Shown: positions 1 to 64,000 of the stretch, one piece after another
Numbering within the stretch: position 1 is the stretch's first letter
How the letters are laid out: every line of letters starts with the position of its first letter
NCBI GenBank assembly: GCA_029260595.1
Contig: JAJDCY010000023.1
Span: 62,001 to 126,000 of the forward strand
Reading direction: 5' to 3'
DNA: 64,000 nucleotides
Source: Phycisphaeraceae bacterium
GTDB lineage: Bacteria > Planctomycetota > Phycisphaerae > Phycisphaerales > Phycisphaeraceae
Position numbers and translations under genes: made by a program
Notes under the pieces: generated by a model
What the model was told of the DNA's origin: nothing
Seen by the model: only the letters and a program-made list of their open reading frames with translations
Databases searched by the model: none

Positions 1-53
1 GATCGATCTTCGGGTTCGCCCTCAGGCCGGGCCGGCGTGGGGAAGTCCGTCAT
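1..53 (-). CDS. 5' end of an unidentified gene, cut by the window edge
   Basis: An ATG at 53 on the minus strand opens a frame that stays open to the window edge and begins MTDFPTPARPEGEPED. A GGTAGGG-like ribosome-binding site precedes it. It lies about 75 bases downstream of panC on the same strand and could be the next gene of that operon. Only 17 codons are visible, so no function can be given. Confidence 0.4.
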   Translation of the reverse strand, partial: MTDFPTPARPEGEPEDR

Positions 54-126
54 ACGCCCTACCCGTTGCGCCGTCGTGGAGCGTACCGGGTCACCCGACG
101 CACTAAGACCAAGCTGTACCTTTCGT

Positions 127-1026
127 CTACGCCGCGTCCGCCGATTTGGATTCGGTGTTGTCGTTTTGCGAAGCGACGGCACCGAGCAGCATGTTGTCGA
201 TCAATCGCACGTCACCGAGCCGGGCTGCGGTCAACGCGATCACGCCGTGGGTTAGCCGCGGCTCGATGCAGTCCAATGGTTGGAGTGTGCGCGGGTGGCG
301 GAGCGCGGCGTAGTCCACGTCGAAGTGGTGGGCCTCCATCACGTGTCGCATGGCCGACTCGACCGCGGTTGGGTCGGACTCGCCGGCGTCCTCGACCAGC
401 CGCCTGGCCTCGGTCAGCGCCTTGTAGAGCGCGGTGGCGTGACGCCGTTGATCTTCGGTGAGGTAGGCGTTGCGGCTGGACATCGCCAAGCCGTCGGCCT
501 CGCGTACCGTCGGTATGCCGCTGATCCGGACGGGCATCAACAGGTCATCGACCATTGCCTCGATCACGCGCAGTTGCTGGTAGTCCTTCTGCCCGAAGCA
601 GGCGACGTGTGGCTGAATAATGTTCAGTAGTTTCGCGACAACCAGACAGACGCCGTCGAAATGACCGGGGCGGTGTTCGCCTTCCAGCACAGTCGCAAGA
701 TCGGGGACAGTCACCTGACATGCGGTCGCGTCGGGCGGGTACATCTGCGAGGCGGTCGGGCAGAAGGCCAAGTCAGCCCCGGCCGCGCGGCAAGCATCAA
801 GGTCGCTGTCGATCGGCCTTGGGTAACTGTCGTAGTCCTCGCCGGCGCCGAACTGAGTTGGGTTAACGAAGATGCTCACCCACACTCTGTCCGCGTCGGT
901 CCGTGCGGCTTCGATCAGCCGGCGGTGTCCGTCGTGGATCGCGCCCATCGTCGGAACCAACGCGATGGTGCCGCCCAGCGTCTGGCGGATGGCTCTGATT
1001 TGGTCAACTGTCTCGACGACGCGCAA
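127..1026 (-). CDS. panC: Pantothenate synthetase
   Basis: Cytoplasmic PanC, the last step of pantothenate synthesis: it adenylates pantoate and transfers it to beta-alanine. The 299 residues fit the family. Visible motifs are the nucleotide-binding PTMGAIHDGH (residues 25-34, with the HxGH signature), NPTQF, the FGQKDYQQL segment near 145 and a KMSKS-like MSSRN near 182. The start is a TTG four bases after the stop of the upstream glycosyltransferase. Its GGGAG ribosome-binding site lies inside the end of that gene, so the two are translationally close. No panB or panD is in the window. Confidence 0.96.
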   Translation of the reverse strand: MRVVETVDQIRAIRQTLGGTIALVPTMGAIHDGHRRLIEAARTDADRVWVSIFVNPTQFGAGEDYDSYPRPIDSDLDACRAAGADLAFCPTASQMYPPDATACQVTVPDLATVLEGEHRPGHFDGVCLVVAKLLNIIQPHVACFGQKDYQQLRVIEAMVDDLLMPVRISGIPTVREADGLAMSSRNAYLTEDQRRHATALYKALTEARRLVEDAGESDPTAVESAMRHVMEAHHFDVDYAALRHPRTLQPLDCIEPRLTHGVIALTAARLGDVRLIDNMLLGAVASQNDNTESKSADAA

Positions 1027-1030
1027 CGGG

Positions 1031-2116
1031 TCAACTCCCTGCCGGTGCGAACTTGATCGACTCGCCGACTAGCTGGCGGTACAGCGAGATGAGGCCCTGG
1101 ACCTGACTCGACGCCGTGTGATGAACCCGCACCCACTGACGGGCGCGGTCGGCCAGTGTGCTGCCGAGTGTGGGCTCGCGGATTAGTTTCATGATGCGTT
1201 CGACCCACAGGTCGGGCTCGGGTTTGGGCAGCAGCCACGCGGTTTGATCGTGGACAAGGTAATCGAGCCAAGGGTCTTGCAGGGCTACTACGGGGACACC
1301 GTGGGCCATGGCCTGGAGGGTGAGGCAGCGTGATCGGCCACAGGCTTGCGGGTGGATTAACACGTCTGCGCGCAACAGCAGTTCGTGGTGACCCAAGCGG
1401 CTGGGCACGAGGCTGACGTGTGCGAGCAGCCCGTGCCGACGTGCGGCCTGCCAGACCTCGCGCTGGTCCACGTCCCGCCCGGCGAAGAAAAACTGTGCTT
1501 GAGGGCAGGATGAAACAACCGATCGCAGGGCCAGCATCAGCGCTTCGTACTCAGCGTCGTACTCGCCGCAGCCGCTGACTACGGCGCATAGCGTGCCCGG
1601 CTCCGGCGCGGGGCGGGTCATCTGTGCCGGGACGTGGACGCCCTGAGGGATCACCCGGACCAGCGAATCGGGGCCTGACTTGGCGCGGATGGCGTCGCCA
1701 ATCGGGGTATCGGTGGCCGTGAAAGCGACCAAGGACGGGTCCTCGAACCCGCGGAGGCTGGGTAGGCGGGCGGCATGCCCGGCGAACGATGCGCCCAACA
1801 ACAACGGCAGGCCCAGGCGACGGGCCAGCGTCACGGCACCGCCCCAGACGCGGCCGTCGAGCGCGTGAATCAGATCGATGCCCTGCTCCTGGAACTCCCC
1901 GCCCAATCGCGCGAGGCGCAGCCGCCGCATCGCCGCCCAGCGCGAGTCTCTCCACGCCAACCGCTGGCCGAACGCGTTCGAGTCGTCATCGGCCAGGGCG
2001 TCGGGGACAACCTGCGTGACCCGGACGGACTCGTCGAGCAGTCCCGCGACGAGGTACTGGAAGACCGGGAGGTTCTCATCCAGCCAATCGGCGTTGGCGA
2101 TCAGAGCCACATGCAT
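1031..2116 (-). CDS. Glycosyltransferase, GT4-like
   Basis: A 361-residue putative GT-B fold glycosyltransferase. The N-terminal half begins MHVALIANADWLDENLPVF and carries the acceptor-side domain. The C-terminal half has the usual GT4 elements, including a stretch like FFAGRDVDQREVW, HELLLRADVLIHPQ and GVPVVALQDPWLDYLV, where the donor nucleotide sugar normally sits. No signal peptide is seen, so it probably works at the cytoplasmic face. It is the first gene of a two-gene unit with panC, although the two functions are not obviously linked. Donor and acceptor cannot be read from the sequence. Confidence 0.85.
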   Translation of the reverse strand: MHVALIANADWLDENLPVFQYLVAGLLDESVRVTQVVPDALADDDSNAFGQRLAWRDSRWAAMRRLRLARLGGEFQEQGIDLIHALDGRVWGGAVTLARRLGLPLLLGASFAGHAARLPSLRGFEDPSLVAFTATDTPIGDAIRAKSGPDSLVRVIPQGVHVPAQMTRPAPEPGTLCAVVSGCGEYDAEYEALMLALRSVVSSCPQAQFFFAGRDVDQREVWQAARRHGLLAHVSLVPSRLGHHELLLRADVLIHPQACGRSRCLTLQAMAHGVPVVALQDPWLDYLVHDQTAWLLPKPEPDLWVERIMKLIREPTLGSTLADRARQWVRVHHTASSQVQGLISLYRQLVGESIKFAPAGS

Positions 2117-2217
2117 GCCCGAATGCTAGCAGGACACCCACCGCTCGGGTAAACCAGCCGTCGGGCTGCGACCGTGTGTACCGTGTCAAGAACAAACACC
2201 GAACCTATGATGGCAGT

Positions 2218-3132
2218 ATGAATCGCACAGCTACCGATCTATCTGATCCGACCGCAGCGGCAGCGGGCCCGTGGACGACTCGTCGGCTGTTGGCGTGGAC
2301 GGGCGAGTACCTGACGAGCAAGGGTGTCGATCAGCCGCGGCTTTCGGCTGAGGCGCTGCTGGCCCACGTGCTGGGCGTTGGGCGGATCAAGCTCTACATG
2401 GACATGGACCGCCCGGCCAACGCGTTGGAGCGGGCCGCGTATCGCGACCTGATCGAGCGGGCGGCCGAGCACGAGCCTGTGGATTACCTGGTCGGGCACG
2501 CTCCGTTCTTTTCGATGACGCTGCAGGTCAGCCCGGCGGTGCTCGTCCCGCGGCCGAGCACGGAGACGCTGGTCGAACACGTGATCCAGCACTCCAAGCG
2601 GACACCGGGCTTCCGCTCACCAACGATCGCTGATATCGGCACGGGGTCCGGGGCGATCGCGATCGCACTGGCCAAGCACCTGCCGGAGAGCTTCGTCGTC
2701 GCGACTGATATCAGCGAGGCCGCGCTAGCCGTCGCGCGGGAGAATGCTAAGCGACTGGGTGTATCGGACCGGATCGAGTTTTTTCACGGTGACGGGCTCG
2801 ATCCATTAGACGGGCGGCGAGTTTCGTATCTGCTTAGTAACCCGCCGTACATCGACGACGATCGCTGGGCACGGCTACCCGCGAACGTTAAGGATCACGA
2901 ACCGACCTCGGCGTTGCGAGCCGGTGCTGACGGGTTGGACGTGATCCGCCCGCTGATCGAGGGCGCGTCGGGTGTGCTTGAAGCGCCCGGCCAACTGGCA
3001 ATTGAAATCGATGACCAGCACAAGGAAGCCGTGATCGCCTTGGTCAACACGACTGACGGCCTGGACCGGCCACGGGTGTTAGCCGATCACGAGGGGCTGG
3101 ACCGCGTGCTTGTCGCGGATCGCGTTGAATAG
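2218..3132 (+). CDS. prmC: Peptide chain release factor N5-glutamine methyltransferase
   Basis: PrmC (HemK) methylates the glutamine of the GGQ motif in release factors RF1 and RF2. The N-terminal helical domain (LLAWTGEYLTSKGVDQPRLS) is followed by the SAM-binding core: motif I IADIGTGSGAIAIALAK and the catalytic NPPYI tetrad region, which binds the target glutamine. The ATG at 2218 is preferred; an in-frame GTG at 2176 would add 14 residues unlike the family. It is divergent from the glycosyltransferase-panC pair and convergent with the next gene. Confidence 0.95.
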   Translation: MNRTATDLSDPTAAAAGPWTTRRLLAWTGEYLTSKGVDQPRLSAEALLAHVLGVGRIKLYMDMDRPANALERAAYRDLIERAAEHEPVDYLVGHAPFFSMTLQVSPAVLVPRPSTETLVEHVIQHSKRTPGFRSPTIADIGTGSGAIAIALAKHLPESFVVATDISEAALAVARENAKRLGVSDRIEFFHGDGLDPLDGRRVSYLLSNPPYIDDDRWARLPANVKDHEPTSALRAGADGLDVIRPLIEGASGVLEAPGQLAIEIDDQHKEAVIALVNTTDGLDRPRVLADHEGLDRVLVADRVE

Positions 3133-3169
3133 TGTGGTGGTTCTTGAGGCGACGTGCCCCGGGCGGGCC

Positions 3170-3799
3170 TTAGCGCATGATCCAACGCTCGCCGCGTGCG
3201 AGGACGGGTTGGCCTTGGATGGCGGTGGAGGTACCGGGGGTGTCGTAGTCGATCATCAGCGTGCGTCGCATCAGGACGCGCTCGCCGGTGAGGGGGTCGG
3301 GGATCTGCTGGGTCTCACCGCTGAGCCCGCTGACAAAAACGGTTAATTGGTCGACGTCCTGCTCACTGACCGGCCAGACGGCGACGCTCTCTTTGGCGTG
3401 GTCCGGTCCCTGGCGCATCAAATCAATCACCAACGCCGGGTGGATCAACAACGGGTTGCCGACCCTCTCCTTGATCTGATTAAATACAGCGACGGGCACG
3501 GTGCCACCGGCGATGGCTGTCTCGCCGCTGTCGTTGGCCACGACGATCTCGGGGATGAACAGCCGATCCGCGTCGGTATTGTTCTCGACCTTGTAGGTCA
3601 TGTACCAATACCAAGTTGTGTTGCCGGTGCCATCGACGATCGCGATCGGCTGGGGCGTGCCGTGGGAAAACTCGAATGCCCACGCCTTGCTAACCACGGC
3701 CGGCTCGGGGAACCCGTCAGCCGGGCTTAGCCAGACGCCACTCGCACCGACAACCACGGTCCAAACCACCATTTGCAGAAGGATGTGCCGTCGGTTCAT
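3170..3799 (-). CDS. Secreted protein of unknown function
   Basis: 209 residues beginning with a signal peptide: a short basic MNRR start, then a hydrophobic stretch ILLQMVVWTVVVGASGVWL, with cleavage likely near residues 28-34. The mature part has a beta-rich segment with TGNTTWYWYMTYKVENNT, which resembles an envelope domain of the immunoglobulin-like type, and a C-terminal half with conserved-looking acidic turns. I do not recognise the family. It is convergent with prmC (37 bases apart) and divergent from the acetyltransferase. Confidence 0.75.
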   Translation of the reverse strand: MNRRHILLQMVVWTVVVGASGVWLSPADGFPEPAVVSKAWAFEFSHGTPQPIAIVDGTGNTTWYWYMTYKVENNTDADRLFIPEIVVANDSGETAIAGGTVPVAVFNQIKERVGNPLLIHPALVIDLMRQGPDHAKESVAVWPVSEQDVDQLTVFVSGLSGETQQIPDPLTGERVLMRRTLMIDYDTPGTSTAIQGQPVLARGERWIMR

Positions 3800-3916
3800 G
3801 GTTACCTCAAAAAATTGCCCGAACCCGCCCGCAAAACAGGGATTGCGGTTACGATGATTTTACGTTTTTCGCCGCAAAGGTCAATCGTCACCGGCCAGGG
3901 GGTCACAGGCAACCGG

Positions 3917-4858
3917 ATGGGTGTTTCAGATCATCTCTCGCAAACCCGGATACAGCCGGTGTCGCCGGCAAACCGCCGCGAGGCCGTGTCTGTACTGCTG
4001 ACCGGCAACGGCGACCACCTGGCCAACGCTGCGGAAGCCGACGCCCTGCTTGCGGCTCCGGACCAAGCCTCACGGGGCCGACTCTGGGCGGCCTACGAGG
4101 GTGACAGCATCCGCGCATCGGCTTTGTTAGTGCCTTGTGCGGGTCGCACGGCGATGTGCTTCGTCTCGCCGGTACGAGACGAGCACCGGATCGCACTGAC
4201 GGCATCGCTTGCGCGCACCGCATGCAACGCGCAGGCGACCCAGGACACGCGGATCATCCAGGCACTGCTGAGCCCTAACGCGCATCTTGAACGCCGCGCG
4301 CTCACGGATGCAGGCTTCGTCCAGCTCGCCTCGCTGGCCTACATGAGTTGCACGATCGACGGTCCGGCTGGCGATACATCGATCGACGGCGAAGGGGTCG
4401 CCGCCACCACCTGGAGCGAGGGCCACCGCGACCTGTTCATCCGCGCGATCCAAGCCAGTTACGAACAAACGCTCGACTGCCCGGCCCTGGTGGGGATGCG
4501 CCGGATGGACGACGTGATCGACAGCCACAAGGCGACGGGTAAATTCACGCCGGACTTGTGGACGGTCTGGCATCGCGATGGTGATCCGGTCGGAGTGATG
4601 CTACTCAACCCGGTCTCGTCGACCGACTCGGTCGAGCTGGTTTACCTCGGGTTGAGCGCCGCGTCGCGCCGGCGCGGGCTGGGCGCGAAGATGGTTTTAT
4701 ACGGATTGAAGCAGGCGAAACAGCGCGGCGCGGGCGAGATGATCCTCGCGGTCGATCAGAACAACACGCCCGCGGTGGGGTTGTATAAAACCCTTGGATT
4801 TCGCACAAAAACACGCAAGCTCGCGATGCTGTTCGCGTTACCGGAAGCAGCGTCGTAA
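3917..4858 (+). CDS. GNAT-family N-acetyltransferase
   Basis: A probable two-domain GNAT enzyme. The C-terminal domain has the acetyl-CoA-binding motif A (LSAASRRRGLGAKMVLYGL, with the R-R-x-G-L/I-G loop) followed by NNTPAVGLYKTLGF, typical of motif B. The N-terminal half is a weaker, perhaps degenerate GNAT domain (TRIQPVSPANRREAVSVLL). The frame is open from 3773, but that would overlap the divergent gene. ATGs at 3854 and 3917 are possible; 3917 lies just ahead of the recognisable domain. The substrate is unknown. Confidence 0.82.
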   Translation: MGVSDHLSQTRIQPVSPANRREAVSVLLTGNGDHLANAAEADALLAAPDQASRGRLWAAYEGDSIRASALLVPCAGRTAMCFVSPVRDEHRIALTASLARTACNAQATQDTRIIQALLSPNAHLERRALTDAGFVQLASLAYMSCTIDGPAGDTSIDGEGVAATTWSEGHRDLFIRAIQASYEQTLDCPALVGMRRMDDVIDSHKATGKFTPDLWTVWHRDGDPVGVMLLNPVSSTDSVELVYLGLSAASRRRGLGAKMVLYGLKQAKQRGAGEMILAVDQNNTPAVGLYKTLGFRTKTRKLAMLFALPEAAS

Positions 4859-5227
4859 CGGTGCGTTCTTATCCACACATTCTCCTCGCCGCGCGCACCC
4901 GGTGGATAAAAAAATTCTACGACTCCAACTGCTTGAAGATGCAGGCGCTCGGTCGGCGCGCACCCGCGCGGCGCGGTTTACCCCATTGCTGCATCACCGC
5001 GCGTGTCATATCTTTCGGGTCGCGGCAAGGAACGCCGCCAGGGTCAACCGATGCGAACCGCCACTCACACAACACGACACCGGACGCATCGGATGATTGA
5101 TTCGAAGGATGGAACCACCTCCGTTGCCGCATCGCTCGGCACATGGCCACGGCGCAAGCCGTTTTCCAGGGGCACCTAGGACCGCGGTAGCCCGACGCAT
5201 TTGTTCGACTAGAAAGCAGGTGGCACC
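4859..5227. other. dnaA upstream region with two DnaA boxes; candidate origin or autoregulatory site
   Basis: This 369-base gap in front of dnaA holds no gene. A perfect DnaA box TTATCCACA lies at 4869-4877. A second, one mismatch off and in opposite orientation, lies at 4901-4909 (GGTGGATAA, followed by an A-run). Inverted boxes ahead of dnaA are typical of bacterial origins and of DnaA autoregulation. The region is short and not strikingly AT-rich and dnaN is absent, so autoregulation is as likely as a full origin. Confidence 0.5.
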
Positions 5228-6754
5228 TTGAGCGCGAATCCTTCGCAACACTCGGCGTGTGCGCGCATCGCCAGACGGCTGGAAGAATCCGTCGGGCAGC
5301 GGACCTACAGCATGTGGTTCGACCGCTCGGCCCGCTTCGATTACGTCGATCAGCCGCGGCGGTTGGCGCTGGCAGTGCCGAATAAGTTTGTGGCCAACTG
5401 GATCGGCCGCCACTTTCGCGATGAGATCAACAACGCCGCCCGCCAGGAGCTCGGCGACGACATCGAATTCCAACTTGAGGTCAACCCCGATGCGTTCCTG
5501 ACGACCGCAGAGCCGATCGCCGCAGCGAAACCAGACCCCACCGGGCCAATCTCGATCAAGTGGGGCGGGCGACCAGCCGTATCGGACGCCGATGTGCCGG
5601 CGCGACCGGTGGGTGTTCCATCGGCTCCGACCACCGCCGGATCGCCGCGACGGGCCTCGCTTCGCCACCGGCTGGAAGACTTTATCGTCGGCCCCAGCAA
5701 CGAGTTGGCCTACGCGGCTGCACAAAGCATCCTGAATGACGATGACGCACCGACCAGCCCCCTGGTGCTCCACGGCGGCTGCGGGCTGGGCAAGACTCAC
5801 CTGCTCCAGGGGATCTGCCGCCGGCTGACGCAACGACATCCGGGCACCAAGGTGATGTACCAATCAGGCGAGCAGTTCACCAACGAGTTCCTCGCCGCGG
5901 TCCGGACCAACAAGCTCGATCAGTTCCGCCGCAAGACCCGCAAGCTGGACCTGCTCGCGATCGACGACGTGCACTTCCTGGCCAACAAACCGGCGACACA
6001 GCGCGAATTCCTGCACTGCTTCGACGCGGTCGAGATGGGCGGCGCACGCGTGCTGCTCGCCTGCGACAGCCACCCCAAACAGGTGCCGCAATTCAGCGAA
6101 GCGCTCATCAGCCGATGCGTGCGCGGAATGGTCGTCCAGGTGCACCACCCCGACGCCGACACCCGCGTCCGGATCATTCGCGCACTGGCCCGACGCCGGC
6201 GCATGGATGTGTCCGATGAAATCGCTCAGGCGCTGGCCGAGCGGTGCAGCGGCGCGGTCCGCGACATCGAAGGCATGCTGACCAAACTCCATGCGTTAGC
6301 CTCGCTCAGTCGCTCGCAGCGCGGACTGGGAACGGAAACGGGCGACGCGGGTGCGCCCGGCGGGACACCGATCGGATTTTCGCTGGTCGATCGGCTGTTC
6401 GCATCGGACTTCGGCACCCGCAACCAGCAACCGGCCGGGATCGATAGCATCCTCACCGCTGCGATCGAACACACCGGTGCGGACCGCACACAGGTGCTCG
6501 GCACTAGCCGCCACCGCGACGCCGTGCTCGCTCGATCGATCACCGCCTACCTAGCCCGGAAGATGACGCGGATGAGTTACCCGGAGGTTGCCGCCGCGAT
6601 GGGCCGACGCGGTCACTCAACGATTGTTACAGCCGCGCAGCGCGTTGAGAAACAGCTCACGGAGAACCCCGAGCTGATCCTTAGCAACTCCAACGAAGTG
6701 ATCCGCCTGCGAGACCTGATCGATCGGGTCAAACGCACTGCGGCGCAGGGGTAA
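5228..6754 (+). CDS. dnaA: Chromosomal replication initiator DnaA
   Basis: DnaA binds DnaA boxes and opens the origin. All four domains are visible: domain I (CARIARRLEESVGQRTYSMWF), a low-similarity linker to about residue 140, the AAA+ domain with Walker A GGCGLGKT (183-190) and Walker B LLAIDDVHF (242-250), and the DNA-binding domain IV ending in the signature region GRRGHSTIVTAAQ (about 459-471). 508 residues is slightly long. A roughly 40-residue insert (about 365-405) separates AAA+ from domain IV. The start is TTG at 5228 behind AGCAGGTGG. Upstream DnaA boxes suggest self-control. Confidence 0.97.
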   Translation: MSANPSQHSACARIARRLEESVGQRTYSMWFDRSARFDYVDQPRRLALAVPNKFVANWIGRHFRDEINNAARQELGDDIEFQLEVNPDAFLTTAEPIAAAKPDPTGPISIKWGGRPAVSDADVPARPVGVPSAPTTAGSPRRASLRHRLEDFIVGPSNELAYAAAQSILNDDDAPTSPLVLHGGCGLGKTHLLQGICRRLTQRHPGTKVMYQSGEQFTNEFLAAVRTNKLDQFRRKTRKLDLLAIDDVHFLANKPATQREFLHCFDAVEMGGARVLLACDSHPKQVPQFSEALISRCVRGMVVQVHHPDADTRVRIIRALARRRRMDVSDEIAQALAERCSGAVRDIEGMLTKLHALASLSRSQRGLGTETGDAGAPGGTPIGFSLVDRLFASDFGTRNQQPAGIDSILTAAIEHTGADRTQVLGTSRHRDAVLARSITAYLARKMTRMSYPEVAAAMGRRGHSTIVTAAQRVEKQLTENPELILSNSNEVIRLRDLIDRVKRTAAQG

Positions 6755-6904
6755 GCGCCCCGCCCCCCGCGCGTTGTTGAACTGAACACAATCCCGAAGG
6801 TCGCTAGATCCGCTGCGATATCTCTCAGCCTCATCAGCGCACACGCCGAAATCGCTGACGAGAATCGTTTACGCGAGAAATCTGCCGGCTAGGCGGTCAA
6901 CCCG

Positions 6905-7264
6905 CTACGGCAACACGATCACCTGACCGACCCGCATCTTCGTCGGCTGCAGGCCGGGGTTCGCCGCGAGTATCTCACGCCATCGCTGCCCGTCGTGATA
7001 GACCCGCTGCGCGATCGACCAGAGCGTATCGCCCCGCCGGATCGTGTACTGCGACGGTGCAGAAACCGGACGCGGCGGTGGAGATGGCTCGGCATAGGTC
7101 ACGGGGTCCGCAACCGTTACCGGCTGAGAGGACATCTCGATAAACGCATCCGAATGCCCCGACTCCGGCGGCGGGACGTGGACCAGCGGTGGCGGTGACT
7201 TTTTCTTGCACCCGGTCATCCCGATCGCGAGCGCCAACACCGAAAGCGTAACCCATGTGCGCAT
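6905..7264 (-). CDS. LysM-domain lipoprotein
   Basis: A small (119-residue) cell-envelope lipoprotein. The signal peptide ends in a lipobox MTGC, so cysteine 19 should be lipidated. A proline-rich spacer of about 50 residues follows, then one LysM domain (YTIRRGDTLWSIAQRVY to MRVGQVIVLP), which binds glycan chains such as peptidoglycan. It lies 105 bases downstream of truB on the same strand and may be cotranscribed. No catalytic domain is attached, so a structural or anchoring role is inferred. Confidence 0.88.
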   Translation of the reverse strand: MRTWVTLSVLALAIGMTGCKKKSPPPLVHVPPPESGHSDAFIEMSSQPVTVADPVTYAEPSPPPRPVSAPSQYTIRRGDTLWSIAQRVYHDGQRWREILAANPGLQPTKMRVGQVIVLP

Positions 7265-7369
7265 GGCCGGACCTTTCAGTAGTGATGATTATCTTCAATA
7301 ACCCTGACCCGTCGGTCGTGTAACGATTCTATCGGCGACCTCTAGCGATCGCCAACCGCCAACCAACAT

Positions 7370-8101
7370 TCACAGTCCGGCCGAGCCCTCGTCTCGCAGA
7401 GGCGGCGGGTCGATCAGGTCGGCCTGGGTGAGTGGTTGATTAAATCGGTCGCCGCCAACCGACCGGTCCAGCCCGTACTCGCCCACCGACAGTCGGCGCA
7501 GGCTCGCCAAGTGGCCACCGGTTCCCAACGCCACGCCAAGATCCCGTGCCAGGCTGCGGATGTAGACGCCCTTCCCGCATGTCACGCGCAGGTGCGCCAA
7601 CGGCCATTCGTACTCTAGTAGTTCGATCGAATCGATCCGTACCCGGCGTGGCGGCATGACGACACGCTCCCCACGGCGCGCCAGCTTGTACGCCCGCTGT
7701 CCATTGACATGCACCGCGCTGAACGCCGGCGGTGTCTGCTCAATCTCTCCGATGAATCGATCCAACGCACCCGCGACCATCGCGTACATCGGCTGGTTTA
7801 CAACCTCAACCTCCTCCCGCTCACCCTCGCGATCATCCGTCGAAGTGAACGCGGCCAGGTCGACACCGGCTTCATACACCTTCGTCGTCGCCATCACCCG
7901 CTCGACACAACGCGTCGCTTTACCCAAGCAACAGACGAGCACACCCGTCGCCAACGGATCGAGCGTCCCGGCGTGACCGGTTTTCGCGCCTCCGGCCGCG
8001 CGGCGCACACGTCGAACGATATCCATCGAAGTCCACCCAAGCGGCTTATCCACCACGAGCAGACCCGACATGGTGTTGGCGTTAGCCGGCGATCGCCCCA
8101 T
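7370..8101 (-). CDS. truB: tRNA pseudouridine-55 synthase
   Basis: TruB makes pseudouridine 55 in the T-loop of tRNAs. The conserved start GLLVVDKPLGWTSMDIV and the catalytic segment GHAGTLDPLATGVL (with the nucleophilic aspartate) are clear, as is the later GVYIRSLARDLG motif. The protein is about 243 residues, the short form lacking an extended C-terminal PUA domain. The ATG at 8101 is chosen because AAGGA sits seven bases upstream; a GTG one codon earlier and an ATG at 8071 are alternatives. A tRNA-Ser gene lies just upstream on the other strand. Confidence 0.96.
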   Translation of the reverse strand: MGRSPANANTMSGLLVVDKPLGWTSMDIVRRVRRAAGGAKTGHAGTLDPLATGVLVCCLGKATRCVERVMATTKVYEAGVDLAAFTSTDDREGEREEVEVVNQPMYAMVAGALDRFIGEIEQTPPAFSAVHVNGQRAYKLARRGERVVMPPRRVRIDSIELLEYEWPLAHLRVTCGKGVYIRSLARDLGVALGTGGHLASLRRLSVGEYGLDRSVGGDRFNQPLTQADLIDPPPLRDEGSAGL

Positions 8102-8163
8102 CACTCAATCCTTTACAACGGCTGTGCAACCCATACGATAGCGGGCCTTGGCCGACCGAGTCC

Positions 8164-8251
<88 letters not shown>

Positions 8252-8287
8252 TTTATTTCACCCGATCGCGAATCCGGCGGCTGGCGA

Positions 8288-9337
8288 TCAAGCAGGCACC
8301 GTGGATGGATCGAGTTTGGTGATGTGACTACGCCGCAGTTGCTCGACCAGTGACGTATAGGCCTCGCCGATCAGCCGCCGCTGTCTGAGTTCCCACCTGA
8401 ACCGCGGCACACGCTCCCAACCATGCGGGCTGGCGATGTGCCGGACATACTGGCCTTTCCGCTCGAGAAACGACACCGTGTCCAGCACCGCGATGCGCCC
8501 GGCGTAAGCCTTGGCTTGGTCGGGGAAGATGTTGTGGAGCAACACGCGCTGCTCGTAGTCGTGTTGGAGGTTGTAGTCACCTGCGTCCGTGTCCCACCAC
8601 TGCCTGATCAGCCGCCGGGCGTCCGGCGTGTTTTGCCAAATCATGAAGCCGGAGTTGGCTACCTCACGGAACGGATGTGAGATCGTAACCATCAGGTCCG
8701 CGTCACACGGATCGTTCGGCCCGCGAACGACCGGCGTGGTCGACAAGAACTCGTCGACACTCACCAGCGGCAGAGCGAAGATCGCGTCCGAATCGATATA
8801 GACCACCCGGTCGTATCCCTGGTTGAGCGCGTCGCGTATCGCGAGCAACTTGCTCCAGGGCGCGGCACGTGGCCCCCATTCGTGGTGATGACAGGCCACG
8901 TTGACTTTCTGCAAATTGGACCACGCGTCCGGTTCCGCGACTCGCAGCACGTACTTGCGAAATCTTGCGTACGCCCGGCTCAGACCCAGTCCGGTCCAAC
9001 GACTACCCACGAACAGCGCGCGGTAGTGGCGCAAGGCGGCCATCACCCAGAGGTCCGTCGTGAACGAGATGCGCGACCGCCAGGGAGCCGCGCCACGGTA
9101 GCCGCCGCCGTTCTGCCGCCACGGGTCCGAGACAATGCGGCTGCGGTCCGCCGGCCCGTCCGCATTCCCAACCAGGCAATACCGAAAATCGTAGCCCTGC
9201 CGCTTGGCGTAACCGAGATTGATCACGGCGGCCAGAGCGTGGTACGGCGCAGCCAGATAATCCGTTTCCAGTGGGCTGCGGGTGTCCGCCATCAGGATCA
9301 GCGTTCGCGCGGCGGCGGCCGGCGTCGGATTGGTCAT
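8288..9337 (-). CDS. Glycosyltransferase, GT34/GT77-like
   Basis: 349 residues resembling the galactosyl/xylosyltransferase-type GT-A enzymes. The motif WSKLLAIRDALNQGYDRVVY is followed by IDSDAIF, which contains the metal-binding DxD. NSGFMIWQNTPDARRLIRQWW then matches the family pattern in which an asparagine-serine-glycine loop precedes the C-terminal part. No signal peptide or membrane segment is seen. It heads the downstream end of a three-gene glycan cluster with a methyltransferase and another glycosyltransferase, all on the minus strand. The sugar and acceptor are unknown. Confidence 0.82.
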   Translation of the reverse strand: MTNPTPAAAARTLILMADTRSPLETDYLAAPYHALAAVINLGYAKRQGYDFRYCLVGNADGPADRSRIVSDPWRQNGGGYRGAAPWRSRISFTTDLWVMAALRHYRALFVGSRWTGLGLSRAYARFRKYVLRVAEPDAWSNLQKVNVACHHHEWGPRAAPWSKLLAIRDALNQGYDRVVYIDSDAIFALPLVSVDEFLSTTPVVRGPNDPCDADLMVTISHPFREVANSGFMIWQNTPDARRLIRQWWDTDAGDYNLQHDYEQRVLLHNIFPDQAKAYAGRIAVLDTVSFLERKGQYVRHIASPHGWERVPRFRWELRQRRLIGEAYTSLVEQLRRSHITKLDPSTVPA

Positions 9338-9394
9338 TGGCCGCTACCTCCCGATGTCCAGCCCATCGCTATAGCTGGGGCCGCGCACAGCCGA

Positions 9395-10060
9395 CTATGC
9401 TCGAACAAACGCCAGCCCCTTGCGGTGATAGTGCCCTTGCCCGGCGACGGCCCGCGACATCTCGGTCAGGCTCTGGTCGAACCGGAATCCGATGCCCGTC
9501 AACTGGTCAATCCAATATTCGGCCGGCTGACAGTTCACGTGGTGCCAACCCAACTGGCCGGGCTCGGCATAGGTCAGCATGATGTACCGATCGCTCGACC
9601 CGAACGTCACCAGGAAGTTGGGCATGTACCGCTCCTCCACGTGCTCGACAAACTCACAACTCCAGACCATATCGAACCGCCGGCCGGGCATGAACGGAGC
9701 CTTTGAAAAGTCATGCACAACGTGATGGTCCGGGATCACACTCGCCCGCCGGGCATCGGCACTCCCGTCGACACCGACCACATCACAGCCGAGGTCGCGG
9801 AAAAACGCAGCGCTGTGGCCCTCACCGCACCCGACATCCAGCACCGACCGGACACCTAGCTCCTCATAAGCCCAACGCCAGAGGCTGGGAAAGTACGTCG
9901 CCGGGTCGCCATGCGTGATATCTAAACCCGACAGCGCCGGCTGGTCGCTTGCACGGATGTACCCGCCCAGGTGCCCCTCCGTGATGTTCATATTGACATC
10001 GCGGGCGAGCTTCCTCTCGGCACTCGACGCTCCTTTATTGCGTCTGAGAAAACCGAACAT
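9395..10060 (-). CDS. SAM-dependent methyltransferase (class I)
   Basis: The Rossmann-fold SAM-binding motif I is SVLDVGCGEGHSAAFFRDLG, followed by the acidic loop VVGVDGS and a WSCEFVEHVEE segment typical of methyltransferase type 11/23 proteins. The ATG at 10060 (MFGFLRRNKG) is preferred because the longer frame to 10138 reads into a basic, unlikely leader. It lies between two glycosyltransferases on the same strand, so a role in modifying the same glycan or lipid-linked sugar is inferred. Confidence 0.85.
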   Translation of the reverse strand: MFGFLRRNKGASSAERKLARDVNMNITEGHLGGYIRASDQPALSGLDITHGDPATYFPSLWRWAYEELGVRSVLDVGCGEGHSAAFFRDLGCDVVGVDGSADARRASVIPDHHVVHDFSKAPFMPGRRFDMVWSCEFVEHVEERYMPNFLVTFGSSDRYIMLTYAEPGQLGWHHVNCQPAEYWIDQLTGIGFRFDQSLTEMSRAVAGQGHYHRKGLAFVRA

Positions 10061-10109
10061 CGTAGCATCACTCCGTCGTGGCGAGCACCCAAACCCGTGC
10101 GTGTCACTG

Positions 10110-10940
10110 TCAAACATCGGCCTGGGCATCCGACCCATAGACTGACTCGTAAAGCTTTAGAAATACCGCCCGCTTCTTGATCTCCCACGGCACGTGAACA
10201 CACGCCGGCTTCTGCCCCGTATGCGCGTTCTCTAACCGCCCCTCAACCAACCGGCAGTGGTTATCGATATCGTCCCACTCAAACGCGGTGCACCAAAACA
10301 GCTTGCACTGGCGGTCCAAGTCGATGGTAACGCCGTGCCTGCCCAGCGCCATGCACTTGGCCATGTGCGCCTGATCTTTATAGCTATACCATCGCACCAG
10401 ATCGCGCAGCCGCTCGGCACCCGACATAAAGACCTTTTCGTATAACTCGGTTCCGGTATCAACCAGATTTTTCAGCAGCCTGTTGCGCAACGTAATCATC
10501 CGCAGGTTCACACGGAGATCCTGACGATACAGCTTCTTCAGCGCCCCGGCATACCCGATCACACAGCCCGCGTTGAGATACGGGTAAGGCGACTCGCCCG
10601 CCGCCTCATCAAAAAACCGTTTGAATCGCCGGTACTGATGGCTGTAGCCGCGCTCGGCCGAGAACACCACATCACTGCCGAACGACGCAAACTGGTCCGC
10701 GATATACCCAGCACCCTGCTGATAAAACACATCGAACCCATCGGTCGCACAGACGATCTCCCGATCATCCAATCGCTCAATCGCCTCGTACAAACTCCGC
10801 TGTTTGAATAACGTGTGCTCCCAATCCGGCTGGATGTGCCCCATGCCGATCGGCACAAGCTCGATGCCGTTCGACGCGGCACTATCGAGTAGCGGCGCTA
10901 GTTTCGGACTCTGGCGATCCGCCCAATAGAAGAACTTCAT
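10110..10940 (-). CDS. PLOD-like glycosyltransferase
   Basis: 276 residues that resemble the glycosyltransferase domain of procollagen-lysine hydroxylases (PLOD/LH3). The sequence contains LDDREIVCATDGFDVFYQQ, a DxxD metal-binding region, then SDVVFSAERGYSHQYRRF and YPYLNAGCVIGYAGALKKLY, which match the FSAE and N-(S/A)-G-x-IG elements of that family. The start at 10940 (MKFFYWADR) is chosen. It is the first gene of the three-gene glycan cluster. Bacterial members transfer sugars to unknown acceptors; the family match is by eye. Confidence 0.75.
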   Translation of the reverse strand: MKFFYWADRQSPKLAPLLDSAASNGIELVPIGMGHIQPDWEHTLFKQRSLYEAIERLDDREIVCATDGFDVFYQQGAGYIADQFASFGSDVVFSAERGYSHQYRRFKRFFDEAAGESPYPYLNAGCVIGYAGALKKLYRQDLRVNLRMITLRNRLLKNLVDTGTELYEKVFMSGAERLRDLVRWYSYKDQAHMAKCMALGRHGVTIDLDRQCKLFWCTAFEWDDIDNHCRLVEGRLENAHTGQKPACVHVPWEIKKRAVFLKLYESVYGSDAQADV

Positions 10941-11053
10941 AGGCCAACTCTGCCCTGGGCACTTCCCGCCCGATCGATCAGGCGAGCACACTTACACGGT
11001 CACCCACACGTTCTGATTCGGCATAGTAACGTTCAATTAGCTCGCACCAGTGG

Positions 11054-11243
11054 TCAATCCCTCGAGGCGGCTGCACACGCCGTGGAATCCGGCCATACGG
11101 GGTTCGCGGCCAACAGCGCCGGGCCGTCCCCATCCACATCGGTGTCCTGATCAAAGTTGCTCAGCCGCCAGTCGCGCGGGTCCACGGCCTCTGCACTTAT
11201 TATCTCTTGATCGCATCAGATCGTCTTGAGGGAGATTGAGCCC
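11054..11243 (-). pseudogene. Remnant of a dockerin-containing secreted protein gene
   Basis: The minus strand encodes a broken dockerin. One frame gives GLNLPQDDLMRSRDN; after a shift another gives VDPRDWRLSNFDQDTDVDGD, then ALLAANPVWPDSTA and a stop at 11054-11056. The second part nearly repeats VDPRDWRLGNFDQDTDVDAD and the WPDT segment of the intact 2112-residue protein nearby. It therefore looks like the decayed 3' end of a paralogue. The rest of 10941-11348 holds no gene. Confidence 0.75.
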
Positions 11244-11348
11244 GCCTATGATCGAATTTTCGGGCCGGGCGAATCACGCGCTGCGATCCGGACAACCGGC
11301 GAATGCGAAATGTAGTGAGCCGGGAATCGCTAACAAAAAGGATCAGGC

Positions 11349-12158
11349 ATGCCGCATCTAACGAGGCTTTGCGTCGCTTTGTTGTTCTTCGTTCAGACCG
11401 TCACAGCCGGCGAACACGATCCTATGCTCGGTGCCGAGCAAGTCCTCGCTGACCTCACCGATGGTGTGGCCAAACTTACGACAACGGACACGCCGCGCAC
11501 ACCCGGCCAACAACTGATCGCCGACATCACCGCATATGCAGACCGTCCGGACGGCCTCGCAGCGGATCAGGCGGCCCAAGGCTGGCTCGAATTGCTCGGG
11601 CGAATCATCGCGTTGGATCGCCGGACATTTCTGCGCGCCCAAGCCGCCACCGGTTCTGACGGCTCGGTGCTGGCGAGTCTGGTCCGGGTGATACCCGGGC
11701 CCGACACCTGGGCGATCATCGGCGAGGGCATCGCCGCCCGCGTGGATGCGGCCCCCGACTTGCCGGCCGGGTCGGCCGCGAGCCTGAGGCTGCTCGCTTG
11801 CGCGCTGACTGACAACCACATCGACGCCGTTCAACCAATCGCCGAGTTGGAGCAACTGACAAAGAAACTCCCCGGCGACCGCGAGACGGTCGGCGACCAA
11901 CTGCGAATGCTGGCTAGGCACTTCTACACCGAGCAGCAGGAACGAGACTCCCTGATTCACAACTTCGAACGCGAGCTTGAAAGACACGAGGCCAACCGCG
12001 ACCCGAACGAATGGGTCGATGAGATCGAAACACCCGACCTGGTCACACTCGTCGGCCTGAGCGCGCCGAGCAACTTCTGCGCCGGGCTCTGGTGCTCGAA
12101 GGCATACGGCCGAGCATCGATGCCGGCGAACAGACACTGGCGATGGCCCGTCGCCTGA
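11349..12158 (+). CDS. TPR protein, N-terminal part (probably frameshifted from the next frame)
   Basis: Starts with a secretion signal (LTRLCVALLFFVQTVTAGEH) and has an AAGGA ribosome-binding site. A helical alpha-solenoid-like region follows to about residue 225 (ETPDLVTL). Beyond about 12050 the reading becomes unlike protein of this composition (rich in W, N and odd residues), while the +2 frame continues smoothly as RPERAEQLLRRALVLEGIR. The natural protein is therefore probably 11349-14428 with one frameshift near 12030-12060. The mature protein would act outside the cytoplasmic membrane. Confidence 0.7.
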   Translation: MPHLTRLCVALLFFVQTVTAGEHDPMLGAEQVLADLTDGVAKLTTTDTPRTPGQQLIADITAYADRPDGLAADQAAQGWLELLGRIIALDRRTFLRAQAATGSDGSVLASLVRVIPGPDTWAIIGEGIAARVDAAPDLPAGSAASLRLLACALTDNHIDAVQPIAELEQLTKKLPGDRETVGDQLRMLARHFYTEQQERDSLIHNFERELERHEANRDPNEWVDEIETPDLVTLVGLSAPSNFCAGLWCSKAYGRASMPANRHWRWPVA

Positions 12159-14428
12159 CTTGGGAGATCATCGAGCAGGTGAAGACACCGCCCTGGGAGC
12201 TTTGTCAGAGCTTGGGCACCCTGGAGTTGTTCGAGGCGCTGGATAGGAAGTTCGGCCCTGGCGCTCCGGAGCAAACCGGCAAGCGGCGCGGCTCCGGCAA
12301 CATGATCGGCTGGCTGCTGGGCACCGGCTCCGTCGTAGCGGCACACGACCCGTACTTCTCGTGGGATCACAACAGCGCGCGGTTTTACTATCTGCTTAAT
12401 CTCGTGATCGCTGGACGACAGGACGAAGCGGTCAAACTCGCCGCGGCTCTTGGCGAAGGCGAGCAGACCTACTTCTTCGCCTACGGCGCCGCGGACCTGT
12501 TGCAGAGGGCGGGCGAGTCGCAAGCGGCGTTCGACTTTTTCCACGCGCAGCTCACCGCCGACCCGCGACTACCGTTCTGGGATATCTACATCAAGTTAGC
12601 CGCGCTGGCGAACCAATCTGATCACGCGCTAACACTGCTCGAGGCGTCGCTGCAGCGCCGCGATCTCCCGGTCGAGACCCGAGACGAACTCCAACGGATG
12701 CTCGTCACCGGCCTGCTCGCAGCCGACCGGGTCGACGACGCGGTCGCCTTGCTTGAAGAAGGCCTCGCGGCACCTCGGGACGGGTCAAACGGGCAACGCG
12801 TCGACGTGCGCCTGGCTCGGCTGGGCATCATCCTGGAGCGACCCGATTGGGTCGAGCAAGGTTTGGCAGGCGCAATCGATCAAGCGAATCGCGCGACGGA
12901 CCACGATCGCATCATGCCGCTGATCACGGTGCTCGTCGATGCCGGCCGACCTGCGCAAGCCGAGGAGTTGATCGCCGCGCGGCTGGGCACGTTGGTTCGC
13001 AATCCAGCTAACTTCGACGGGTCCACGCACCGCTACAACGACGAAATGATCGAGCTTCTGACCAACCTTGCGCAGATCTACCACGACATCGGACGCCACA
13101 GTGATGTGCTTACGTTGATTGAGCAGGCACCTTGGTGGGGCACGCACGATCTTGCAAGCATCCTCGGCCAACAGGCGCGATCAGATCGTTCGGGCACACC
13201 AAGACTCGGGCACCTCGTCGCAGCCGCGCTCGCCGACGCCGGCCGAGTCGCCGATGCGCGCCGGGTACTGGACGCGACCATGGATAAAGCGGGCGACGAC
13301 GATCGGGACTACCGATTGTTGATCTCGCTGGCCGGTGACAACGTACTCGAACGCCTGGATACGTTGGCCGGGCGCGATCGCTTCGAAGAGCGGCCACTGA
13401 TTTGGAAGGCCTACGTGCTGCGCCGGCAGGGCCGCTTGGATGAAGCACTCGCCGTGATCAAACAGGCGATTGAGATCGACCCCTCCGACGGGGAGCAGGG
13501 CCACGGGCGGCGGATGCAGGCCTACGCCGAACTCGCGGCGATCCACACCGACCGTGGTGAACACGAAGAAGCTGAATTATTCGAGGGCGCAGTCAGCGCG
13601 ATCCGACTATCCGAACGAGCCGATCGCTTCTACGCCGCGGGCTTGCTCAGCCGCGCGCTGGACATGTACGAGGACGCGTTGGGGCTGTTCGCGGACGCCT
13701 ACTGCATCCAATCCCGCCTGGCTCTGCGCATGATTGAGCAAGGCCGCTTCGACGAAGCGCACCGACACTACCAACGCGCGTTCGAGCTGATGCCCGACAG
13801 CTTCGGACGAATCGAGAGCCACTGCTTCGGTTGCGAACGCGCCTTCAAGGGGCAGCTCGCCGAGTCGATCGCGGAGCAGGTTTTCACCGACCGCGTAGCC
13901 AGGACGCCTGACAAGCCTCAGGTCCATTACCTGCTCGGCTACCTGCGCGAGGATCAGCATCGATACGTCGAAGCGGCCGAACATTACCAACAGGCGGTAG
14001 CGCTCGATCCGGATTACTACAACGCATGGCGCAACCTCTATCGCCTCACCCGAAATATCTACCTCCCACACCTAGTGCTCGACGCGGCAGTGCTCAACCA
14101 ACACCGGCTGGACCCGCTCGGGCGACACGGGCAACCGAATCTCAAGGGCGTCCGTGATCTGCCGGCCGTGTGGCGTGCGGTTCAGACCACCGCGGGCTAC
14201 GTGAGCAACACAGCCGATCAGGTTTACCCCATGCCCGCCGCGGCCGCGCGACTAGCGAAGCCCAAGCACCAAGATCCGATGGACATCGAGGCGATGATGT
14301 GGCAACTGAGCGAGAACCAAACGTCGGAAGCGCTGCCCGCCACGCCCGGGGATGCACTGGCGGATCACCAGACGGTCAGCGCCGCCTGCTATCTATTCGA
14401 GGTGTTCCTAGTCGGCGCAGCTCGGTAA
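12092..14428 (+). CDS. TPR-repeat protein, main body
   Basis: A helical repeat protein. The frame is already coding upstream of its first GTG at 12092, so this is most likely the body of the preceding secreted gene. Repeats resemble tetratricopeptide units throughout. The clearest are RQGRLDEALAVIKQAIEIDP, GRFDEAHRHYQRAFELMPDS and HRYVEAAEHYQQAVALDPDY near the C-terminus, where the final helix pairs lie. Such solenoids bind other proteins; the partner is unknown. It faces the 3' end of the giant PEP-CTERM gene across 22 bases. Confidence 0.82.
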   Translation: MLEGIRPSIDAGEQTLAMARRLTWEIIEQVKTPPWELCQSLGTLELFEALDRKFGPGAPEQTGKRRGSGNMIGWLLGTGSVVAAHDPYFSWDHNSARFYYLLNLVIAGRQDEAVKLAAALGEGEQTYFFAYGAADLLQRAGESQAAFDFFHAQLTADPRLPFWDIYIKLAALANQSDHALTLLEASLQRRDLPVETRDELQRMLVTGLLAADRVDDAVALLEEGLAAPRDGSNGQRVDVRLARLGIILERPDWVEQGLAGAIDQANRATDHDRIMPLITVLVDAGRPAQAEELIAARLGTLVRNPANFDGSTHRYNDEMIELLTNLAQIYHDIGRHSDVLTLIEQAPWWGTHDLASILGQQARSDRSGTPRLGHLVAAALADAGRVADARRVLDATMDKAGDDDRDYRLLISLAGDNVLERLDTLAGRDRFEERPLIWKAYVLRRQGRLDEALAVIKQAIEIDPSDGEQGHGRRMQAYAELAAIHTDRGEHEEAELFEGAVSAIRLSERADRFYAAGLLSRALDMYEDALGLFADAYCIQSRLALRMIEQGRFDEAHRHYQRAFELMPDSFGRIESHCFGCERAFKGQLAESIAEQVFTDRVARTPDKPQVHYLLGYLREDQHRYVEAAEHYQQAVALDPDYYNAWRNLYRLTRNIYLPHLVLDAAVLNQHRLDPLGRHGQPNLKGVRDLPAVWRAVQTTAGYVSNTADQVYPMPAAAARLAKPKHQDPMDIEAMMWQLSENQTSEALPATPGDALADHQTVSAACYLFEVFLVGAAR

Positions 14429-14450
14429 GGCCAAGTCAGAAGAATCACCG

Positions 14451-17400
14451 CTAGTGAGATGAGCATTGATCGGCGGCGCCTGTGCGGCGCCGCCTGGCCG
14501 CTCGCGAAAGTGCGACTGCAACAAGCGCGATCATCGTTCCCGGCTCAGGCGTTTGCGTCAGGTTCACGCCGATCTGGCCGGCGAGCCACTCAGCGGTACG
14601 GTCTGACTCCGCGACGGTATCCGGCCAAGCGAAGTTCTCGGCCAGCAGCGTCAGGTCATCCGCGTCCACATCGGTGTCTTGATCGAAGTTACCCAAGCGC
14701 CAGTCGCGCGGGTCAACAGCCGTCGCGAAGTTCGCCGCGAGCGCGACGAGGTCTTCGAGATTGATCACGCCGTCCAAGTTCGCGTCGCCGGTCGTCGCGA
14801 CGGCTTGCACGGTCAAATCATTGGCGTTGTAGAACAAGGTGAAACCGAGGCCGGGAACCTGCGGTGCGATCACGCTGACCGAATCGAACACAGTCCCGCC
14901 CGCGTTCGTGCCCCACGTCACGATCGTGAACTGATCGTACGGCGACACCGCGTCTTCGGCGCCGTCGATCAGGTGAATCTCAATTACGCCATCCAGCGCC
15001 ACATCGCCGGTCACCGCGACGTGGTCGTAGTCCTCGCCAGCGTCCGGTGCGGCCGTACTGCCGCCGGCCGGGTCGGCGATCTCGATCTGCATCGTCCCGC
15101 CCAGCGACTGGGTGTAGCTGCCGGTCACAGCCATCAACCCCGGCGACTGCCCCGGCGCAACTGTCCCGCCACCGTTTACCAGATCACCCATGAACGTCCC
15201 GACACTAAGCAACCCATCGGTAAAGTCGAACACACCGCCCGAGGCGTGGTCGATATTTGTGGCTTGGAGTGTGCCCCCGTTTAGCACAACCGTCCCGTCA
15301 GCGTCGATCCGCAGTAACGTCCCGGCCTCCAGCCCAAACCCGCCGGGCAGACTGATCGTGTCGCCGAGCAGCGCATCAACCGATCCGACAAACAAGTCCT
15401 GCGAGGTCAGCCCGAACGTCCCGCCCGTCCATTCCAGGAACTCATACGGCCCGGCATCAAAGTCCACGGTGGCGGTCCGAAACGCCCCAGCCGACAGGAC
15501 GATGGTCCCGTTGATTAGATAGGTCGAATCGATCTCAACCCGAGCGTTCTGATTCTGGACAAAGACCGCCTGCCCGCCCGGCCCGTCATTCGAATTGACC
15601 TCAAGGTAGCTCAACCCCGACACGTTGCCGCCGAACTCGACCGCGGAGTGCGCGTACACATCGCTGAAGACCAGCGAGATCTCGCTGATCACGGTAGTGT
15701 CCCCGCTTGCACCTTCAATCGTTACATATGAGTTCTGCAGCGACCCGCCGGTGAGCACACTGTCGCCCGAGAAATACATGTCCCCGCCCTCGAGCACCCC
15801 GCCGTCGTTGAGGATGGTCGAGTCCTCGGCCACGATCATAAAGGCCTGGATCGTCCCGCCCGAGTTCTGCACGGTCGCATCGGTGAGGAAGATCTCCCCG
15901 ACATCCATCACACCCGTGTTCACGACCGGCCGCAGGATGTCATACGTCGTGTCCACGGCGAGAATCATCGTCGCATCCGGATTGTTCGGGTCGGACACAT
16001 CCGGGACCTCGGTCCCCGCCGGCAGTGTTTCGCTCGTGTACACCGACTCGAACAGCGTCAGAAAGTCGCTGATCAGCGTCCCGTGGTTGATGATCTGCGG
16101 GATGTCGTCGCCCTGGATCTGCATGTCGATGGACGAGAAATAGATCGTGTGTCCGGCCTCGTTGGTCAGTGTGTCGTCATCACCCGATCCCTCAAGCAAG
16201 ACTTGCGACGAAAACTCAAGCGTGCCGGTCCCTGTAAAACGCACCGGCCCATCGAGGGTCAGTGTGCCGACCGCAACGTCGAGATACGCGTTGTTCTCGA
16301 TCGTCCCGGCAATGGACAGCGTGGTCACATCGAAGCCGCCGTCCCCCTCAAGCGTCACATCCTCGATCGCGGCCATGCCGGCGCTGTATGCGCTGTGAGG
16401 ATCGGAATCGCTAAATAGCGGGTTGATGAGCGTCCCGCCCTGCACCCGCACACCGACAAAATACGTATCCCCGCCCAAGCCGCCGATGGTCCCGCCCGTG
16501 TTGTCGATGTAGGCATCGACAATCGACAGCTCTCCGTCGGCCAGGTTGATCGCCCCGCGGTTAACCAAGCCGGGCAATGCCGCATTCATATCCGACGACG
16601 GGTCGATGACCAGCCCGGAGTCGGCGTCGACCTGCACCGTCCCGCGGTTGTCCAGCAGCAGCGAGTCCTGCCCGAGCTGATTCGGCACGCCACTATTATT
16701 CGTGACGGCGAGCGTGAACTGGTCGCCGATCGTCAGCCGGACGTCATCGGTCTCACCCTGAACATTGACGACATGGAGAAGGGCACTGCCGTTGCTGTCC
16801 AGCGTCAGGTCGTTGTCCAGGGTCAGGTCCAGAGACTCCAGGTACAGCGACCCGGTGTCGGTGATGTTCAGCGAGTTGCGCAGCACGACCTGTGAGAACG
16901 AATCGTACCCGCCCAGAATCGTGTCGGCGGTGAATGTGGCGTCTTCCAGCACCAGCGTGCCATAGACCTCGATGAGCTGCTCGCTGAACCCAAAATCTTG
17001 CGCCTCGAACCGCGTCCCGATGACCTGGTTGAAAAAGTCGTCACCCGGCATCCCGGCCCCGTCCCAGATCGAGTCGCCTTTAAGCGTCCCGCCGAGCAGC
17101 GTGACGTCGTAAAAAATCGCAAAGGTGACGTCAAAGACCCCGCCGGTGTTGTCGTAGACACCCGCGTGAAACTCGGTGTCCCCACCGCTGCGATCAAGGA
17201 TCACGCCCGCGTTTCTCACACCGGGCCCGCCCGAGTCCTTCACGGGGACGATCGAAACCTGGCCGCCATACCCGGTGTCTTCAATCTCGATCGTGCCCCG
17301 GTTGTCGATGACCAGGTCGTCGTTGCCGAGCGTCCCGACAACCAGATGCGCCTGCGGCCCGACCGTCAGCACCGTCTCGCCGCCCGGGCCGTCGCCGGTG

Positions 17401-20400
17401 AGGCTGCCGAGGTACCACTGCCCGTCTCCGATCAACGTCGTGTCGTCGTCAAGAAAAAACTCCCCTTCGACAAATCCGTTCGCGTTGCCGAATGCTCCGA
17501 TGCCGGACCCCGCTCGGTTCTCGATCGTGCCCGACAACCCGGTCTCACCCGCGAAGACCTCCGCGTCAGGCAGAAACACAACATCCTCAAGGCTGGTTGT
17601 ATGCAGATCGATGAACCCATCCAGGTCAGCGCCCACGATGTACGAACCCGATACCGAAAGGCTGGTCAAGTCCTGCTGCGTGGGCGAATACCCGCCGAGC
17701 CGGCTGCCAACGCTGACCAGCGTGCTGTTCTGGATCGTGATGTTGCCAACGAGGTCCGTCGTGTGGACAAAGTCGGCGTCGATGATGCTGATCTGCGCGT
17801 CGTAGGGATCGCCGGACAGCCCGTTGCCCGACAGCATGCTCGTCCCGGTGATCGTCAGGCGCGACATCTCATCGATGTGCAGCGTCCCGTCGTTGTGCAG
17901 GCGCACGCTGTCGAGCACCAGCTCGCCGCCGTTGCGCGCCTCAAGCAAACCACTTGAATCATTGAGGAAGAACCCATCCGCGAGCGTAATCTTGCTCGAC
18001 GCCCCGGCCATGTTCTGCGAATCCGCATCGATCACCCCGTGATTGGTGAACCCCGGTGCGTTGCGCTGCGCATCGCCCGTCGGGTCGATCGTCAGCCCGG
18101 GCCCGCGCGGCGTCGTCACCCGCCCGTGATTCGTCACCGTCAGCCGGTTGTTGCCCAGCAGCCCGGTCGCCTCGATCGTGTGGTCGGCCATCTGCGTCAG
18201 CGAATCACCGGCCCGCAGCCCGGCGATCACGTTGTCCAACACGTTCGTCGTCCGCAGCACACCCGTTCCGTCGAGCATCAACCCCGGCCCGCTAAGGAAC
18301 AGCCGGGAGGTGTTGCCGGCGCTGCCGTCGATCAAAATCTCGCCGTCGTTAACGATCCGACCCGAGTCCGTCCGCACCGCGAACCGCTCGACGGTCAAGC
18401 TGTTGCCCGTGGTCACCGTCAGCGAATCCGCCGCACCGATGTTGAGCTGATCCACCGTCACCACAATGTCCGCGTCAACCATCGCGTTGTTGTTGATGTG
18501 GATGTTGTACGCGTAGGCCGCCGAGTTGCTCGGCACGCCCGGCACCGGCGGCGCCTCCGTCCCGTCCGGCGGCAAGCCTGTCGCGTGAAACACAAACCCC
18601 CAGTTCGCCGCGTTGCTCCAGTCGCCGTTGCCACCCGCCCACGTCGCGTCAAGCACCGGCACATCCGGCGAACTGGTCACGAAAAACAACTCCCCGTCGT
18701 TAAGAAGCTGTTGCTGCGCCGACAGGATGATCCCGCCGGAGTCCACCGAAAAGTTAAACCACTCGGCGCCCTCCGGGATCAGCGTCGCGTACACCGAAAA
18801 CCCGTCCATCATCGCGACGTCCACATCGCCGACGCCCCCGAACAGCGGGTCGTTCGCAAACCCGCCCTCGAGCAGGGGCACAAAGTAGTTTTCTTCGCCC
18901 ACTCCCAGCATCGGGTCGTTTAGCGGCGACCCCTTCGCGCTGTAAAAAAGCAGCATGTCGTAGCCGAGGTAGTCGTCGTCGAACGGGCTCGGCCCCAGGT
19001 CGAACCGCGCCAGCCCGGCGAAAGCTTCCGCCGGCGTCGATTCCACCAGATTCATATTGTTCGCAAGGAAGATGTCGTTCGCATTATGCCCGGTAAACCC
19101 GAACGCCTCGGCGCCGCCGGGCAATCCCACGATGTTCGGCGTCGACGGCGCATCGGCGATCAGCGGGTTGATCGAAACCGTGCCCGCTCGGCTGGACGTG
19201 TCACTGCCGGTCAGCGAAGCCCCGCCGAGCGCCGCAGCCGCTGAAGAACCGACCGCCACGGTGTTGGCCCCCACGAGCAACTGCCCAGACGCACCATCAT
19301 CGAAACTCGCGCCCCCGTTACGGCCCAAGCCGCCGCTAACATCGATCGTGCCCGAACCGCCGACGGTCGAGCCGACCAGCTTCACCGTGCCGCCCGACCC
19401 ACCACCGCCGCCACCGCCATCACCACCCGATCCGCCGCGCCCCCCGGCGCTCCCATTCGCTCCGACTCCGCCAACACCCGCGAAAAACGGGTCCGGGATC
19501 GGCACGGGCGGCGGCGGAACAAACGGAACCGTCGTCACGCCGGGGATCGGCAGCACAGCCGCGACATTCGCCACAACATTAATCGGTTCACCCGCGATAC
19601 CAACCACGCCCAGGCGCCCCAACGAGCCGGTTTGACCATCACCCCCGCGCGCATGAGCTTCGCCCTGCAAATCAACCGATCCCTCAACAAGAAACTCGAC
19701 CGCCCCACCACCGGCGCCGCCAAGCCCGCCACCACCGCCGAGGCCACCGACGCCGCCATCACCCCCGTCGGCGCCCGGCCCGCCCGATCCGCCGAAGCTC
19801 GCAATATTGAATCCGGCGAAACCAAACGACTTGGCCCAGTTGCCCTGACCCGCGGCCCCACCACCACCACCCCCGCCGCCGCCACCACCGCTGCCACCCT
19901 GCCCGCCTCCACCGCCGCCGCCGCCGTTGCCGGCAACAAGTTCAAACGACGACCCACCGGAAAACTTGCCGCCGTGCCCGTTGCCGCCCTGCTCGCCCTC
20001 ATCCCCGTCGGAACCCAGCCCGCCAACGATCCCGTCGCCCCCGTCTTTGGTCGGCACACCGGGGAGAAAACTCGGCAACGGGCTCGGCCAATAGACACCG
20101 GGGCTGCCGCCTGGCCCGCCAAACCCGCCGAAGCCGCTGCTATTCCCATCGAACCCGCCCACGCCCCCGCTCGCCACAGCCGTGGGATTATTGAATCCCT
20201 TGCCGCCCTCGTTGCCGCCGGTCCCCCGATCGCCGACATCCCCGTCCGTGCCACTGGTCCCGCCGCGCCCAGGAAACGCCGGCACCGGTGGCGGCACCGC
20301 GCCCGGGATAAAAAAGATCATCGCCCCACCGCCGCGGACCCACTGCACACCGCCGCCGTCGCCCGGGTCGCCCGGCAACCCGCCTTGGCCAGCCCCTCCA

Positions 20401-20789
20401 CCGGTTCCCGACGCCCCACCCCCCGGCCCAGCCGTGGTATCGATCGCCGAAAAGTCAATCGTCGCAGTCGGCGGGACAACCAAATCGTTACCAATATGAA
20501 ACGACGCCGGCCGAACTCCCTCGCCGCGGAACACGTCGCCGGGATCGAGAATCAGGTCGCCACCTATATAGAAGTGGGCCACGCCGTTGAGGATCGACGC
20601 CGATGCGAGCTCGCCGCCGAAATTCCAATTCACCCCGTCCCGTTTGATCGTCAGGTGGCTGGTATTGACCACGTATTCGGCCGCGACGGCCGGCCCCGCC
20701 GCGACACATACGCACACCAACCACCCGAGGCAGGCCAAGCCGCGTCCACAAGACAAGCGTTCATTTCCCTTCAAACCGCCACTCCCCAT
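14451..20789 (-). CDS. Giant glycine-rich dockerin/PEP-CTERM surface protein
   Basis: 2112 residues. A signal peptide (LACLGWLVCVCVAAGPAVAA, cleavage near 37) leads into a glycine-rich domain (about 100-500) with many GGxGG runs, then beta-helix-like repeats rich in N, G, T and D. A TWAGGNGDWSNAANWGF element lies near 730. A type I dockerin (about 2001-2053) has two calcium loops, DANLDGVINLED and DQDTDVDADD. The tail is PEP at about 2081, a hydrophobic stretch and RRRR. PEP-CTERM proteins are cleaved and anchored by exosortase, which is not in this window. A TTG at codon 11 behind AGGGA is an alternative start. Confidence 0.88.
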   Translation of the reverse strand: MGSGGLKGNERLSCGRGLACLGWLVCVCVAAGPAVAAEYVVNTSHLTIKRDGVNWNFGGELASASILNGVAHFYIGGDLILDPGDVFRGEGVRPASFHIGNDLVVPPTATIDFSAIDTTAGPGGGASGTGGGAGQGGLPGDPGDGGGVQWVRGGGAMIFFIPGAVPPPVPAFPGRGGTSGTDGDVGDRGTGGNEGGKGFNNPTAVASGGVGGFDGNSSGFGGFGGPGGSPGVYWPSPLPSFLPGVPTKDGGDGIVGGLGSDGDEGEQGGNGHGGKFSGGSSFELVAGNGGGGGGGGQGGSGGGGGGGGGGGAAGQGNWAKSFGFAGFNIASFGGSGGPGADGGDGGVGGLGGGGGLGGAGGGAVEFLVEGSVDLQGEAHARGGDGQTGSLGRLGVVGIAGEPINVVANVAAVLPIPGVTTVPFVPPPPVPIPDPFFAGVGGVGANGSAGGRGGSGGDGGGGGGGSGGTVKLVGSTVGGSGTIDVSGGLGRNGGASFDDGASGQLLVGANTVAVGSSAAAALGGASLTGSDTSSRAGTVSINPLIADAPSTPNIVGLPGGAEAFGFTGHNANDIFLANNMNLVESTPAEAFAGLARFDLGPSPFDDDYLGYDMLLFYSAKGSPLNDPMLGVGEENYFVPLLEGGFANDPLFGGVGDVDVAMMDGFSVYATLIPEGAEWFNFSVDSGGIILSAQQQLLNDGELFFVTSSPDVPVLDATWAGGNGDWSNAANWGFVFHATGLPPDGTEAPPVPGVPSNSAAYAYNIHINNNAMVDADIVVTVDQLNIGAADSLTVTTGNSLTVERFAVRTDSGRIVNDGEILIDGSAGNTSRLFLSGPGLMLDGTGVLRTTNVLDNVIAGLRAGDSLTQMADHTIEATGLLGNNRLTVTNHGRVTTPRGPGLTIDPTGDAQRNAPGFTNHGVIDADSQNMAGASSKITLADGFFLNDSSGLLEARNGGELVLDSVRLHNDGTLHIDEMSRLTITGTSMLSGNGLSGDPYDAQISIIDADFVHTTDLVGNITIQNSTLVSVGSRLGGYSPTQQDLTSLSVSGSYIVGADLDGFIDLHTTSLEDVVFLPDAEVFAGETGLSGTIENRAGSGIGAFGNANGFVEGEFFLDDDTTLIGDGQWYLGSLTGDGPGGETVLTVGPQAHLVVGTLGNDDLVIDNRGTIEIEDTGYGGQVSIVPVKDSGGPGVRNAGVILDRSGGDTEFHAGVYDNTGGVFDVTFAIFYDVTLLGGTLKGDSIWDGAGMPGDDFFNQVIGTRFEAQDFGFSEQLIEVYGTLVLEDATFTADTILGGYDSFSQVVLRNSLNITDTGSLYLESLDLTLDNDLTLDSNGSALLHVVNVQGETDDVRLTIGDQFTLAVTNNSGVPNQLGQDSLLLDNRGTVQVDADSGLVIDPSSDMNAALPGLVNRGAINLADGELSIVDAYIDNTGGTIGGLGGDTYFVGVRVQGGTLINPLFSDSDPHSAYSAGMAAIEDVTLEGDGGFDVTTLSIAGTIENNAYLDVAVGTLTLDGPVRFTGTGTLEFSSQVLLEGSGDDDTLTNEAGHTIYFSSIDMQIQGDDIPQIINHGTLISDFLTLFESVYTSETLPAGTEVPDVSDPNNPDATMILAVDTTYDILRPVVNTGVMDVGEIFLTDATVQNSGGTIQAFMIVAEDSTILNDGGVLEGGDMYFSGDSVLTGGSLQNSYVTIEGASGDTTVISEISLVFSDVYAHSAVEFGGNVSGLSYLEVNSNDGPGGQAVFVQNQNARVEIDSTYLINGTIVLSAGAFRTATVDFDAGPYEFLEWTGGTFGLTSQDLFVGSVDALLGDTISLPGGFGLEAGTLLRIDADGTVVLNGGTLQATNIDHASGGVFDFTDGLLSVGTFMGDLVNGGGTVAPGQSPGLMAVTGSYTQSLGGTMQIEIADPAGGSTAAPDAGEDYDHVAVTGDVALDGVIEIHLIDGAEDAVSPYDQFTIVTWGTNAGGTVFDSVSVIAPQVPGLGFTLFYNANDLTVQAVATTGDANLDGVINLEDLVALAANFATAVDPRDWRLGNFDQDTDVDADDLTLLAENFAWPDTVAESDRTAEWLAGQIGVNLTQTPEPGTMIALVAVALSRAARRRRTGAADQCSSH

Positions 20790-21023
20790 ATTCTCAGCCC
20801 GGCGTGCACGAACTCGGGTGGGATGACTGACCTAACCGCATGGCTCCGGGGCCATACCGCCACCGGCCCGATCAGCGGACTGAAGGCATCGCACGCTATT
20901 GCCTGATATTACACCAGAAAAGCGGCGAATCCAACCAAAAAATGAGCGATTCGACCTACTTTGGCGCCGCAGAGGGTGGTGGCGGCCCGCAAGCGGCGAA
21001 GTCGGTCGCTGGCGTGCAACGGC

Positions 21024-22049
21024 TCAGGGCATCCGCTCGCCGCGCGGCGTCAGGCCGATCCGCCGCAACACCGACTCCGACCCGTTGCCGTTCATCGACC
21101 AGTACGCCATACGGTCGCTACCCAACAGCCGCGCCTCGCGCCCGTCATCGGTCGCCCACCGGACCACCCGGTGCGGCCGTGCCCGCTCGACATCGATCGT
21201 CCAAACATGCGGTCCGGGGTCCGCCGGCACCGCCCGCCCGTAGGTGCGCTTCGACTCGCTGCGCTCGATCCGCACCGTGTACCGATCGACCACAAACTCA
21301 CCGGCCGGCACGGTCACGGTTGTCGCGTCGTCACCGCGCGAAAGTGTCGCCGCGTCCCACACCAGCGGCACGTGCCCGAACCGCGCCGTCTGCATCGATC
21401 GCAGCAGCGGCACGCGCACGCTCTGACCCGGTTCCAACCCCGGCCCGGCCAACCCGCGCGCCCACAACAACAGCGCATCCTCACTGACCCCGTCGCGCTC
21501 AACCGGCAACGACCGCGCCTGATCCGCCTCGCCTTCGAAGTAGCTGTGCAACTGGTGCGCGACCGCATCCGAGTCGAACACCACCTGCTGATACACGTGC
21601 CCACACCACTCCTGCGACCCGAACGACGCCTTCGTCACCGCCCCAGCCGCGTACCCGTTGACCGGCTCAGCCGCGACGAACACGCTGGTCATCGTGTTGT
21701 AGTCGTACACCCCGGTCGGGAAGTCCTGCACGAGGTTCAGCTTGATCACCGGGAACGCGCCGCGCGTCGTGGCGGCGCGTTCGGTTTTGACCCCAGTCGC
21801 CGGGTCGAACGATTCGGTCACAAAAATCGCTACCGCTGTGCCCTTACGCAACTGCCCGTAGCGCGGGTAGGTCAGCGCATACCCGCTGACCTCGGCCAAC
21901 CCGTCGCCCCAGTGTTGCCAGAACGCGTCGCCGAAATCCGGTGACGGACTGTCCGCGTAGGCGCTCGGCGCCAACAACACCGAGGCGAAAATATAAAGCG
22001 CGGCGAGCGAAGTGCCCGCCGCGCGCATTGCAGTCCATGTGAGTCTCAT
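21024..22049 (-). CDS. Conserved-looking secreted protein of unknown function
   Basis: 341 residues with a signal peptide (LAALYIFASVLLAPSAYA, cleavage near residue 33) and an AAGGGG ribosome-binding site. The mature part contains the segments WQHWGDGLAEVSGYALTYP, AVAIFVTESFDPATG, VIKLNLVQDFPTGVYDYNTM and VFDSDAVAHQLHSYFEGE. I recall proteins like this carrying an unhelpful 'septum formation inhibitor Maf' label in some planctomycete annotations; the sequence has no Maf nucleotide-binding features. The actual function is unknown. It sits 73 bases downstream of thioredoxin on the same strand. Confidence 0.75.
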   Translation of the reverse strand: MRLTWTAMRAAGTSLAALYIFASVLLAPSAYADSPSPDFGDAFWQHWGDGLAEVSGYALTYPRYGQLRKGTAVAIFVTESFDPATGVKTERAATTRGAFPVIKLNLVQDFPTGVYDYNTMTSVFVAAEPVNGYAAGAVTKASFGSQEWCGHVYQQVVFDSDAVAHQLHSYFEGEADQARSLPVERDGVSEDALLLWARGLAGPGLEPGQSVRVPLLRSMQTARFGHVPLVWDAATLSRGDDATTVTVPAGEFVVDRYTVRIERSESKRTYGRAVPADPGPHVWTIDVERARPHRVVRWATDDGREARLLGSDRMAYWSMNGNGSESVLRRIGLTPRGERMP

Positions 22050-22122
22050 CGAACACCCCTTTCGTGTGTAGGCCGATCAATCGAAAAGCCGCGCTGGCTT
22101 GCAACCCAACTCATAGCGAGAC

Positions 22123-22455
22123 CTAACCGATCAGCCTATCCAGTTCCGCGGCGATCAACTTCCTATCCGTCACGCCAACGAACTTCTTCACCACTTCGCC
22201 GCCTTGGAAGATCAGCAGCAGCGGGATCGAGGTGACCTCAAACCGCGTGGCCAGTTGCTTGTTCTGATCGACATCGACCTTGCCGACTTTGACCCTGCCG
22301 GCGTAATCGTTCGCCAGGTCGTCAACCACCGGCCCGATCGCGCGGCAAGGCATGCACCACTCGGCCCAGAAGTCGACGAGCACGGGCGTGTCCGCCGCGA
22401 TGACCTCCTGAACAAAGTTCGCATCCGTCAACTCTAACACACTCTTCACAGCCAT
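22123..22455 (-). CDS. trxA: Thioredoxin
   Basis: A single 110-residue thioredoxin domain, cytoplasmic, reducing disulfides of target proteins. The start (SVLELTDANFVQEVIAAD), the FWAEWCMPCR active site and the cis-proline loop (TSIPLLLIF) are in the expected places. The CxxC is CMPC instead of the usual CGPC, and the residue before the cis-proline is Ile with a serine ahead of it. GAGGA precedes the ATG. The next gene on the same strand is a secreted protein. Confidence 0.95.
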   Translation of the reverse strand: MAVKSVLELTDANFVQEVIAADTPVLVDFWAEWCMPCRAIGPVVDDLANDYAGRVKVGKVDVDQNKQLATRFEVTSIPLLLIFQGGEVVKKFVGVTDRKLIAAELDRLIG

Positions 22456-22774
22456 CGTGGTCCTCTTTTCCGGCAGGGATTTTCGGCTTCCTGCCCGGCA
22501 AGCCTAGCGCCCCGGTTTTGTGTTCAGCGGCCTGACACCCACCGTGGCATCAGGGGTCAGACCGGCCCGCCCCAGGCCGCTCAGTGACAGAGTCGGCGTG
22601 GCAGCGGCAATGAAACAAACCAACCGGTCAACAAAATATTCCCGATTCATCGACACAACCCGCCAAGGGATGGCGCAAGCTATTTTCACAAAATATTTTA
22701 CGAATTTTCTCAGTCGGCCAGATCAGGCAAAAACCCATGCTTCGCGCGGCCGCCACCACCCTGGGACCGGGCAA
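22456..22774. other. Intergenic region with AT-rich repeats
   Basis: No convincing gene. It includes an AT-rich part near 22627-22710 in which AAAATATT occurs twice about 55 bases apart. It lies between the thioredoxin start and the end of the TetR gene and probably holds the thioredoxin promoter, but no clear -35/-10 pair could be chosen. Confidence 0.5.
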
Positions 22775-23392
22775 TCAATTGCTATTGGGCATCGCCCTCT
22801 CGCTCCCTGCCAACAGCCCGGTCACCACCGACTCGTGCTGGCGCAGCACTGTCGGATCGTCCTGCACCTTGGCCATCAGCATCAACCCCTCGAGCACCGC
22901 CACGAGAGATCGGGCCGTCTTGCGCGGGTCATCAACGATGACCTCACCAGCATTGGCGGCGTCGCGGAGCATGGCCTCGAACCCCTGTTCGAACCGGGAA
23001 AACACCTCCTGGAGCTTTAGCCGCACGCGTTCATCCTGGGTGCTCAGCTCCAGCGCGAGGTTACCGCAGGGGCAGCCCTTGACGCCCTGATCGTCACGCT
23101 GGGACTCCTGCAGCTCTTGCGTGCACAGGCTGAGGATCCGCTGGACTTTCTCGGTCAGCGTCCCCTTGGAGGCGCGCGTCTGATCGAACCACGCCTGCAA
23201 CGCACAGGAGTGCTCGTCGATGACCGCGAGCACCAGGTCGCGCTTGGTCTCAAAGAAGTGGTAAAAGCTGCCCTTGTTGACCCCCGCCGCCCGACAAATC
23301 TCGTTCACCCCCAAGGCGTGGTAGCTGGAGGCATAGAACTTGGTCTTGGCCGTCTCGATCAGGCGTTCGCGGGCATCGCTGGTTCGACCCAT
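22775..23392 (-). CDS. TetR-family transcriptional repressor
   Basis: 205 residues. The N-terminal HTH reads ARERLIETAKTKFYASSYH, LGVNEICRAAGVNKGSFYHF then FETKRDLVLAVID, the standard TetR/AcrR DNA-binding domain. The C-terminal helical ligand domain (about 60-205) has a CPCGNLALELS segment seen in a TetR subgroup (TetR_C_6/YcdC-like). A palindrome AACCGATTGGTCGGTT lies 14 bases upstream of the start, a typical TetR operator, so autorepression is expected. The adjacent membrane protein gene lies upstream on the same strand. The ligand is unknown. Confidence 0.93.
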   Translation of the reverse strand: MGRTSDARERLIETAKTKFYASSYHALGVNEICRAAGVNKGSFYHFFETKRDLVLAVIDEHSCALQAWFDQTRASKGTLTEKVQRILSLCTQELQESQRDDQGVKGCPCGNLALELSTQDERVRLKLQEVFSRFEQGFEAMLRDAANAGEVIVDDPRKTARSLVAVLEGLMLMAKVQDDPTVLRQHESVVTGLLAGSERAMPNSN

Positions 23393-23405
23393 AGGCCATT
23401 TTTAA

Positions 23406-23421
23406 CCGATTGGTCGGTTAT
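23406..23421. promoter_or_regulatory. Putative TetR operator
   Basis: AACCGATTGGTCGGTT is an inverted repeat (AACCGA / TCGGTT, four-base centre) of the kind bound by TetR-family dimers. It sits immediately upstream of the TetR gene and downstream of the membrane protein gene, in the only gap where the repressor could control its own promoter. Confidence 0.75.
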
Positions 23422-23457
23422 TTTCAACCCTTTTGGTGCGATTCGCCGCCAACCCGC

Positions 23458-23901
23458 TCAGCCCGCCAAATGGTCCAGCCGCAGGTACCGCAGCACCACC
23501 GCGATCAGGATCACGACCGCGGCCAGGTGGATGTTGATCATCCGGGCGGGCTTGTGTTTGAGCATCCCCGCACCGCCGGCCCACATCACCGCGAAGATGA
23601 TCAGCGCCAGCAGCGCCTTCGTGCCGATCAGCGCGTTGCCGGCCGGGCCCATCGCTTTATAAGTCGCCGCCGACATGCCCCAGTTGTAGACACCGCTGAT
23701 CACCAGCCCACCCGCAGCAAGCCAGGCGACCTTGGAAAAACGGTGTTGCACCATCTTCACGACCGACTCGCGGAAGGCCTCGTCGAGCAGGCGCACGGCC
23801 GGTGAGAAGCACAGCGCCATGAACGACACCCCGCCCACCAAAAGGATGGCCGAGACGATATGCACGTAACGCATCGCAATCTGCAGTGCCGGGTGATTCA
23901 T
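23458..23901 (-). CDS. Small integral membrane protein
   Basis: 147 residues with four hydrophobic segments: ALQIAMRYVHIVSAILLVGG, VAWLAAGGLVISGVYNW, ALIGTKALLALIIFAVMW and IHLAAVVILIAVVLRYL. A histidine sits in the first helix (RYVHIVSA). The pattern resembles CopD-like or DUF4149-like membrane proteins, which can bind metal or haem, but no firm family was recognised. It precedes the TetR gene on the same strand, with the TetR operator between them, so it may or may not be in that regulon. Confidence 0.8.
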   Translation of the reverse strand: MNHPALQIAMRYVHIVSAILLVGGVSFMALCFSPAVRLLDEAFRESVVKMVQHRFSKVAWLAAGGLVISGVYNWGMSAATYKAMGPAGNALIGTKALLALIIFAVMWAGGAGMLKHKPARMINIHLAAVVILIAVVLRYLRLDHLAG

Positions 23902-23965
23902 CCGGCCTAGATTAATCGGTCGCCCGCGACTCGCAACCCCCCCAGCCGCACCCGGCGAGGCCGGC

Positions 23966-24184
23966 TTAGCTAACCCGCCGGACCTGAGCCACGGGCGGCT
24001 TGCACCCCTGGATCACCACCGCCAAAACGACATGACGCAGCCGGTCCAGGCTCAGGCCATCGAGGTAGGCCCGGGTAAAGTCCAGCCTCGGCCGACGCGC
24101 GGACTTGAGGTACGCGACGCACCTCTCACGATCAAACCGCTGAACTTCCAGGATCATCCGATCAAGTGATTCGATAGATTCCAT
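23966..24184 (-). CDS. Small protein of unknown function
   Basis: 72 residues from the ATG at 24184, which has AGGAC upstream; the longer frame to 24334 adds an unlikely leader. The sequence has no signal peptide and looks like a short helical protein: MESIESLDRMILEVQRFDRE, then LDFTRAYLDGLSLDRLRHVV. It ends near QVRRVS. Not recognised; it might bind protein or nucleic acid. Confidence 0.6.
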   Translation of the reverse strand: MESIESLDRMILEVQRFDRERCVAYLKSARRPRLDFTRAYLDGLSLDRLRHVVLAVVIQGCKPPVAQVRRVS

Positions 24185-24267
24185 GACGTGCCTGTCCTTT
24201 CTCTCTCTAACCCTCCGAACCGATGCGCAGAACGCGCATCCTTTTAGATAACCCGATAACCAACCCG

Positions 24268-24699
24268 CTAGATCACCAAGTCGACCAACGTCCCGACCGT
24301 ATCGGCCGTTGGCGCCGGATCGCTTGACATCCACCCCGCCCGCCTCGCCTCAGCCGGCCCGCCGGCAACCACCTCGCCGATCGCCGGACGGTGCGCCGGC
24401 CCGTTGTCGCCGCGAACGATGATCGCAACGCCGCCGGCCCCGTATGGGAGGCTCGCCGACCCCGCGACTGCGGCCGCCTTGTAAGCGCCCGTGCTCGACT
24501 CGCGCCGACCCGTGCCACCCGTGTGCGCACCGTTTGGCGAGCACTGCCCAGCAACCGGGACGACCCCGGCGCGGAACGCCGCGTGCACATGCGACACGCC
24601 CGTCGGCTGAATAGGCGCGGCCCCCTCGAACCGCCCCGGCCCCAGCAACCGGTGATGCAGCAACGCGACCGTCAGATTCCCACGCGTACCAATGCTCAC
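24268..24699 (-). CDS. Hypothetical protein
   Basis: 143 residues, alanine- and glycine-rich, with no signal peptide, beginning MSIGTRGNLTVALLHHRLLG and ending DTVGTLVDLVI. A GGTGAG sequence lies close before the ATG. Two other minus-strand frames overlap it, but this one has the more protein-like composition. No family recognised. It could be a chance frame in GC-rich DNA. Confidence 0.45.
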   Translation of the reverse strand: MSIGTRGNLTVALLHHRLLGPGRFEGAAPIQPTGVSHVHAAFRAGVVPVAGQCSPNGAHTGGTGRRESSTGAYKAAAVAGSASLPYGAGGVAIIVRGDNGPAHRPAIGEVVAGGPAEARRAGWMSSDPAPTADTVGTLVDLVI

Positions 24700-24906
24700 C
24701 CCCGACCACTAGCGAACCGCGGGCGAGCGGCGGTACGGGCTGGACCGATCAACCAACCTGTGCGTTTTCAGAGGATTACGCCGCTAAGCCGATTGCACCG
24801 GTCGTACCGCCTGTAACGGATGGTGCGTTGGCGAGACATCCAACGTCTGTAGCGATCGACGAACTGATCCGCTCCGTCTGGTGAGACGGCATCGGCTCCG
24901 CCCCGG
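24700..24906. other. Non-coding spacer
   Basis: Nothing recognisable as a gene. This 207-base stretch runs up to the palindromic repeat next to the HTH-ATPase gene. Confidence 0.4.
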
Positions 24907-24935
24907 GTGCCACTGACAAGTCCACTTGTCAGCGC
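24907..24935 (-). repeat. Palindromic repeat, copy A
   Basis: Read on the minus strand: CTGACAAGTGGACTTGTCAG followed by TGGCACCCG. It is an inverted repeat (TGACAAG/CTTGTCA) with a shared tail. It matches copies B (48584) and C (49543) in both palindrome and tail. It lies about 60 bases from the 3' end of the low-GC HTH-ATPase gene. Confidence 0.75.
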
Positions 24936-24995
24936 GAGAGCAGCCGGCGTATTGATTCGCCATGGGTTGGGTGGAGATGATCCTTGCCAGTCGCT

Positions 24996-26027
24996 CTAGT
25001 TGGAAGTCAGTGCGCGGTTGACCATGTCCTGCACATCGTCGCTCGTGTTAATCGGCACAACATTGACACCAGGATGACGCCGTGCAAAGACACGGAAAAT
25101 CTCATCTGCGAATGCCTGACCGATGTGATCCACCCCATTGAAGTCAAGCATGACGTACTGAAAACGATCAAGGTTCGCCATCAATCGTTTGGCCTGGGAC
25201 CGAGACACCAGTTGTCCCGATCCACGCTGAAGCAGCCTCACAGCGACAACCGTTTTCGAGAATCCGTAGTCACCATCCTGTGAGGAATATTCATCGAAGA
25301 TTTCCTTGGTCGTTCGCTGCGTCGCGTTGCGCAACTGCATTTTGACAGCCGTGCCACTGTGTGGAGGAACATTCTCAAAAATGAAATCAAAACCCGACTC
25401 GATATGGTGACCAAAGATCACTCCACTCGAAACGATCTCATAGCGATTAAACATACGCGAGGTAAAGAAAATCCCTTCACCGGAGTGATTGTCCGGGTCG
25501 GTTGTGAGTTTGCCTTTTGCCAGTTCAAGGACGGCGTGCCTCTCGTCGTCCAGCCCAAGCGCCTGTCTGATCTTGGTGAAGATGCCGATTCCGTCGTCTC
25601 GGATCTGCATCGTGGTATCGATGGCGCTGATCTCGACGACGATCTGAACTTCGGTCCCTGCCGAGTGGTCGATGGCATTGTTAACCATCTCCGTGAATCC
25701 GTAGTGCCAAATTCGCCGTGCTTCGTCTGAACACTCGGTCAGCAGCGGCTCGACGCTCGTTCGCCAAAGTGAATCTTCTTCGAGGCCCTGGATCTCGACC
25801 GATAGGTTGTGGTTTGATCGCGTCGCCAGCTCATAAGTTCGATTCCTGCGATCACCCGAGGCTGCAAGATCACCGCGATCGACCAGAGCTTTGATGTGAC
25901 AGTTGATCGCTTGGCGGGTGATGCCAAATTTCTTGCCAGCGAATGCGGCTAGGTCCGTCCGGTGCTCACGGACAGACTCCAACAGAAATCGCCTGATCCT
26001 CTCGGTCCTCGCGGTGGTTCGAGTCAT
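24996..26027 (-). CDS. HTH - GHKL ATPase - STAS-like fusion regulator
   Basis: 343 residues from the ATG at 26027 (a TTG at 26033 is possible). Domains in order: a winged or simple HTH (about 1-70; KKFGITRQAINCHIKALVDR is the likely recognition helix), a GHKL/HATPase domain (about 95-210; N-box EMVNNAIDHS and G1 box DDGIGIF, then GEGIFFTSRM), and a C-terminal STAS-like (DUF4325-type) domain (about 250-343; YVMLDFNGVDHIGQAFADEI). It thus joins anti-sigma-kinase-like and anti-anti-sigma-like parts to DNA binding. Upstream 22-bp-spaced repeats suggest autoregulation. Codon use and GC (about 47% in a sampled line) are below the neighbours. Confidence 0.88.
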   Translation of the reverse strand: MTRTTARTERIRRFLLESVREHRTDLAAFAGKKFGITRQAINCHIKALVDRGDLAASGDRRNRTYELATRSNHNLSVEIQGLEEDSLWRTSVEPLLTECSDEARRIWHYGFTEMVNNAIDHSAGTEVQIVVEISAIDTTMQIRDDGIGIFTKIRQALGLDDERHAVLELAKGKLTTDPDNHSGEGIFFTSRMFNRYEIVSSGVIFGHHIESGFDFIFENVPPHSGTAVKMQLRNATQRTTKEIFDEYSSQDGDYGFSKTVVAVRLLQRGSGQLVSRSQAKRLMANLDRFQYVMLDFNGVDHIGQAFADEIFRVFARRHPGVNVVPINTSDDVQDMVNRALTSN

Positions 26028-26033
26028 GATCAA

Positions 26034-26092
26034 TCATTGTCAACAAGAAGGACACTCATTGTCAACATGAATAGGATTTATTGACAACAGAA
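26034..26092. promoter_or_regulatory. Three iterated operator-like repeats at 22-bp period
   Basis: TTGTCAACA occurs at 26037-26045 and 26059-26067, and TTGACAACA at 26081-26089. The starts are exactly 22 bases apart, about two helical turns, so all face the same side. On the coding strand of the downstream gene the first two contain TTGACA, a -35-like sequence, so protein binding would block transcription or initiation. The probable ligand is the neighbour's own HTH domain. No Shine-Dalgarno was seen before its ATG. Confidence 0.7.
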
Positions 26093-26355
26093 AAATGGAT
26101 TTTATGATTTTAAATCATTGTTTTATAATATTTTATACCATTTTAATTTTCCGCCTAGAACGCTGGCTGATTCTGGCGAGCACCCCGGGTCTTGCTGCAT
26201 GACTCACGGCAGGTAGGCCGACTCGCCGCGGCACGGTCCGGCGGAAGTTGGACCACCGATGCCTGCTCCTACGGCACCTCGGACAGACCAGGTTCAGCGA
26301 TCGGAGCACCGCGGCCCGGTCACAAACTCGTTCACCATCGCGGCAAAAAACCACG
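26093..26355. other. AT-rich tract and non-coding spacer
   Basis: 26101-26150 is strikingly AT-rich: the line 26101-26160 has only 11 G or C in 60 bases, in a genome that is about two-thirds G+C. A 90-residue minus-strand frame (26133-26405) overlaps the terminator described next and has no ribosome-binding site, so I do not call it. Confidence 0.6.
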
Positions 26356-26392
26356 AAAAAAATAGGCCCGGTCGGCCGAAGCCAACCGAGCC
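26356..26392 (-). terminator. Intrinsic terminator of the small RNA
   Basis: On the minus strand a 12-bp stem GGCTCGGTTGGC / GCCGACCGGGCC with a TTCG tetraloop (all twelve positions pair, counting G-T) is followed by TA and seven Ts. This is a textbook Rho-independent terminator and too far (about 360 bases) from the end of the upstream regulator gene to be its obvious terminator. Confidence 0.85.
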
Positions 26393-26480
26393 CTTCCGGG
26401 GGCAATGGGGTGTTGAGGGATTCGCTCGGCTGCGAGCGAAATGCTTAAGGATAGTTTACCCTCACAAACTAGCTAGCAAG
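26356..26480 (-). ncRNA. Putative orphan small RNA
   Basis: About 125 bases on the minus strand, between a promoter and an intrinsic terminator and without an open frame. It contains a strong hairpin TTCGCTCG-CAGC-CGAGCGAA (26421-26440) closed by an outer stem GAGGG (26459-26463)/CCCTC (26415-26419), then an unpaired C-rich stretch, then the terminator. It does not match tmRNA, RNase P, SRP or 6S RNA by eye. It lies between a response regulator and the HTH-ATPase gene. Confidence 0.6.
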
Positions 26481-26485
26481 TGAGT

Positions 26486-26514
26486 AGTTTATGCAATTTC
26501 TGTGTCAGATTCAA
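26486..26514 (-). promoter_or_regulatory. Putative sigma-70 promoter of the small RNA
   Basis: On the minus strand TTGAAT (26514-26509) and TAAACT (26491-26486) are separated by exactly 17 bases. Transcription would begin around 26480, at the base of the first hairpin. The spacing and match are good for a promoter in this GC-rich DNA. Confidence 0.6.
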
Positions 26515-26581
26515 GCGCGGACGAGCCACGCGCAAAATGATGCAAGTAAAGCGCCAGAAACTATCAATAGCGAGGAAAGCC

Positions 26582-26590
26582 TGTGGATAA
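26582..26590. other. Isolated perfect DnaA box
   Basis: TGTGGATAA (reverse of TTATCCACA) lies in a non-coding region. Chance occurrence is possible. It is 430-500 bases from an AT-rich tract and iterated repeats, so a replication or DnaA-regulated role cannot be dismissed. The surrounding 26515-26752 holds no gene that I see. Confidence 0.45.
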
Positions 26591-26752
26591 AATTGCAAAA
26601 TGGCGGGGTGCCCCAATCGGATTCAGGGGATAATTACTTTGGAATTGTTCCGAACCCCCACCGCCGTTAGGAGCCGCCCCGGCGTCGGCTGCTTATCGGA
26701 CGGAGTGGATCGAATGACTTGGGAGCCGCGGCGATCCACCGGCTTGCGAGCG

Positions 26753-27325
26753 TCACTCGTGGTCGTCGTCGTGACCGCCATTCCCGCCATTGGCCAGGTG
26801 ACGGCGGATCGTGCTGGTGGACACGCCCAACTCCTTGGCGGCCATATCGAGGTTCCCGCTGTGGCCGGCGACCGCGCCGCGGATCGCCGTGTCCTTGATC
26901 TCGGCCAGCGTGCGGTTGCTCTCACCGCTTAGCCGGCGAAGGTGCTCTTCCATCGCGACGGTGATGAGACTGCCGAGCATCGATAGGCTGTCGGTCTTGC
27001 GCCACCACAGCGCGAGCCGGCAACTCCGCGAGGCCTGGAGGTACCCGTGGGGGTCTGAATCGGCTGAAATCACGATGAAAACCGCCTGAGGCCAGTGGCG
27101 GCTCAGCGGCTCGATCCACTTGAGCCCGTCGACCTCGCCGATGTGCCAATCGATCAGGATCACGCTGACGTCCGGGTTCTGCGGGGCGTACTCGTCGGCA
27201 TCGGCGGGGCTGGAGAAGCCCTCCGGCTGCACGCCGAGTACCTCGAACACGTGACGGGCAAGAATCCGACGGATCGCCGGATCATCGTCGATGATGACGC
27301 AATTGGCTTTTGTAGTGTCAGGCAC
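26753..27325 (-). CDS. Response regulator with a Fis-type HTH
   Basis: 190 residues. The receiver domain (about 8-125) has the acidic pair DDD and the phosphorylatable aspartate in VILIDWHIGEVDG. The conserved lysine is in WWRKTDS without the usual following proline, so the output face may be altered. The C-terminal part is a Fis-like HTH (GHSGNLDMAAKELGVSTSTI), as in RegA/ActR-type two-component regulators. A proline-poor GNGGHDDDHE tail closes it. The GTG start is behind GGAGG. No partner kinase is adjacent. Confidence 0.88.
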   Translation of the reverse strand: MPDTTKANCVIIDDDPAIRRILARHVFEVLGVQPEGFSSPADADEYAPQNPDVSVILIDWHIGEVDGLKWIEPLSRHWPQAVFIVISADSDPHGYLQASRSCRLALWWRKTDSLSMLGSLITVAMEEHLRRLSGESNRTLAEIKDTAIRGAVAGHSGNLDMAAKELGVSTSTIRRHLANGGNGGHDDDHE

Positions 27326-27458
27326 AGCAGGCCTCCCCCCCCGGTTCTATCTGTATCGGTTGTACGCGATAGCGTCTTTACGCACGAGCCGAGGCAATAC
27401 TACTTATTTAAAAGGGATTTACGGGTACGTGGGCGGAGATTCGCCCGGCGTGAGCGGG

Positions 27459-27920
27459 CTAGAGCGGGCGAGGACCGCGGCGAGTGGTCCCGTAGATTGA
27501 CAGCATGTTGCCGTCAGGGTCCTGGAACTCGGCGGCCATGCCGACGACGCCGGCGGTCTCGTGGACCTGGTGCGGGGCACTGACAAATCGCACGCCACGG
27601 TGCTTGAGGACCTTGTAGGTGTCGTCGATATCGTCGGTTGCGAAGATCACCTTAGGCATAGCTTCACCGCGCTTCTGCGGGATGCCGACGTGGGTGTGCA
27701 GCGCGACGGTGACACCGCCGCCGTCGAGCTCGATCCAGCCGGGCGACATCGACTTCACGCGCATCCCCAGTGTCTCACGATAAAACGGCAACGAGGCCTG
27801 GGCATCTCGAACAAATAGCAACACCATCTCGACGCGCGACAGCATCGGCCCGCCTTGCGGCTCGGTATCCGTATCCGGGTCCGGTTCCGTCAGTGCCGTG
27901 TTCCAACCGCGATTGATCAT
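27459..27920 (-). CDS. VOC/glyoxalase-superfamily protein
   Basis: 153 residues of vicinal-oxygen-chelate fold. The first beta-alpha-beta module is MVLLFVRDAQASLPFYRETLGM and the second ends FQDPDGNMLSIYG, the common glyoxalase/bleomycin-resistance end. Metal ligands cannot be assigned with certainty (candidates: a histidine in the HTHVG segment and the C-terminal glutamate). Substrate unknown. The first 25 residues (to EPQGGPM) are acidic and disordered-looking, and an internal start near MLSRVEM is possible. Confidence 0.85.
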   Translation of the reverse strand: MINRGWNTALTEPDPDTDTEPQGGPMLSRVEMVLLFVRDAQASLPFYRETLGMRVKSMSPGWIELDGGGVTVALHTHVGIPQKRGEAMPKVIFATDDIDDTYKVLKHRGVRFVSAPHQVHETAGVVGMAAEFQDPDGNMLSIYGTTRRGPRPL

Positions 27921-28182
27921 CTATGTCAAGCCTCTAAGGAACCTGTTGCCGCTAAGCCGCTAGCGTTATCGGACAGATCGGGCAGCCGGGTTACCGTCAT
28001 CGCCGGACAACCAGCCTCTTTCGGCCGGGCCGGGCGCCACAATTGATCCACGTGTAGGCAATGATACCTAACCACTCGACCGAATCACGCGGCGAATCTG
28101 GCCCGGGTAGGCGCGAGCGACTATGATCCCTCGGCTTTGCTGTTAGAACCCGCCCGTGCCACCCGGTGAGGGAGATGCCCCG

Positions 28183-29271
28183 ATGTCCGTGACCAAAGAT
28201 CAGATCTACGACCGGCTGCGAACGGTCAATGACCCCGAGCTGCACCGCGACCTGGTGACGCTGAATATGGTCAAGTCCGTCGCGGTCTGCGAGGGGCTGG
28301 TGAGCATCACGGTCGAGCTGACCACGCCCGCATGCCCGTTGAAAGACAAGATCCAGCAGGACGTGCAAGCCGCAGTCGGTGCGATCGACGGTGTGACCGA
28401 GGTGCGGGTCGAGTTCACCGCGAATGTCGCCCAGGCCAGCCCGCAGCAGCGTGCGTCCGAGAGCAATCCGTTGCCGGGTGTGAAACAGATCATCGCGGTC
28501 GGCGCGGGCAAGGGCGGCGTGGGCAAGAGCACCATCGCGGTGAACCTGGCCGTCGGATTGGCTCGTGCGGGCGCGAGCGTCGGGCTGATGGACGGGGACA
28601 TCTACGGGCCATCGCTGCCGACACTGCTCGGGCTGGACGGCGAGAATCCCACGACACGCGACAAGCTCATTCAGCCGTTCGAGGTCCACGGGATCAAGAC
28701 GATGACCATCGGCAAACTCGTCGACCCGGACAAGCCGCTGATCTGGCGTGGGCCGATGGCTCACGGGGCGTTTCGACAGCTCGCGACGCAGACCGAGTGG
28801 GGCGAACTGGATTATCTGATCATCGACCTGCCGCCGGGGACGGGCGATGTGCCGCTGACGATGTCGCAACTTCTGCCGTTGGCCGGCGCGGTGGTCGTGT
28901 GCACACCGCAGAAGGTCGCGCAGGACGACGCCCGCCGCGCGGTCGCGATGTTCCGCCAGTTGCAGATCGAGGTGCTCGGCGTGGTCGAAAACATGAGCTA
29001 CTTCATCGGCGATGACGGCAAGGAGTACGACATCTTCGGGCGAGGCGGCGCGGAGATGATGGCCCGCGAGCTGGCCGTGCCGTACCTGGGCGATGTCCCG
29101 ATCACCACCGCGCTGCGCGCCAACAGTGATGCCGGCGACCCCATTGCCAACTTCACCGGCGACCCGACGCTGGCCGACCACCTCGAATCCGTCGTCAAAG
29201 CCCTGGCCGGGCAGGTGAGCATCCACACCCTCGGCGGCGGGCTGGTCCAACCGACGATTAGTGTGAGTTGA
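28183..29271 (+). CDS. mrp: Mrp/NBP35-family iron-sulfur cluster carrier ATPase
   Basis: 362 residues. The N-terminal MIP18/DUF59 domain (about 1-85; VNDPELHRDLVTLNMVKSV) is followed by a P-loop with the deviant Walker A GKGGVGKST near 108-116, and the characteristic LPPGTGDVPL and VVVCTPQKVAQDDARRAVAM. Such proteins bind and hand on Fe-S clusters; the CxxC-like positions typical of some relatives are not obvious. The ATG at 28183 is behind GGGAG; an upstream in-frame GTG at 28156 gives a leader unlike the family. Confidence 0.93.
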   Translation: MSVTKDQIYDRLRTVNDPELHRDLVTLNMVKSVAVCEGLVSITVELTTPACPLKDKIQQDVQAAVGAIDGVTEVRVEFTANVAQASPQQRASESNPLPGVKQIIAVGAGKGGVGKSTIAVNLAVGLARAGASVGLMDGDIYGPSLPTLLGLDGENPTTRDKLIQPFEVHGIKTMTIGKLVDPDKPLIWRGPMAHGAFRQLATQTEWGELDYLIIDLPPGTGDVPLTMSQLLPLAGAVVVCTPQKVAQDDARRAVAMFRQLQIEVLGVVENMSYFIGDDGKEYDIFGRGGAEMMARELAVPYLGDVPITTALRANSDAGDPIANFTGDPTLADHLESVVKALAGQVSIHTLGGGLVQPTISVS

Positions 29272-29335
29272 GGGCGGATGTCATCGCTGGCCACAAACCG
29301 GTGACAAGCGCGCGTTCGTCATCACGGGGCGGACC

Positions 29336-29959
29336 TCACTCGGGGCTGCCCTGAAATACCACGGTCGACTCGATCACTGCCAGGTGACGCCGCACGCGGG
29401 ACAGCGGGTGGCCCGGGAATTGCGCATCCCACTGTCGGTCGTCGGACCTGAAGCACACCCCCGCACGCCGCGGGTCGTACGGATCGGCTGCCCAAGGCCG
29501 CTTGCCGCGGACTACGCGAGCGATGAACCCGGGCGCGGCGTCGGAGCCGAGCCGGTTGGCCACATCGGTTTCGCGCGCTCCGGTGACGGGGCCCTCAGCG
29601 GCTTGCACGTTGACCACGAAGTGTGGAGACAGGCACAGCCCGCCCGAGAAGGTGAAGCCGCTCGGTGTCTGCGGGTATTTATAGATCACGCGGTGGAAGG
29701 TTCTGCCGTCGGCAGGGACCATGTCGGCCTCGACCAGGCCGCCGCCGTTGCTTGCCGCTTGGTTCCGGCAGAATTCACGATAGGCGTCGAGGTCACCCAG
29801 TGGGAACGGGCTCGGATCGGGTTGCGGGAAGCAGTGAAGCGACAGCCGGTCGCCGTGTTCGCCCTCCCAGGAACGGATGGTATTGCGGCCTTGCGTTTCC
29901 TCGCCGAGTGATTTCCACCCGGTCAGTGTGAAAGTGACGGCGTCCGGAGCGTCGCTCAT
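29336..29959 (-). CDS. Hypothetical protein, no signal peptide
   Basis: 207 residues from the ATG at 29959 with AAGGACT upstream; the longer frame to 30034 adds an unlikely leader. Visible features: LTGWKSLGEETQGRNTIRS at the start, FTFSGGLCLSPHFVVNVQA in the middle, and CFRSDDRQWDAQFPGHPLSR at the end. The composition suggests a soluble beta-rich protein. No family recognised; it may be a DUF shared by this lineage. Confidence 0.7.
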   Translation of the reverse strand: MSDAPDAVTFTLTGWKSLGEETQGRNTIRSWEGEHGDRLSLHCFPQPDPSPFPLGDLDAYREFCRNQAASNGGGLVEADMVPADGRTFHRVIYKYPQTPSGFTFSGGLCLSPHFVVNVQAAEGPVTGARETDVANRLGSDAAPGFIARVVRGKRPWAADPYDPRRAGVCFRSDDRQWDAQFPGHPLSRVRRHLAVIESTVVFQGSPE

Positions 29960-30133
29960 GGGGTGGAGTCCTTGGCAGTTGGCAGGCGCGCCTGGTCGGG
30001 CCGTGCCAGGTGGCGCATACGGCGAGTGATGCACTTGGCGCTATGGCATTCGATAATATTGGGTATTCCCCCTTAAATACATGAAATAGCGCGATCATTG
30101 AGCACCGTGGTGGTTATAATACGTTCGGTGTCT

Positions 30134-30442
30134 ACTCGCCGTTGTGGTCGGGCTCCACAGCGTTAACCAACCCGGCCTGGTCATCCTGGCCGCGAACTTC
30201 GACACGCCGGCCAGCGCGCGCGACTGGCGGTTGGCCAACTTCGACTTCGACACCGATGTCGACGCGAGGGCCTGAACCTCATGGCCGCGAGCTTCGCCGG
30301 CCCACCGGACACCCTCACCGCGATCGCCGCCTCCCTGGGCGTCACCATCACCCGGACGCCCGAACCGGGCACCATCGTGGCCGTCTGGGCGGGCTTGGTG
30401 GCCGCCGCGCTGCGCCGCGAAAAAATCGCGTTTACCGCCTAA
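30134..30442 (+). pseudogene. Decayed dockerin/PEP-CTERM gene end
   Basis: One frame gives GLVILAANFDTPASARDWRL then ANFDFDTDVDA, i.e. dockerin elements. A small deletion near 30263-30272 shifts the frame, and another frame then continues LNLMAASFAGPPDTLTAIAA, SLGVTITRTPEPGT, a hydrophobic stretch and RREK, ending TAA at 30440-30442. The tail closely matches the intact 1084-residue gene downstream. This is the 3' remnant of a duplicated gene. Confidence 0.85.
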
Positions 30443-30551
30443 AATACCCGATTGCCCCTTCTACAAAGGGGGCCTACTCCTTATAATGGACTGAGTTGCA
30501 CGGGATACCTCTGCCCACCCGCACCGTGCATTTCGAGAAGGAGAAGGTCTC

Positions 30552-33500
30552 ATGGTCGATCAGAAGTGGTCCGCTGCGCTGGGCGCAGCCGTGCTGATAT
30601 GTCTTGCCGGCCACGCCAATGCGATTGACTTCCATTGGACCGGCGGCGATGCGACGAACAACTTCCACGCGCCGTTGAACTGGTCGCCGGGGTCCACGTC
30701 CACGTCCTGGCCGGACGGGACCAATGACGCCGCCCTGTTCGACACGCTCAATGCGACGTACAGCGTGGACTTCGACAACTCCCACGCCAACAAACGATTC
30801 GAGGTGCGCGTCGGCAACCCGACCATCTTCCTCGAAACCGGCAGTACCCCGCATCATTACACCCTCCACACCACGACCGAAGCCGCCGCCATCGTCAGCA
30901 CCTTCCCCGGCGCGCTGTTCACCACCACCCTCACGATCGACGGCACCAACCACGTCACGCTCGGCCAATCGTCCGTCAGCACGATCCAGGTCCTGCAGAT
31001 CGCGGTCGGCGACTCGACCACGAAAGGGATCCTGAGCCTGAGCAACGTCAACTGGGGCAGCACGGCTGCGTCCTTCGTCGGGCTCAACGGCAACGGCGTG
31101 CTGAACATCGCCTCCAACGCCTCGATGTCCTCACACTCGGGGGTGCTCGGCTTCACCGGGCAGTCCATCGGGACGGCCGACATCTCCGGGCAATGGGTCA
31201 ACACCGTCGGCGATCTGGTCGTCGGCAAGTCGGGCAGGGGCACGCTGAACATCATCGGTGCCTCGGGCTTCGTACACACCTCGACCGGCCACATCAGTAT
31301 TGCCGAGATGCCCGGGTCTATCGGGACGGTCACCCTCAATACTGACGGGCGGCTTGAATCCGACGGCTCGCTCTACGTTGGTGGCGGGCCGTCCGGGCCG
31401 GGCGGCAGCGGGTCGCTTATCTCCACCGGGTTCATCCTCGGTGAAGAGATCACCGTGGGTGACGACCTGGTGATCTACGGCAACGGCAGCGTCGACCTCG
31501 ATCTTGGAAATCGGATGTACGTTGAGAACGACACCATCATCCACCCGGGCGGCTCACTCACACTCAGGCGTGGCGATTTTGTAACCGAGACCCTCACCGG
31601 CCCGGCCAACTCGGTCACCTGGACTGAGGACGAACTGTTTGTTCAGAACGAAGTGTCCATCGACGACAACGCCCCGCTGGGCGGCAACGTCTCGGTCTCG
31701 TCGTTCTTCAACCAGCAACTCTCCACCAACCTGCTCAAGGTCGGCCCCACGGCCGGCGGCACACTCAGCCTCAGCGGCACGGCCGGCGGCGGCATCGTTG
31801 AGATCGGTTCGCTCATCCCCGGGACGGACCCCGCCACCGTCACCCTCGTCAACGCCGCCGCCCTGCTCGAGACGGTCGCGGTCGATGTCCGCGGCGCCAC
31901 CCAGGCCACCCTCAACGTGCAGGGCGGCGCCGAGGTGGACCACCTGTTCTCGTCGCGGTTCGCGGGGCTGCCCGGGACCAACGCGGTGGTCAACATCACC
32001 AACCCGGGCACGCTGTGGGACGGGCGCGCCGCGCTCTACATCGGCGGCGACCTCAACACCCCAGGCGGCAACGCCACCGTCACGGTCTCTGACAGCGCAA
32101 CCGTGCAGGTTAACGACTTTCTCAAGCTGTGGCCCGGCGCGAACATGACGGTCGACAACGCCACGCTCACCATCGACAACCTGGACGTCGGCGGGACGCT
32201 CACACTCACCGACGCGACGTTCAACATTAACGCCGCGACTGACATCGACGTCTCGGGCACGCTCACGCTGGGTACCACCAACACGTTCCAGATCCCCAAC
32301 CTGACGATCACTGACGGCGGGCACGTCGATTTCACCAACCGGTTCGCGACCGTCGACGCGCTCGGTAGCGGCAACATCGACCGCCTTTTCCTCCAGGGCG
32401 GCAAACTCTCCGCGCCAAGGGTCGAGTTCGTTTCAAGCACGTTCGTTGGCTACGGGCACCTCGACGCCGTCGTCATCGCGCATAAAGGCGTTTTAGCCAC
32501 CGGCGACCTGATCATGGGCCGCCCCACTGTAGTCAACGCGGTCCAGATCTCCGAATCCGTCGCCTTCACCGTCGGCGCTCACCACGTCACGCTACTGAAA
32601 ACAGGCTTCTGGGATATGCACTCGTTCACACGCATCTTGGGCGGTACGCTCTCGGTCGCGACCGGCGTGTCGATGAGATCGGGGCTGTTCTTCTCCGGCT
32701 TCGGCGCGATCGACGGGCGGATGTTCATCGACGGCGGGACCGTGATCGAGGCCGACGGCGGCGACCTGGCGATCGGCGACGCGGCGTCACTGGCCGGCTT
32801 CCACTCCGACGGCGAGCTGTACACCGGCCCGAACACGGTCACGATCCACGACGCGAACGAAGCCGTGCTCGGCACACTGACTCAGCTCGGTGATGGGGTC
32901 ACGCCCGGCACGCTGGCCGCGCCCAACGGGTTGCTCGTCGAGTTCGGCAAGAACATCGCCGGGCACGGGACGGTCGACACCCCCAACGACCCGGGCAGTC
33001 CGCTGACCAATCTGGGCACGATCGCCGGCGACTCGCCCGGCGAACCCATCACGCTCAACGGTTACGTCAAGGGCATCGGGACGTTCGCCAACATCGTCGT
33101 CAACGGCACATTCGCCCCCGGGCTGTCGCCGGGTGTTGTCGCGGTAGAGACGAGCCTGGTTGTCTCGCCCACGGGCACGCTACAGATCGAACTGGCCGGG
33201 TCAACCACGAGCTCCGAACACGACCAGGTCAACGTCACCGGCGATGTCACGCTAGAGGGCACCCTCGACGTTGATCTGCTGTTGAGCTACGACCCGGACC
33301 ACGGTGAGTCCTTTACCGTCCTGACATGGACCGGCGCACGCAACGGTACCTTCGACGCTTTCGACGGGCTTGACCTTTCGACCGACAACACCAAATCGCT
33401 CGCGGCCGTCTTTGACGACGTGCTCGGCGAACTCACACTGACGGCCGCGATCCCCGGCGACGCCAACCTCGATGGTGCGGTCACCCTTGAGGACCTGGTC

Positions 33501-33806
33501 CGGCTCGCGGCCTCATTCGACACATCGCCGGGCCTGGGAAGCTGGCCCCTAGGCGACTTCGACCACAACGGCATCGTCAACGCCAACGACCTGAACCTCA
33601 TGGCCGGCAACTTCACCGGCCCGTCCGACACCCTCACCGCGATCGCCACTTCGCTCGGCGTCACGATCACCCAGACCCCGGAGCCGGGCACCGTCGCCAC
33701 TGTCGGCGTGGGGTGCTTATTGGCCACCCGACGCCGAAAAAAGCGCCAGAAGCCGTGCTTAGGGCCGCGCAACGTTCCTTCGCGGAATGACGCCTACGTC
33801 CAATAG
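30552..33806 (+). CDS. Dockerin/PEP-CTERM surface protein with beta-helix repeats
   Basis: 1084 residues. The signal peptide (SAALGAAVLICLAGHANA, cleavage near 24) is followed by HWTGGDATNNFHAPLNWSPG and long autotransporter-like repeats (T, G, N and D-rich, with LNVQGGAEVD-type units) likely to form a beta-solenoid. The dockerin spans about 969-1020 (GDANLDGAVTLEDLVRLAAS and DHNGIVNANDLN). PEP at about 1043, a hydrophobic segment and TRRRKKR close it. The start is MVDQKW behind AAGGAGAAGG. It lies between a C-terminal remnant and a copy of its own leader. Confidence 0.9.
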   Translation: MVDQKWSAALGAAVLICLAGHANAIDFHWTGGDATNNFHAPLNWSPGSTSTSWPDGTNDAALFDTLNATYSVDFDNSHANKRFEVRVGNPTIFLETGSTPHHYTLHTTTEAAAIVSTFPGALFTTTLTIDGTNHVTLGQSSVSTIQVLQIAVGDSTTKGILSLSNVNWGSTAASFVGLNGNGVLNIASNASMSSHSGVLGFTGQSIGTADISGQWVNTVGDLVVGKSGRGTLNIIGASGFVHTSTGHISIAEMPGSIGTVTLNTDGRLESDGSLYVGGGPSGPGGSGSLISTGFILGEEITVGDDLVIYGNGSVDLDLGNRMYVENDTIIHPGGSLTLRRGDFVTETLTGPANSVTWTEDELFVQNEVSIDDNAPLGGNVSVSSFFNQQLSTNLLKVGPTAGGTLSLSGTAGGGIVEIGSLIPGTDPATVTLVNAAALLETVAVDVRGATQATLNVQGGAEVDHLFSSRFAGLPGTNAVVNITNPGTLWDGRAALYIGGDLNTPGGNATVTVSDSATVQVNDFLKLWPGANMTVDNATLTIDNLDVGGTLTLTDATFNINAATDIDVSGTLTLGTTNTFQIPNLTITDGGHVDFTNRFATVDALGSGNIDRLFLQGGKLSAPRVEFVSSTFVGYGHLDAVVIAHKGVLATGDLIMGRPTVVNAVQISESVAFTVGAHHVTLLKTGFWDMHSFTRILGGTLSVATGVSMRSGLFFSGFGAIDGRMFIDGGTVIEADGGDLAIGDAASLAGFHSDGELYTGPNTVTIHDANEAVLGTLTQLGDGVTPGTLAAPNGLLVEFGKNIAGHGTVDTPNDPGSPLTNLGTIAGDSPGEPITLNGYVKGIGTFANIVVNGTFAPGLSPGVVAVETSLVVSPTGTLQIELAGSTTSSEHDQVNVTGDVTLEGTLDVDLLLSYDPDHGESFTVLTWTGARNGTFDAFDGLDLSTDNTKSLAAVFDDVLGELTLTAAIPGDANLDGAVTLEDLVRLAASFDTSPGLGSWPLGDFDHNGIVNANDLNLMAGNFTGPSDTLTAIATSLGVTITQTPEPGTVATVGVGCLLATRRRKKRQKPCLGPRNVPSRNDAYVQ

Positions 33807-33980
33807 CGCACCAAGTCGCACGGGGTATCCCTGTCCACCCCTGCCCTACATTTTGAAACGGAGACAATCCTATTGACCGATCAGCAGCGGGAGCGGGCGG
33901 AGAGAAACTCGATAAACTCTGATAAATCGGTGGTAATACAGTCCCTCTCTTTACATAAGCATCTGTCTTTAGTAGAGTAG
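33807..33980 (+). pseudogene. Leader and start of a lost paralogue
   Basis: The sequence around 33813-33892 is about three-quarters identical to the leader and first codons of the 30552 gene (shared GCACGGG, CCACCC, CATTT, GGAGA, GATCAG). A TTG at 33873 opens a 35-codon frame beginning TDQQRERAE, which ends at a stop near 33980 with no signal peptide. It looks like the 5' remnant of a tandem copy. Confidence 0.6.
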
Positions 33981-34049
33981 TCTTGGCCATTTTGGATTGG
34001 CACCTGTCTATTCATCCAGCTTGTTTGTTCAAAAGAAGGGGAGAGCACC

Positions 34050-36599
34050 GTGGCACAACGATCTGAGCGTCAAGTTTTCGGGTGGGACCAACGGCGACAC
34101 GTCGCGTTATTGGCGATTGTTTTACTGGCCGCTCCAGCCACCATCACCCACGCGGCGCCGCTGGACCCGGATGATTCGATGTTCGACGCGAACGCGGCGG
34201 CGAACGCGGGCAGGGGGGACTGGTCCACGCCGCCGTATCTTGGCACGCTCGATATCGAGACTGATGGGGCGGTGCCGAAGATTACCGGGGTGATCAATGG
34301 GCCGTTTGGCTTCACACTCGTAGAACACGCCACGGGGATCGTTCTGGATCAGGGGCCCAGCTCGCAGAACGGCGTGGACGACTGGAACCGTGAAATCGCG
34401 GTCTTCGTCTTCCCGGAGGACGTTGTGATGGGCGGGTCGTTCACGAGTATCAATGTGGTCGGGTCGCGTCCGTTCGTGATCCTGGCGCGGGGGGGGCTGA
34501 CGCTGAATAAAGAGATCGACGTGAGCGGGTCCGACGCGGGCAATTGGGTGGAGGGTAATTCGAACCCCATCGCTGGGGGGGCCGGGGTGGCCGGCGGTGG
34601 TACCGGGGGGACGGGGTCCCCGGGCCCTCTGACGGAACCCAAGGTCAGCGTGGCACGCGGCGAAGGCCCGGGGAATCTCAGCGAGATTATCCTCGCAGGC
34701 AGTCTCGGATACTGGCCGGGTGCCGGGTTCGGCGGGCGGGGGGATGATTCAAACCAAGGGGCCTCGCCGGTCTACGGTGATCTGCTCGAGCGGCTTCAGG
34801 CCGGCAGCGGCGGGGGTGGGGTCGTCGGGACGTCTCCCGTTCTTGACCCCGACACCAGCGGGGGCGGGGGCGGGGCCGGCGGGGGCGCGGTCGAACTGGG
34901 CGCGACCGGGACGCTGACCATCAACGCCGAGATCCGTGCCAACGGGGGTACCGGGAGTGCCCAAGGGGGCACTGCGACCTCGATCAGCGACGGCAGCAAC
35001 GGCAGCGGGGGTGGCGTCTTGCTGCACGCGAATGACGTGGTGGTGTCCTCGGGGCTGAGGGCCAACGCCAGGAATAACACGCAAAGCCGCGCCTTCCACC
35101 CGGGCGGCGGCGGGCGGATCGCGTTGCTCGAGTCCGGGCTGGCGTCTTACACGTTCGGGGACGGTCTGGCGACGATCGGGCTGGGGAATGTCCAGGCACA
35201 CGCCAGCTCCGATGACGCGCTGTCCGGGGTGATCACGATCTCGCCGCAATTGGCACGGGTCAAAAACGGGTTCAGTGTCGTGCTGATCCCGGGGTACATC
35301 GCCAACCTCGAGGCCGACGTGCACAGCACGCAGGAGCGGGTGCTCGCGGTGGCAACGGACCTGACGATCCAAAGCGGCGGGACGGCGGACTACCTCGCGG
35401 ACGATTCACTTGACAGCGACGATGTGATCACGGTCGATGCGGGGGGCGTGCTCAACACCAACGGGTTCAGCGATACCGTCGGCGGGCTGGCCGTGAATGG
35501 TCACGCGGCGCTGGGGGCGGGGACGACACTCACCACAGACACGTTCGCTGAGTCGGGGACGGTGGCGGTGGAGACCGGGGCGGTGCTGGCGATCGGGCAC
35601 AGCGGCGGGGTGAGCACGTTCACCGGTCAGCTCAGCGGGGGCGGGGGGCTGACGGTGCTCGGCGGTGCGCAGACGATGCAGTCGACTTTCATCTACACGG
35701 GGCCGACGCACGTCGTGGACGGGACGCTGACGATCAACAACACCTTCACGACGCCGGGCGACACCATCACCGTCGATGCGCCGGGGACTCTGCTGGCTTC
35801 GGGCATTCTCCAGCGTGACCTGGCCGGCGATGGGTCGGTGACCGCGACCGGAGCGCTGGTGCTCGGATCACTGACGTCGGGCAGCGGAATTAGTTTTGAC
35901 GGGACGCTCAATGCCGGGGCAAACCAGGTGGTCCTGTTCGATGCCAACACCGCGGAACTTGGCGCACAAACGAACGTCGCCGCCGGCGGGCAACTCAACG
36001 CGATCAACGGAGCCGCGCTGGGCAACGGCGAGCAGGTCACGGCCACGGGGCCCGCGTCGATCGACGGGGTGTTTACCAATGACGGCACGGTGAACGGGCC
36101 GGCTGGGCCCGGAGAGTTTCTAACCTTTCATAAAGATGTCACCGGCATCGGTAGTTTCACCGGGAATATCGAGTTCCTTCAAGGCTACTCGCCCGGCGCA
36201 TCACCCGCGGCGATCAGTATCGATGGCAATGTCGCGCTCGGACCGGCTTCGCAGCTTCTGCTGGAGTTGGCCGGGCTGGCACCGGGGACCGGGCACGACC
36301 GACTGGCAATCTCGGGCAATCTCGGTGCGGCTGGTGGACTGACGGTCGCGCTGCTCGACGGGTACCACCCCTCGCTCGGCGACGCGTTTGATGTGTTGGC
36401 GTTCGGATCGGTGACCGGCGGGTTTTCGGCGATCACCCTACCGGCGCTGGGCGGAGGCTTGGCGTTCGACGCATCGCAGGTCCTGACCACGGGCACGCTG
36501 ACCGTGGTGCCCGAGCCCGGGACGTTCGCGATCACCGCGGTGGCGTGGCTGGTCGGTGCCGCGACGCGACGCCGACATCGTCACGCCAATGTGCGTTGA
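34050..36599 (+). CDS. Glycine-rich PEP-CTERM surface protein
   Basis: 849 residues, GTG start behind GGGGAGAG. A signal-like stretch (HVALLAIVLLAAPATITHAA) is followed by a domain that begins SMFDANAAANAGRGDW, a glycine-rich region (GGAGVAGGGTGG and related runs), and autotransporter-like beta-helix repeats. The C-terminus is PEPGT, a hydrophobic segment, then TRRRHRH, i.e. an exosortase-type sorting signal. No dockerin is visible. The architecture resembles a smaller version of the 2112-residue protein. Confidence 0.9.
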   Translation: MAQRSERQVFGWDQRRHVALLAIVLLAAPATITHAAPLDPDDSMFDANAAANAGRGDWSTPPYLGTLDIETDGAVPKITGVINGPFGFTLVEHATGIVLDQGPSSQNGVDDWNREIAVFVFPEDVVMGGSFTSINVVGSRPFVILARGGLTLNKEIDVSGSDAGNWVEGNSNPIAGGAGVAGGGTGGTGSPGPLTEPKVSVARGEGPGNLSEIILAGSLGYWPGAGFGGRGDDSNQGASPVYGDLLERLQAGSGGGGVVGTSPVLDPDTSGGGGGAGGGAVELGATGTLTINAEIRANGGTGSAQGGTATSISDGSNGSGGGVLLHANDVVVSSGLRANARNNTQSRAFHPGGGGRIALLESGLASYTFGDGLATIGLGNVQAHASSDDALSGVITISPQLARVKNGFSVVLIPGYIANLEADVHSTQERVLAVATDLTIQSGGTADYLADDSLDSDDVITVDAGGVLNTNGFSDTVGGLAVNGHAALGAGTTLTTDTFAESGTVAVETGAVLAIGHSGGVSTFTGQLSGGGGLTVLGGAQTMQSTFIYTGPTHVVDGTLTINNTFTTPGDTITVDAPGTLLASGILQRDLAGDGSVTATGALVLGSLTSGSGISFDGTLNAGANQVVLFDANTAELGAQTNVAAGGQLNAINGAALGNGEQVTATGPASIDGVFTNDGTVNGPAGPGEFLTFHKDVTGIGSFTGNIEFLQGYSPGASPAAISIDGNVALGPASQLLLELAGLAPGTGHDRLAISGNLGAAGGLTVALLDGYHPSLGDAFDVLAFGSVTGGFSAITLPALGGGLAFDASQVLTTGTLTVVPEPGTFAITAVAWLVGAATRRRHRHANVR

Positions 36600-36669
36600 G
36601 TCAGTCTGATAGACAACCCTACGGACAACGTGTGATTGGCGCGTTGGTGCTCGGTGCCGGGCCGACGGG

Positions 36670-37446
36670 TCAGGCCGCGCGGCGTCTGCGTGTCGCCAAC
36701 CCCGTGACACCCAGCGCAAGCAGCAGCGCGGCGGTCGTCGGCTCGGGGGTATCGGCGACGGCGACGATCGGTTGACCGCCGGTCGCGAAGAACAGCGTCT
36801 GCCCACCTGAGATCTCTGATACACCACCGTAGCCGAGGCTCGTAACACCGGTAGTGAGCGCGTGAGTCGCGATCTGCAGCCCACTGGCGGTGTTGTTGCC
36901 GGCGTCAAGCGATGTGCTGAGGATGCTCATCCCGGTATTCAACGCCGTCAGCGCGGTGTTGATGAAGCTGTTGTCGTAGCCCACGCCGCTGTGCTCGCCG
37001 AGGAAGATGATGTCGCCACCGCTCGTTGCAAAGTCAACCATCGCGTCGATCTCGGCAGCGCTGTAGGCAGCGTCGGGCAGGCTGTTGACCAGCAGGTCGA
37101 CCCCGACCAACGACGCGTCGGAGATCGGACCGGCCAGGATGCTCGACGTCACGCCCGGCAGGCTGTTGTAGTGTTCGTTCAGATTTGTCATCGCGGTGGT
37201 GTTGTCCAACGCGATCCCGCCCGCCACGGCTGCGGTCACGCCGGTGCCTAGCGCATTGGTAAAGAACTGCGCGTTGCCGGGGTCGAATAGGGCGTCGTCG
37301 GTGTCCAGCGCCAGCCTGGCGAGATTCGAGTCGCCCGACAGGATGACGAATGCGTCAGCCGACGAAACCGCGCACGCCACGAGCACGGATAATGCGAATA
37401 GCGCGCGGCGGCGGAACGCTGTTGCCTGAAGGTTTTTCGTGTGCAT
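36670..37446 (-). CDS. PEP-CTERM protein with a DUF4350-like body
   Basis: 258 residues from the ATG at 37446 (AGGAAAA upstream; frame open to 37479). The signal peptide is RRALFALSVLVACAVSSADA. The body contains VILSGDSNLARLAL, YSAAEIDAMVDFATSGGDII and FLGEHSGVGYDNSFINTAL, resembling proteins with a glutamine-amidotransferase-like fold that sense or hold a small molecule, but active-site residues are not evident. The C-terminus is PEPTTAALLLALGVTG then TRRRR. It is convergent with the 849-residue gene. Confidence 0.85.
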   Translation of the reverse strand: MHTKNLQATAFRRRALFALSVLVACAVSSADAFVILSGDSNLARLALDTDDALFDPGNAQFFTNALGTGVTAAVAGGIALDNTTAMTNLNEHYNSLPGVTSSILAGPISDASLVGVDLLVNSLPDAAYSAAEIDAMVDFATSGGDIIFLGEHSGVGYDNSFINTALTALNTGMSILSTSLDAGNNTASGLQIATHALTTGVTSLGYGGVSEISGGQTLFFATGGQPIVAVADTPEPTTAALLLALGVTGLATRRRRAA

Positions 37447-37479
37447 TTTTTCCTCGCTTTGAAATGATCGACCCCTCAC

Positions 37480-38207
37480 ATGTTGCCCGTGCCTACGCCA
37501 GCGCGAGCGATCCCAGCCAGGTTTAGAAGCCTTGGCTGATCAGAAAGTGACTGTATTGGATGGACGACAGGCCAAGCCGCTCAACGTCCACGAATTGTGA
37601 CTTCATTCCGAATCCTCTCTGGCAACCCGAATGGGTTTCTGTCGATGCGTTGTAGAATACCCGACAACAGATGCTCGCAACAGACCATGAGACGCGGCGT
37701 TTGCCACGATGAGTAACTTATACCAAAACGGCGGATCGATTTCAAGCCCCTCTGGGAAACGGGGGCGCGCGTGTGATCGCGGTCGCGCTCGATCTATTAC
37801 CCCCGAGGCATCGCCGACGCGGGCGGGCGGTGTGACCGGGCTGTCAGGCCGGGCACAGCCTGCATGCCAGATTGACACGGGCACGCGGCCAATCGGCCAC
37901 CCTCGAGTCGGGCGTCGATCATCTAACAGATTTTCAATATTGGGTTTGCGTCAGGATCGGCCGAACCGTCAACCAGCGGGTTTGGCGGTATGCGGATTGC
38001 CAGTTGGTTTAGGGTGGCGCTGAGGCCGCCGCCGTGTGATCGAGGCCGTGCCGAAGGAGCATTGCGGAAACAGCGCCGTTCGTGTACACCGTGCCCCGCG
38101 AACGATTGATCCGACGGGAATGCCCGGCCTCGCGAGCGGTCGTGCGGGAACCCTACTCGGGAAGAATCCTAGACAGCAACTCACGGACGTAATCCAAGGA
38201 AGCAACC
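37480..38207. other. Intergenic region upstream of groEL1
   Basis: About 730 bases with no gene I trust. I saw no CIRCE inverted repeat and no clear -10/-35, so how groEL1 is heat-regulated is not visible. A 27-codon frame at 37523-37606 is listed separately. Longer frames on both strands here are biased and have no ribosome-binding site. Confidence 0.5.
37523..37606 (-). CDS. Possible 27-codon small peptide
   Basis: ATG at 37606 behind AGAGG, TAA at 37523-37525. The peptide begins MKSQFVDVERLGLSSIQYS and ends ISQGF. It lies just upstream of the PEP-CTERM gene on the same strand. No family known; this may be a leader peptide or chance. Confidence 0.3.
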   Translation of the reverse strand: MKSQFVDVERLGLSSIQYSHFLISQGF

Positions 38208-39920
38208 ATGCCAGTCAAAGATCTCGTGTTTGAGGCGGACGCCCGGCAGAGCCTGCTCGCCGGGGTGGAGAAGTTGGCCGCGGCGGTGCGGAGCACGTTG
38301 GGGCCACGCGGCAGAAATGCCGTGCTGGACAAAAGTTGGGGCGGGCCGACGGTCACCAAGGACGGTGTGAGCGTCGCCGAAGAGATTGAGCTGGCCGACA
38401 AGAACGAGAACATGGGTGCCCAATTGGTTAAGGAGGCGGCCAGCAAGACCTCCGACAAGGCCGGCGACGGGACGACGACCGCGACTGTTCTGTCTGAAGC
38501 CCTTTTTCGAGAAGGACTTAAACAAGTCACAGCAGGTGCCGACGCCAACGCCCTGATCCGTGGGATCAAGAAGGCTGTGGACCAGGTTGTCGTGAGCATC
38601 GATAAGCTCGCCCGGCCGATCGACGTCACCAATAAGAACGAGATCGCCAACGTCGCGGCCATCAGCGCGAACAACGACCCGGCCATCGGCAAGATCATGG
38701 CTGAGGCGTTTACCAAGGTCGGCAAGGACGGCGTGATCACTGTCGAAGAAGGCAAGAGCCTTGAGACCTACGTTGATGTTGTTGAAGGGATGCAGTTTGA
38801 CCGCGGGTACCTGAGCCCGAACTTTATTACCAACGCCGACGAGATGTCCGTCGAGTTGGAAAAATGTCTGGTGCTGGTCTACGAAGACAAGATCAGCTCA
38901 ATCCAAAAATTGGTCCCGCTACTGGAGAAGATCCAGCAAGCCAAGAAGCCGCTGCTGATCATCGCTGAGGATGTTGACGGTGAGGCGCTGGCGACGCTGG
39001 TGGTCAATCGGCTACGCGGCGTGCTCAGTGTGTGTGCGGTCAAGGCCCCCGGCTACGGCGATCGCCGCAAGGCCATGCTGGGCGACATCGCCACGCTCAC
39101 CGGCGGCGATGCGATCATGAAAGACCTGGGTGTCGAGTTGGACAAGATCGAGCTGGGGCAACTCGGGTTGGCGAAGAAGGTGTCGATCAACGCCGAGACC
39201 ACCACGATCATCGAGGGGGCGGGCGAGTCCAAAGCCATTCAGGCACGCATCGTGCAGATCCGTAACGAAATCGACGCGACGACGAGCGACTACGACCGCG
39301 AGAAGCTCCAGGAGCGGCTGGCGAAGCTGGCCGGGGGCGTGGCTCAGGTCAATGTCGGTGCGGCATCGGAAGCGGAACTCAAAGAAAAGAAGGCCCGCGT
39401 TGAAGACGCACTGCACGCGACGCGCGCCGCAGTCGCCGAGGGGATCGTCCCCGGTGGTGGCGTCAGCTATATCCGTGCGATCGCGTCGCTGAAGAAAGTT
39501 GAAACCAATTCACTCGATGAGGCGGCTGGCGTGGATGTGGTCCGCCGGGCGCTGACCGTACCGCTTCGCACGATCGCCGATAACGCAGGCGAGCACGGGT
39601 CGGTTGTCGTCCGCAAGGTGGCCGACGGGAAGGGCAACTATGGGTTTGATGCGCTCAAGCTCGAATACGGCGACATGGTTGAGAAAGGCATCATCACACC
39701 GGCGAAGGTTGACCGGACCGCGTTACAGAACGCCGCGAGCATCGCGGGTGTGCTGCTGAGCACCGACTGCATCATCACCGAGGCACCGTCGGACGACGAC
39801 GAAGGCGCCGGCGGCCCAGGCGGCGGGATGGGTGGCATGGGCGGAATGGGCGGCGGCATGGGTGGAATGGGTGGGATGGGCGGCATGGGTGCCATGGGCG
39901 GCATGCCCGGCATGATGTAA
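38208..39920 (+). CDS. groEL: Chaperonin GroEL, copy 1 (with GGM tail)
   Basis: The 60-kDa chaperonin subunit that folds proteins in a double ring with GroES. 570 residues, longer than usual. Key motifs: the start [50 protein letters not shown] for ATP, and [12 protein letters not shown]. The C-terminus is an acidic linker then repeated GGM, i.e. the chamber-floor tail seen in most GroELs, here longer (GGMGGMGG-type repeats over about 30 residues). It is the first gene of groEL1-groES-groEL2. Confidence 0.97.
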
Positions 39921-40017
39921 GCACTGCCCGGCGACAACTCGGCCGGAATCATTCGAAGACCAACGGAAGACCAAGGCTCGACAAAGTTCAACAATAAACG
40001 CATCGGAGACCTGACCC

Positions 40018-40332
40018 ATGGCAACCGCGACCGCAACGAAGACCAAGATCCGTCCGCTGGATGACCGCATCCTGATCCTCCCCAACACACCGGAAGAGAA
40101 GACCAAGCACGGGATATTTCTGCCTGAGGGCGCGAAGGAAAAACCCATGATTGGCAAGGTGATCGCGACCGGGCCGGGCAAGCTCAACGACGACGCCAGC
40201 CGCACCGCGCTGACCGTCAAGAAGGGCGACACCGTGGTCTACGGCAAGTACGCCGGAACCGAAATCGACCTGGATGGCAAGCAACACATGATTATTCGCG
40301 AGTCGGAGTTGCTCGGGCTGATCGAGAAGTAA
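40018..40332 (+). CDS. groES: Co-chaperonin GroES
   Basis: 104 residues. The conserved PLDDRILILPNTPEEKTKHG (the mobile loop binds GroEL), a GKVIATGPGK segment, GDTVVYGKYAGTEI and the C-terminal EIDLDGKQHMIIRESELLG fit GroES. It lies between the two groEL genes, 97 bases after the first and 80 before the second, an order that differs from the usual groES-groEL pair. Confidence 0.96.
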   Translation: MATATATKTKIRPLDDRILILPNTPEEKTKHGIFLPEGAKEKPMIGKVIATGPGKLNDDASRTALTVKKGDTVVYGKYAGTEIDLDGKQHMIIRESELLGLIEK

Positions 40333-40412
40333 ATCGGCGGTTCGGACGGATGTTGGGCGGGTATGTCCTACGGCGGGTAAGCGGCCACGATGCCGCGATT
40401 GGAGCAAATTAG

Positions 40413-42026
<1,614 letters not shown>

Positions 42027-42087
42027 ACCCAACGGACGCCGGCGGCACCGGCAACGGGTCCGCCCACTTGATCCACAGCGAACAAGC

Positions 42088-42116
42088 ACAAGCCCAGGGC
42101 CGACCCCTGGGTTTGT
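42088..42116 (+). terminator. Probable terminator after groEL2
   Basis: A 12-bp stem ACAAGCCCAGGG / CCCTGGGTTTGT (one G-T pair) with a five-base loop lies about 60 bases after the groEL2 stop. The T-rich part lies in the 3' arm rather than after it, so it is an imperfect intrinsic terminator. Confidence 0.55.
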
Positions 42117-42186
42117 TCATGGAAAGGGCAGCGGTTTCGCGACGGCCGGTTGGCACCGACATCGCACCGCTCAGTCAAGATAGACC

Positions 42187-43308
42187 ATGGTGACACAGCG
42201 AGACTATTACGAGGTCCTAAGCGTAAGCCGCGACGCCACGGACGACGTGATCAAGCGCTCGTACCGCAAACTCGCGATGAAGTATCACCCGGACCGCAAC
42301 GGGGGCGATGAGAAAGCCGAGACTCGGTTCAAGGAATGCGCCGCGGCGTACGAGGTGCTCAGCGACCCGCAGAAGCGCCAGCGGTACGACCAGTTCGGGC
42401 ATGAGGGGCTGCGCGGGACAAGCGGGCACGACTTCTCGCAGATGAATGCGGGCGACATCTTCTCGATGTTCGAGGATATTTTCGGGTCTGCGATGGGCGG
42501 GCGCGGGGGGCGCAGCCGGCGCGGGCAGCGCGGGTACGACCTGGAGACGACGATCGAGGTATCGCTGGAGGAAGCGGCGAGCGGCGTCGAGCGCGAGATC
42601 GACTTTACACGCATGGATCATTGCTCGAAGTGTTCTGGGTCGGGCGCAAAGCCGGGCACCGAGCCGCTGGCGTGTGTGACGTGCGGCGGGACGGGGCAGG
42701 TCGCCCAGGCCGGGTTCGGCGGGATGTTTCGGATGGTCACGGCGTGCCCGGCGTGCCGCGGCCAGGGCAAAGTTGTCAAAGATAAATGCCCCGGGTGCAA
42801 GGGAACCGGGCAGACACCCAAGAAGCGCACGTTGTCGGTGAAGATCCCTGCGGGTGTGCAATCCGGGCAGTACATCCGCATCCCGGGCGAGGGTGAGCCG
42901 GGGTCGAACGGTGCGCCGCGCGGGAACCTGCACGTGGTGGTGGACGTCGCCTCGCACAAGCTCTTTCAGCGCGAGGACGATCACCTGATCCTGCGCATGC
43001 CGATCAGCTTCTCGCAGGCCGCGCTCGGTGCGGAGGTCGAGGTGCCGACGCTCGGCGGCAGTGACAAGATCACGATCCACCCCGGGACGCAACATGGACA
43101 CCTGATCCGGCTGCGCGGCAAGGGCATGCCGAACCTGCGCAGCGGGCAGCCGGGCGACCTGGTTGTCGCGTTAACGATTGAGATCCCGCAAAAGCTCTCG
43201 GCCAGGCAGCGGGAGTTGTTGCACGAGTTTGCAGAGACCGAGAATCACGATGTGATGCCCGAGTCCCGTGGATTCTGGGATCGGATCAAGGAGTACATCG
43301 GGCCGTAG
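42187..43308 (+). CDS. dnaJ: Chaperone DnaJ
   Basis: The Hsp40 partner of DnaK. 373 residues with the J-domain (about 1-70; HPD in MKYHPDRNGGDEKAE, followed by RFKECAAAYEVLSDPQKR), a glycine-rich linker, four zinc-binding CxxCxGxG repeats (CSKCSGSG, CVTCGGTG, CPACRGQG, CPGCKGTG) and the C-terminal substrate domain with HPGTQHGHLIRLRGKGMP. It is upstream of grpE by 78 bases. No dnaK lies in the window. Confidence 0.97.
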   Translation: MVTQRDYYEVLSVSRDATDDVIKRSYRKLAMKYHPDRNGGDEKAETRFKECAAAYEVLSDPQKRQRYDQFGHEGLRGTSGHDFSQMNAGDIFSMFEDIFGSAMGGRGGRSRRGQRGYDLETTIEVSLEEAASGVEREIDFTRMDHCSKCSGSGAKPGTEPLACVTCGGTGQVAQAGFGGMFRMVTACPACRGQGKVVKDKCPGCKGTGQTPKKRTLSVKIPAGVQSGQYIRIPGEGEPGSNGAPRGNLHVVVDVASHKLFQREDDHLILRMPISFSQAALGAEVEVPTLGGSDKITIHPGTQHGHLIRLRGKGMPNLRSGQPGDLVVALTIEIPQKLSARQRELLHEFAETENHDVMPESRGFWDRIKEYIGP

Positions 43309-43386
43309 TCGCAGTTGAAGTTACGCGGAATGTAGTTGCGCCAGCGATAGGCACACACCCCAAGCCGAGATGCGTCGAGACTTGTC

Positions 43387-43983
43387 ATGAACACGGACCC
43401 ACCTAACTCAGCGGCTGAACGAACCGGCCAGGAACAGGACGTCGCGAGCAACCAGCCGCGCGCGGACGACGGCGTCGATCGGTCTGATCCTCCGATCGAG
43501 GAACTGAACCTCACCGAGATTGAGGCGCCGGCCGACCCACTGCAAGACCTGCAAGCCCGGCACGACGAGTTGGAGGGCCGGCTGATGCGGGTCAGCGCCG
43601 ACTACCAGAACTTCATCCGCCGATCGGAACAAAACACGACCCATGCTTGCAACGAGCAGCTCATCAAGCTGGCCAAGGCTTTGATCACACCGCTGGATCA
43701 TTTCGATCGCGCGCTGGCCGTCGATACCGAGACGACTGATGCGACCGGCGTGCTCGAAGGTGTCCGGATCGTGCGAGACGAGTTGCTCAAGGCGCTTGAA
43801 CAGTTCGGAATCCGTCGGCTGGAGGTTGAAGCGGGTGAAGAGTTCGACCCGACACGTCATGAGGCGTTGATGAAGCAGCCGGGCGACGGGATGGATGCGG
43901 GTCGGGTGGCGTCGCAGTTGCAGCCGGGTTACACGCTCGGCGAAGCGACGCTGCGGCCGGCGCAGGTCGCCGTCACGGAGTAG
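43387..43983 (+). CDS. grpE: Nucleotide exchange factor GrpE
   Basis: 198 residues. An acidic, poorly conserved N-terminal stretch (to about 60) precedes the coiled-coil (LQARHDELEGRLMRVSADYQ, then NFIRRSEQ), then FDRALAV and the beta-domain end FDPTRHEALMKQPGDGMDAG, VASQLQPGYTLGEATLRPAQ and V. GrpE releases ADP from DnaK. It is followed 61 bases later by the FmdB-type gene. Confidence 0.96.
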   Translation: MNTDPPNSAAERTGQEQDVASNQPRADDGVDRSDPPIEELNLTEIEAPADPLQDLQARHDELEGRLMRVSADYQNFIRRSEQNTTHACNEQLIKLAKALITPLDHFDRALAVDTETTDATGVLEGVRIVRDELLKALEQFGIRRLEVEAGEEFDPTRHEALMKQPGDGMDAGRVASQLQPGYTLGEATLRPAQVAVTE

Positions 43984-44044
43984 CGGTCACGGAACCAGGG
44001 TCAGTTAATCCCGCATGCGCCGCGGCGCAAGGGTGTGAGAACCA

Positions 44045-44437
44045 ATGCCTACCTACGACTACCGATGCGGCGCCTGCGAGCACGAGTTCGAGCAGTTCCA
44101 GTCCATCACGGCCAAGACGATGCGCAAGTGTCCGTCGTGCGGGAAGCTCAAACTCAAGCGGCTGATCGGCACGGGTGCGGGCGTGATCTTCAAGGGCTCA
44201 GGCTTTTACGAAACCGACTACCGATCGGACAGCTACAAGAAAGCCGCTAAAGCCGACTCCGACGCGGGCAAGACCAAAGACAAGGGCTCGGATTCCAAAT
44301 CGGGCGGCGACTCGTCGGGGTCGAAATCGGAGTCGAGCAAGCCCACGTCGGGCGGGGCAGGCGACAAGCCGGCGGCGAAGAGCGCCAAACAATCGGCAAG
44401 CAAGTCGAGCGGCGGGTCGGCGACGAAGAAAAAGTGA
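44045..44437 (+). CDS. FmdB-type zinc-ribbon protein with low-complexity tail
   Basis: 130 residues. The first 45 are a zinc ribbon: MPTYDYRCGACEHEFEQFQ, then CPSCGKLKLKRLIG, with four cysteines. The motif is typical of FmdB/CXXC_CXXC_SSSS proteins, which regulate transcription or bind metals. The last 60 residues are a Lys/Ser/Gly/Ala-rich disordered tail (KSGGDSSGSKSESSKPTS). It follows grpE closely, so cotranscription is likely. Confidence 0.88.
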   Translation: MPTYDYRCGACEHEFEQFQSITAKTMRKCPSCGKLKLKRLIGTGAGVIFKGSGFYETDYRSDSYKKAAKADSDAGKTKDKGSDSKSGGDSSGSKSESSKPTSGGAGDKPAAKSAKQSASKSSGGSATKKK

Positions 44438-44463
44438 AGCGGGTGTCGAGGATCGGAGCGCGA

Positions 44464-45687
44464 TCAGGCGACTTCTGAGACCGCGGCGACTTCGGCTTGG
44501 AGCGGTACGGATGCAGGTGGGGCATCGACGGCGGGCTGCTGGGGGTGCAGGTGGATGTCGCCCTTGAGCAGGAAGACCGAGCCCCACAGCGAGTAGAAGA
44601 CCTGGTACAGCCGAATCATGATCAGCATGCCGACGATCTGGTTGGGGAAGGCGACCGGGGGGTTCACGAGCGCCGCTAGCGCGAATGCCTCCATCACGCC
44701 GATCCCCTGAGGCGAGATCGGGATCGCACCGACGAGGAAGCACACGGGGATTACGATCAAGAGGTAACCGATCGGGGTCTCGACTCCTAGTGCGCGCCCC
44801 GCGATGGCGGTGGCGATGGCCAACGCCAGGTGGACCGGCAGGCTGATCGCGACGGCGATCACTACAGTTACCCAATGTTCACGGTACGCGACGGCGGCTT
44901 CGTCGATGCTGACGAACATTTTCTTGCCTGGCAGCTTTCGGATCAGCCACTCGAGCCCGACCGCGCGGCGGATCGTGTGCGAGAAGTAGACGATCGAGCC
45001 GACGATGCCGGCGCCCATCAACGCCCAGATCGATTGGGTGATCTTGGCCGCGGCTGGGTCTTCGAGCATGAACAGTCCCGCGGTGCCAGCAAGCACGATC
45101 AGGCCGAGCAATCCGGCGATCCGGTCGAAGATCACACTCATCACCGCGTCGGCGCGGCGGGCGCTTCCCTTAGCCGCGTAGTAGGCTTTGATCACGTCGC
45201 CGCCGGTCGTTCCGGGCATGCAATAGTTAAAAAAGCTTCCGACCATCGTCAGCCGGAACGCTTTGTAGAACGGCACGTTCAGCGACCGGGCACGAAGCAG
45301 CAGCCACCACCGCAGCATCTGGATCGGGTAGATCGTCCCGACTAGCAGCAGCCCGAGCGCGAGCCACTTGAAGTCGGCGTTGCGGATCATGGTGACGATG
45401 CCGGGGGCGAATCGCAGGCCGTTGCCCTTGGTGTCCAGCGCCGCGATGGGGATCGGGAGCGTGTTACCCTGGTCGTCGATCTGAACGACCAACTCGCCCA
45501 CCGGGTCGGCCGGATCGTAGATGCCGGAGACAACGGGGAAGCTGTCCGCTTCGACAAGGACGCGGCCGTTCGGGAGCGTCGTATCGGCCGGAGCTTCGAC
45601 CTGATCCTTCCAATCGACCATCCAGACGATGTATGTCACGCCAAGGGCGGCGACGACGATCCGGATTAGCAGGGACAGGTGCTTCAT
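44464..45687 (-). CDS. YbhN/LPG-synthase-TM family membrane protein
   Basis: 407 residues, many transmembrane segments, resembling the flippase-like domain of lysylphosphatidylglycerol synthases and YbhN. It starts LSLLIRIVVAALGVTYIVWM, then a soluble insert (about 25-110), then LNVPFYKAFRLTMVGSFFNY, CMPGTTGGDVIKAYYAAKGS, the family's G-D-x-x-(R/K) signature. ISLPVHLALAIATAIAGRAL and PISPQGIGVMEAFALAALV follow. It may move a lipid across the membrane; the substrate is unknown. Convergent with fmdB. Confidence 0.85.
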   Translation of the reverse strand: MKHLSLLIRIVVAALGVTYIVWMVDWKDQVEAPADTTLPNGRVLVEADSFPVVSGIYDPADPVGELVVQIDDQGNTLPIPIAALDTKGNGLRFAPGIVTMIRNADFKWLALGLLLVGTIYPIQMLRWWLLLRARSLNVPFYKAFRLTMVGSFFNYCMPGTTGGDVIKAYYAAKGSARRADAVMSVIFDRIAGLLGLIVLAGTAGLFMLEDPAAAKITQSIWALMGAGIVGSIVYFSHTIRRAVGLEWLIRKLPGKKMFVSIDEAAVAYREHWVTVVIAVAISLPVHLALAIATAIAGRALGVETPIGYLLIVIPVCFLVGAIPISPQGIGVMEAFALAALVNPPVAFPNQIVGMLIMIRLYQVFYSLWGSVFLLKGDIHLHPQQPAVDAPPASVPLQAEVAAVSEVA

Positions 45688-46069
45688 GGTTACCGGTTAG
45701 CCCGTCGGGCTTTGATCAGATGGGTCGGTTCGTCTTGGGGTAATGGGCATGATTGGATCGGATGATGCTGGTCGAACCTGCCGGTGCCGGACGCCTGCCA
45801 ACCCCTTTCGGGTGTGCGGTCCGGGGTGTGGGCGGCTGGCCTGACCGGCCGAGCGCCGACACTTGTCGTGATTATCGGCCGGATCGGGTGGGTGATTCAG
45901 AACCGACCCCAAACGATACAACCGACCCAGACGGCATGCCCCCCATCCGAAAGGGCTTGGCTAATATATCAGACTGGGCAAACGCGAATGCGGAAGCCGC
46001 AGAGTCGGATCGGTTGCGGCCAAGCCGGTGGTGGGGCTGTGCTAGGATGGCCCGAGCGATCGGGAGCCG
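45688..46069. other. Non-coding gap
   Basis: 382 bases between the YbhN-like gene and the next, with divergent orientation. I see no gene, RNA or clear promoter. Long frames here lack ribosome-binding sites and are not protein-like. Confidence 0.45.
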
Positions 46070-46645
46070 ATGATGAACACCCCTCATGCAGACCAACCCT
46101 GGTCGCCAATCGAGCAGCGAGCCGAACCGATGCTGTGTGGAAGGGCGGCGGTGTACCTGTGGTGGTTGGCCGCGGTGGAGATGGGGCTTAGCGGGCTGGG
46201 TGCCTTGCTGATGGTCGCTGCGAGCGCCGTGCCGGTGAATGAACTGACCGCGGAACTCCCAGCCGATCAGATCGAACTGTTTCTGGAGATACGCCCGCTG
46301 CTGATCCCGCTCGCGCTGGGTGTGCTCGTGCTCGGGTTCGTGCCCGGGCTGGCGTATGCGGTGTTGGGGTTTGCCGTGCGGACGGGCAGGCGGTGGGCGA
46401 TCAACACGGCGTTGGTGCTGTCCGCGACGCAACTGCTGGTCGCCGGTGTGCTGTGTGCGTTCGCAATCCTCGGTGCGATCGTGACGCTGGACCCGGTGGC
46501 GGTCACGGTTAGTGTGCTGTTCTATGGGAGCCCGACGCTGTTGCTGGCATTTTGTGTGCGGTTGCTGATGGCATCGCGGCGTACGACCCGTGCGACGTCG
46601 ATGTGGGAGGACGAGGGTGACCCCTGGAGCACGGACGCCGCGTGA
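46070..46645 (+). CDS. Four-helix membrane protein of unknown function
   Basis: 191 residues. The soluble start (to about 25) is followed by hydrophobic segments VYLWWLAAVEMGLSGLGALL, LLIPLALGVLVLGFVPGLAY, LVLSATQLLVAGVLCAFAIL and VTVSVLFYGSPTLLLAFCV. No conserved catalytic residues were recognised. The next frame overlaps its stop codon (TGATG), so the two are translationally coupled. Confidence 0.78.
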   Translation: MMNTPHADQPWSPIEQRAEPMLCGRAAVYLWWLAAVEMGLSGLGALLMVAASAVPVNELTAELPADQIELFLEIRPLLIPLALGVLVLGFVPGLAYAVLGFAVRTGRRWAINTALVLSATQLLVAGVLCAFAILGAIVTLDPVAVTVSVLFYGSPTLLLAFCVRLLMASRRTTRATSMWEDEGDPWSTDAA

Positions 46646-47358
46646 TGTCGAGTGCTGAACCCGACCAGACCGATTTGGTGAAACCGGATGCCTCCGGCGA
46701 CTGTCCACCGCGCGCGTTTGCACAGGGGACGGGGATCTTGTTGCAGACGGCGGGCGTGTTGTTGTTCCTCTCGGCGACGTGTGCGTGCCCGATGACGGGG
46801 GTGGCCGACCCAGTGTGGTCGCGCGGCGAGGTGATCGGGCGGATCGAGAACAGCGAACCGCTTGGGATGAGTGTTGAGGGCCTGCTGGACCAGCCAGCCC
46901 GCGCGGGGGTGATGCTGACGGTGATGTCTTGTGTCGTCGGTGGGTTAGCCGTGGCGGTATCGGGGTTGGGGTTGCAGGCCGATCGGCCCGGCGGAGCGCG
47001 CTTCGCGGTCGTGAGTACGACTGGGTTGTTGGTAGTGCTGTTGTTGGCGGGTGTTGGGCTTTGGGTGGGCGAGGCGGGGATCGGGGCGCGGGCGGGGCAT
47101 GCGGGGATCGTGCTTTTGGTGGCGATTCTGATGGGGTTTAGTTGGGTCGCGCGGGCCGAGGTGCGGCGGACCCCCCCGCCGCCGGGTGTGGACGAGTTGC
47201 CCGGGGATTACAAGGTTCCGTACAGCCATTACCACGACGATCCGCCGCAGGTGCGATTGGCGAAGGAGATTGCGGCGCGAAAAAAAAAGCTTGAATACGA
47301 GCGCCTAGAGTTAGAAAAGCTCGAACGCGAGCTTTCTGAGGACAAAAACCCACACTAA
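46645..47358 (+). CDS. Membrane protein with a C-terminal coiled coil
   Basis: 237 residues. ATG at 46645 overlaps the previous stop (TGATG). Predicted helices: GILLQTAGVLLFLSATCACP, MLTVMSCVVGGLAVAVSG, VVSTTGLLVVLLLAGVGLWV, GIVLLVAILMGFSWVA. Then a proline-rich linker and a highly charged coiled coil KKLEYERLELEKLERELSE. A run of nine As (47280-47288) within the coiled-coil coding region is slip-prone. Its partner is likely the previous gene's product. Confidence 0.78.
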   Translation: MSSAEPDQTDLVKPDASGDCPPRAFAQGTGILLQTAGVLLFLSATCACPMTGVADPVWSRGEVIGRIENSEPLGMSVEGLLDQPARAGVMLTVMSCVVGGLAVAVSGLGLQADRPGGARFAVVSTTGLLVVLLLAGVGLWVGEAGIGARAGHAGIVLLVAILMGFSWVARAEVRRTPPPPGVDELPGDYKVPYSHYHDDPPQVRLAKEIAARKKKLEYERLELEKLERELSEDKNPH

Positions 47359-47375
47359 GCATTCGGAGAAATGCC

Positions 47376-48542
47376 ATGCCCTTGAGATTGATCCAGGTAT
47401 GTCTTACCGCTTTGTTGATTCTGGTTGCTGCGGTGCCGGTGATGGCGCTGGATGATGCGCACTGGCAGACGGCGAACGAGTCGATCGAGCGCGGGATCGC
47501 GTATCTGCGTGGGACGCAGAACGAAGATGGGTCTTGGTCGCCGCAGGCCGGGCCGGCGGTTACCGCGATGGTGCTGGGGGTGTTGCTTGATCGGCCTGAT
47601 ATCGCGGGGGATGACCCGGCTGTGCGCAAGGCGATTGAATACGTGATGAGCAAGCGGCAGGCGGACGGGGGGATTCATGATGGGATTTTGGAGAACTACA
47701 ACACGTCGATTTGTTTGGCGGCGCTGGCGCGGATCAACGATCGGCCTGATGTGGCCGAGGCGATCGCGAAGGGGCAGGCGTATCTGCGCGGGCTGCAGTG
47801 GCACGACCAGGCCGACCCGAGCGGTGAGAAGATCGGGCAGGGGCACGCTTACTACGGGGGTGCGGGTTATGGGAAGCACGGTCGGCCGGACATGTCCAAC
47901 ACGCAGATGATGCTCGAGGGTTTGTACGAGTCGGGGATGGACTGCAACGACCCGATCTTTCGCCGGGCGCTGGCGTTTATCACGCGGTGTCAGGGGACGG
48001 CGGCGAACCACGAGTTTGGGGATCAGATCGTGCCGGACGGGGGGTTTATCTATGCGACGAGTGTGAACAAGGAGCAGATCGGCGTGCCGCAATCACAAGC
48101 CGGTTACGCCGAGCAGGAACCCGTCGCCGGGCGAGCCGCGCCGCGCCGGCTGCGGACGTATGGATCGATGACGTATGCGGGTTTCAAGAGCTACATCTAC
48201 GCGAACCTGGACCGCGACGACCCGCGTGTATTGGATGCGTACCGCTGGATCAAAAACAACTACACCCTCGACCACAACCCCGGGATGCCCGAGGACCAGA
48301 AGCTGCAGGGGCTGTACTACTACTACATGACCTTCGGCCGAGCCCTACGCGCCTGGGGCGTCACAACGATCCCCACGCCCGACGGCCAACACCACGACTG
48401 GGCCAACGACCTGATCACCAAGCTGGCTGAGCTGCAGCGCGAGGATGGGTCCTGGATCAACGAAGCGGACCGCTGGATGGAAGGCGATGCAGATTTGGTA
48501 ACCGCGTACGCGTTGATCGCGTTAACGCAGGCGGTGCGGTGA
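47376..48542 (+). CDS. Secreted prenyltransferase/squalene-cyclase-repeat protein
   Basis: 388 residues. The signal peptide (VCLTALLILVAAVPVMA, cleavage near 24) is followed by terpenoid-cyclase/prenyltransferase alpha-alpha repeats, e.g. ANESIERGIAYLRGTQNEDG, SWSPQAGPAVTAMVLGVLLD and CLAALARINDRPDVAEAIAK (the QW-type motif with Q...G.W). The sequence lacks a clear DxDD acid motif and is therefore probably not a terpene cyclase. Such secreted solenoids are common in planctomycetes and may bind ligands. Confidence 0.85.
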   Translation: MPLRLIQVCLTALLILVAAVPVMALDDAHWQTANESIERGIAYLRGTQNEDGSWSPQAGPAVTAMVLGVLLDRPDIAGDDPAVRKAIEYVMSKRQADGGIHDGILENYNTSICLAALARINDRPDVAEAIAKGQAYLRGLQWHDQADPSGEKIGQGHAYYGGAGYGKHGRPDMSNTQMMLEGLYESGMDCNDPIFRRALAFITRCQGTAANHEFGDQIVPDGGFIYATSVNKEQIGVPQSQAGYAEQEPVAGRAAPRRLRTYGSMTYAGFKSYIYANLDRDDPRVLDAYRWIKNNYTLDHNPGMPEDQKLQGLYYYYMTFGRALRAWGVTTIPTPDGQHHDWANDLITKLAELQREDGSWINEADRWMEGDADLVTAYALIALTQAVR

Positions 48543-48583
48543 GTGGGCAGTTCGATTGGGCAATAGGCTCATCGAGCGCGAAA

Positions 48584-48614
48584 CACTTACAAGCAGACTT
48601 GTCAGTGCCACCCG
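48584..48614 (+). repeat. Palindromic repeat, copy B
   Basis: CACTTACAAGCAGACTTGTC then AGTGCCACCCG. Same palindrome and tail as copies A and C, in direct orientation relative to C. It lies about 30 bases upstream of the start of the FkbM-type gene and about 40 downstream of the previous gene's stop. Confidence 0.78.
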
Positions 48615-48642
48615 CCGACGACCTATTGGAGAAGGATCAATC

Positions 48643-49464
48643 ATGGGTACATTTAGAAGCTCCAAGCATTTTTTCGATAGGTTATGGCGTCAGATTAATT
48701 GGCACGCCACAGCTTGCCGAACCCCCTCGACGGACAAGAGTGCGCTCGAAAAGCTAATTCGCAAACACCACCCGGTTGATGTACCGGGGAAGGAACTAAT
48801 ACGTTTAGGCCCCAACAAGGGTGACGGCGGGTATTTAGTTCCGAATGATCTGGAGGGAATAGAGGCGTGTTATTCCCCAGGGGTTAGCTATATTTCTGGA
48901 TTTGAAAAAGACTGCGCCGATTTAGGAATGCAAGTATTTCTGGCCGACGGATCCGTAGATGGGCCAGCCGTATCCCATGAGAGATTCCACTTTACCAAGA
49001 CGTATGTTGGCGCAACAACATCCGATGCTTTCATGACTATGGATGAATGGGTAAATTCCTCCCTGCCTCGGTCACAGTCAGACCTCTTGTTGCAGATTGA
49101 CATTGAAGGCTTTGAATACGAATCGTTTTTAAGTATGTCGAATAGTTTGATGAAACGATTTAGAATCATCGTGGTAGAGTTTCACGAACTAGATATGCTC
49201 TGGAGCCAGCCGTTCTTTAAGTTAGCCTCGAGCGCGTTTGAAACAATCCTGCAAAATCACACCTGTGTGCACATACACCCCAACAATTGTGGCGGCTCGT
49301 TAATCAGGCATAAACTAGATATCCCACGCCTTATGGAGTTTACCTTTTTGCGAAATGATCGCATTTGTAATCCGTCATTCTCCAGTTGCTTCCCCCATCC
49401 ACTAGATAGTGATTGCACCAACAAGCCTTCGATTCAATTGCCAAAGTGTTGGTACAGGGGGTAG
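48643..49464 (+). CDS. FkbM-family methyltransferase, low-GC accessory gene
   Basis: 273 residues from the ATG at 48643 (GGAGAAGGA upstream); the longer frame to 48556 begins in the repeat-containing leader. Features: LIRLGPNKGDGGYLVPNDL, IEACYSPGVSYISGFEKDCA (motif I), DLLLQIDIEGFEYESFLSM, the catalytic or binding acidic stretch, and FRIIVVEFHELDML. Such enzymes methylate sugars or other small groups. GC is only about 35-45% in sampled lines against about 65% around it, with different codon use. Copies B and C of the palindrome flank it. Confidence 0.82.
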   Translation: MGTFRSSKHFFDRLWRQINWHATACRTPSTDKSALEKLIRKHHPVDVPGKELIRLGPNKGDGGYLVPNDLEGIEACYSPGVSYISGFEKDCADLGMQVFLADGSVDGPAVSHERFHFTKTYVGATTSDAFMTMDEWVNSSLPRSQSDLLLQIDIEGFEYESFLSMSNSLMKRFRIIVVEFHELDMLWSQPFFKLASSAFETILQNHTCVHIHPNNCGGSLIRHKLDIPRLMEFTFLRNDRICNPSFSSCFPHPLDSDCTNKPSIQLPKCWYRG

Positions 49465-49541
49465 CACCAGGTGGCTGGGGCTCAGCCCAGCGTGTCGCAG
49501 AAGGCGCCCAATGCCACTGCCGCCTCGCTTGCCGGTGCGAA

Positions 49542-51083
49542 TCACTGACAAGCGGACTTGTCGCCGTCACCCGAAGCACCACTCTCCAGAAAATCCCTGG
49601 CGATCTGCCAGACATCCCCGGCACCCATGGTTACCAGCAGGTCGCCCGGCTGGGTGATCAGGGCGAGTTGTTCGACGATGGCGGCGAAGGGGTGTAGGTG
49701 CATGGCCTGGCGGCCCTGGGTGCGGAGGCGGTCGACCAGGTCGGCGGCGCGGACGGCGTGGCGCTCTTGTTCGCTGTCGCGGACGAAGTAGATGTCGGGG
49801 ACGATGACGATGTCGGCGTCGCGGAAGCCGGCGGCGAATTGTTCCATGAGGAAGCGGGTGCGCGAGTGTTGGTGGGGTTGGAAGACACAGATCAGGCGGC
49901 GCGGCTGGAACGCGCGTCGCAGGGCGCGGAGGGTGGTGTCGATCTCGGTGGGGTGATGGCCGTAGTCGTCGATGACGGTGACGTGGCCGGGGTGACCGCG
50001 GGTGCCGGTGACGGGGCGCGTTCCGAGCAGTTGCATACGGCGGTCGAGGCCCTGGAAGGTGGACAGGGCGCGCGCGATGTCGTCCCAGGTGGCGCCCAGG
50101 CGGTGGGCGGTGACGGCGGCGGCGGCGGCGTTGTAGGCCATGTGGTCGCCGGGCATGGCGCTGGTCCAGCGGCAGACGACGGCGTCGTTGTGCAGCAGTT
50201 CGATGGGTTGGTGGACGGCGGCACCGGGCGAGTCGGATGGGGGTGATGCGGGGGCGTCGATCAGGTTGACGCGCCAATCGGCGCCGGGGGCGAAGCCGAG
50301 GGTTTCGATCTGGCAGGTGAGTTTGGCGGTGACGGCCAGGCGGTGCGGGGTTTCGTGTTGGATCAGCAGTGAGCCGCCGGGCGGGATCTTGGCGGCGAAG
50401 ACGGCGAAGGCTTCGGCGATGGCGTCGATCGAGCCGTAGATATCCATGTGGTCTTCCTCGACGTTGAGGATGACCGCGTGGGTGGGGTTGAGGTGGTGGA
50501 ATGAGCGGTCGAATTCGCAGGCTTCGACGATCAGGTGGTTGTCGCGGCCTTGGCGGGCGCCGCCGCCGATTTGTGGGCAGGAGGCGCCGATGATCCAGGA
50601 TGGGTCGAGCCCGGCTTGGATCAGCGTGTGGCAGAGCATGGAGGTGGTGGTGGATTTGCCGTGGGTGCCGGCGATGGCGACGCCGGTGCGGCCGACCATG
50701 AGCTGGCCGAGCATCTGGGCGTATTTGAGGGTGGGGATGCCGCGGCGGGTGGCTTCGGCGACTTCGGGGTGGGTCGAGCAGACGGCGGCGGAGGCGACGA
50801 CCAGCTCGCAATCGGCGGGGAGGGTGTCGGCGGTTTGTTCGAGCGTGACGGGAAAGCCCTCGGATTGGAGTGAGTCGGTGACAGCCGTCGCGGTGGTGTC
50901 GCTGCCGGTGCAGACGGCGCCGGTGCCGCGGGTGATGCGGGCCAGTCCGGACATCCCACAGCCACCAATGCCGATGAAGTGGACACGCTTGGCGACGAGG
51001 TCGAGGGGGAGGGCGGGCGCGGGGTGTGTCGCGGTGTTTTTCGCGTCGTTATTCGGGTTATTTTTGGGGGCTTCCGAGGGCAT
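49542..51083 (-). CDS. murC: UDP-N-acetylmuramate-L-alanine ligase
   Basis: MurC adds L-alanine to UDP-MurNAc in the cytoplasm. 513 residues from the ATG at 51083. N-terminal Rossmann part: RVHFIGIGGCGMSGLARITR. Central ATP part: VAIAGTHGKSTTTSMLCHTL (P-loop) and NVEEDHMDIY. C-terminal part: VIDDYGHHPTEIDTTLRALR and VFQPHQHSRTRFLMEQF. The last ten codons (about SGDGDKSACQ) overlap palindromic repeat C, so the tail has been replaced or extended by the repeat. Confidence 0.96.
   Translation of the reverse strand: MPSEAPKNNPNNDAKNTATHPAPALPLDLVAKRVHFIGIGGCGMSGLARITRGTGAVCTGSDTTATAVTDSLQSEGFPVTLEQTADTLPADCELVVASAAVCSTHPEVAEATRRGIPTLKYAQMLGQLMVGRTGVAIAGTHGKSTTTSMLCHTLIQAGLDPSWIIGASCPQIGGGARQGRDNHLIVEACEFDRSFHHLNPTHAVILNVEEDHMDIYGSIDAIAEAFAVFAAKIPPGGSLLIQHETPHRLAVTAKLTCQIETLGFAPGADWRVNLIDAPASPPSDSPGAAVHQPIELLHNDAVVCRWTSAMPGDHMAYNAAAAAVTAHRLGATWDDIARALSTFQGLDRRMQLLGTRPVTGTRGHPGHVTVIDDYGHHPTEIDTTLRALRRAFQPRRLICVFQPHQHSRTRFLMEQFAAGFRDADIVIVPDIYFVRDSEQERHAVRAADLVDRLRTQGRQAMHLHPFAAIVEQLALITQPGDLLVTMGAGDVWQIARDFLESGASGDGDKSACQ
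49543..49573 (+). repeat. Palindromic repeat, copy C
   Basis: CACTGACAAGCGGACTTGTC then GCCGTCACCCG. It overlaps the 3' end of murC (minus strand). With copy B it brackets the FkbM gene as direct repeats about 960 bases apart. Confidence 0.78.
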
Positions 51084-51216
51084 GGTGGTTAGAGTAGCAA
51101 ATCGGTTCATCGAGACTCGCGGGCGGCCGTGCCGGGCCCGCGAGCCCCGCCCGGGGTAATCCACATTGGTCGTAGGCGGCAGTGTGGGGGCGGGCGTTAA
51201 CGGCTACGATGGTGGC

Positions 51217-52926
51217 ATGAGCGATTCGCTGGGGTCATTTTGTCTGGTGTTGCACGGGCACCTGCCTTATGTGCTGCATCATGGGACGTGGCCTCATGGC
51301 GAGGATTGGCTGTACGAGGCGGCGTGTGAGACGTACCTGCCGATCATCGCGATGGTGGATGAGTGCTTGTTCTTCAACGCTCAGCCACGGATCACGATGG
51401 GGCTGACGCCGGTGTTGCTCGAGCAGCTAGACCACGAGCACTTCAAGCAGGGGCTGGAGAAGTATCTGACCGAGCGGATCGACCACGCCAAGCAGGACCA
51501 GGCCGAGTTCGACAAGATCGGCAACGGGCACATGGCGTATCTGGCGACACGGTGGCAGAACTGGTACGGCGAGCGGTTGGAGCAGTTTCGGGCCATCGGG
51601 CGGGACATCCCCAAGGCGTACGCGGAACGGTCGCAGGCCGGGTATATCGAGATCCTCACGTCGAACGCGACGCACGCGTACATGCCGCTGCTGCTGGAGG
51701 ACGCGTCGATCCGCGGGCAGGTCCGCGCCGGGGTGTCGAGCTCGGAGAGGATTCTGGGGTTTAAGCCGACCGGGTTCTGGCTGCCCGAGTGTGCGTATCG
51801 GCCGGCGGGCAAGTGGAGCCCGCCGATCAACTGGGGTGAGAAGGACGGGCGGATCGGGATCGAGCACCTGGTCGCCGATGAGGGCGTGACGCACTTTTTT
51901 GTCGAGCACCACCTGATCGAACAATGCAACAGCGAGCAGGTGTTTAACGATGGGCAGTGGTGGAAGGTCAACTGGGAAGAGGCGCGCAAGTATGCCAGCC
52001 GTGGGTGGCGCAGTGTCAATACGCCGCACGGGGTGAACAGCGACGGGACGGGGTTGGCGCGGCTGGCGGCGTTCGCGCGCGACCACAAGGCGTGCGAGCA
52101 GGTGTGGTCGGGGACGATCGGGTACCCGGCGGCGCCGGAGTATCTGGAGTTTCACAAGACGTGGGGGCCGCGGCGTGGGCTGCGGTACTGGAAGGTCACG
52201 GGCAAGAAGGTCGACCTGGGTGAGAAGCACCTTTATTACCCGGACGATCTGGACGCGACGATCCACCAGCAGGCGAGCCACTTCTGCGACATGGTCAAGG
52301 AGCGGCTATGGAACTACCGCGAGAAGACGGGGCGACAGGGTGTCGTGACGGCGTGTTTCGACGCGGAGTTGTTCGGTCACTGGTGGTTCGAGGGGCCGCG
52401 GTTCCTGCGCGACGTGCTGCTGAATCTCAACGCGGATTCGCAGATCAATCTGACAACGTCGGCCGGGTATCTCAAGGACAACCCGACAGACAAGGTCGCG
52501 TCGCTGCCGGAAGGGTCGTGGGGTGAGAAAGGTGACCATCGTGTCTGGGCGAATGATCAGGTCAACTGGATGTGGGATATTGAGTACCGCTGCGAGCACA
52601 ACTTCGGCAAGCTGACCCACGATCTGCCGTGGCGGAAAGAGCCGCAGCTACGCCACCTTTTGGAGAAGGCCGGTCGCGAGCTGTTGCTGCTGCAGGCCAG
52701 CGATTGGCCGTTCATCATCCGGCGCGGGCAGGCCGTCGACTACGGGACGAAGCGGTTCATGCAGCACGTGGCGCGGTTCGAGTCGATCATGAACATCGCG
52801 GAGAAAGTCGCGGCCAATTCGGATTACCTGGGTGCGATGAATGAGGTCGAGCGGTTCGAGGTCAAGGACGCGGACATCCACGATGTGATCTTCCCCACGA
52901 TCGATCTGAACTGGTGGAACATGTAG
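51217..52926 (+). CDS. GH57 glycoside hydrolase/branching enzyme (with DUF1957-like C-terminus)
   Basis: 569 residues. The family start LGSFCLVLHGHLPYVLHH is followed by PRITMGLTPVLLEQLDHE, AYIEILTSNATHAYMP-like GYIEILTSNATHAYMPLLL, and GFWLPECAYRPAGKWSPP, where the glutamate of PEC is the expected nucleophile. CFDAELFGHWWFEGPRFLRD holds the expected acid aspartate. The C-terminal helical part matches the DUF1957 extension. It acts on alpha-glucans such as glycogen, most likely as a 1,4-alpha-glucan branching enzyme. Divergent from murC; the ATG at 51217 is chosen. Confidence 0.92.
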   Translation: MSDSLGSFCLVLHGHLPYVLHHGTWPHGEDWLYEAACETYLPIIAMVDECLFFNAQPRITMGLTPVLLEQLDHEHFKQGLEKYLTERIDHAKQDQAEFDKIGNGHMAYLATRWQNWYGERLEQFRAIGRDIPKAYAERSQAGYIEILTSNATHAYMPLLLEDASIRGQVRAGVSSSERILGFKPTGFWLPECAYRPAGKWSPPINWGEKDGRIGIEHLVADEGVTHFFVEHHLIEQCNSEQVFNDGQWWKVNWEEARKYASRGWRSVNTPHGVNSDGTGLARLAAFARDHKACEQVWSGTIGYPAAPEYLEFHKTWGPRRGLRYWKVTGKKVDLGEKHLYYPDDLDATIHQQASHFCDMVKERLWNYREKTGRQGVVTACFDAELFGHWWFEGPRFLRDVLLNLNADSQINLTTSAGYLKDNPTDKVASLPEGSWGEKGDHRVWANDQVNWMWDIEYRCEHNFGKLTHDLPWRKEPQLRHLLEKAGRELLLLQASDWPFIIRRGQAVDYGTKRFMQHVARFESIMNIAEKVAANSDYLGAMNEVERFEVKDADIHDVIFPTIDLNWWNM

Positions 52927-52985
52927 CGAGCGCTGGGTTGGGGGCGTGGGGCGGGCGGCGCACGGGAGACGGGTGCATTTCGACG

Positions 52986-53666
52986 ATGAAGATCTTGCTT
53001 GCCAGTTCCAGCCTACACAAACGCGGGGAGATCAGCGCGATCTGGGCGCAGGAGGCGGCGAGCGCGGGTATTGGTGCGGGCCACATGAAGCTGGTTGGGC
53101 TGGACAGCCTGGGACGGGCGATCGACGAACCGGTGGAGGATCAACCCACATTTGAGGGCAACGCGCGGCTGAAGGCCGAGTACTACGCGGCTGCGTCGGG
53201 GATGATCGCGCTCGCGGACGACAGCGGGCTGGAGGTTGATGCGCTCGGTGGCGAGCCGGGGGTGCTCAGCGCGCGGTACAGCGGGCAGACGGGGCCGCGC
53301 GATCAGGTGGACGCCGCGAACAACGCGCTGCTGCTTGAGCGGCTTGCCAAGGTGCCGGCGGAGCGGCGCACGGCGCGGTTTGTTTGTGCGATGGCGTTGG
53401 TTGAACCTGGCGTGGGTGGCGGGGCGCCGCGGTTATTGGCCGAAGCCCGGGGCACGGTCGAAGGCGCGATCATCGGGCCGGGCGACTTGGCGCGCGGTGA
53501 CAACGGTTTCGGGTACGACCCGCTGTTTCTGCTGCCCGATGTTGGGAAGACCACTGCTGAGTTGCCGCCGGACGCGAAGAACGCGATCAGCCATCGGGGT
53601 AAAGCGTCGCGGGCGATCTGGGAAAAAATACAGCGTCTGGTTAACGCCGACACGGGGTCAGGCTAA
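52986..53666 (+). CDS. rdgB: Non-canonical purine NTP pyrophosphatase (RdgB/HAM1)
   Basis: 226 residues. Hydrolyses dITP, XTP and similar to protect DNA. Start ILLASSSLHKRGEISAIW (the Thr/Ser-rich phosphate loop), NARLKAEYYAAASGMIALAD, DDSGLEVDALGGEPGVLSAR, GYDPLFLLPDVGKTTAEL and ISHRGKASRAIWEKI are all typical. The ATG at 52986 is chosen because the longer frame overlaps the GH57 stop. Its end is embedded in a 15-bp hairpin that serves as a minus-strand terminator. Confidence 0.94.
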   Translation: MKILLASSSLHKRGEISAIWAQEAASAGIGAGHMKLVGLDSLGRAIDEPVEDQPTFEGNARLKAEYYAAASGMIALADDSGLEVDALGGEPGVLSARYSGQTGPRDQVDAANNALLLERLAKVPAERRTARFVCAMALVEPGVGGGAPRLLAEARGTVEGAIIGPGDLARGDNGFGYDPLFLLPDVGKTTAELPPDAKNAISHRGKASRAIWEKIQRLVNADTGSG

Positions 53667-53678
53667 CCAGACGCTGTA
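53623..53678 (-). terminator. Strong intrinsic terminator on the minus strand, inside the end of rdgB
   Basis: A perfect 15-bp stem (53629-53643 with 53664-53678) and a 20-base loop. On the minus strand the stem is followed by six Ts (53623-53628). It would stop transcription coming from the PEP-CTERM gene at 53986-54897, and its other strand contains the stop codon of rdgB. On the plus strand there is no T-run. Confidence 0.8.
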
Positions 53679-53985
53679 GATCGTGTCCCCCATCCCTTCC
53701 GTCTCTCTCCGGACTCCTACTTTCTCCCGACCTGTCTTTCTCTCCGTCCGTGAATTTCTCTCCCGATCCGAGCCCTCTCAACTCTCCTCCGGCCTAGCGG
53801 CCGCAATCAGCTTCCATGCGTGTTGAGGTCTTTCTCCGCTCGGGGTCTTCCTCCCGACTTCTCTCTCCCGTCCATCCTCCCCATCTAACTCCCACTCGCT
53901 TGTCCCTCTCACCAGCGAGGCAGTTCTCCGAGTCTCCAACAAGATTCGCGGCTCCGGGCAGCCGCGATGGTTTGGATTAGGTTCT
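53679..53985 (-). other. Purine-rich, GGAG-dense untranslated stretch
   Basis: On the minus strand this 307-base region downstream of the PEP-CTERM gene is dominated by G and A and has about fourteen GGAG-like motifs (CTCC on the plus strand), without matching start codons. It ends at the terminator described above. It is probably a long 3' untranslated region. Confidence 0.6.
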
Positions 53986-54897
53986 CTAGCGCCGGTTGCG
54001 GCGGGTCGCGGTCGCGACCGCAGTGACACCCATCAGGCCCAGCACGCCGGTGATCGGCTCGGGGATGACGTTGTCCTGCTGACGGGGAACATCAACGAAG
54101 GCCAAGCCCTTGGACATATGGTCGATCGGACCAAGTGACGTCGCGTTGCCGTTGGTGTCAACCGAAAGCAGTTCGGGCGCGAATGGGTTCTGGACCCAGT
54201 AAAACTGCCCATTGCCGTAGGTCAGGGCGTTGGCCTCTGCGTTCAGAGCGGCGTCAGGGGCGATGTTCAAGATCGAGCCGGGCAAGGCGTCCGGATCAAA
54301 GGATTCGAAGACCAGCGGGTCAAAGTCACCGTTGCCGGCGTGGTACAGAAGCCCGTCATCAGAGTTCAGAGCCAACGCATCGTCGTCGTTAAACCCGTCG
54401 AAGGTGTGCAGCGCTCCGCCGATCACCGAACCGTCCAGCGGATTGATTTCGTACAACGACTTCGGGGTCAGGCTGAATGCGAAGAAGTCGTCATCAGTGA
54501 CGCCGAACAGCCGACCCGCGTTGTTGAACGCAAGGGCGATGAACGCCTCACCCATGTCGCCTAGGTCCGTCGCCGGGACCATGTTGCCCGCGATCGCACC
54601 GGGGTCGATGGAGACGAGGTGCGAGCTGCCTTGGCCTTGGATCCGAGCAAGGGCGTAGAGCGTTGTGCCGCCGGGATTGGCGGCCAGCCCGCTGAATCCG
54701 TTGAGGTCCGGCAGGATCACCTCGACCACTCGAACGGTCGAGCCGTCGGCCGGGTTCAGTTCATACAAGTGGTTGTCATGGGCATCATCCTGGCTGTCCT
54801 CGGCTGAGAACAACGTCACGACCGCGAAGGCCGGCGATGCGGTGAGCGCCGCGACAAGCAGCGGCAGCAGTGACTTCACAACGGATCGATGAATCAT
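53986..54897 (-). CDS. PEP-CTERM protein with a beta-propeller-like body
   Basis: 303 residues from the ATG at 54897 behind GGAGG. Signal: VKSLLPLLVAALTASPAFA. The body has repeats such as HLYELNPADGSTVRVVEVIL, FSGLAANPGGTTLYALARI and ALTYGNGQFYWVQNPFAPEL, consistent with a DUF4394-like or propeller fold. It ends VIPEP, a hydrophobic stretch and TRRNRR. The sorting signal implies exosortase-dependent surface anchoring. It is flanked by pyrimidine-rich sequence (plus strand) on both sides. Confidence 0.88.
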   Translation of the reverse strand: MIHRSVVKSLLPLLVAALTASPAFAVVTLFSAEDSQDDAHDNHLYELNPADGSTVRVVEVILPDLNGFSGLAANPGGTTLYALARIQGQGSSHLVSIDPGAIAGNMVPATDLGDMGEAFIALAFNNAGRLFGVTDDDFFAFSLTPKSLYEINPLDGSVIGGALHTFDGFNDDDALALNSDDGLLYHAGNGDFDPLVFESFDPDALPGSILNIAPDAALNAEANALTYGNGQFYWVQNPFAPELLSVDTNGNATSLGPIDHMSKGLAFVDVPRQQDNVIPEPITGVLGLMGVTAVATATRRNRR

Positions 54898-55462
54898 GGT
54901 TGAGTCCTCCCTCAAAAACACAAAAGGGGTACAAGCGGGTTTTCCGGCGAGATCACCACAACACAAGTGCGGTGACAAACGGTCCTAGCAGTTTTCTGGC
55001 AAGCAATCGCGGGTTGTCGTAGCGGGGTTCAGGGTTGCGGGTTCGGGGTTCTTCTAGCAGTGCCCTAGTCGGGCGGTTGGGGGGGTGTCCGTCGGGGGAG
55101 GTCTCTATTATAGAGCGATCTCAAACCCGTCGAACAATCTAGCGTAGGTTCTGGCCGAGTCTCCTGTCTGCGGTATCCCTACCGTTCTCCTCCCACTCTT
55201 TCCTCATTGTCAACTATACCCGATCCTCTCCGCGAACACAAGGGCTTGGCGAAGATTTTTCCTCATAATCGTTATAATCGTCAAACTGCCCAGAAACAAC
55301 GCCTTAAGCGCTTGCAAAAAAAGGACTAGACCGCTCGGCCACACGATCGCCATTGGCCGATATTCGCAGTTAAACGCCCACAATCAATATGTTCGATCGC
55401 ACAGCCCACAAGTCCCGGGCTCCAAATCACGCCCCTGTCGGTTCTGGGCCGGGCCGACGTGC
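54898..55462. other. Long intergenic region upstream of the PEP-CTERM gene
   Basis: 565 bases with no gene. It includes a four-G-tract motif (55024-55047), a pyrimidine-rich part (55150-55210), a promoter-like pair for the minus strand (55271-55299) and a tRNA-like fragment (55322-55350), all listed or discussed separately. Confidence 0.5.
55271..55299 (-). promoter_or_regulatory. Possible promoter of the PEP-CTERM gene
   Basis: On the minus strand TTGTTT (55299-55294) and TATAAC (55276-55271) are 17 bases apart. It would give a leader of about 370 bases, so a nearer promoter cannot be excluded. Confidence 0.4.
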
Positions 55463-57214
55463 CTACTCGGCCTCGAGGCGGATGCCGTTCAGGTCGAGCA
55501 GCGTGCCGGTGGATTGATAGTAGCGGGAGATGGCGGTGCTGTAGTCGGCCAGGGCCTGGGCCTCCTGGATCTCGGCGTTGGCCAGGCGTTGCTGGGTGGA
55601 GAGTTTCAGGTCCAGCAGGAACTCGGGGGTGAGTGCGACGCCGGCTTCTTCTTGTTCTTCGAGCGCTCGCAGGTTGTCGGCTGCGGCGCGGCGGGCGGCC
55701 CGGGCGGCACCGATCAATTCGAACGTGGTGTGCAGGTCGCGGAGCGCGGCTTTCACATCGGTGATGACCTGCATCGACGTGCGGCGGTAGTTCACGACGG
55801 CGGCTTGGCGTTGCAGTTGTTGCTCGCGGTACTGCGCCTCGGGGCCGCGGTTACCGATCGGGACTTCGAATTGCGCCGTCAGCAGGTAGTCGATGAAATC
55901 GGCTGAATCCAGCCCCGCACCGGGGGCTTCGCCCACACCGTTGTATCGCAGGGTGGCACCGAGGTTCAGCACGGGCAGCCGCTGGTTGTCTGCGACGCGC
56001 TGGCGGATCGAGGCATCGTCGATCTCGAGCAGAGCGCGCCGCAACTCGGGGCGGTGGCGCAGCGCGGTCGTCACCGCGTCGAGCAGGCTGTAGGTCACCG
56101 ACAGGTCGGCCGGCTCATCGACCGGCACAATCAGGATCTCCTCGGCGATCGGCGCATCAGGCGCGTTGATCAGCAGCTTGAGCTGGTCGGACGCCAGGCG
56201 GACCTGCTGTCGGGCGCGGATCACGTCGGCGCGGCGGAGCTCGACGAAGCTGTTGGCCTCGGTCAGCCGGACGGGGCTGACGTCGAAGTTCTGGCGGCGC
56301 TGCAACTGGTCGCGATCAGCCTGGGTGCGTTCGAGCAACCGCTGCTGGATCAACAGGAGGTTTCTCGAAAAAACCAGTTGCCAGTAGGCCTGCTCGGTTG
56401 CCTGGACGACATTGATCAGCGTCAGGCGGAGGTCCTGGAGCGTCTCGCGGCGGGCGTTCTGTTCGAGGGCGATCCCGGCGCGATTCACGTCCGAGCCGAA
56501 GTTACGTAGCAGCGGCTGGGTGAGCTGGATCTCGATGTCGGTGTCGTGGTAGTGGAAGCGGCTGTTGGGGATGGCGGAGAAAAACGACGGGTCTTCGTTG
56601 ATGCGTGCGAAGACGGCCTGGACGGTCAGTTGCCCGCCGCTGCTGAGGTTCTTGCGGATGCCCGTCGCGGCGGTGGATCGCTCGGACTGCTGGCTGCCGA
56701 AAACGGACAGACCCGCTCCCGTGCCCGGGCGTGGGGTATCGGTCGAGTCGCGGTTGAGGTTGGTGAAAAACACCGCGTCGAAGTCGGACTCGGCCCGGGT
56801 GATCCTCGCCTCACTGATCGCCGGCTGGATGCGGGCGAGTTCGACGTCGAGGTTGGATCGGACCGCGCGGCGGATGACCTCGCGCAGGTTCATGACGACC
56901 AGGTCGGTGTTGGCTTTGCCCAGCAGGTCGGCCCCGAGGCGCAGCTCGTCTTTCTGATAGGCAGCGGGGCCGCTCATCCGGTCGAGTTGCGTGCGACGCT
57001 CGTTCGATAGCTCGGTCTCGACGTCGCTGGGCGGGCGTGAGAGCTCGACCACCGGCCCGGCGGCGACCGCCTGGAGGTAGGCGCGGTTGGAACCGACCAG
57101 GTCTTCGCGCAGGCGGTCTTCGAGTGTGCGGTCCAGCGGCCCGGCGCACCCGGCCAGAAAGGCCGCGCTCAACATCAGCCCGAGTCCGTTCGGTAGCTTC
57201 ATGGGTAACTTCAT
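55463..57214 (-). CDS. TolC-family outer membrane efflux lipoprotein
   Basis: 583 residues from the ATG at 57214 (MKLPMKLPNGL). The signal ends in the lipobox FLAGC, so it is lipid-anchored like other TolC-type factors. Two OEP repeats form the coiled-coil tunnel: QPLLRNFGSDVNRAGIALEQ, VQATEQAYWQLVFSRNLLLI, then RQRVADNQRLPVLNLGATLR and VNYRRTSMQVITDVKAALRD. It should be the outer-membrane exit of an RND or ABC pump; no pump or membrane fusion protein is next to it. Divergent from leuC. Confidence 0.9.
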   Translation of the reverse strand: MKLPMKLPNGLGLMLSAAFLAGCAGPLDRTLEDRLREDLVGSNRAYLQAVAAGPVVELSRPPSDVETELSNERRTQLDRMSGPAAYQKDELRLGADLLGKANTDLVVMNLREVIRRAVRSNLDVELARIQPAISEARITRAESDFDAVFFTNLNRDSTDTPRPGTGAGLSVFGSQQSERSTAATGIRKNLSSGGQLTVQAVFARINEDPSFFSAIPNSRFHYHDTDIEIQLTQPLLRNFGSDVNRAGIALEQNARRETLQDLRLTLINVVQATEQAYWQLVFSRNLLLIQQRLLERTQADRDQLQRRQNFDVSPVRLTEANSFVELRRADVIRARQQVRLASDQLKLLINAPDAPIAEEILIVPVDEPADLSVTYSLLDAVTTALRHRPELRRALLEIDDASIRQRVADNQRLPVLNLGATLRYNGVGEAPGAGLDSADFIDYLLTAQFEVPIGNRGPEAQYREQQLQRQAAVVNYRRTSMQVITDVKAALRDLHTTFELIGAARAARRAAADNLRALEEQEEAGVALTPEFLLDLKLSTQQRLANAEIQEAQALADYSTAISRYYQSTGTLLDLNGIRLEAE

Positions 57215-57383
57215 GGTGTGAGCCGGACTATAGATACGCATCGAACCCCCGTCAAAATGCAATGTACGGCAAATGTGGCCCGAGCGTGGCTGCGGCCGTA
57301 AGATACCGGGACTAATCGACCGCACCAAATGATCTGCGGCCGCCATCCGATCCACAGCCAGCCCCCCACCAGGAGTAGACCCC

Positions 57384-58793
57384 ATGGGCAAGCCCATGAC
57401 GATGACTGAAAAGATCCTTGCGGCCCATGCCGACAAGGCGGCTGTTGAGCCCGGCGAGAACGTCTGGGTCAACGTCGATGTTCTGATGACGCACGATGTA
57501 TGCGGCCCGGGGACGATCGGGATCCTCAAACGGCAGTTTGGCCCGGATGCCCGCGTGTGGGACCCGGACCGCGTCGTGATCGTGCCGGACCACTACATCT
57601 TCACAGCCGACGATAAGTGCCATCGCAACATCCAGATCCTGCGGGATTTTGTGCGTGAGCAGGGGCTTAAGTACTACTACGACCCGGACTTCGTGACCAG
57701 CGACCCGAGTATGCCCAACCCCTACAAGGACCCGACCAAGACCTCTTATAAGGGTGTCTGCCACAAGGCTCTGCCCGAGGAAGGCCATGTGCGGCCGGGC
57801 GAGATCCTGCTGGGCACCGACAGCCACACGTGCACGGCGGGTGCGTTCGGGCAGTTCGCGACCGGTGTCGGGAACACGGACGCGGCGTTCGTGCTGGGCA
57901 CGGGCAAGACATGGCTGAAGGTCCCGCCGACGATGAAGTTCGTCTTCCACGGCGAATTGCCGCCCTACCTCACCGCCAAGGATCTGATCCTCGCCGTGAT
58001 CGGGCAGATCTCGGTGAGCGGCGCGACCTATAAGAGCATGTACTTCGCCGGCGAGGGCGTGAGCAGTTTGACGCTCGAAGACCGGATGACGCTGACCAAC
58101 ATGGCGATCGAAGCCGGCGGGAAGAACGGCGTCTGCGATGTCGACGAGAAGACGCTCGAGTATGTGCGTGCGCGATCGAACGTCGATCAGTGGACGGTGT
58201 ACGAAGACGATGCGGGGTGTGCGTACGACTACGAGCACGAGTGGGACCTGGGCACGCTCGAACCGCTGGTGGCGAAACCGTTCTCGCCGGACAACAAAGA
58301 CACGGCACGCAATTGCCGGGATGTGAAAGTCGATCGGGCGTACATCGGATCGTGCACCGGTGGGAAGATCACGGACATGATCTTCGCGGCGAACCTGCTC
58401 AACGGGCACTCGGTGAAGGTCCCGACGTTTGTGGTTCCCGGCTCGACCGAGGTTCACGCGGACATGCAGCGGTTGAACTTGCAGGGCGAGGCGAAGGCCG
58501 CGGGCGAGAAGAGCATCCAGGAAGTGCTCGAAGACGCCGGCTGCAGCCTCGGGCCGTCGAGTTGTGCTGCCTGCCTGGGTGGTCCCGAGGACACGTTCGG
58601 TCGCCTCAACGAACCGATCACCTGCATCAGCACCACGAACCGCAACTTCCCCGGCCGGATGGGTCACAAGGAGGCAGGGGTGTACCTGGCGTCGCCGCTG
58701 ACGGTCGCCGCGAGCGCACTGACCGGGCACGTCACCGACCCGCGCGAGTACGTGACCGAACCGATCGCAACGGGGACGGCGGGGGTGGCGTAG
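57384..58793 (+). CDS. leuC: 3-isopropylmalate dehydratase large subunit (LeuC/aconitase family)
   Basis: 469 residues. Leucine biosynthesis: isomerises 2- to 3-isopropylmalate with LeuD. Fe-S ligands: cysteines in IGSCTGGKITDMIF and GPSSCAACLGGPEDTF. Other motifs: HDVCGPGTIGILKR, LLGTDSHTCTAGAFGQFATG and VGNTDAAFVLG. AGGAG precedes the ATG. The HacA-type (homoaconitase) branch of the family is similar, so the exact substrate is not certain. No leuD is adjacent in this window. Confidence 0.88.
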   Translation: MGKPMTMTEKILAAHADKAAVEPGENVWVNVDVLMTHDVCGPGTIGILKRQFGPDARVWDPDRVVIVPDHYIFTADDKCHRNIQILRDFVREQGLKYYYDPDFVTSDPSMPNPYKDPTKTSYKGVCHKALPEEGHVRPGEILLGTDSHTCTAGAFGQFATGVGNTDAAFVLGTGKTWLKVPPTMKFVFHGELPPYLTAKDLILAVIGQISVSGATYKSMYFAGEGVSSLTLEDRMTLTNMAIEAGGKNGVCDVDEKTLEYVRARSNVDQWTVYEDDAGCAYDYEHEWDLGTLEPLVAKPFSPDNKDTARNCRDVKVDRAYIGSCTGGKITDMIFAANLLNGHSVKVPTFVVPGSTEVHADMQRLNLQGEAKAAGEKSIQEVLEDAGCSLGPSSCAACLGGPEDTFGRLNEPITCISTTNRNFPGRMGHKEAGVYLASPLTVAASALTGHVTDPREYVTEPIATGTAGVA

Positions 58794-58817
58794 GTTTTCG
58801 GTTGAGCGAGCCGGGTT

Positions 58818-60267
<1,450 letters not shown>

Positions 60268-60275
<8 letters not shown>

Positions 60276-61065
60276 GGTTCACCGTCGCCGGTACCGCGAT
60301 GCGCAAAAGAAGCTCCGCGCCGCGCGGCTGGCGGTCACGGATCACCAAGCTGCCGCCAACGCTCTCGGCCACCTCTCGGCAGAGTTCCAACCCCAGCCCG
60401 TGATGGTCCGGCTTGGTCGTTTGGCCGAATCGAAACTGCCCGTCGTCATCACACATCGCCGGGTCAATCCCCGGCCCGTTGTCACGGACAACCATCTCCA
60501 TCGATCCGCCGCGAACCTGCGCGATCAAATCCACCTGCGGTTGCTCGGGCACGGCGTCGAAGACTGCCGTGTGGTCCGCAAAGGCCTCGATGCTGTTTCG
60601 CAGGGCGTTGGCGATGATCGGATAGAGCGGGCCGGCGGGGAGGTTGGCCGCGTCGCTCGACAGGCAGACACGGATATCCACGCCGCGCGCCGACGCGGCC
60701 GGGGTCAGCAGCCGCACCGCCTGCTCGACGGCCTGGCCGAATGTCTGGTCGTCGTGGTGCAGGCCATTGGCGGATTGGCTGTCGCTCATCCAGCGTTGCA
60801 GGAGCACAGCCATCTGCCGCATCGCCTGGTTGGCGATGTCGAGGCGTTCGATCGTCCCGCGGTTCGGCGATTGAGCGCCTGGCACGGCCCCTTGGTCGGC
60901 CTGGATCTTGGACGTGGCCAGCGAGAGGTTGCGCATGGCGCCGTCGATCAGGTTGGCCAACTCGTGCGCGACCTTGAGCGCGTCACGCCGATCGTCAGCC
61001 GCGAGCGTGTTGCCGTCGGGCGACGGCGTGCTTTGCGCGGGTGGGTTGTTGCTTGGAATCGACAT
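60268..61065 (-). CDS. Histidine kinase without a visible sensor domain
   Basis: 265 residues. The H-box is ALKVAHELANLIDGAMRNLS; the GHKL domain has the N-box IIANALRNSIEAF, G1 VVRDNGPGIDP and G2 HHGLGLELC. No transmembrane or PAS domain is visible, so it is probably cytoplasmic and driven by another protein or metabolite. Its stop overlaps the start of the NtrC-type regulator, its expected substrate. The ATG at 61065 is chosen over a GTG two codons earlier. Confidence 0.9.
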
Positions 61066-61197
61066 CGCCACGTCTACTATCGTCGCGTGAAAACCGCAGG
61101 TTGAGTGGGGTGTGGCGAAAACGCATCACGACGGTGGGCCCGGGCGTGATGATCCGACGCGACACCGGTTCGAGCGGGGGCGGGGCCACGTCAGCAG

Positions 61198-61641
61198 TCA
61201 GACCGCTCGCGGGGGCAACGCGCGGATCGTGTGGGTGGCGGTCTCGGTGTAGTCGGGCGGCGCGTCCCACCGGACGGATTGCCAAAACGGCTGCGGGTCG
61301 TCCTTGCCGGACAGCACCAGCCTGGCGCTGTGCGCGCCGCTGGAGCTTAGCTTTTGCAGGGCCTTGCCCAGGAGTTTCTGGGAGATCTCCGTGGCGTCGT
61401 CACCGGGCGCGACCGCTAGCTGGTACTGCTGGCCGTCTTCGCCGTCGTGCCCGTAGAGGATCGTGCCGACGACCTTGCCATCGACCACCGCGACCAGGCT
61501 CAGGCTGTTATTGGACCGCAGGTAGGACTTGAGCCCGCGCGGCGAGTCGATCATCGCGGCGGCCATGTCGCCGGTGGACTGCCAGAGTTCTAGGACGGCT
61601 TGGTAGTCGCCCGCACCGATTTCTCTGAATTCGACGTCCAT
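61198..61641 (-). CDS. GNAT-family N-acetyltransferase
   Basis: 147 residues. FREIGAGDYQAVLELWQSTG is the usual GNAT start. SLVAVVDGKVVGTILYGHDG is strand 2-4, and YQLAVAPGDDATEISQKLLG the acetyl-CoA loop (the R-G-x-G is weak). It ends RDQPFWQSVRWD-like DDPQPFWQSVRWDAPPDY. Substrate unknown. It lies between the kinase gene and ileS. Confidence 0.8.
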   Translation of the reverse strand: MDVEFREIGAGDYQAVLELWQSTGDMAAAMIDSPRGLKSYLRSNNSLSLVAVVDGKVVGTILYGHDGEDGQQYQLAVAPGDDATEISQKLLGKALQKLSSSGAHSARLVLSGKDDPQPFWQSVRWDAPPDYTETATHTIRALPPRAV

Positions 61642-61731
61642 CGGGTGTGGTCCACGGGCGGCGCGTAACGGTCCCGTAGTCCTGATCGGCTGGATCCTTA
61701 GGCGAGTTTGGTGGCGGCGGGCTGGAAGGGG

Positions 61732-63999
61732 TCAGGCCAGGCCCAGGGCCTTGGCGTCGCGCTGGGACAGGTTGCTGGCGTCGCTTCGCTGCTGGACCGT
61801 GCCGTCGCGCTTCCACGACCGCTCACAGCGAGGCTGGTCACGCAGGTCGAGCATCTCGAGTTGATCGGTGGTGGCTGAGAGTTCGAGCCGGCTGATGCCG
61901 CAGAGGTCGGCCAGGTCGTCGGCGCTGAATGCGGCGAGTTGGTTGTCTGGGTCGGGCACGCGCAGGCCGACGTCGAGCGGGTTGTCGATGTTGGCGTGTT
62001 GGCGGGCATCCTCGATGTGCTTCAGCCACACGTCGCGCGACTTGATCACGCCGGGCCACGCTTCAGACACCGGCGCGTCAGACGGCTGGGGGAAGGCCGC
62101 GAGATGGACACTGATCGGATCGGGCGTGTCGCCATGCAGCGCGAGCCAGGCCTCGTCGGCGGTGTGCGGGAGGACCGGAGCGACCAGGCGAATCAGGGCG
62201 TCGGCGATGCGGTGGATCGCGGTCTGGGTGCGGCGGCGGCGCGGGGCGTCGGCGGCATCGCAATAAAGGCGATCCTTGGTCGCGGCGAGGTAGGTCGCGG
62301 ACATCGTGTCGTTGCAGAAGTTGAAAAGCGCATCGCGGACCTTACGGAACTGCAGGGCTTCGTATGCGCGGGTCGTCGTGTGGATCAGCCCATCGAGTTG
62401 CGACAGAGCCCAGGCGTCGAGGCTTGCGGCATCGTCGTCGGTGAAGCTGTACGCATGCCCGCTCTGGTCGGCTGGGCGCGGGTCGAAGTCGTAGAGGTTG
62501 CTCAGCAGGTACCGCAGGGTGTTGCGGACCTTGCGGTACTCCTCGCCGGCTAAGCGGAAGAACTCGTGATCCACCTTAATGTCGTTGTCGGGGTTCAGGC
62601 TACTAACCCACCACCGGCAGACATCGGCGCCGAAGTCTTTGAGCAGTGTGTCGACCTCGAGCGCGTTACCGCCGCTCTTGGACATTTTGCGGCCGTCCTT
62701 GTCGACCATGAACCCGTGCGTAAGCACATTCTTAAACGGCGACTGCCCCGTCACCCCCAACGCCGGCAACAACGAAAGCTGAAACCACCCCCGGTGTTGA
62801 TCGGAACCCTCAAGATAGAGGTCGGCGGGGAAGCCTAAGCCGCGTTCGCGCAACACCGCATTCCAAGACGACCCGGACTCGAACCAGACGTCAAAGATGT
62901 CGTGGGATTTTTCGAGTTCGTTGAATGCATCGCTGCCGGCCTGCTCAAGCCACTGCGGAACCTGCTCCTCCGCGATATCTGCAGCAAGATCATAGCCCTC
63001 GAGCAGTTCGGCAGGTGTAGCTTTAAACCAGAAATCAGAACCATGCTTGCGCAGATTGCTAGCTACGGCACGTACGGACCTTGCAGTGTACAGTGGCTCA
63101 ACCTCGATGCCCTCCGGTGGCAGAAAGACAGGGATTGGTAATCCCCAGGCCCGCTGTCGGCTCAGACACCAATCCGGTCGGGACTCAAGCATTCCGCGCA
63201 TCCGATTGCGCCCCCACTCGGGGAAAAATCGGATGTCCTTTTCAGTCGCTTCGAGACCCATCTGCCGTAACGTTGGCGCGGTTGCATCACCATGCCCTTG
63301 ACCCTCGAAGAACGAAAAACCAACAGGGAAATCCATCGTCACAAACCACTGCTCAGTCGCACGGAAAATCACTGGGGTTTTGGATCGCCAATCATGAGGG
63401 TAACTGTGATCAATTAATTCGGCGTGGAAGAGATTGCCTGTTTCTTTCAGATGGTCTACTACTCGTTCATTGCCTCCTTCGAGCACACCAACACCTTGCA
63501 GCCAGTGCGGAACTGTACGATCGTATGTTCCATCTGGTAAGACAGGGCAGTAGACATCGAAGGGGTAAGGCACGGGCTCCGATTGGTCGGGACGGACCCA
63601 AGCAACAGTTTGGCTTCCGTCATCCTCCTGCTTAAAGTGCAGGCCTCGTTTTCGCCCCGTCTGGTAGTCCTCCACGCCGTGACCAGGAGCGGTATGCACC
63701 ATACCCGTCCCCTCTTCTAGGGTAACGTAGTCAGCGACGACAACAGGAGCAATCCGATCCATGAACGGGTGTTTGTAGTACAGGTGCGTCTCCTGAAGAT
63801 GTGTTCCAGCGCATACACCCTGCAACTCATAGTTCGTGACACCAGCCGCGTTGAACACTCGTTCCTCTAAATCGACAGCCAATAGAACATGTTTGTCCTG
63901 CCCACAATGCGAGACGCTATATAGGCCGTAGATTGGGGCGTATGCCACAGCGACAGCCATATTTGCTGGCAACGTCCATGGCGTTGTCGTCCAGATCAT
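61732..63999 (-). CDS. ileS: Isoleucyl-tRNA synthetase, 3' part, cut by the right edge
   Basis: The last 755 residues of IleS, open to the window edge; the catalytic N-terminus, including the HIGH motif, lies outside. Visible: editing-domain segments, SRQRAWGLPIP, DVWFESGSSWNAVL, SDQHRGWFQLSLL, the KMSKS loop (DKDGRKMSKSGGNALEVDTL) and the anticodon-binding helical domain. The C-terminal zinc ribbon of bacterial IleS is degenerate: CERSWKRDGTV keeps a single cysteine. GC falls from about 68% near 62100 to about 43% near 63380 within the gene, by counting sample lines. Confidence 0.95.
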   Translation of the reverse strand: MIWTTTPWTLPANMAVAVAYAPIYGLYSVSHCGQDKHVLLAVDLEERVFNAAGVTNYELQGVCAGTHLQETHLYYKHPFMDRIAPVVVADYVTLEEGTGMVHTAPGHGVEDYQTGRKRGLHFKQEDDGSQTVAWVRPDQSEPVPYPFDVYCPVLPDGTYDRTVPHWLQGVGVLEGGNERVVDHLKETGNLFHAELIDHSYPHDWRSKTPVIFRATEQWFVTMDFPVGFSFFEGQGHGDATAPTLRQMGLEATEKDIRFFPEWGRNRMRGMLESRPDWCLSRQRAWGLPIPVFLPPEGIEVEPLYTARSVRAVASNLRKHGSDFWFKATPAELLEGYDLAADIAEEQVPQWLEQAGSDAFNELEKSHDIFDVWFESGSSWNAVLRERGLGFPADLYLEGSDQHRGWFQLSLLPALGVTGQSPFKNVLTHGFMVDKDGRKMSKSGGNALEVDTLLKDFGADVCRWWVSSLNPDNDIKVDHEFFRLAGEEYRKVRNTLRYLLSNLYDFDPRPADQSGHAYSFTDDDAASLDAWALSQLDGLIHTTTRAYEALQFRKVRDALFNFCNDTMSATYLAATKDRLYCDAADAPRRRRTQTAIHRIADALIRLVAPVLPHTADEAWLALHGDTPDPISVHLAAFPQPSDAPVSEAWPGVIKSRDVWLKHIEDARQHANIDNPLDVGLRVPDPDNQLAAFSADDLADLCGISRLELSATTDQLEMLDLRDQPRCERSWKRDGTVQQRSDASNLSQRDAKALGLA

Positions 64000-64000
64000 C

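Follow-up and report, generated by a model that had tools for sequence, protein, structure and literature searches.

The window analyzed here, a stretch of 64 kb from a Phycisphaeraceae bacterium, carries on its minus strand a gene for a protein of 343 amino acids. The coding sequence (24996–26027, stop codon included) is matched by full-length orthologues at 44–56% identity. Its reading frame starts with the ATG at 26027, and a TTG at 26033 is an alternative possible start. The gene is separated from an upstream response-regulator ORF (26753–27325) by a terminator-like hairpin with a T run, which the window scan placed at 26364–26393 on the minus strand. A perfect hairpin without a T run (TGACAAGT-GG-ACTTGTCA, about 24913–24934) is found approximately 60 bp past the stop codon; its arms are similar to the operator core described below. 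Elsewhere in the window, 14451–20789 and 30552–33806 encode two very large repetitive surface-type proteins, at whose ends a PEP-CTERM-like tail accompanies a dockerin-like stretch.

The architecture of the protein was derived from motifs, profile searches and an AlphaFold model, for which the same alignment of 68 orthologues was used as for the motif analysis. The model (mean pLDDT 85.5, pTM 0.79) shows a winged helix-turn-helix (wHTH) at residues 6–80 (25788–26012, minus strand), a GHKL (Bergerat) ATPase domain at residues 84–233 (25329–25778, minus strand) and an alternating beta/alpha domain at residues 258–341 (25005–25256, minus strand). Residues 7–81, approximately, match ArsR/MarR-type winged helices in the family profile search, and residues 38–51 form the recognition helix in the model (25875–25916, minus strand). 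The GHKL domain combines the Bergerat fold with the N-box, G1 and G2/lid motifs of the superfamily: the N box (E113, N116, N117, H121) and G1 (D144xGxG148, with D144, G146 and G148) are unchanged in the alignment, and the lid/G2 stretch at residues 171–188 consists of KGKxTTD (171–177) and HxGxGIFF (181–188). Its best fold match in the PDB is the anti-sigma kinase SpoIIAB (E 4e-6). The C-terminal domain was recognized by Pfam as DUF4325 (PF14213, "STAS-like domain of unknown function") at residues 278–333 with E 1e-14 and 54 bits versus a curated cut-off of 23. Folded on its own, it resembles STAS domains, RsbS among them, at moderate match scores. PDB sequence searches with the protein returned GHKL and winged-helix relatives only, and PADLOC gave no useful match for it. 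The initial annotation had read HTH, GHKL and STAS-like parts in a single frame from the DNA sequence, and both this fusion and the STAS-like nature of the C-terminal region are supported by the profiles, the model and the fold matches. Of the two profile matches expected, DUF4325 was clear, whereas HATPase_c_2, like HATPase_c, scored just below the Pfam cut-off.

The STAS fold is similar to that of SpoIIAA-type antagonists, but their phosphorylatable serine is absent. Judged by fold position and motif, S58 of SpoIIAA and S54 of CapS correspond to G303 or Q304, which lie in an IGQAF motif of the window protein. In the family alignment G303 is present in 78/78 sequences, while Ser or Thr occurs at residue 304 in 0/78 and at residue 305 in 7/78. 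Other DUF4325 proteins carry TSAF or TQSF at this place. Since the acceptor position reads Gly-Gln-Ala (G303-Q304-A305), a SpoIIAA-like phospho-switch is unsupported, and the earlier proposal that all roles of SpoIIAB and SpoIIAA are fused in this protein does not hold in that sense.

A repeat array upstream of the gene and its orthologues

Directly upstream of the gene, TTGWCAACA elements start at exactly 26037, 26059 and 26081 of the forward strand, as first noticed in the initial annotation. Read in the direction of the gene, which the minus strand encodes, the sites are GTTGTCAAT, GTTGACAAT and GTTGACAAT, starting at -61, -39 and -17 bp relative to the ATG with a spacing of 22/22 bp. From the pattern and the orthologue arrays we predict three operator sites on the minus strand: site 1 at 26080–26088, containing a -35-like TTGTCA (26087–26082), site 2 at 26058–26066, containing a -10-like GACAAT (26063–26058), and site 3 at 26036–26044, 17 to 9 bp 5' of the ATG. 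These are the only exact TTGWCAACA matches in the 64 kb (0.60 expected; at least three in 2/100 shuffles) and the sole triple of 9-mers at 21/22 spacing within the window. On the evidence of the window alone the repeats are only modestly unlikely; with the orthologues included they are far beyond chance.

A scan of the genome collection yielded 77 relatives of the window protein from about ten phyla, among them Planctomycetota, Pseudomonadota, Myxococcota, Nitrospirota, Acidobacteriota, Thermodesulfobacteriota, Cyanobacteriota and Rhodothermota. At least two GTTG(A/T)CAAT sites at 21/22-bp spacing were found in 67 and three in 52 of the 74 orthologues with enough upstream DNA, related sequences being counted as independent in these statistics. 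Dinucleotide shuffles led to an expectation of 0.09 orthologues with at least two sites and 0 with three, and control windows from the same loci contained at least two sites in 2/4512 and three in 0/4512 cases. The array is thus retained in most orthologues, the absence of which from them had been named as grounds for rejecting the link. The consensus reads GGTTGACAAT; its middle can be A or T, a variation seen mainly at site 3. Steps between sites were 21 bp in 62 and 22 bp in 73 cases, and the commonest layout has three sites with a 21-bp step followed by a 22-bp step directly upstream of the gene. The originally suggested row, in which neighboring sites are separated by two helical turns, is therefore retained, whereas an exact 22-bp spacing does not hold throughout. 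The array is absent from one orthologue with an HTH (L076), and a three-copy search without preset motif gave no convincing triple in L079, L080 and the Bacillota-like relatives L129–L136.

We also assessed where the tandem pattern occurs genome-wide by pattern searches. In the window's own genome it is found at this gene only. Among this genome and 60 relatives (61 in total) it occurred in three, always at this gene, while the reversed-pattern control gave 0. In the 50 genomes with orthologue loci we counted 61 tandem matches in 40 genomes, and 60 of these matches are located in the promoter of the orthologue itself; where the strict pattern gave no match, in ten genomes, variant sites are mostly present. 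The only two available orthologues lacking the wHTH, L075 and L097 (G041, behind purH), have no sites. L093 (G045, likewise behind purH and from the same family as the L097 genome) has kept the wHTH and two recognizable sites, and its gene is split into two frames; the L097 and L093 loci apparently represent decay. In the diverged homologues L120, L123, L077 and L078, which have a changed recognition helix, a motif-free search detected triples at 22/22 spacing with a core of about TTTACRWT. In L120 these are TCTTTACGTTT, AATTTACAATT and ACTTTACGTTT (p 0.005). This joint change of recognition helix and motif is the strongest sign at the sequence level that the array is recognized by the HTH of the protein itself. 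Since the sites sit at the gene's own promoter, vanish with the HTH and change with the recognition helix, the array is very probably a private operator of the protein, and the assumption that these are the gene's own sites and go with its HTH agrees with both the orthologue and the whole-genome searches.

The array overlaps with promoter-like sequences. The window scan gave two promoter-like pairs, TTGTCA-18-GACAAT from sites 1 and 2 and TTGACA-18-GACAAT from sites 2 and 3. The -10-like hexamer of site 2, TACAAT in several orthologues, is located 17–18 bp behind the -35-like hexamer of site 1. Counted over 49 arrays, which include related sequences without weighting for relatedness, the final T (position 8) is kept in 32, 47 and 27 and the A at position 4 in 48, 49 and 33 at sites 1, 2 and 3, respectively, although site 1 of the window copy itself reads TTGTCA. 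The added constraint at sites 1 and 2 thus coincides with what a -35 and a -10 element would need, and site 3 seems free to be TTGTCAA. Since site 1 overlaps the -35 and site 2 the -10 element, autorepression is predicted.

Genomic setting and mobility

In the protein tree the phyla are intermixed and the three Planctomycetota rows fall at three places, a distribution to be read with caution because of the bin assignments. One locus (L041, 2815–4137) has one attC-like element on both sides, 1219 bp apart, and is an integron cassette holding array and gene only; the mobile unit there is therefore array plus gene. Judged by such elements, L041 is a clear cassette and a few other loci, such as L031, are likely ones. 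The L031 contig, binned as Planctomycetota, shows an attC-like element similar to that of L041 with a ParE-like toxin nearby. No attC was recognized at the window copy, and integron cassettes were rejected as the usual location of the gene, since the orthologues taken together show no enrichment of attC core motifs.

Relatives are encoded on 22 IMG/VR contigs, in one case directly behind a phage integrase, and none were found on plasmids or annotated phages at the sensitivity used. On one contig (L120:1132–3864) a distant relative of the gene comes immediately after a phage integrase that a transposase-like ORF seems to interrupt, and at another locus (L032) a CRISPR-like array with the repeat form GTTTCAATCCTCGCCCATCCCGAAGGACGGGCGCTAC lies directly behind the gene.

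A conserved partner gene was not found, as no family recurs beyond a few of the 111 neighbors, and the nearest neighbors are mostly housekeeping genes differing between loci. A defense island as the general setting was rejected likewise, since few of these 111 neighbors have PADLOC matches. In three Competibacteraceae loci (L017, L024 and L029) gene and array have kdpA on one side and a P-type ATPase gene reading as kdpB on the other, a placement by which the remaining kdp operon would stand behind the self-regulated promoter. The three loci look like one local insertion.

Proposed switch and alternative explanations

The private operator, the intact ATP-site motifs and the fold classes are supported by computation. 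On this basis we consider it rather probable that the gene is a one-gene, self-targeting regulatory switch travelling with its own operator. The wHTH would recognize GTTG(A/T)CAAT elements two helical turns apart on one face of the DNA. The predicted sites span the gene's own promoter, the -35 falling in site 1, the -10 in site 2 and the expected start point just before site 3. Several copies of the protein could align on this row and block RNA polymerase, which would amount to autorepression. ATP binding by the GHKL domain together with the state of the STAS-like domain might alter the contacts and release the row, and a signal would then quickly raise the protein's own level. Since almost no other sites are present in the genomes, the output is probably an action of the GHKL-STAS part on another protein or nucleic acid. 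It is our guess, by analogy with CapK (see below), that the signal may be single-stranded DNA or DNA damage and the role one in stress or phage defense. A fuller version is tentative: a mobile stress or phage-defense switch in which ATP and a nucleic-acid signal dissolve the operator row without a phospho-acceptor, so that what was an autorepressor becomes a free GHKL effector. The array could also serve activation instead of repression, or another regulator.

Two alternatives start from CapK and CapS, which control adjacent immune operons (Chambers et al., EMBO J 2026, PMC13373217). CapK has the order HTH-STAS-GHKL and CapS is a STAS-wHTH protein; single-stranded DNA activates CapK, upon which CapS is phosphorylated and released from DNA (PMC13373217). 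The window protein unites the same three kinds of parts as this pair, and its nearest fold, SpoIIAB, is itself a STAS kinase. It might therefore be a phospho-switch of the same type in one chain, its GHKL domain phosphorylating the STAS domain or other Ser/Thr residues in cis or trans and so freeing the HTH from DNA. Alternative acceptors are conceivable in S275, S277 and the S/T before the recognition helix, but with Ser or Thr at 303/304 in 0/78 and at 305 in 7/78 sequences, a place where TSAF or TQSF is found in other DUF4325 proteins, we regard this as unlikely.

Alternatively, the protein could be a CapK-like sensor kinase acting in trans on an unlinked STAS protein, with the HTH merely tuning its own expression. 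CapK offers a precedent, as its STAS domain is no substrate and its HTH has no assigned role (PMC13373217), and a private operator array fits simple self-tuning. However, no substrate gene adjoins, and a search for DUF4325 gave a single such protein in the window's own genome; we would give this explanation a rather small chance.

It is very improbable that a strong promoter, or binding by some other widespread regulator, accounts for the repeats while the HTH acts elsewhere. TTGACA and (T/G)ACAAT within the sites are indeed promoter-like, but three equal copies at 21/22 bp are not required by plain promoters. The array moreover accompanies the gene from phylum to phylum, does not occur at other places in the genomes, is lost with the HTH and changes in motif with the recognition helix. 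Chance repeats beside an ordinary DUF4325 protein are next to inconceivable with 67/74 orthologues versus 0.09 expected, even if three matches also arise in 2/100 shuffles of the window.

Comparison with known regulatory systems

The proposed self-targeting switch resembles SpoIIAB/SpoIIAA and RsbW/RsbV in that its GHKL fold is nearest to SpoIIAB and its C-terminal domain resembles STAS domains such as RsbS. Those are, in contrast, separate proteins that do not bind DNA and whose target is a sigma factor, controlled via a phosphorylated serine. SspH and the HATPase-only regulators of Streptomyces (PMC9137472) are likewise GHKL regulators outside two-component systems, but SspH is a single-domain protein without HTH or STAS (PMC9137472), unlike the window protein. 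Four proteins from the same class (L109, L111, L112, L116) carry DUF4325 behind GHKL on a single chain as the window protein does, so that this fusion alone is not unique. These four and the stand-alone DUF4325 proteins have no winged HTH and other N-terminal parts, and the acceptor Ser/Thr is mostly kept.

The system had been proposed as undescribed. We found no description of the one-chain architecture or its operator in the literature searched, which left out most subscription papers and preprints and in which DUF4325 is mentioned by two unrelated papers; CapK/CapS (PMC13373217) is, however, built of the same parts. Together with VapKSC it is the closest described system, a kinship that rests on the described architecture. 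CapK/CapS and the window family both combine HTH, STAS and SpoIIAB-like GHKL parts in a DNA-binding autoregulatory module, and the signal of the window family is possibly alike. In both, the operator overlaps a -10 element, and the way in which CapS dimers neighbor each other on DNA points to binding in a row (PMC13373217). The differences are that CapK and CapS are two proteins whereas the window family has one chain in the order wHTH-GHKL-STAS, that their operator has TTAA half-sites instead of a private GTTGACAAT array, that they have a conserved acceptor serine where the window family has no Ser/Thr, and that they precede immune operons while the window family has no partner operon. The window gene accordingly lacks three marks of the pair, namely two adjacent genes, an acceptor Ser/Thr and a position before an immune operon. 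By analogy the window family may work like the CapK/CapS module, but it is not a CapK/CapS pair.

A seemingly undescribed operator signature is thus fixed in a family of about ten phyla, with integron copies and relatives on prophage-like contigs. Because the signature is fixed, one short DNA motif and one profile suffice to find members, and the site-by-site constraint of the promoter gives direct predictions. Beside the two-protein CapK/CapS system, the family would offer a single-protein model for the control of DNA binding by GHKL ATP binding.
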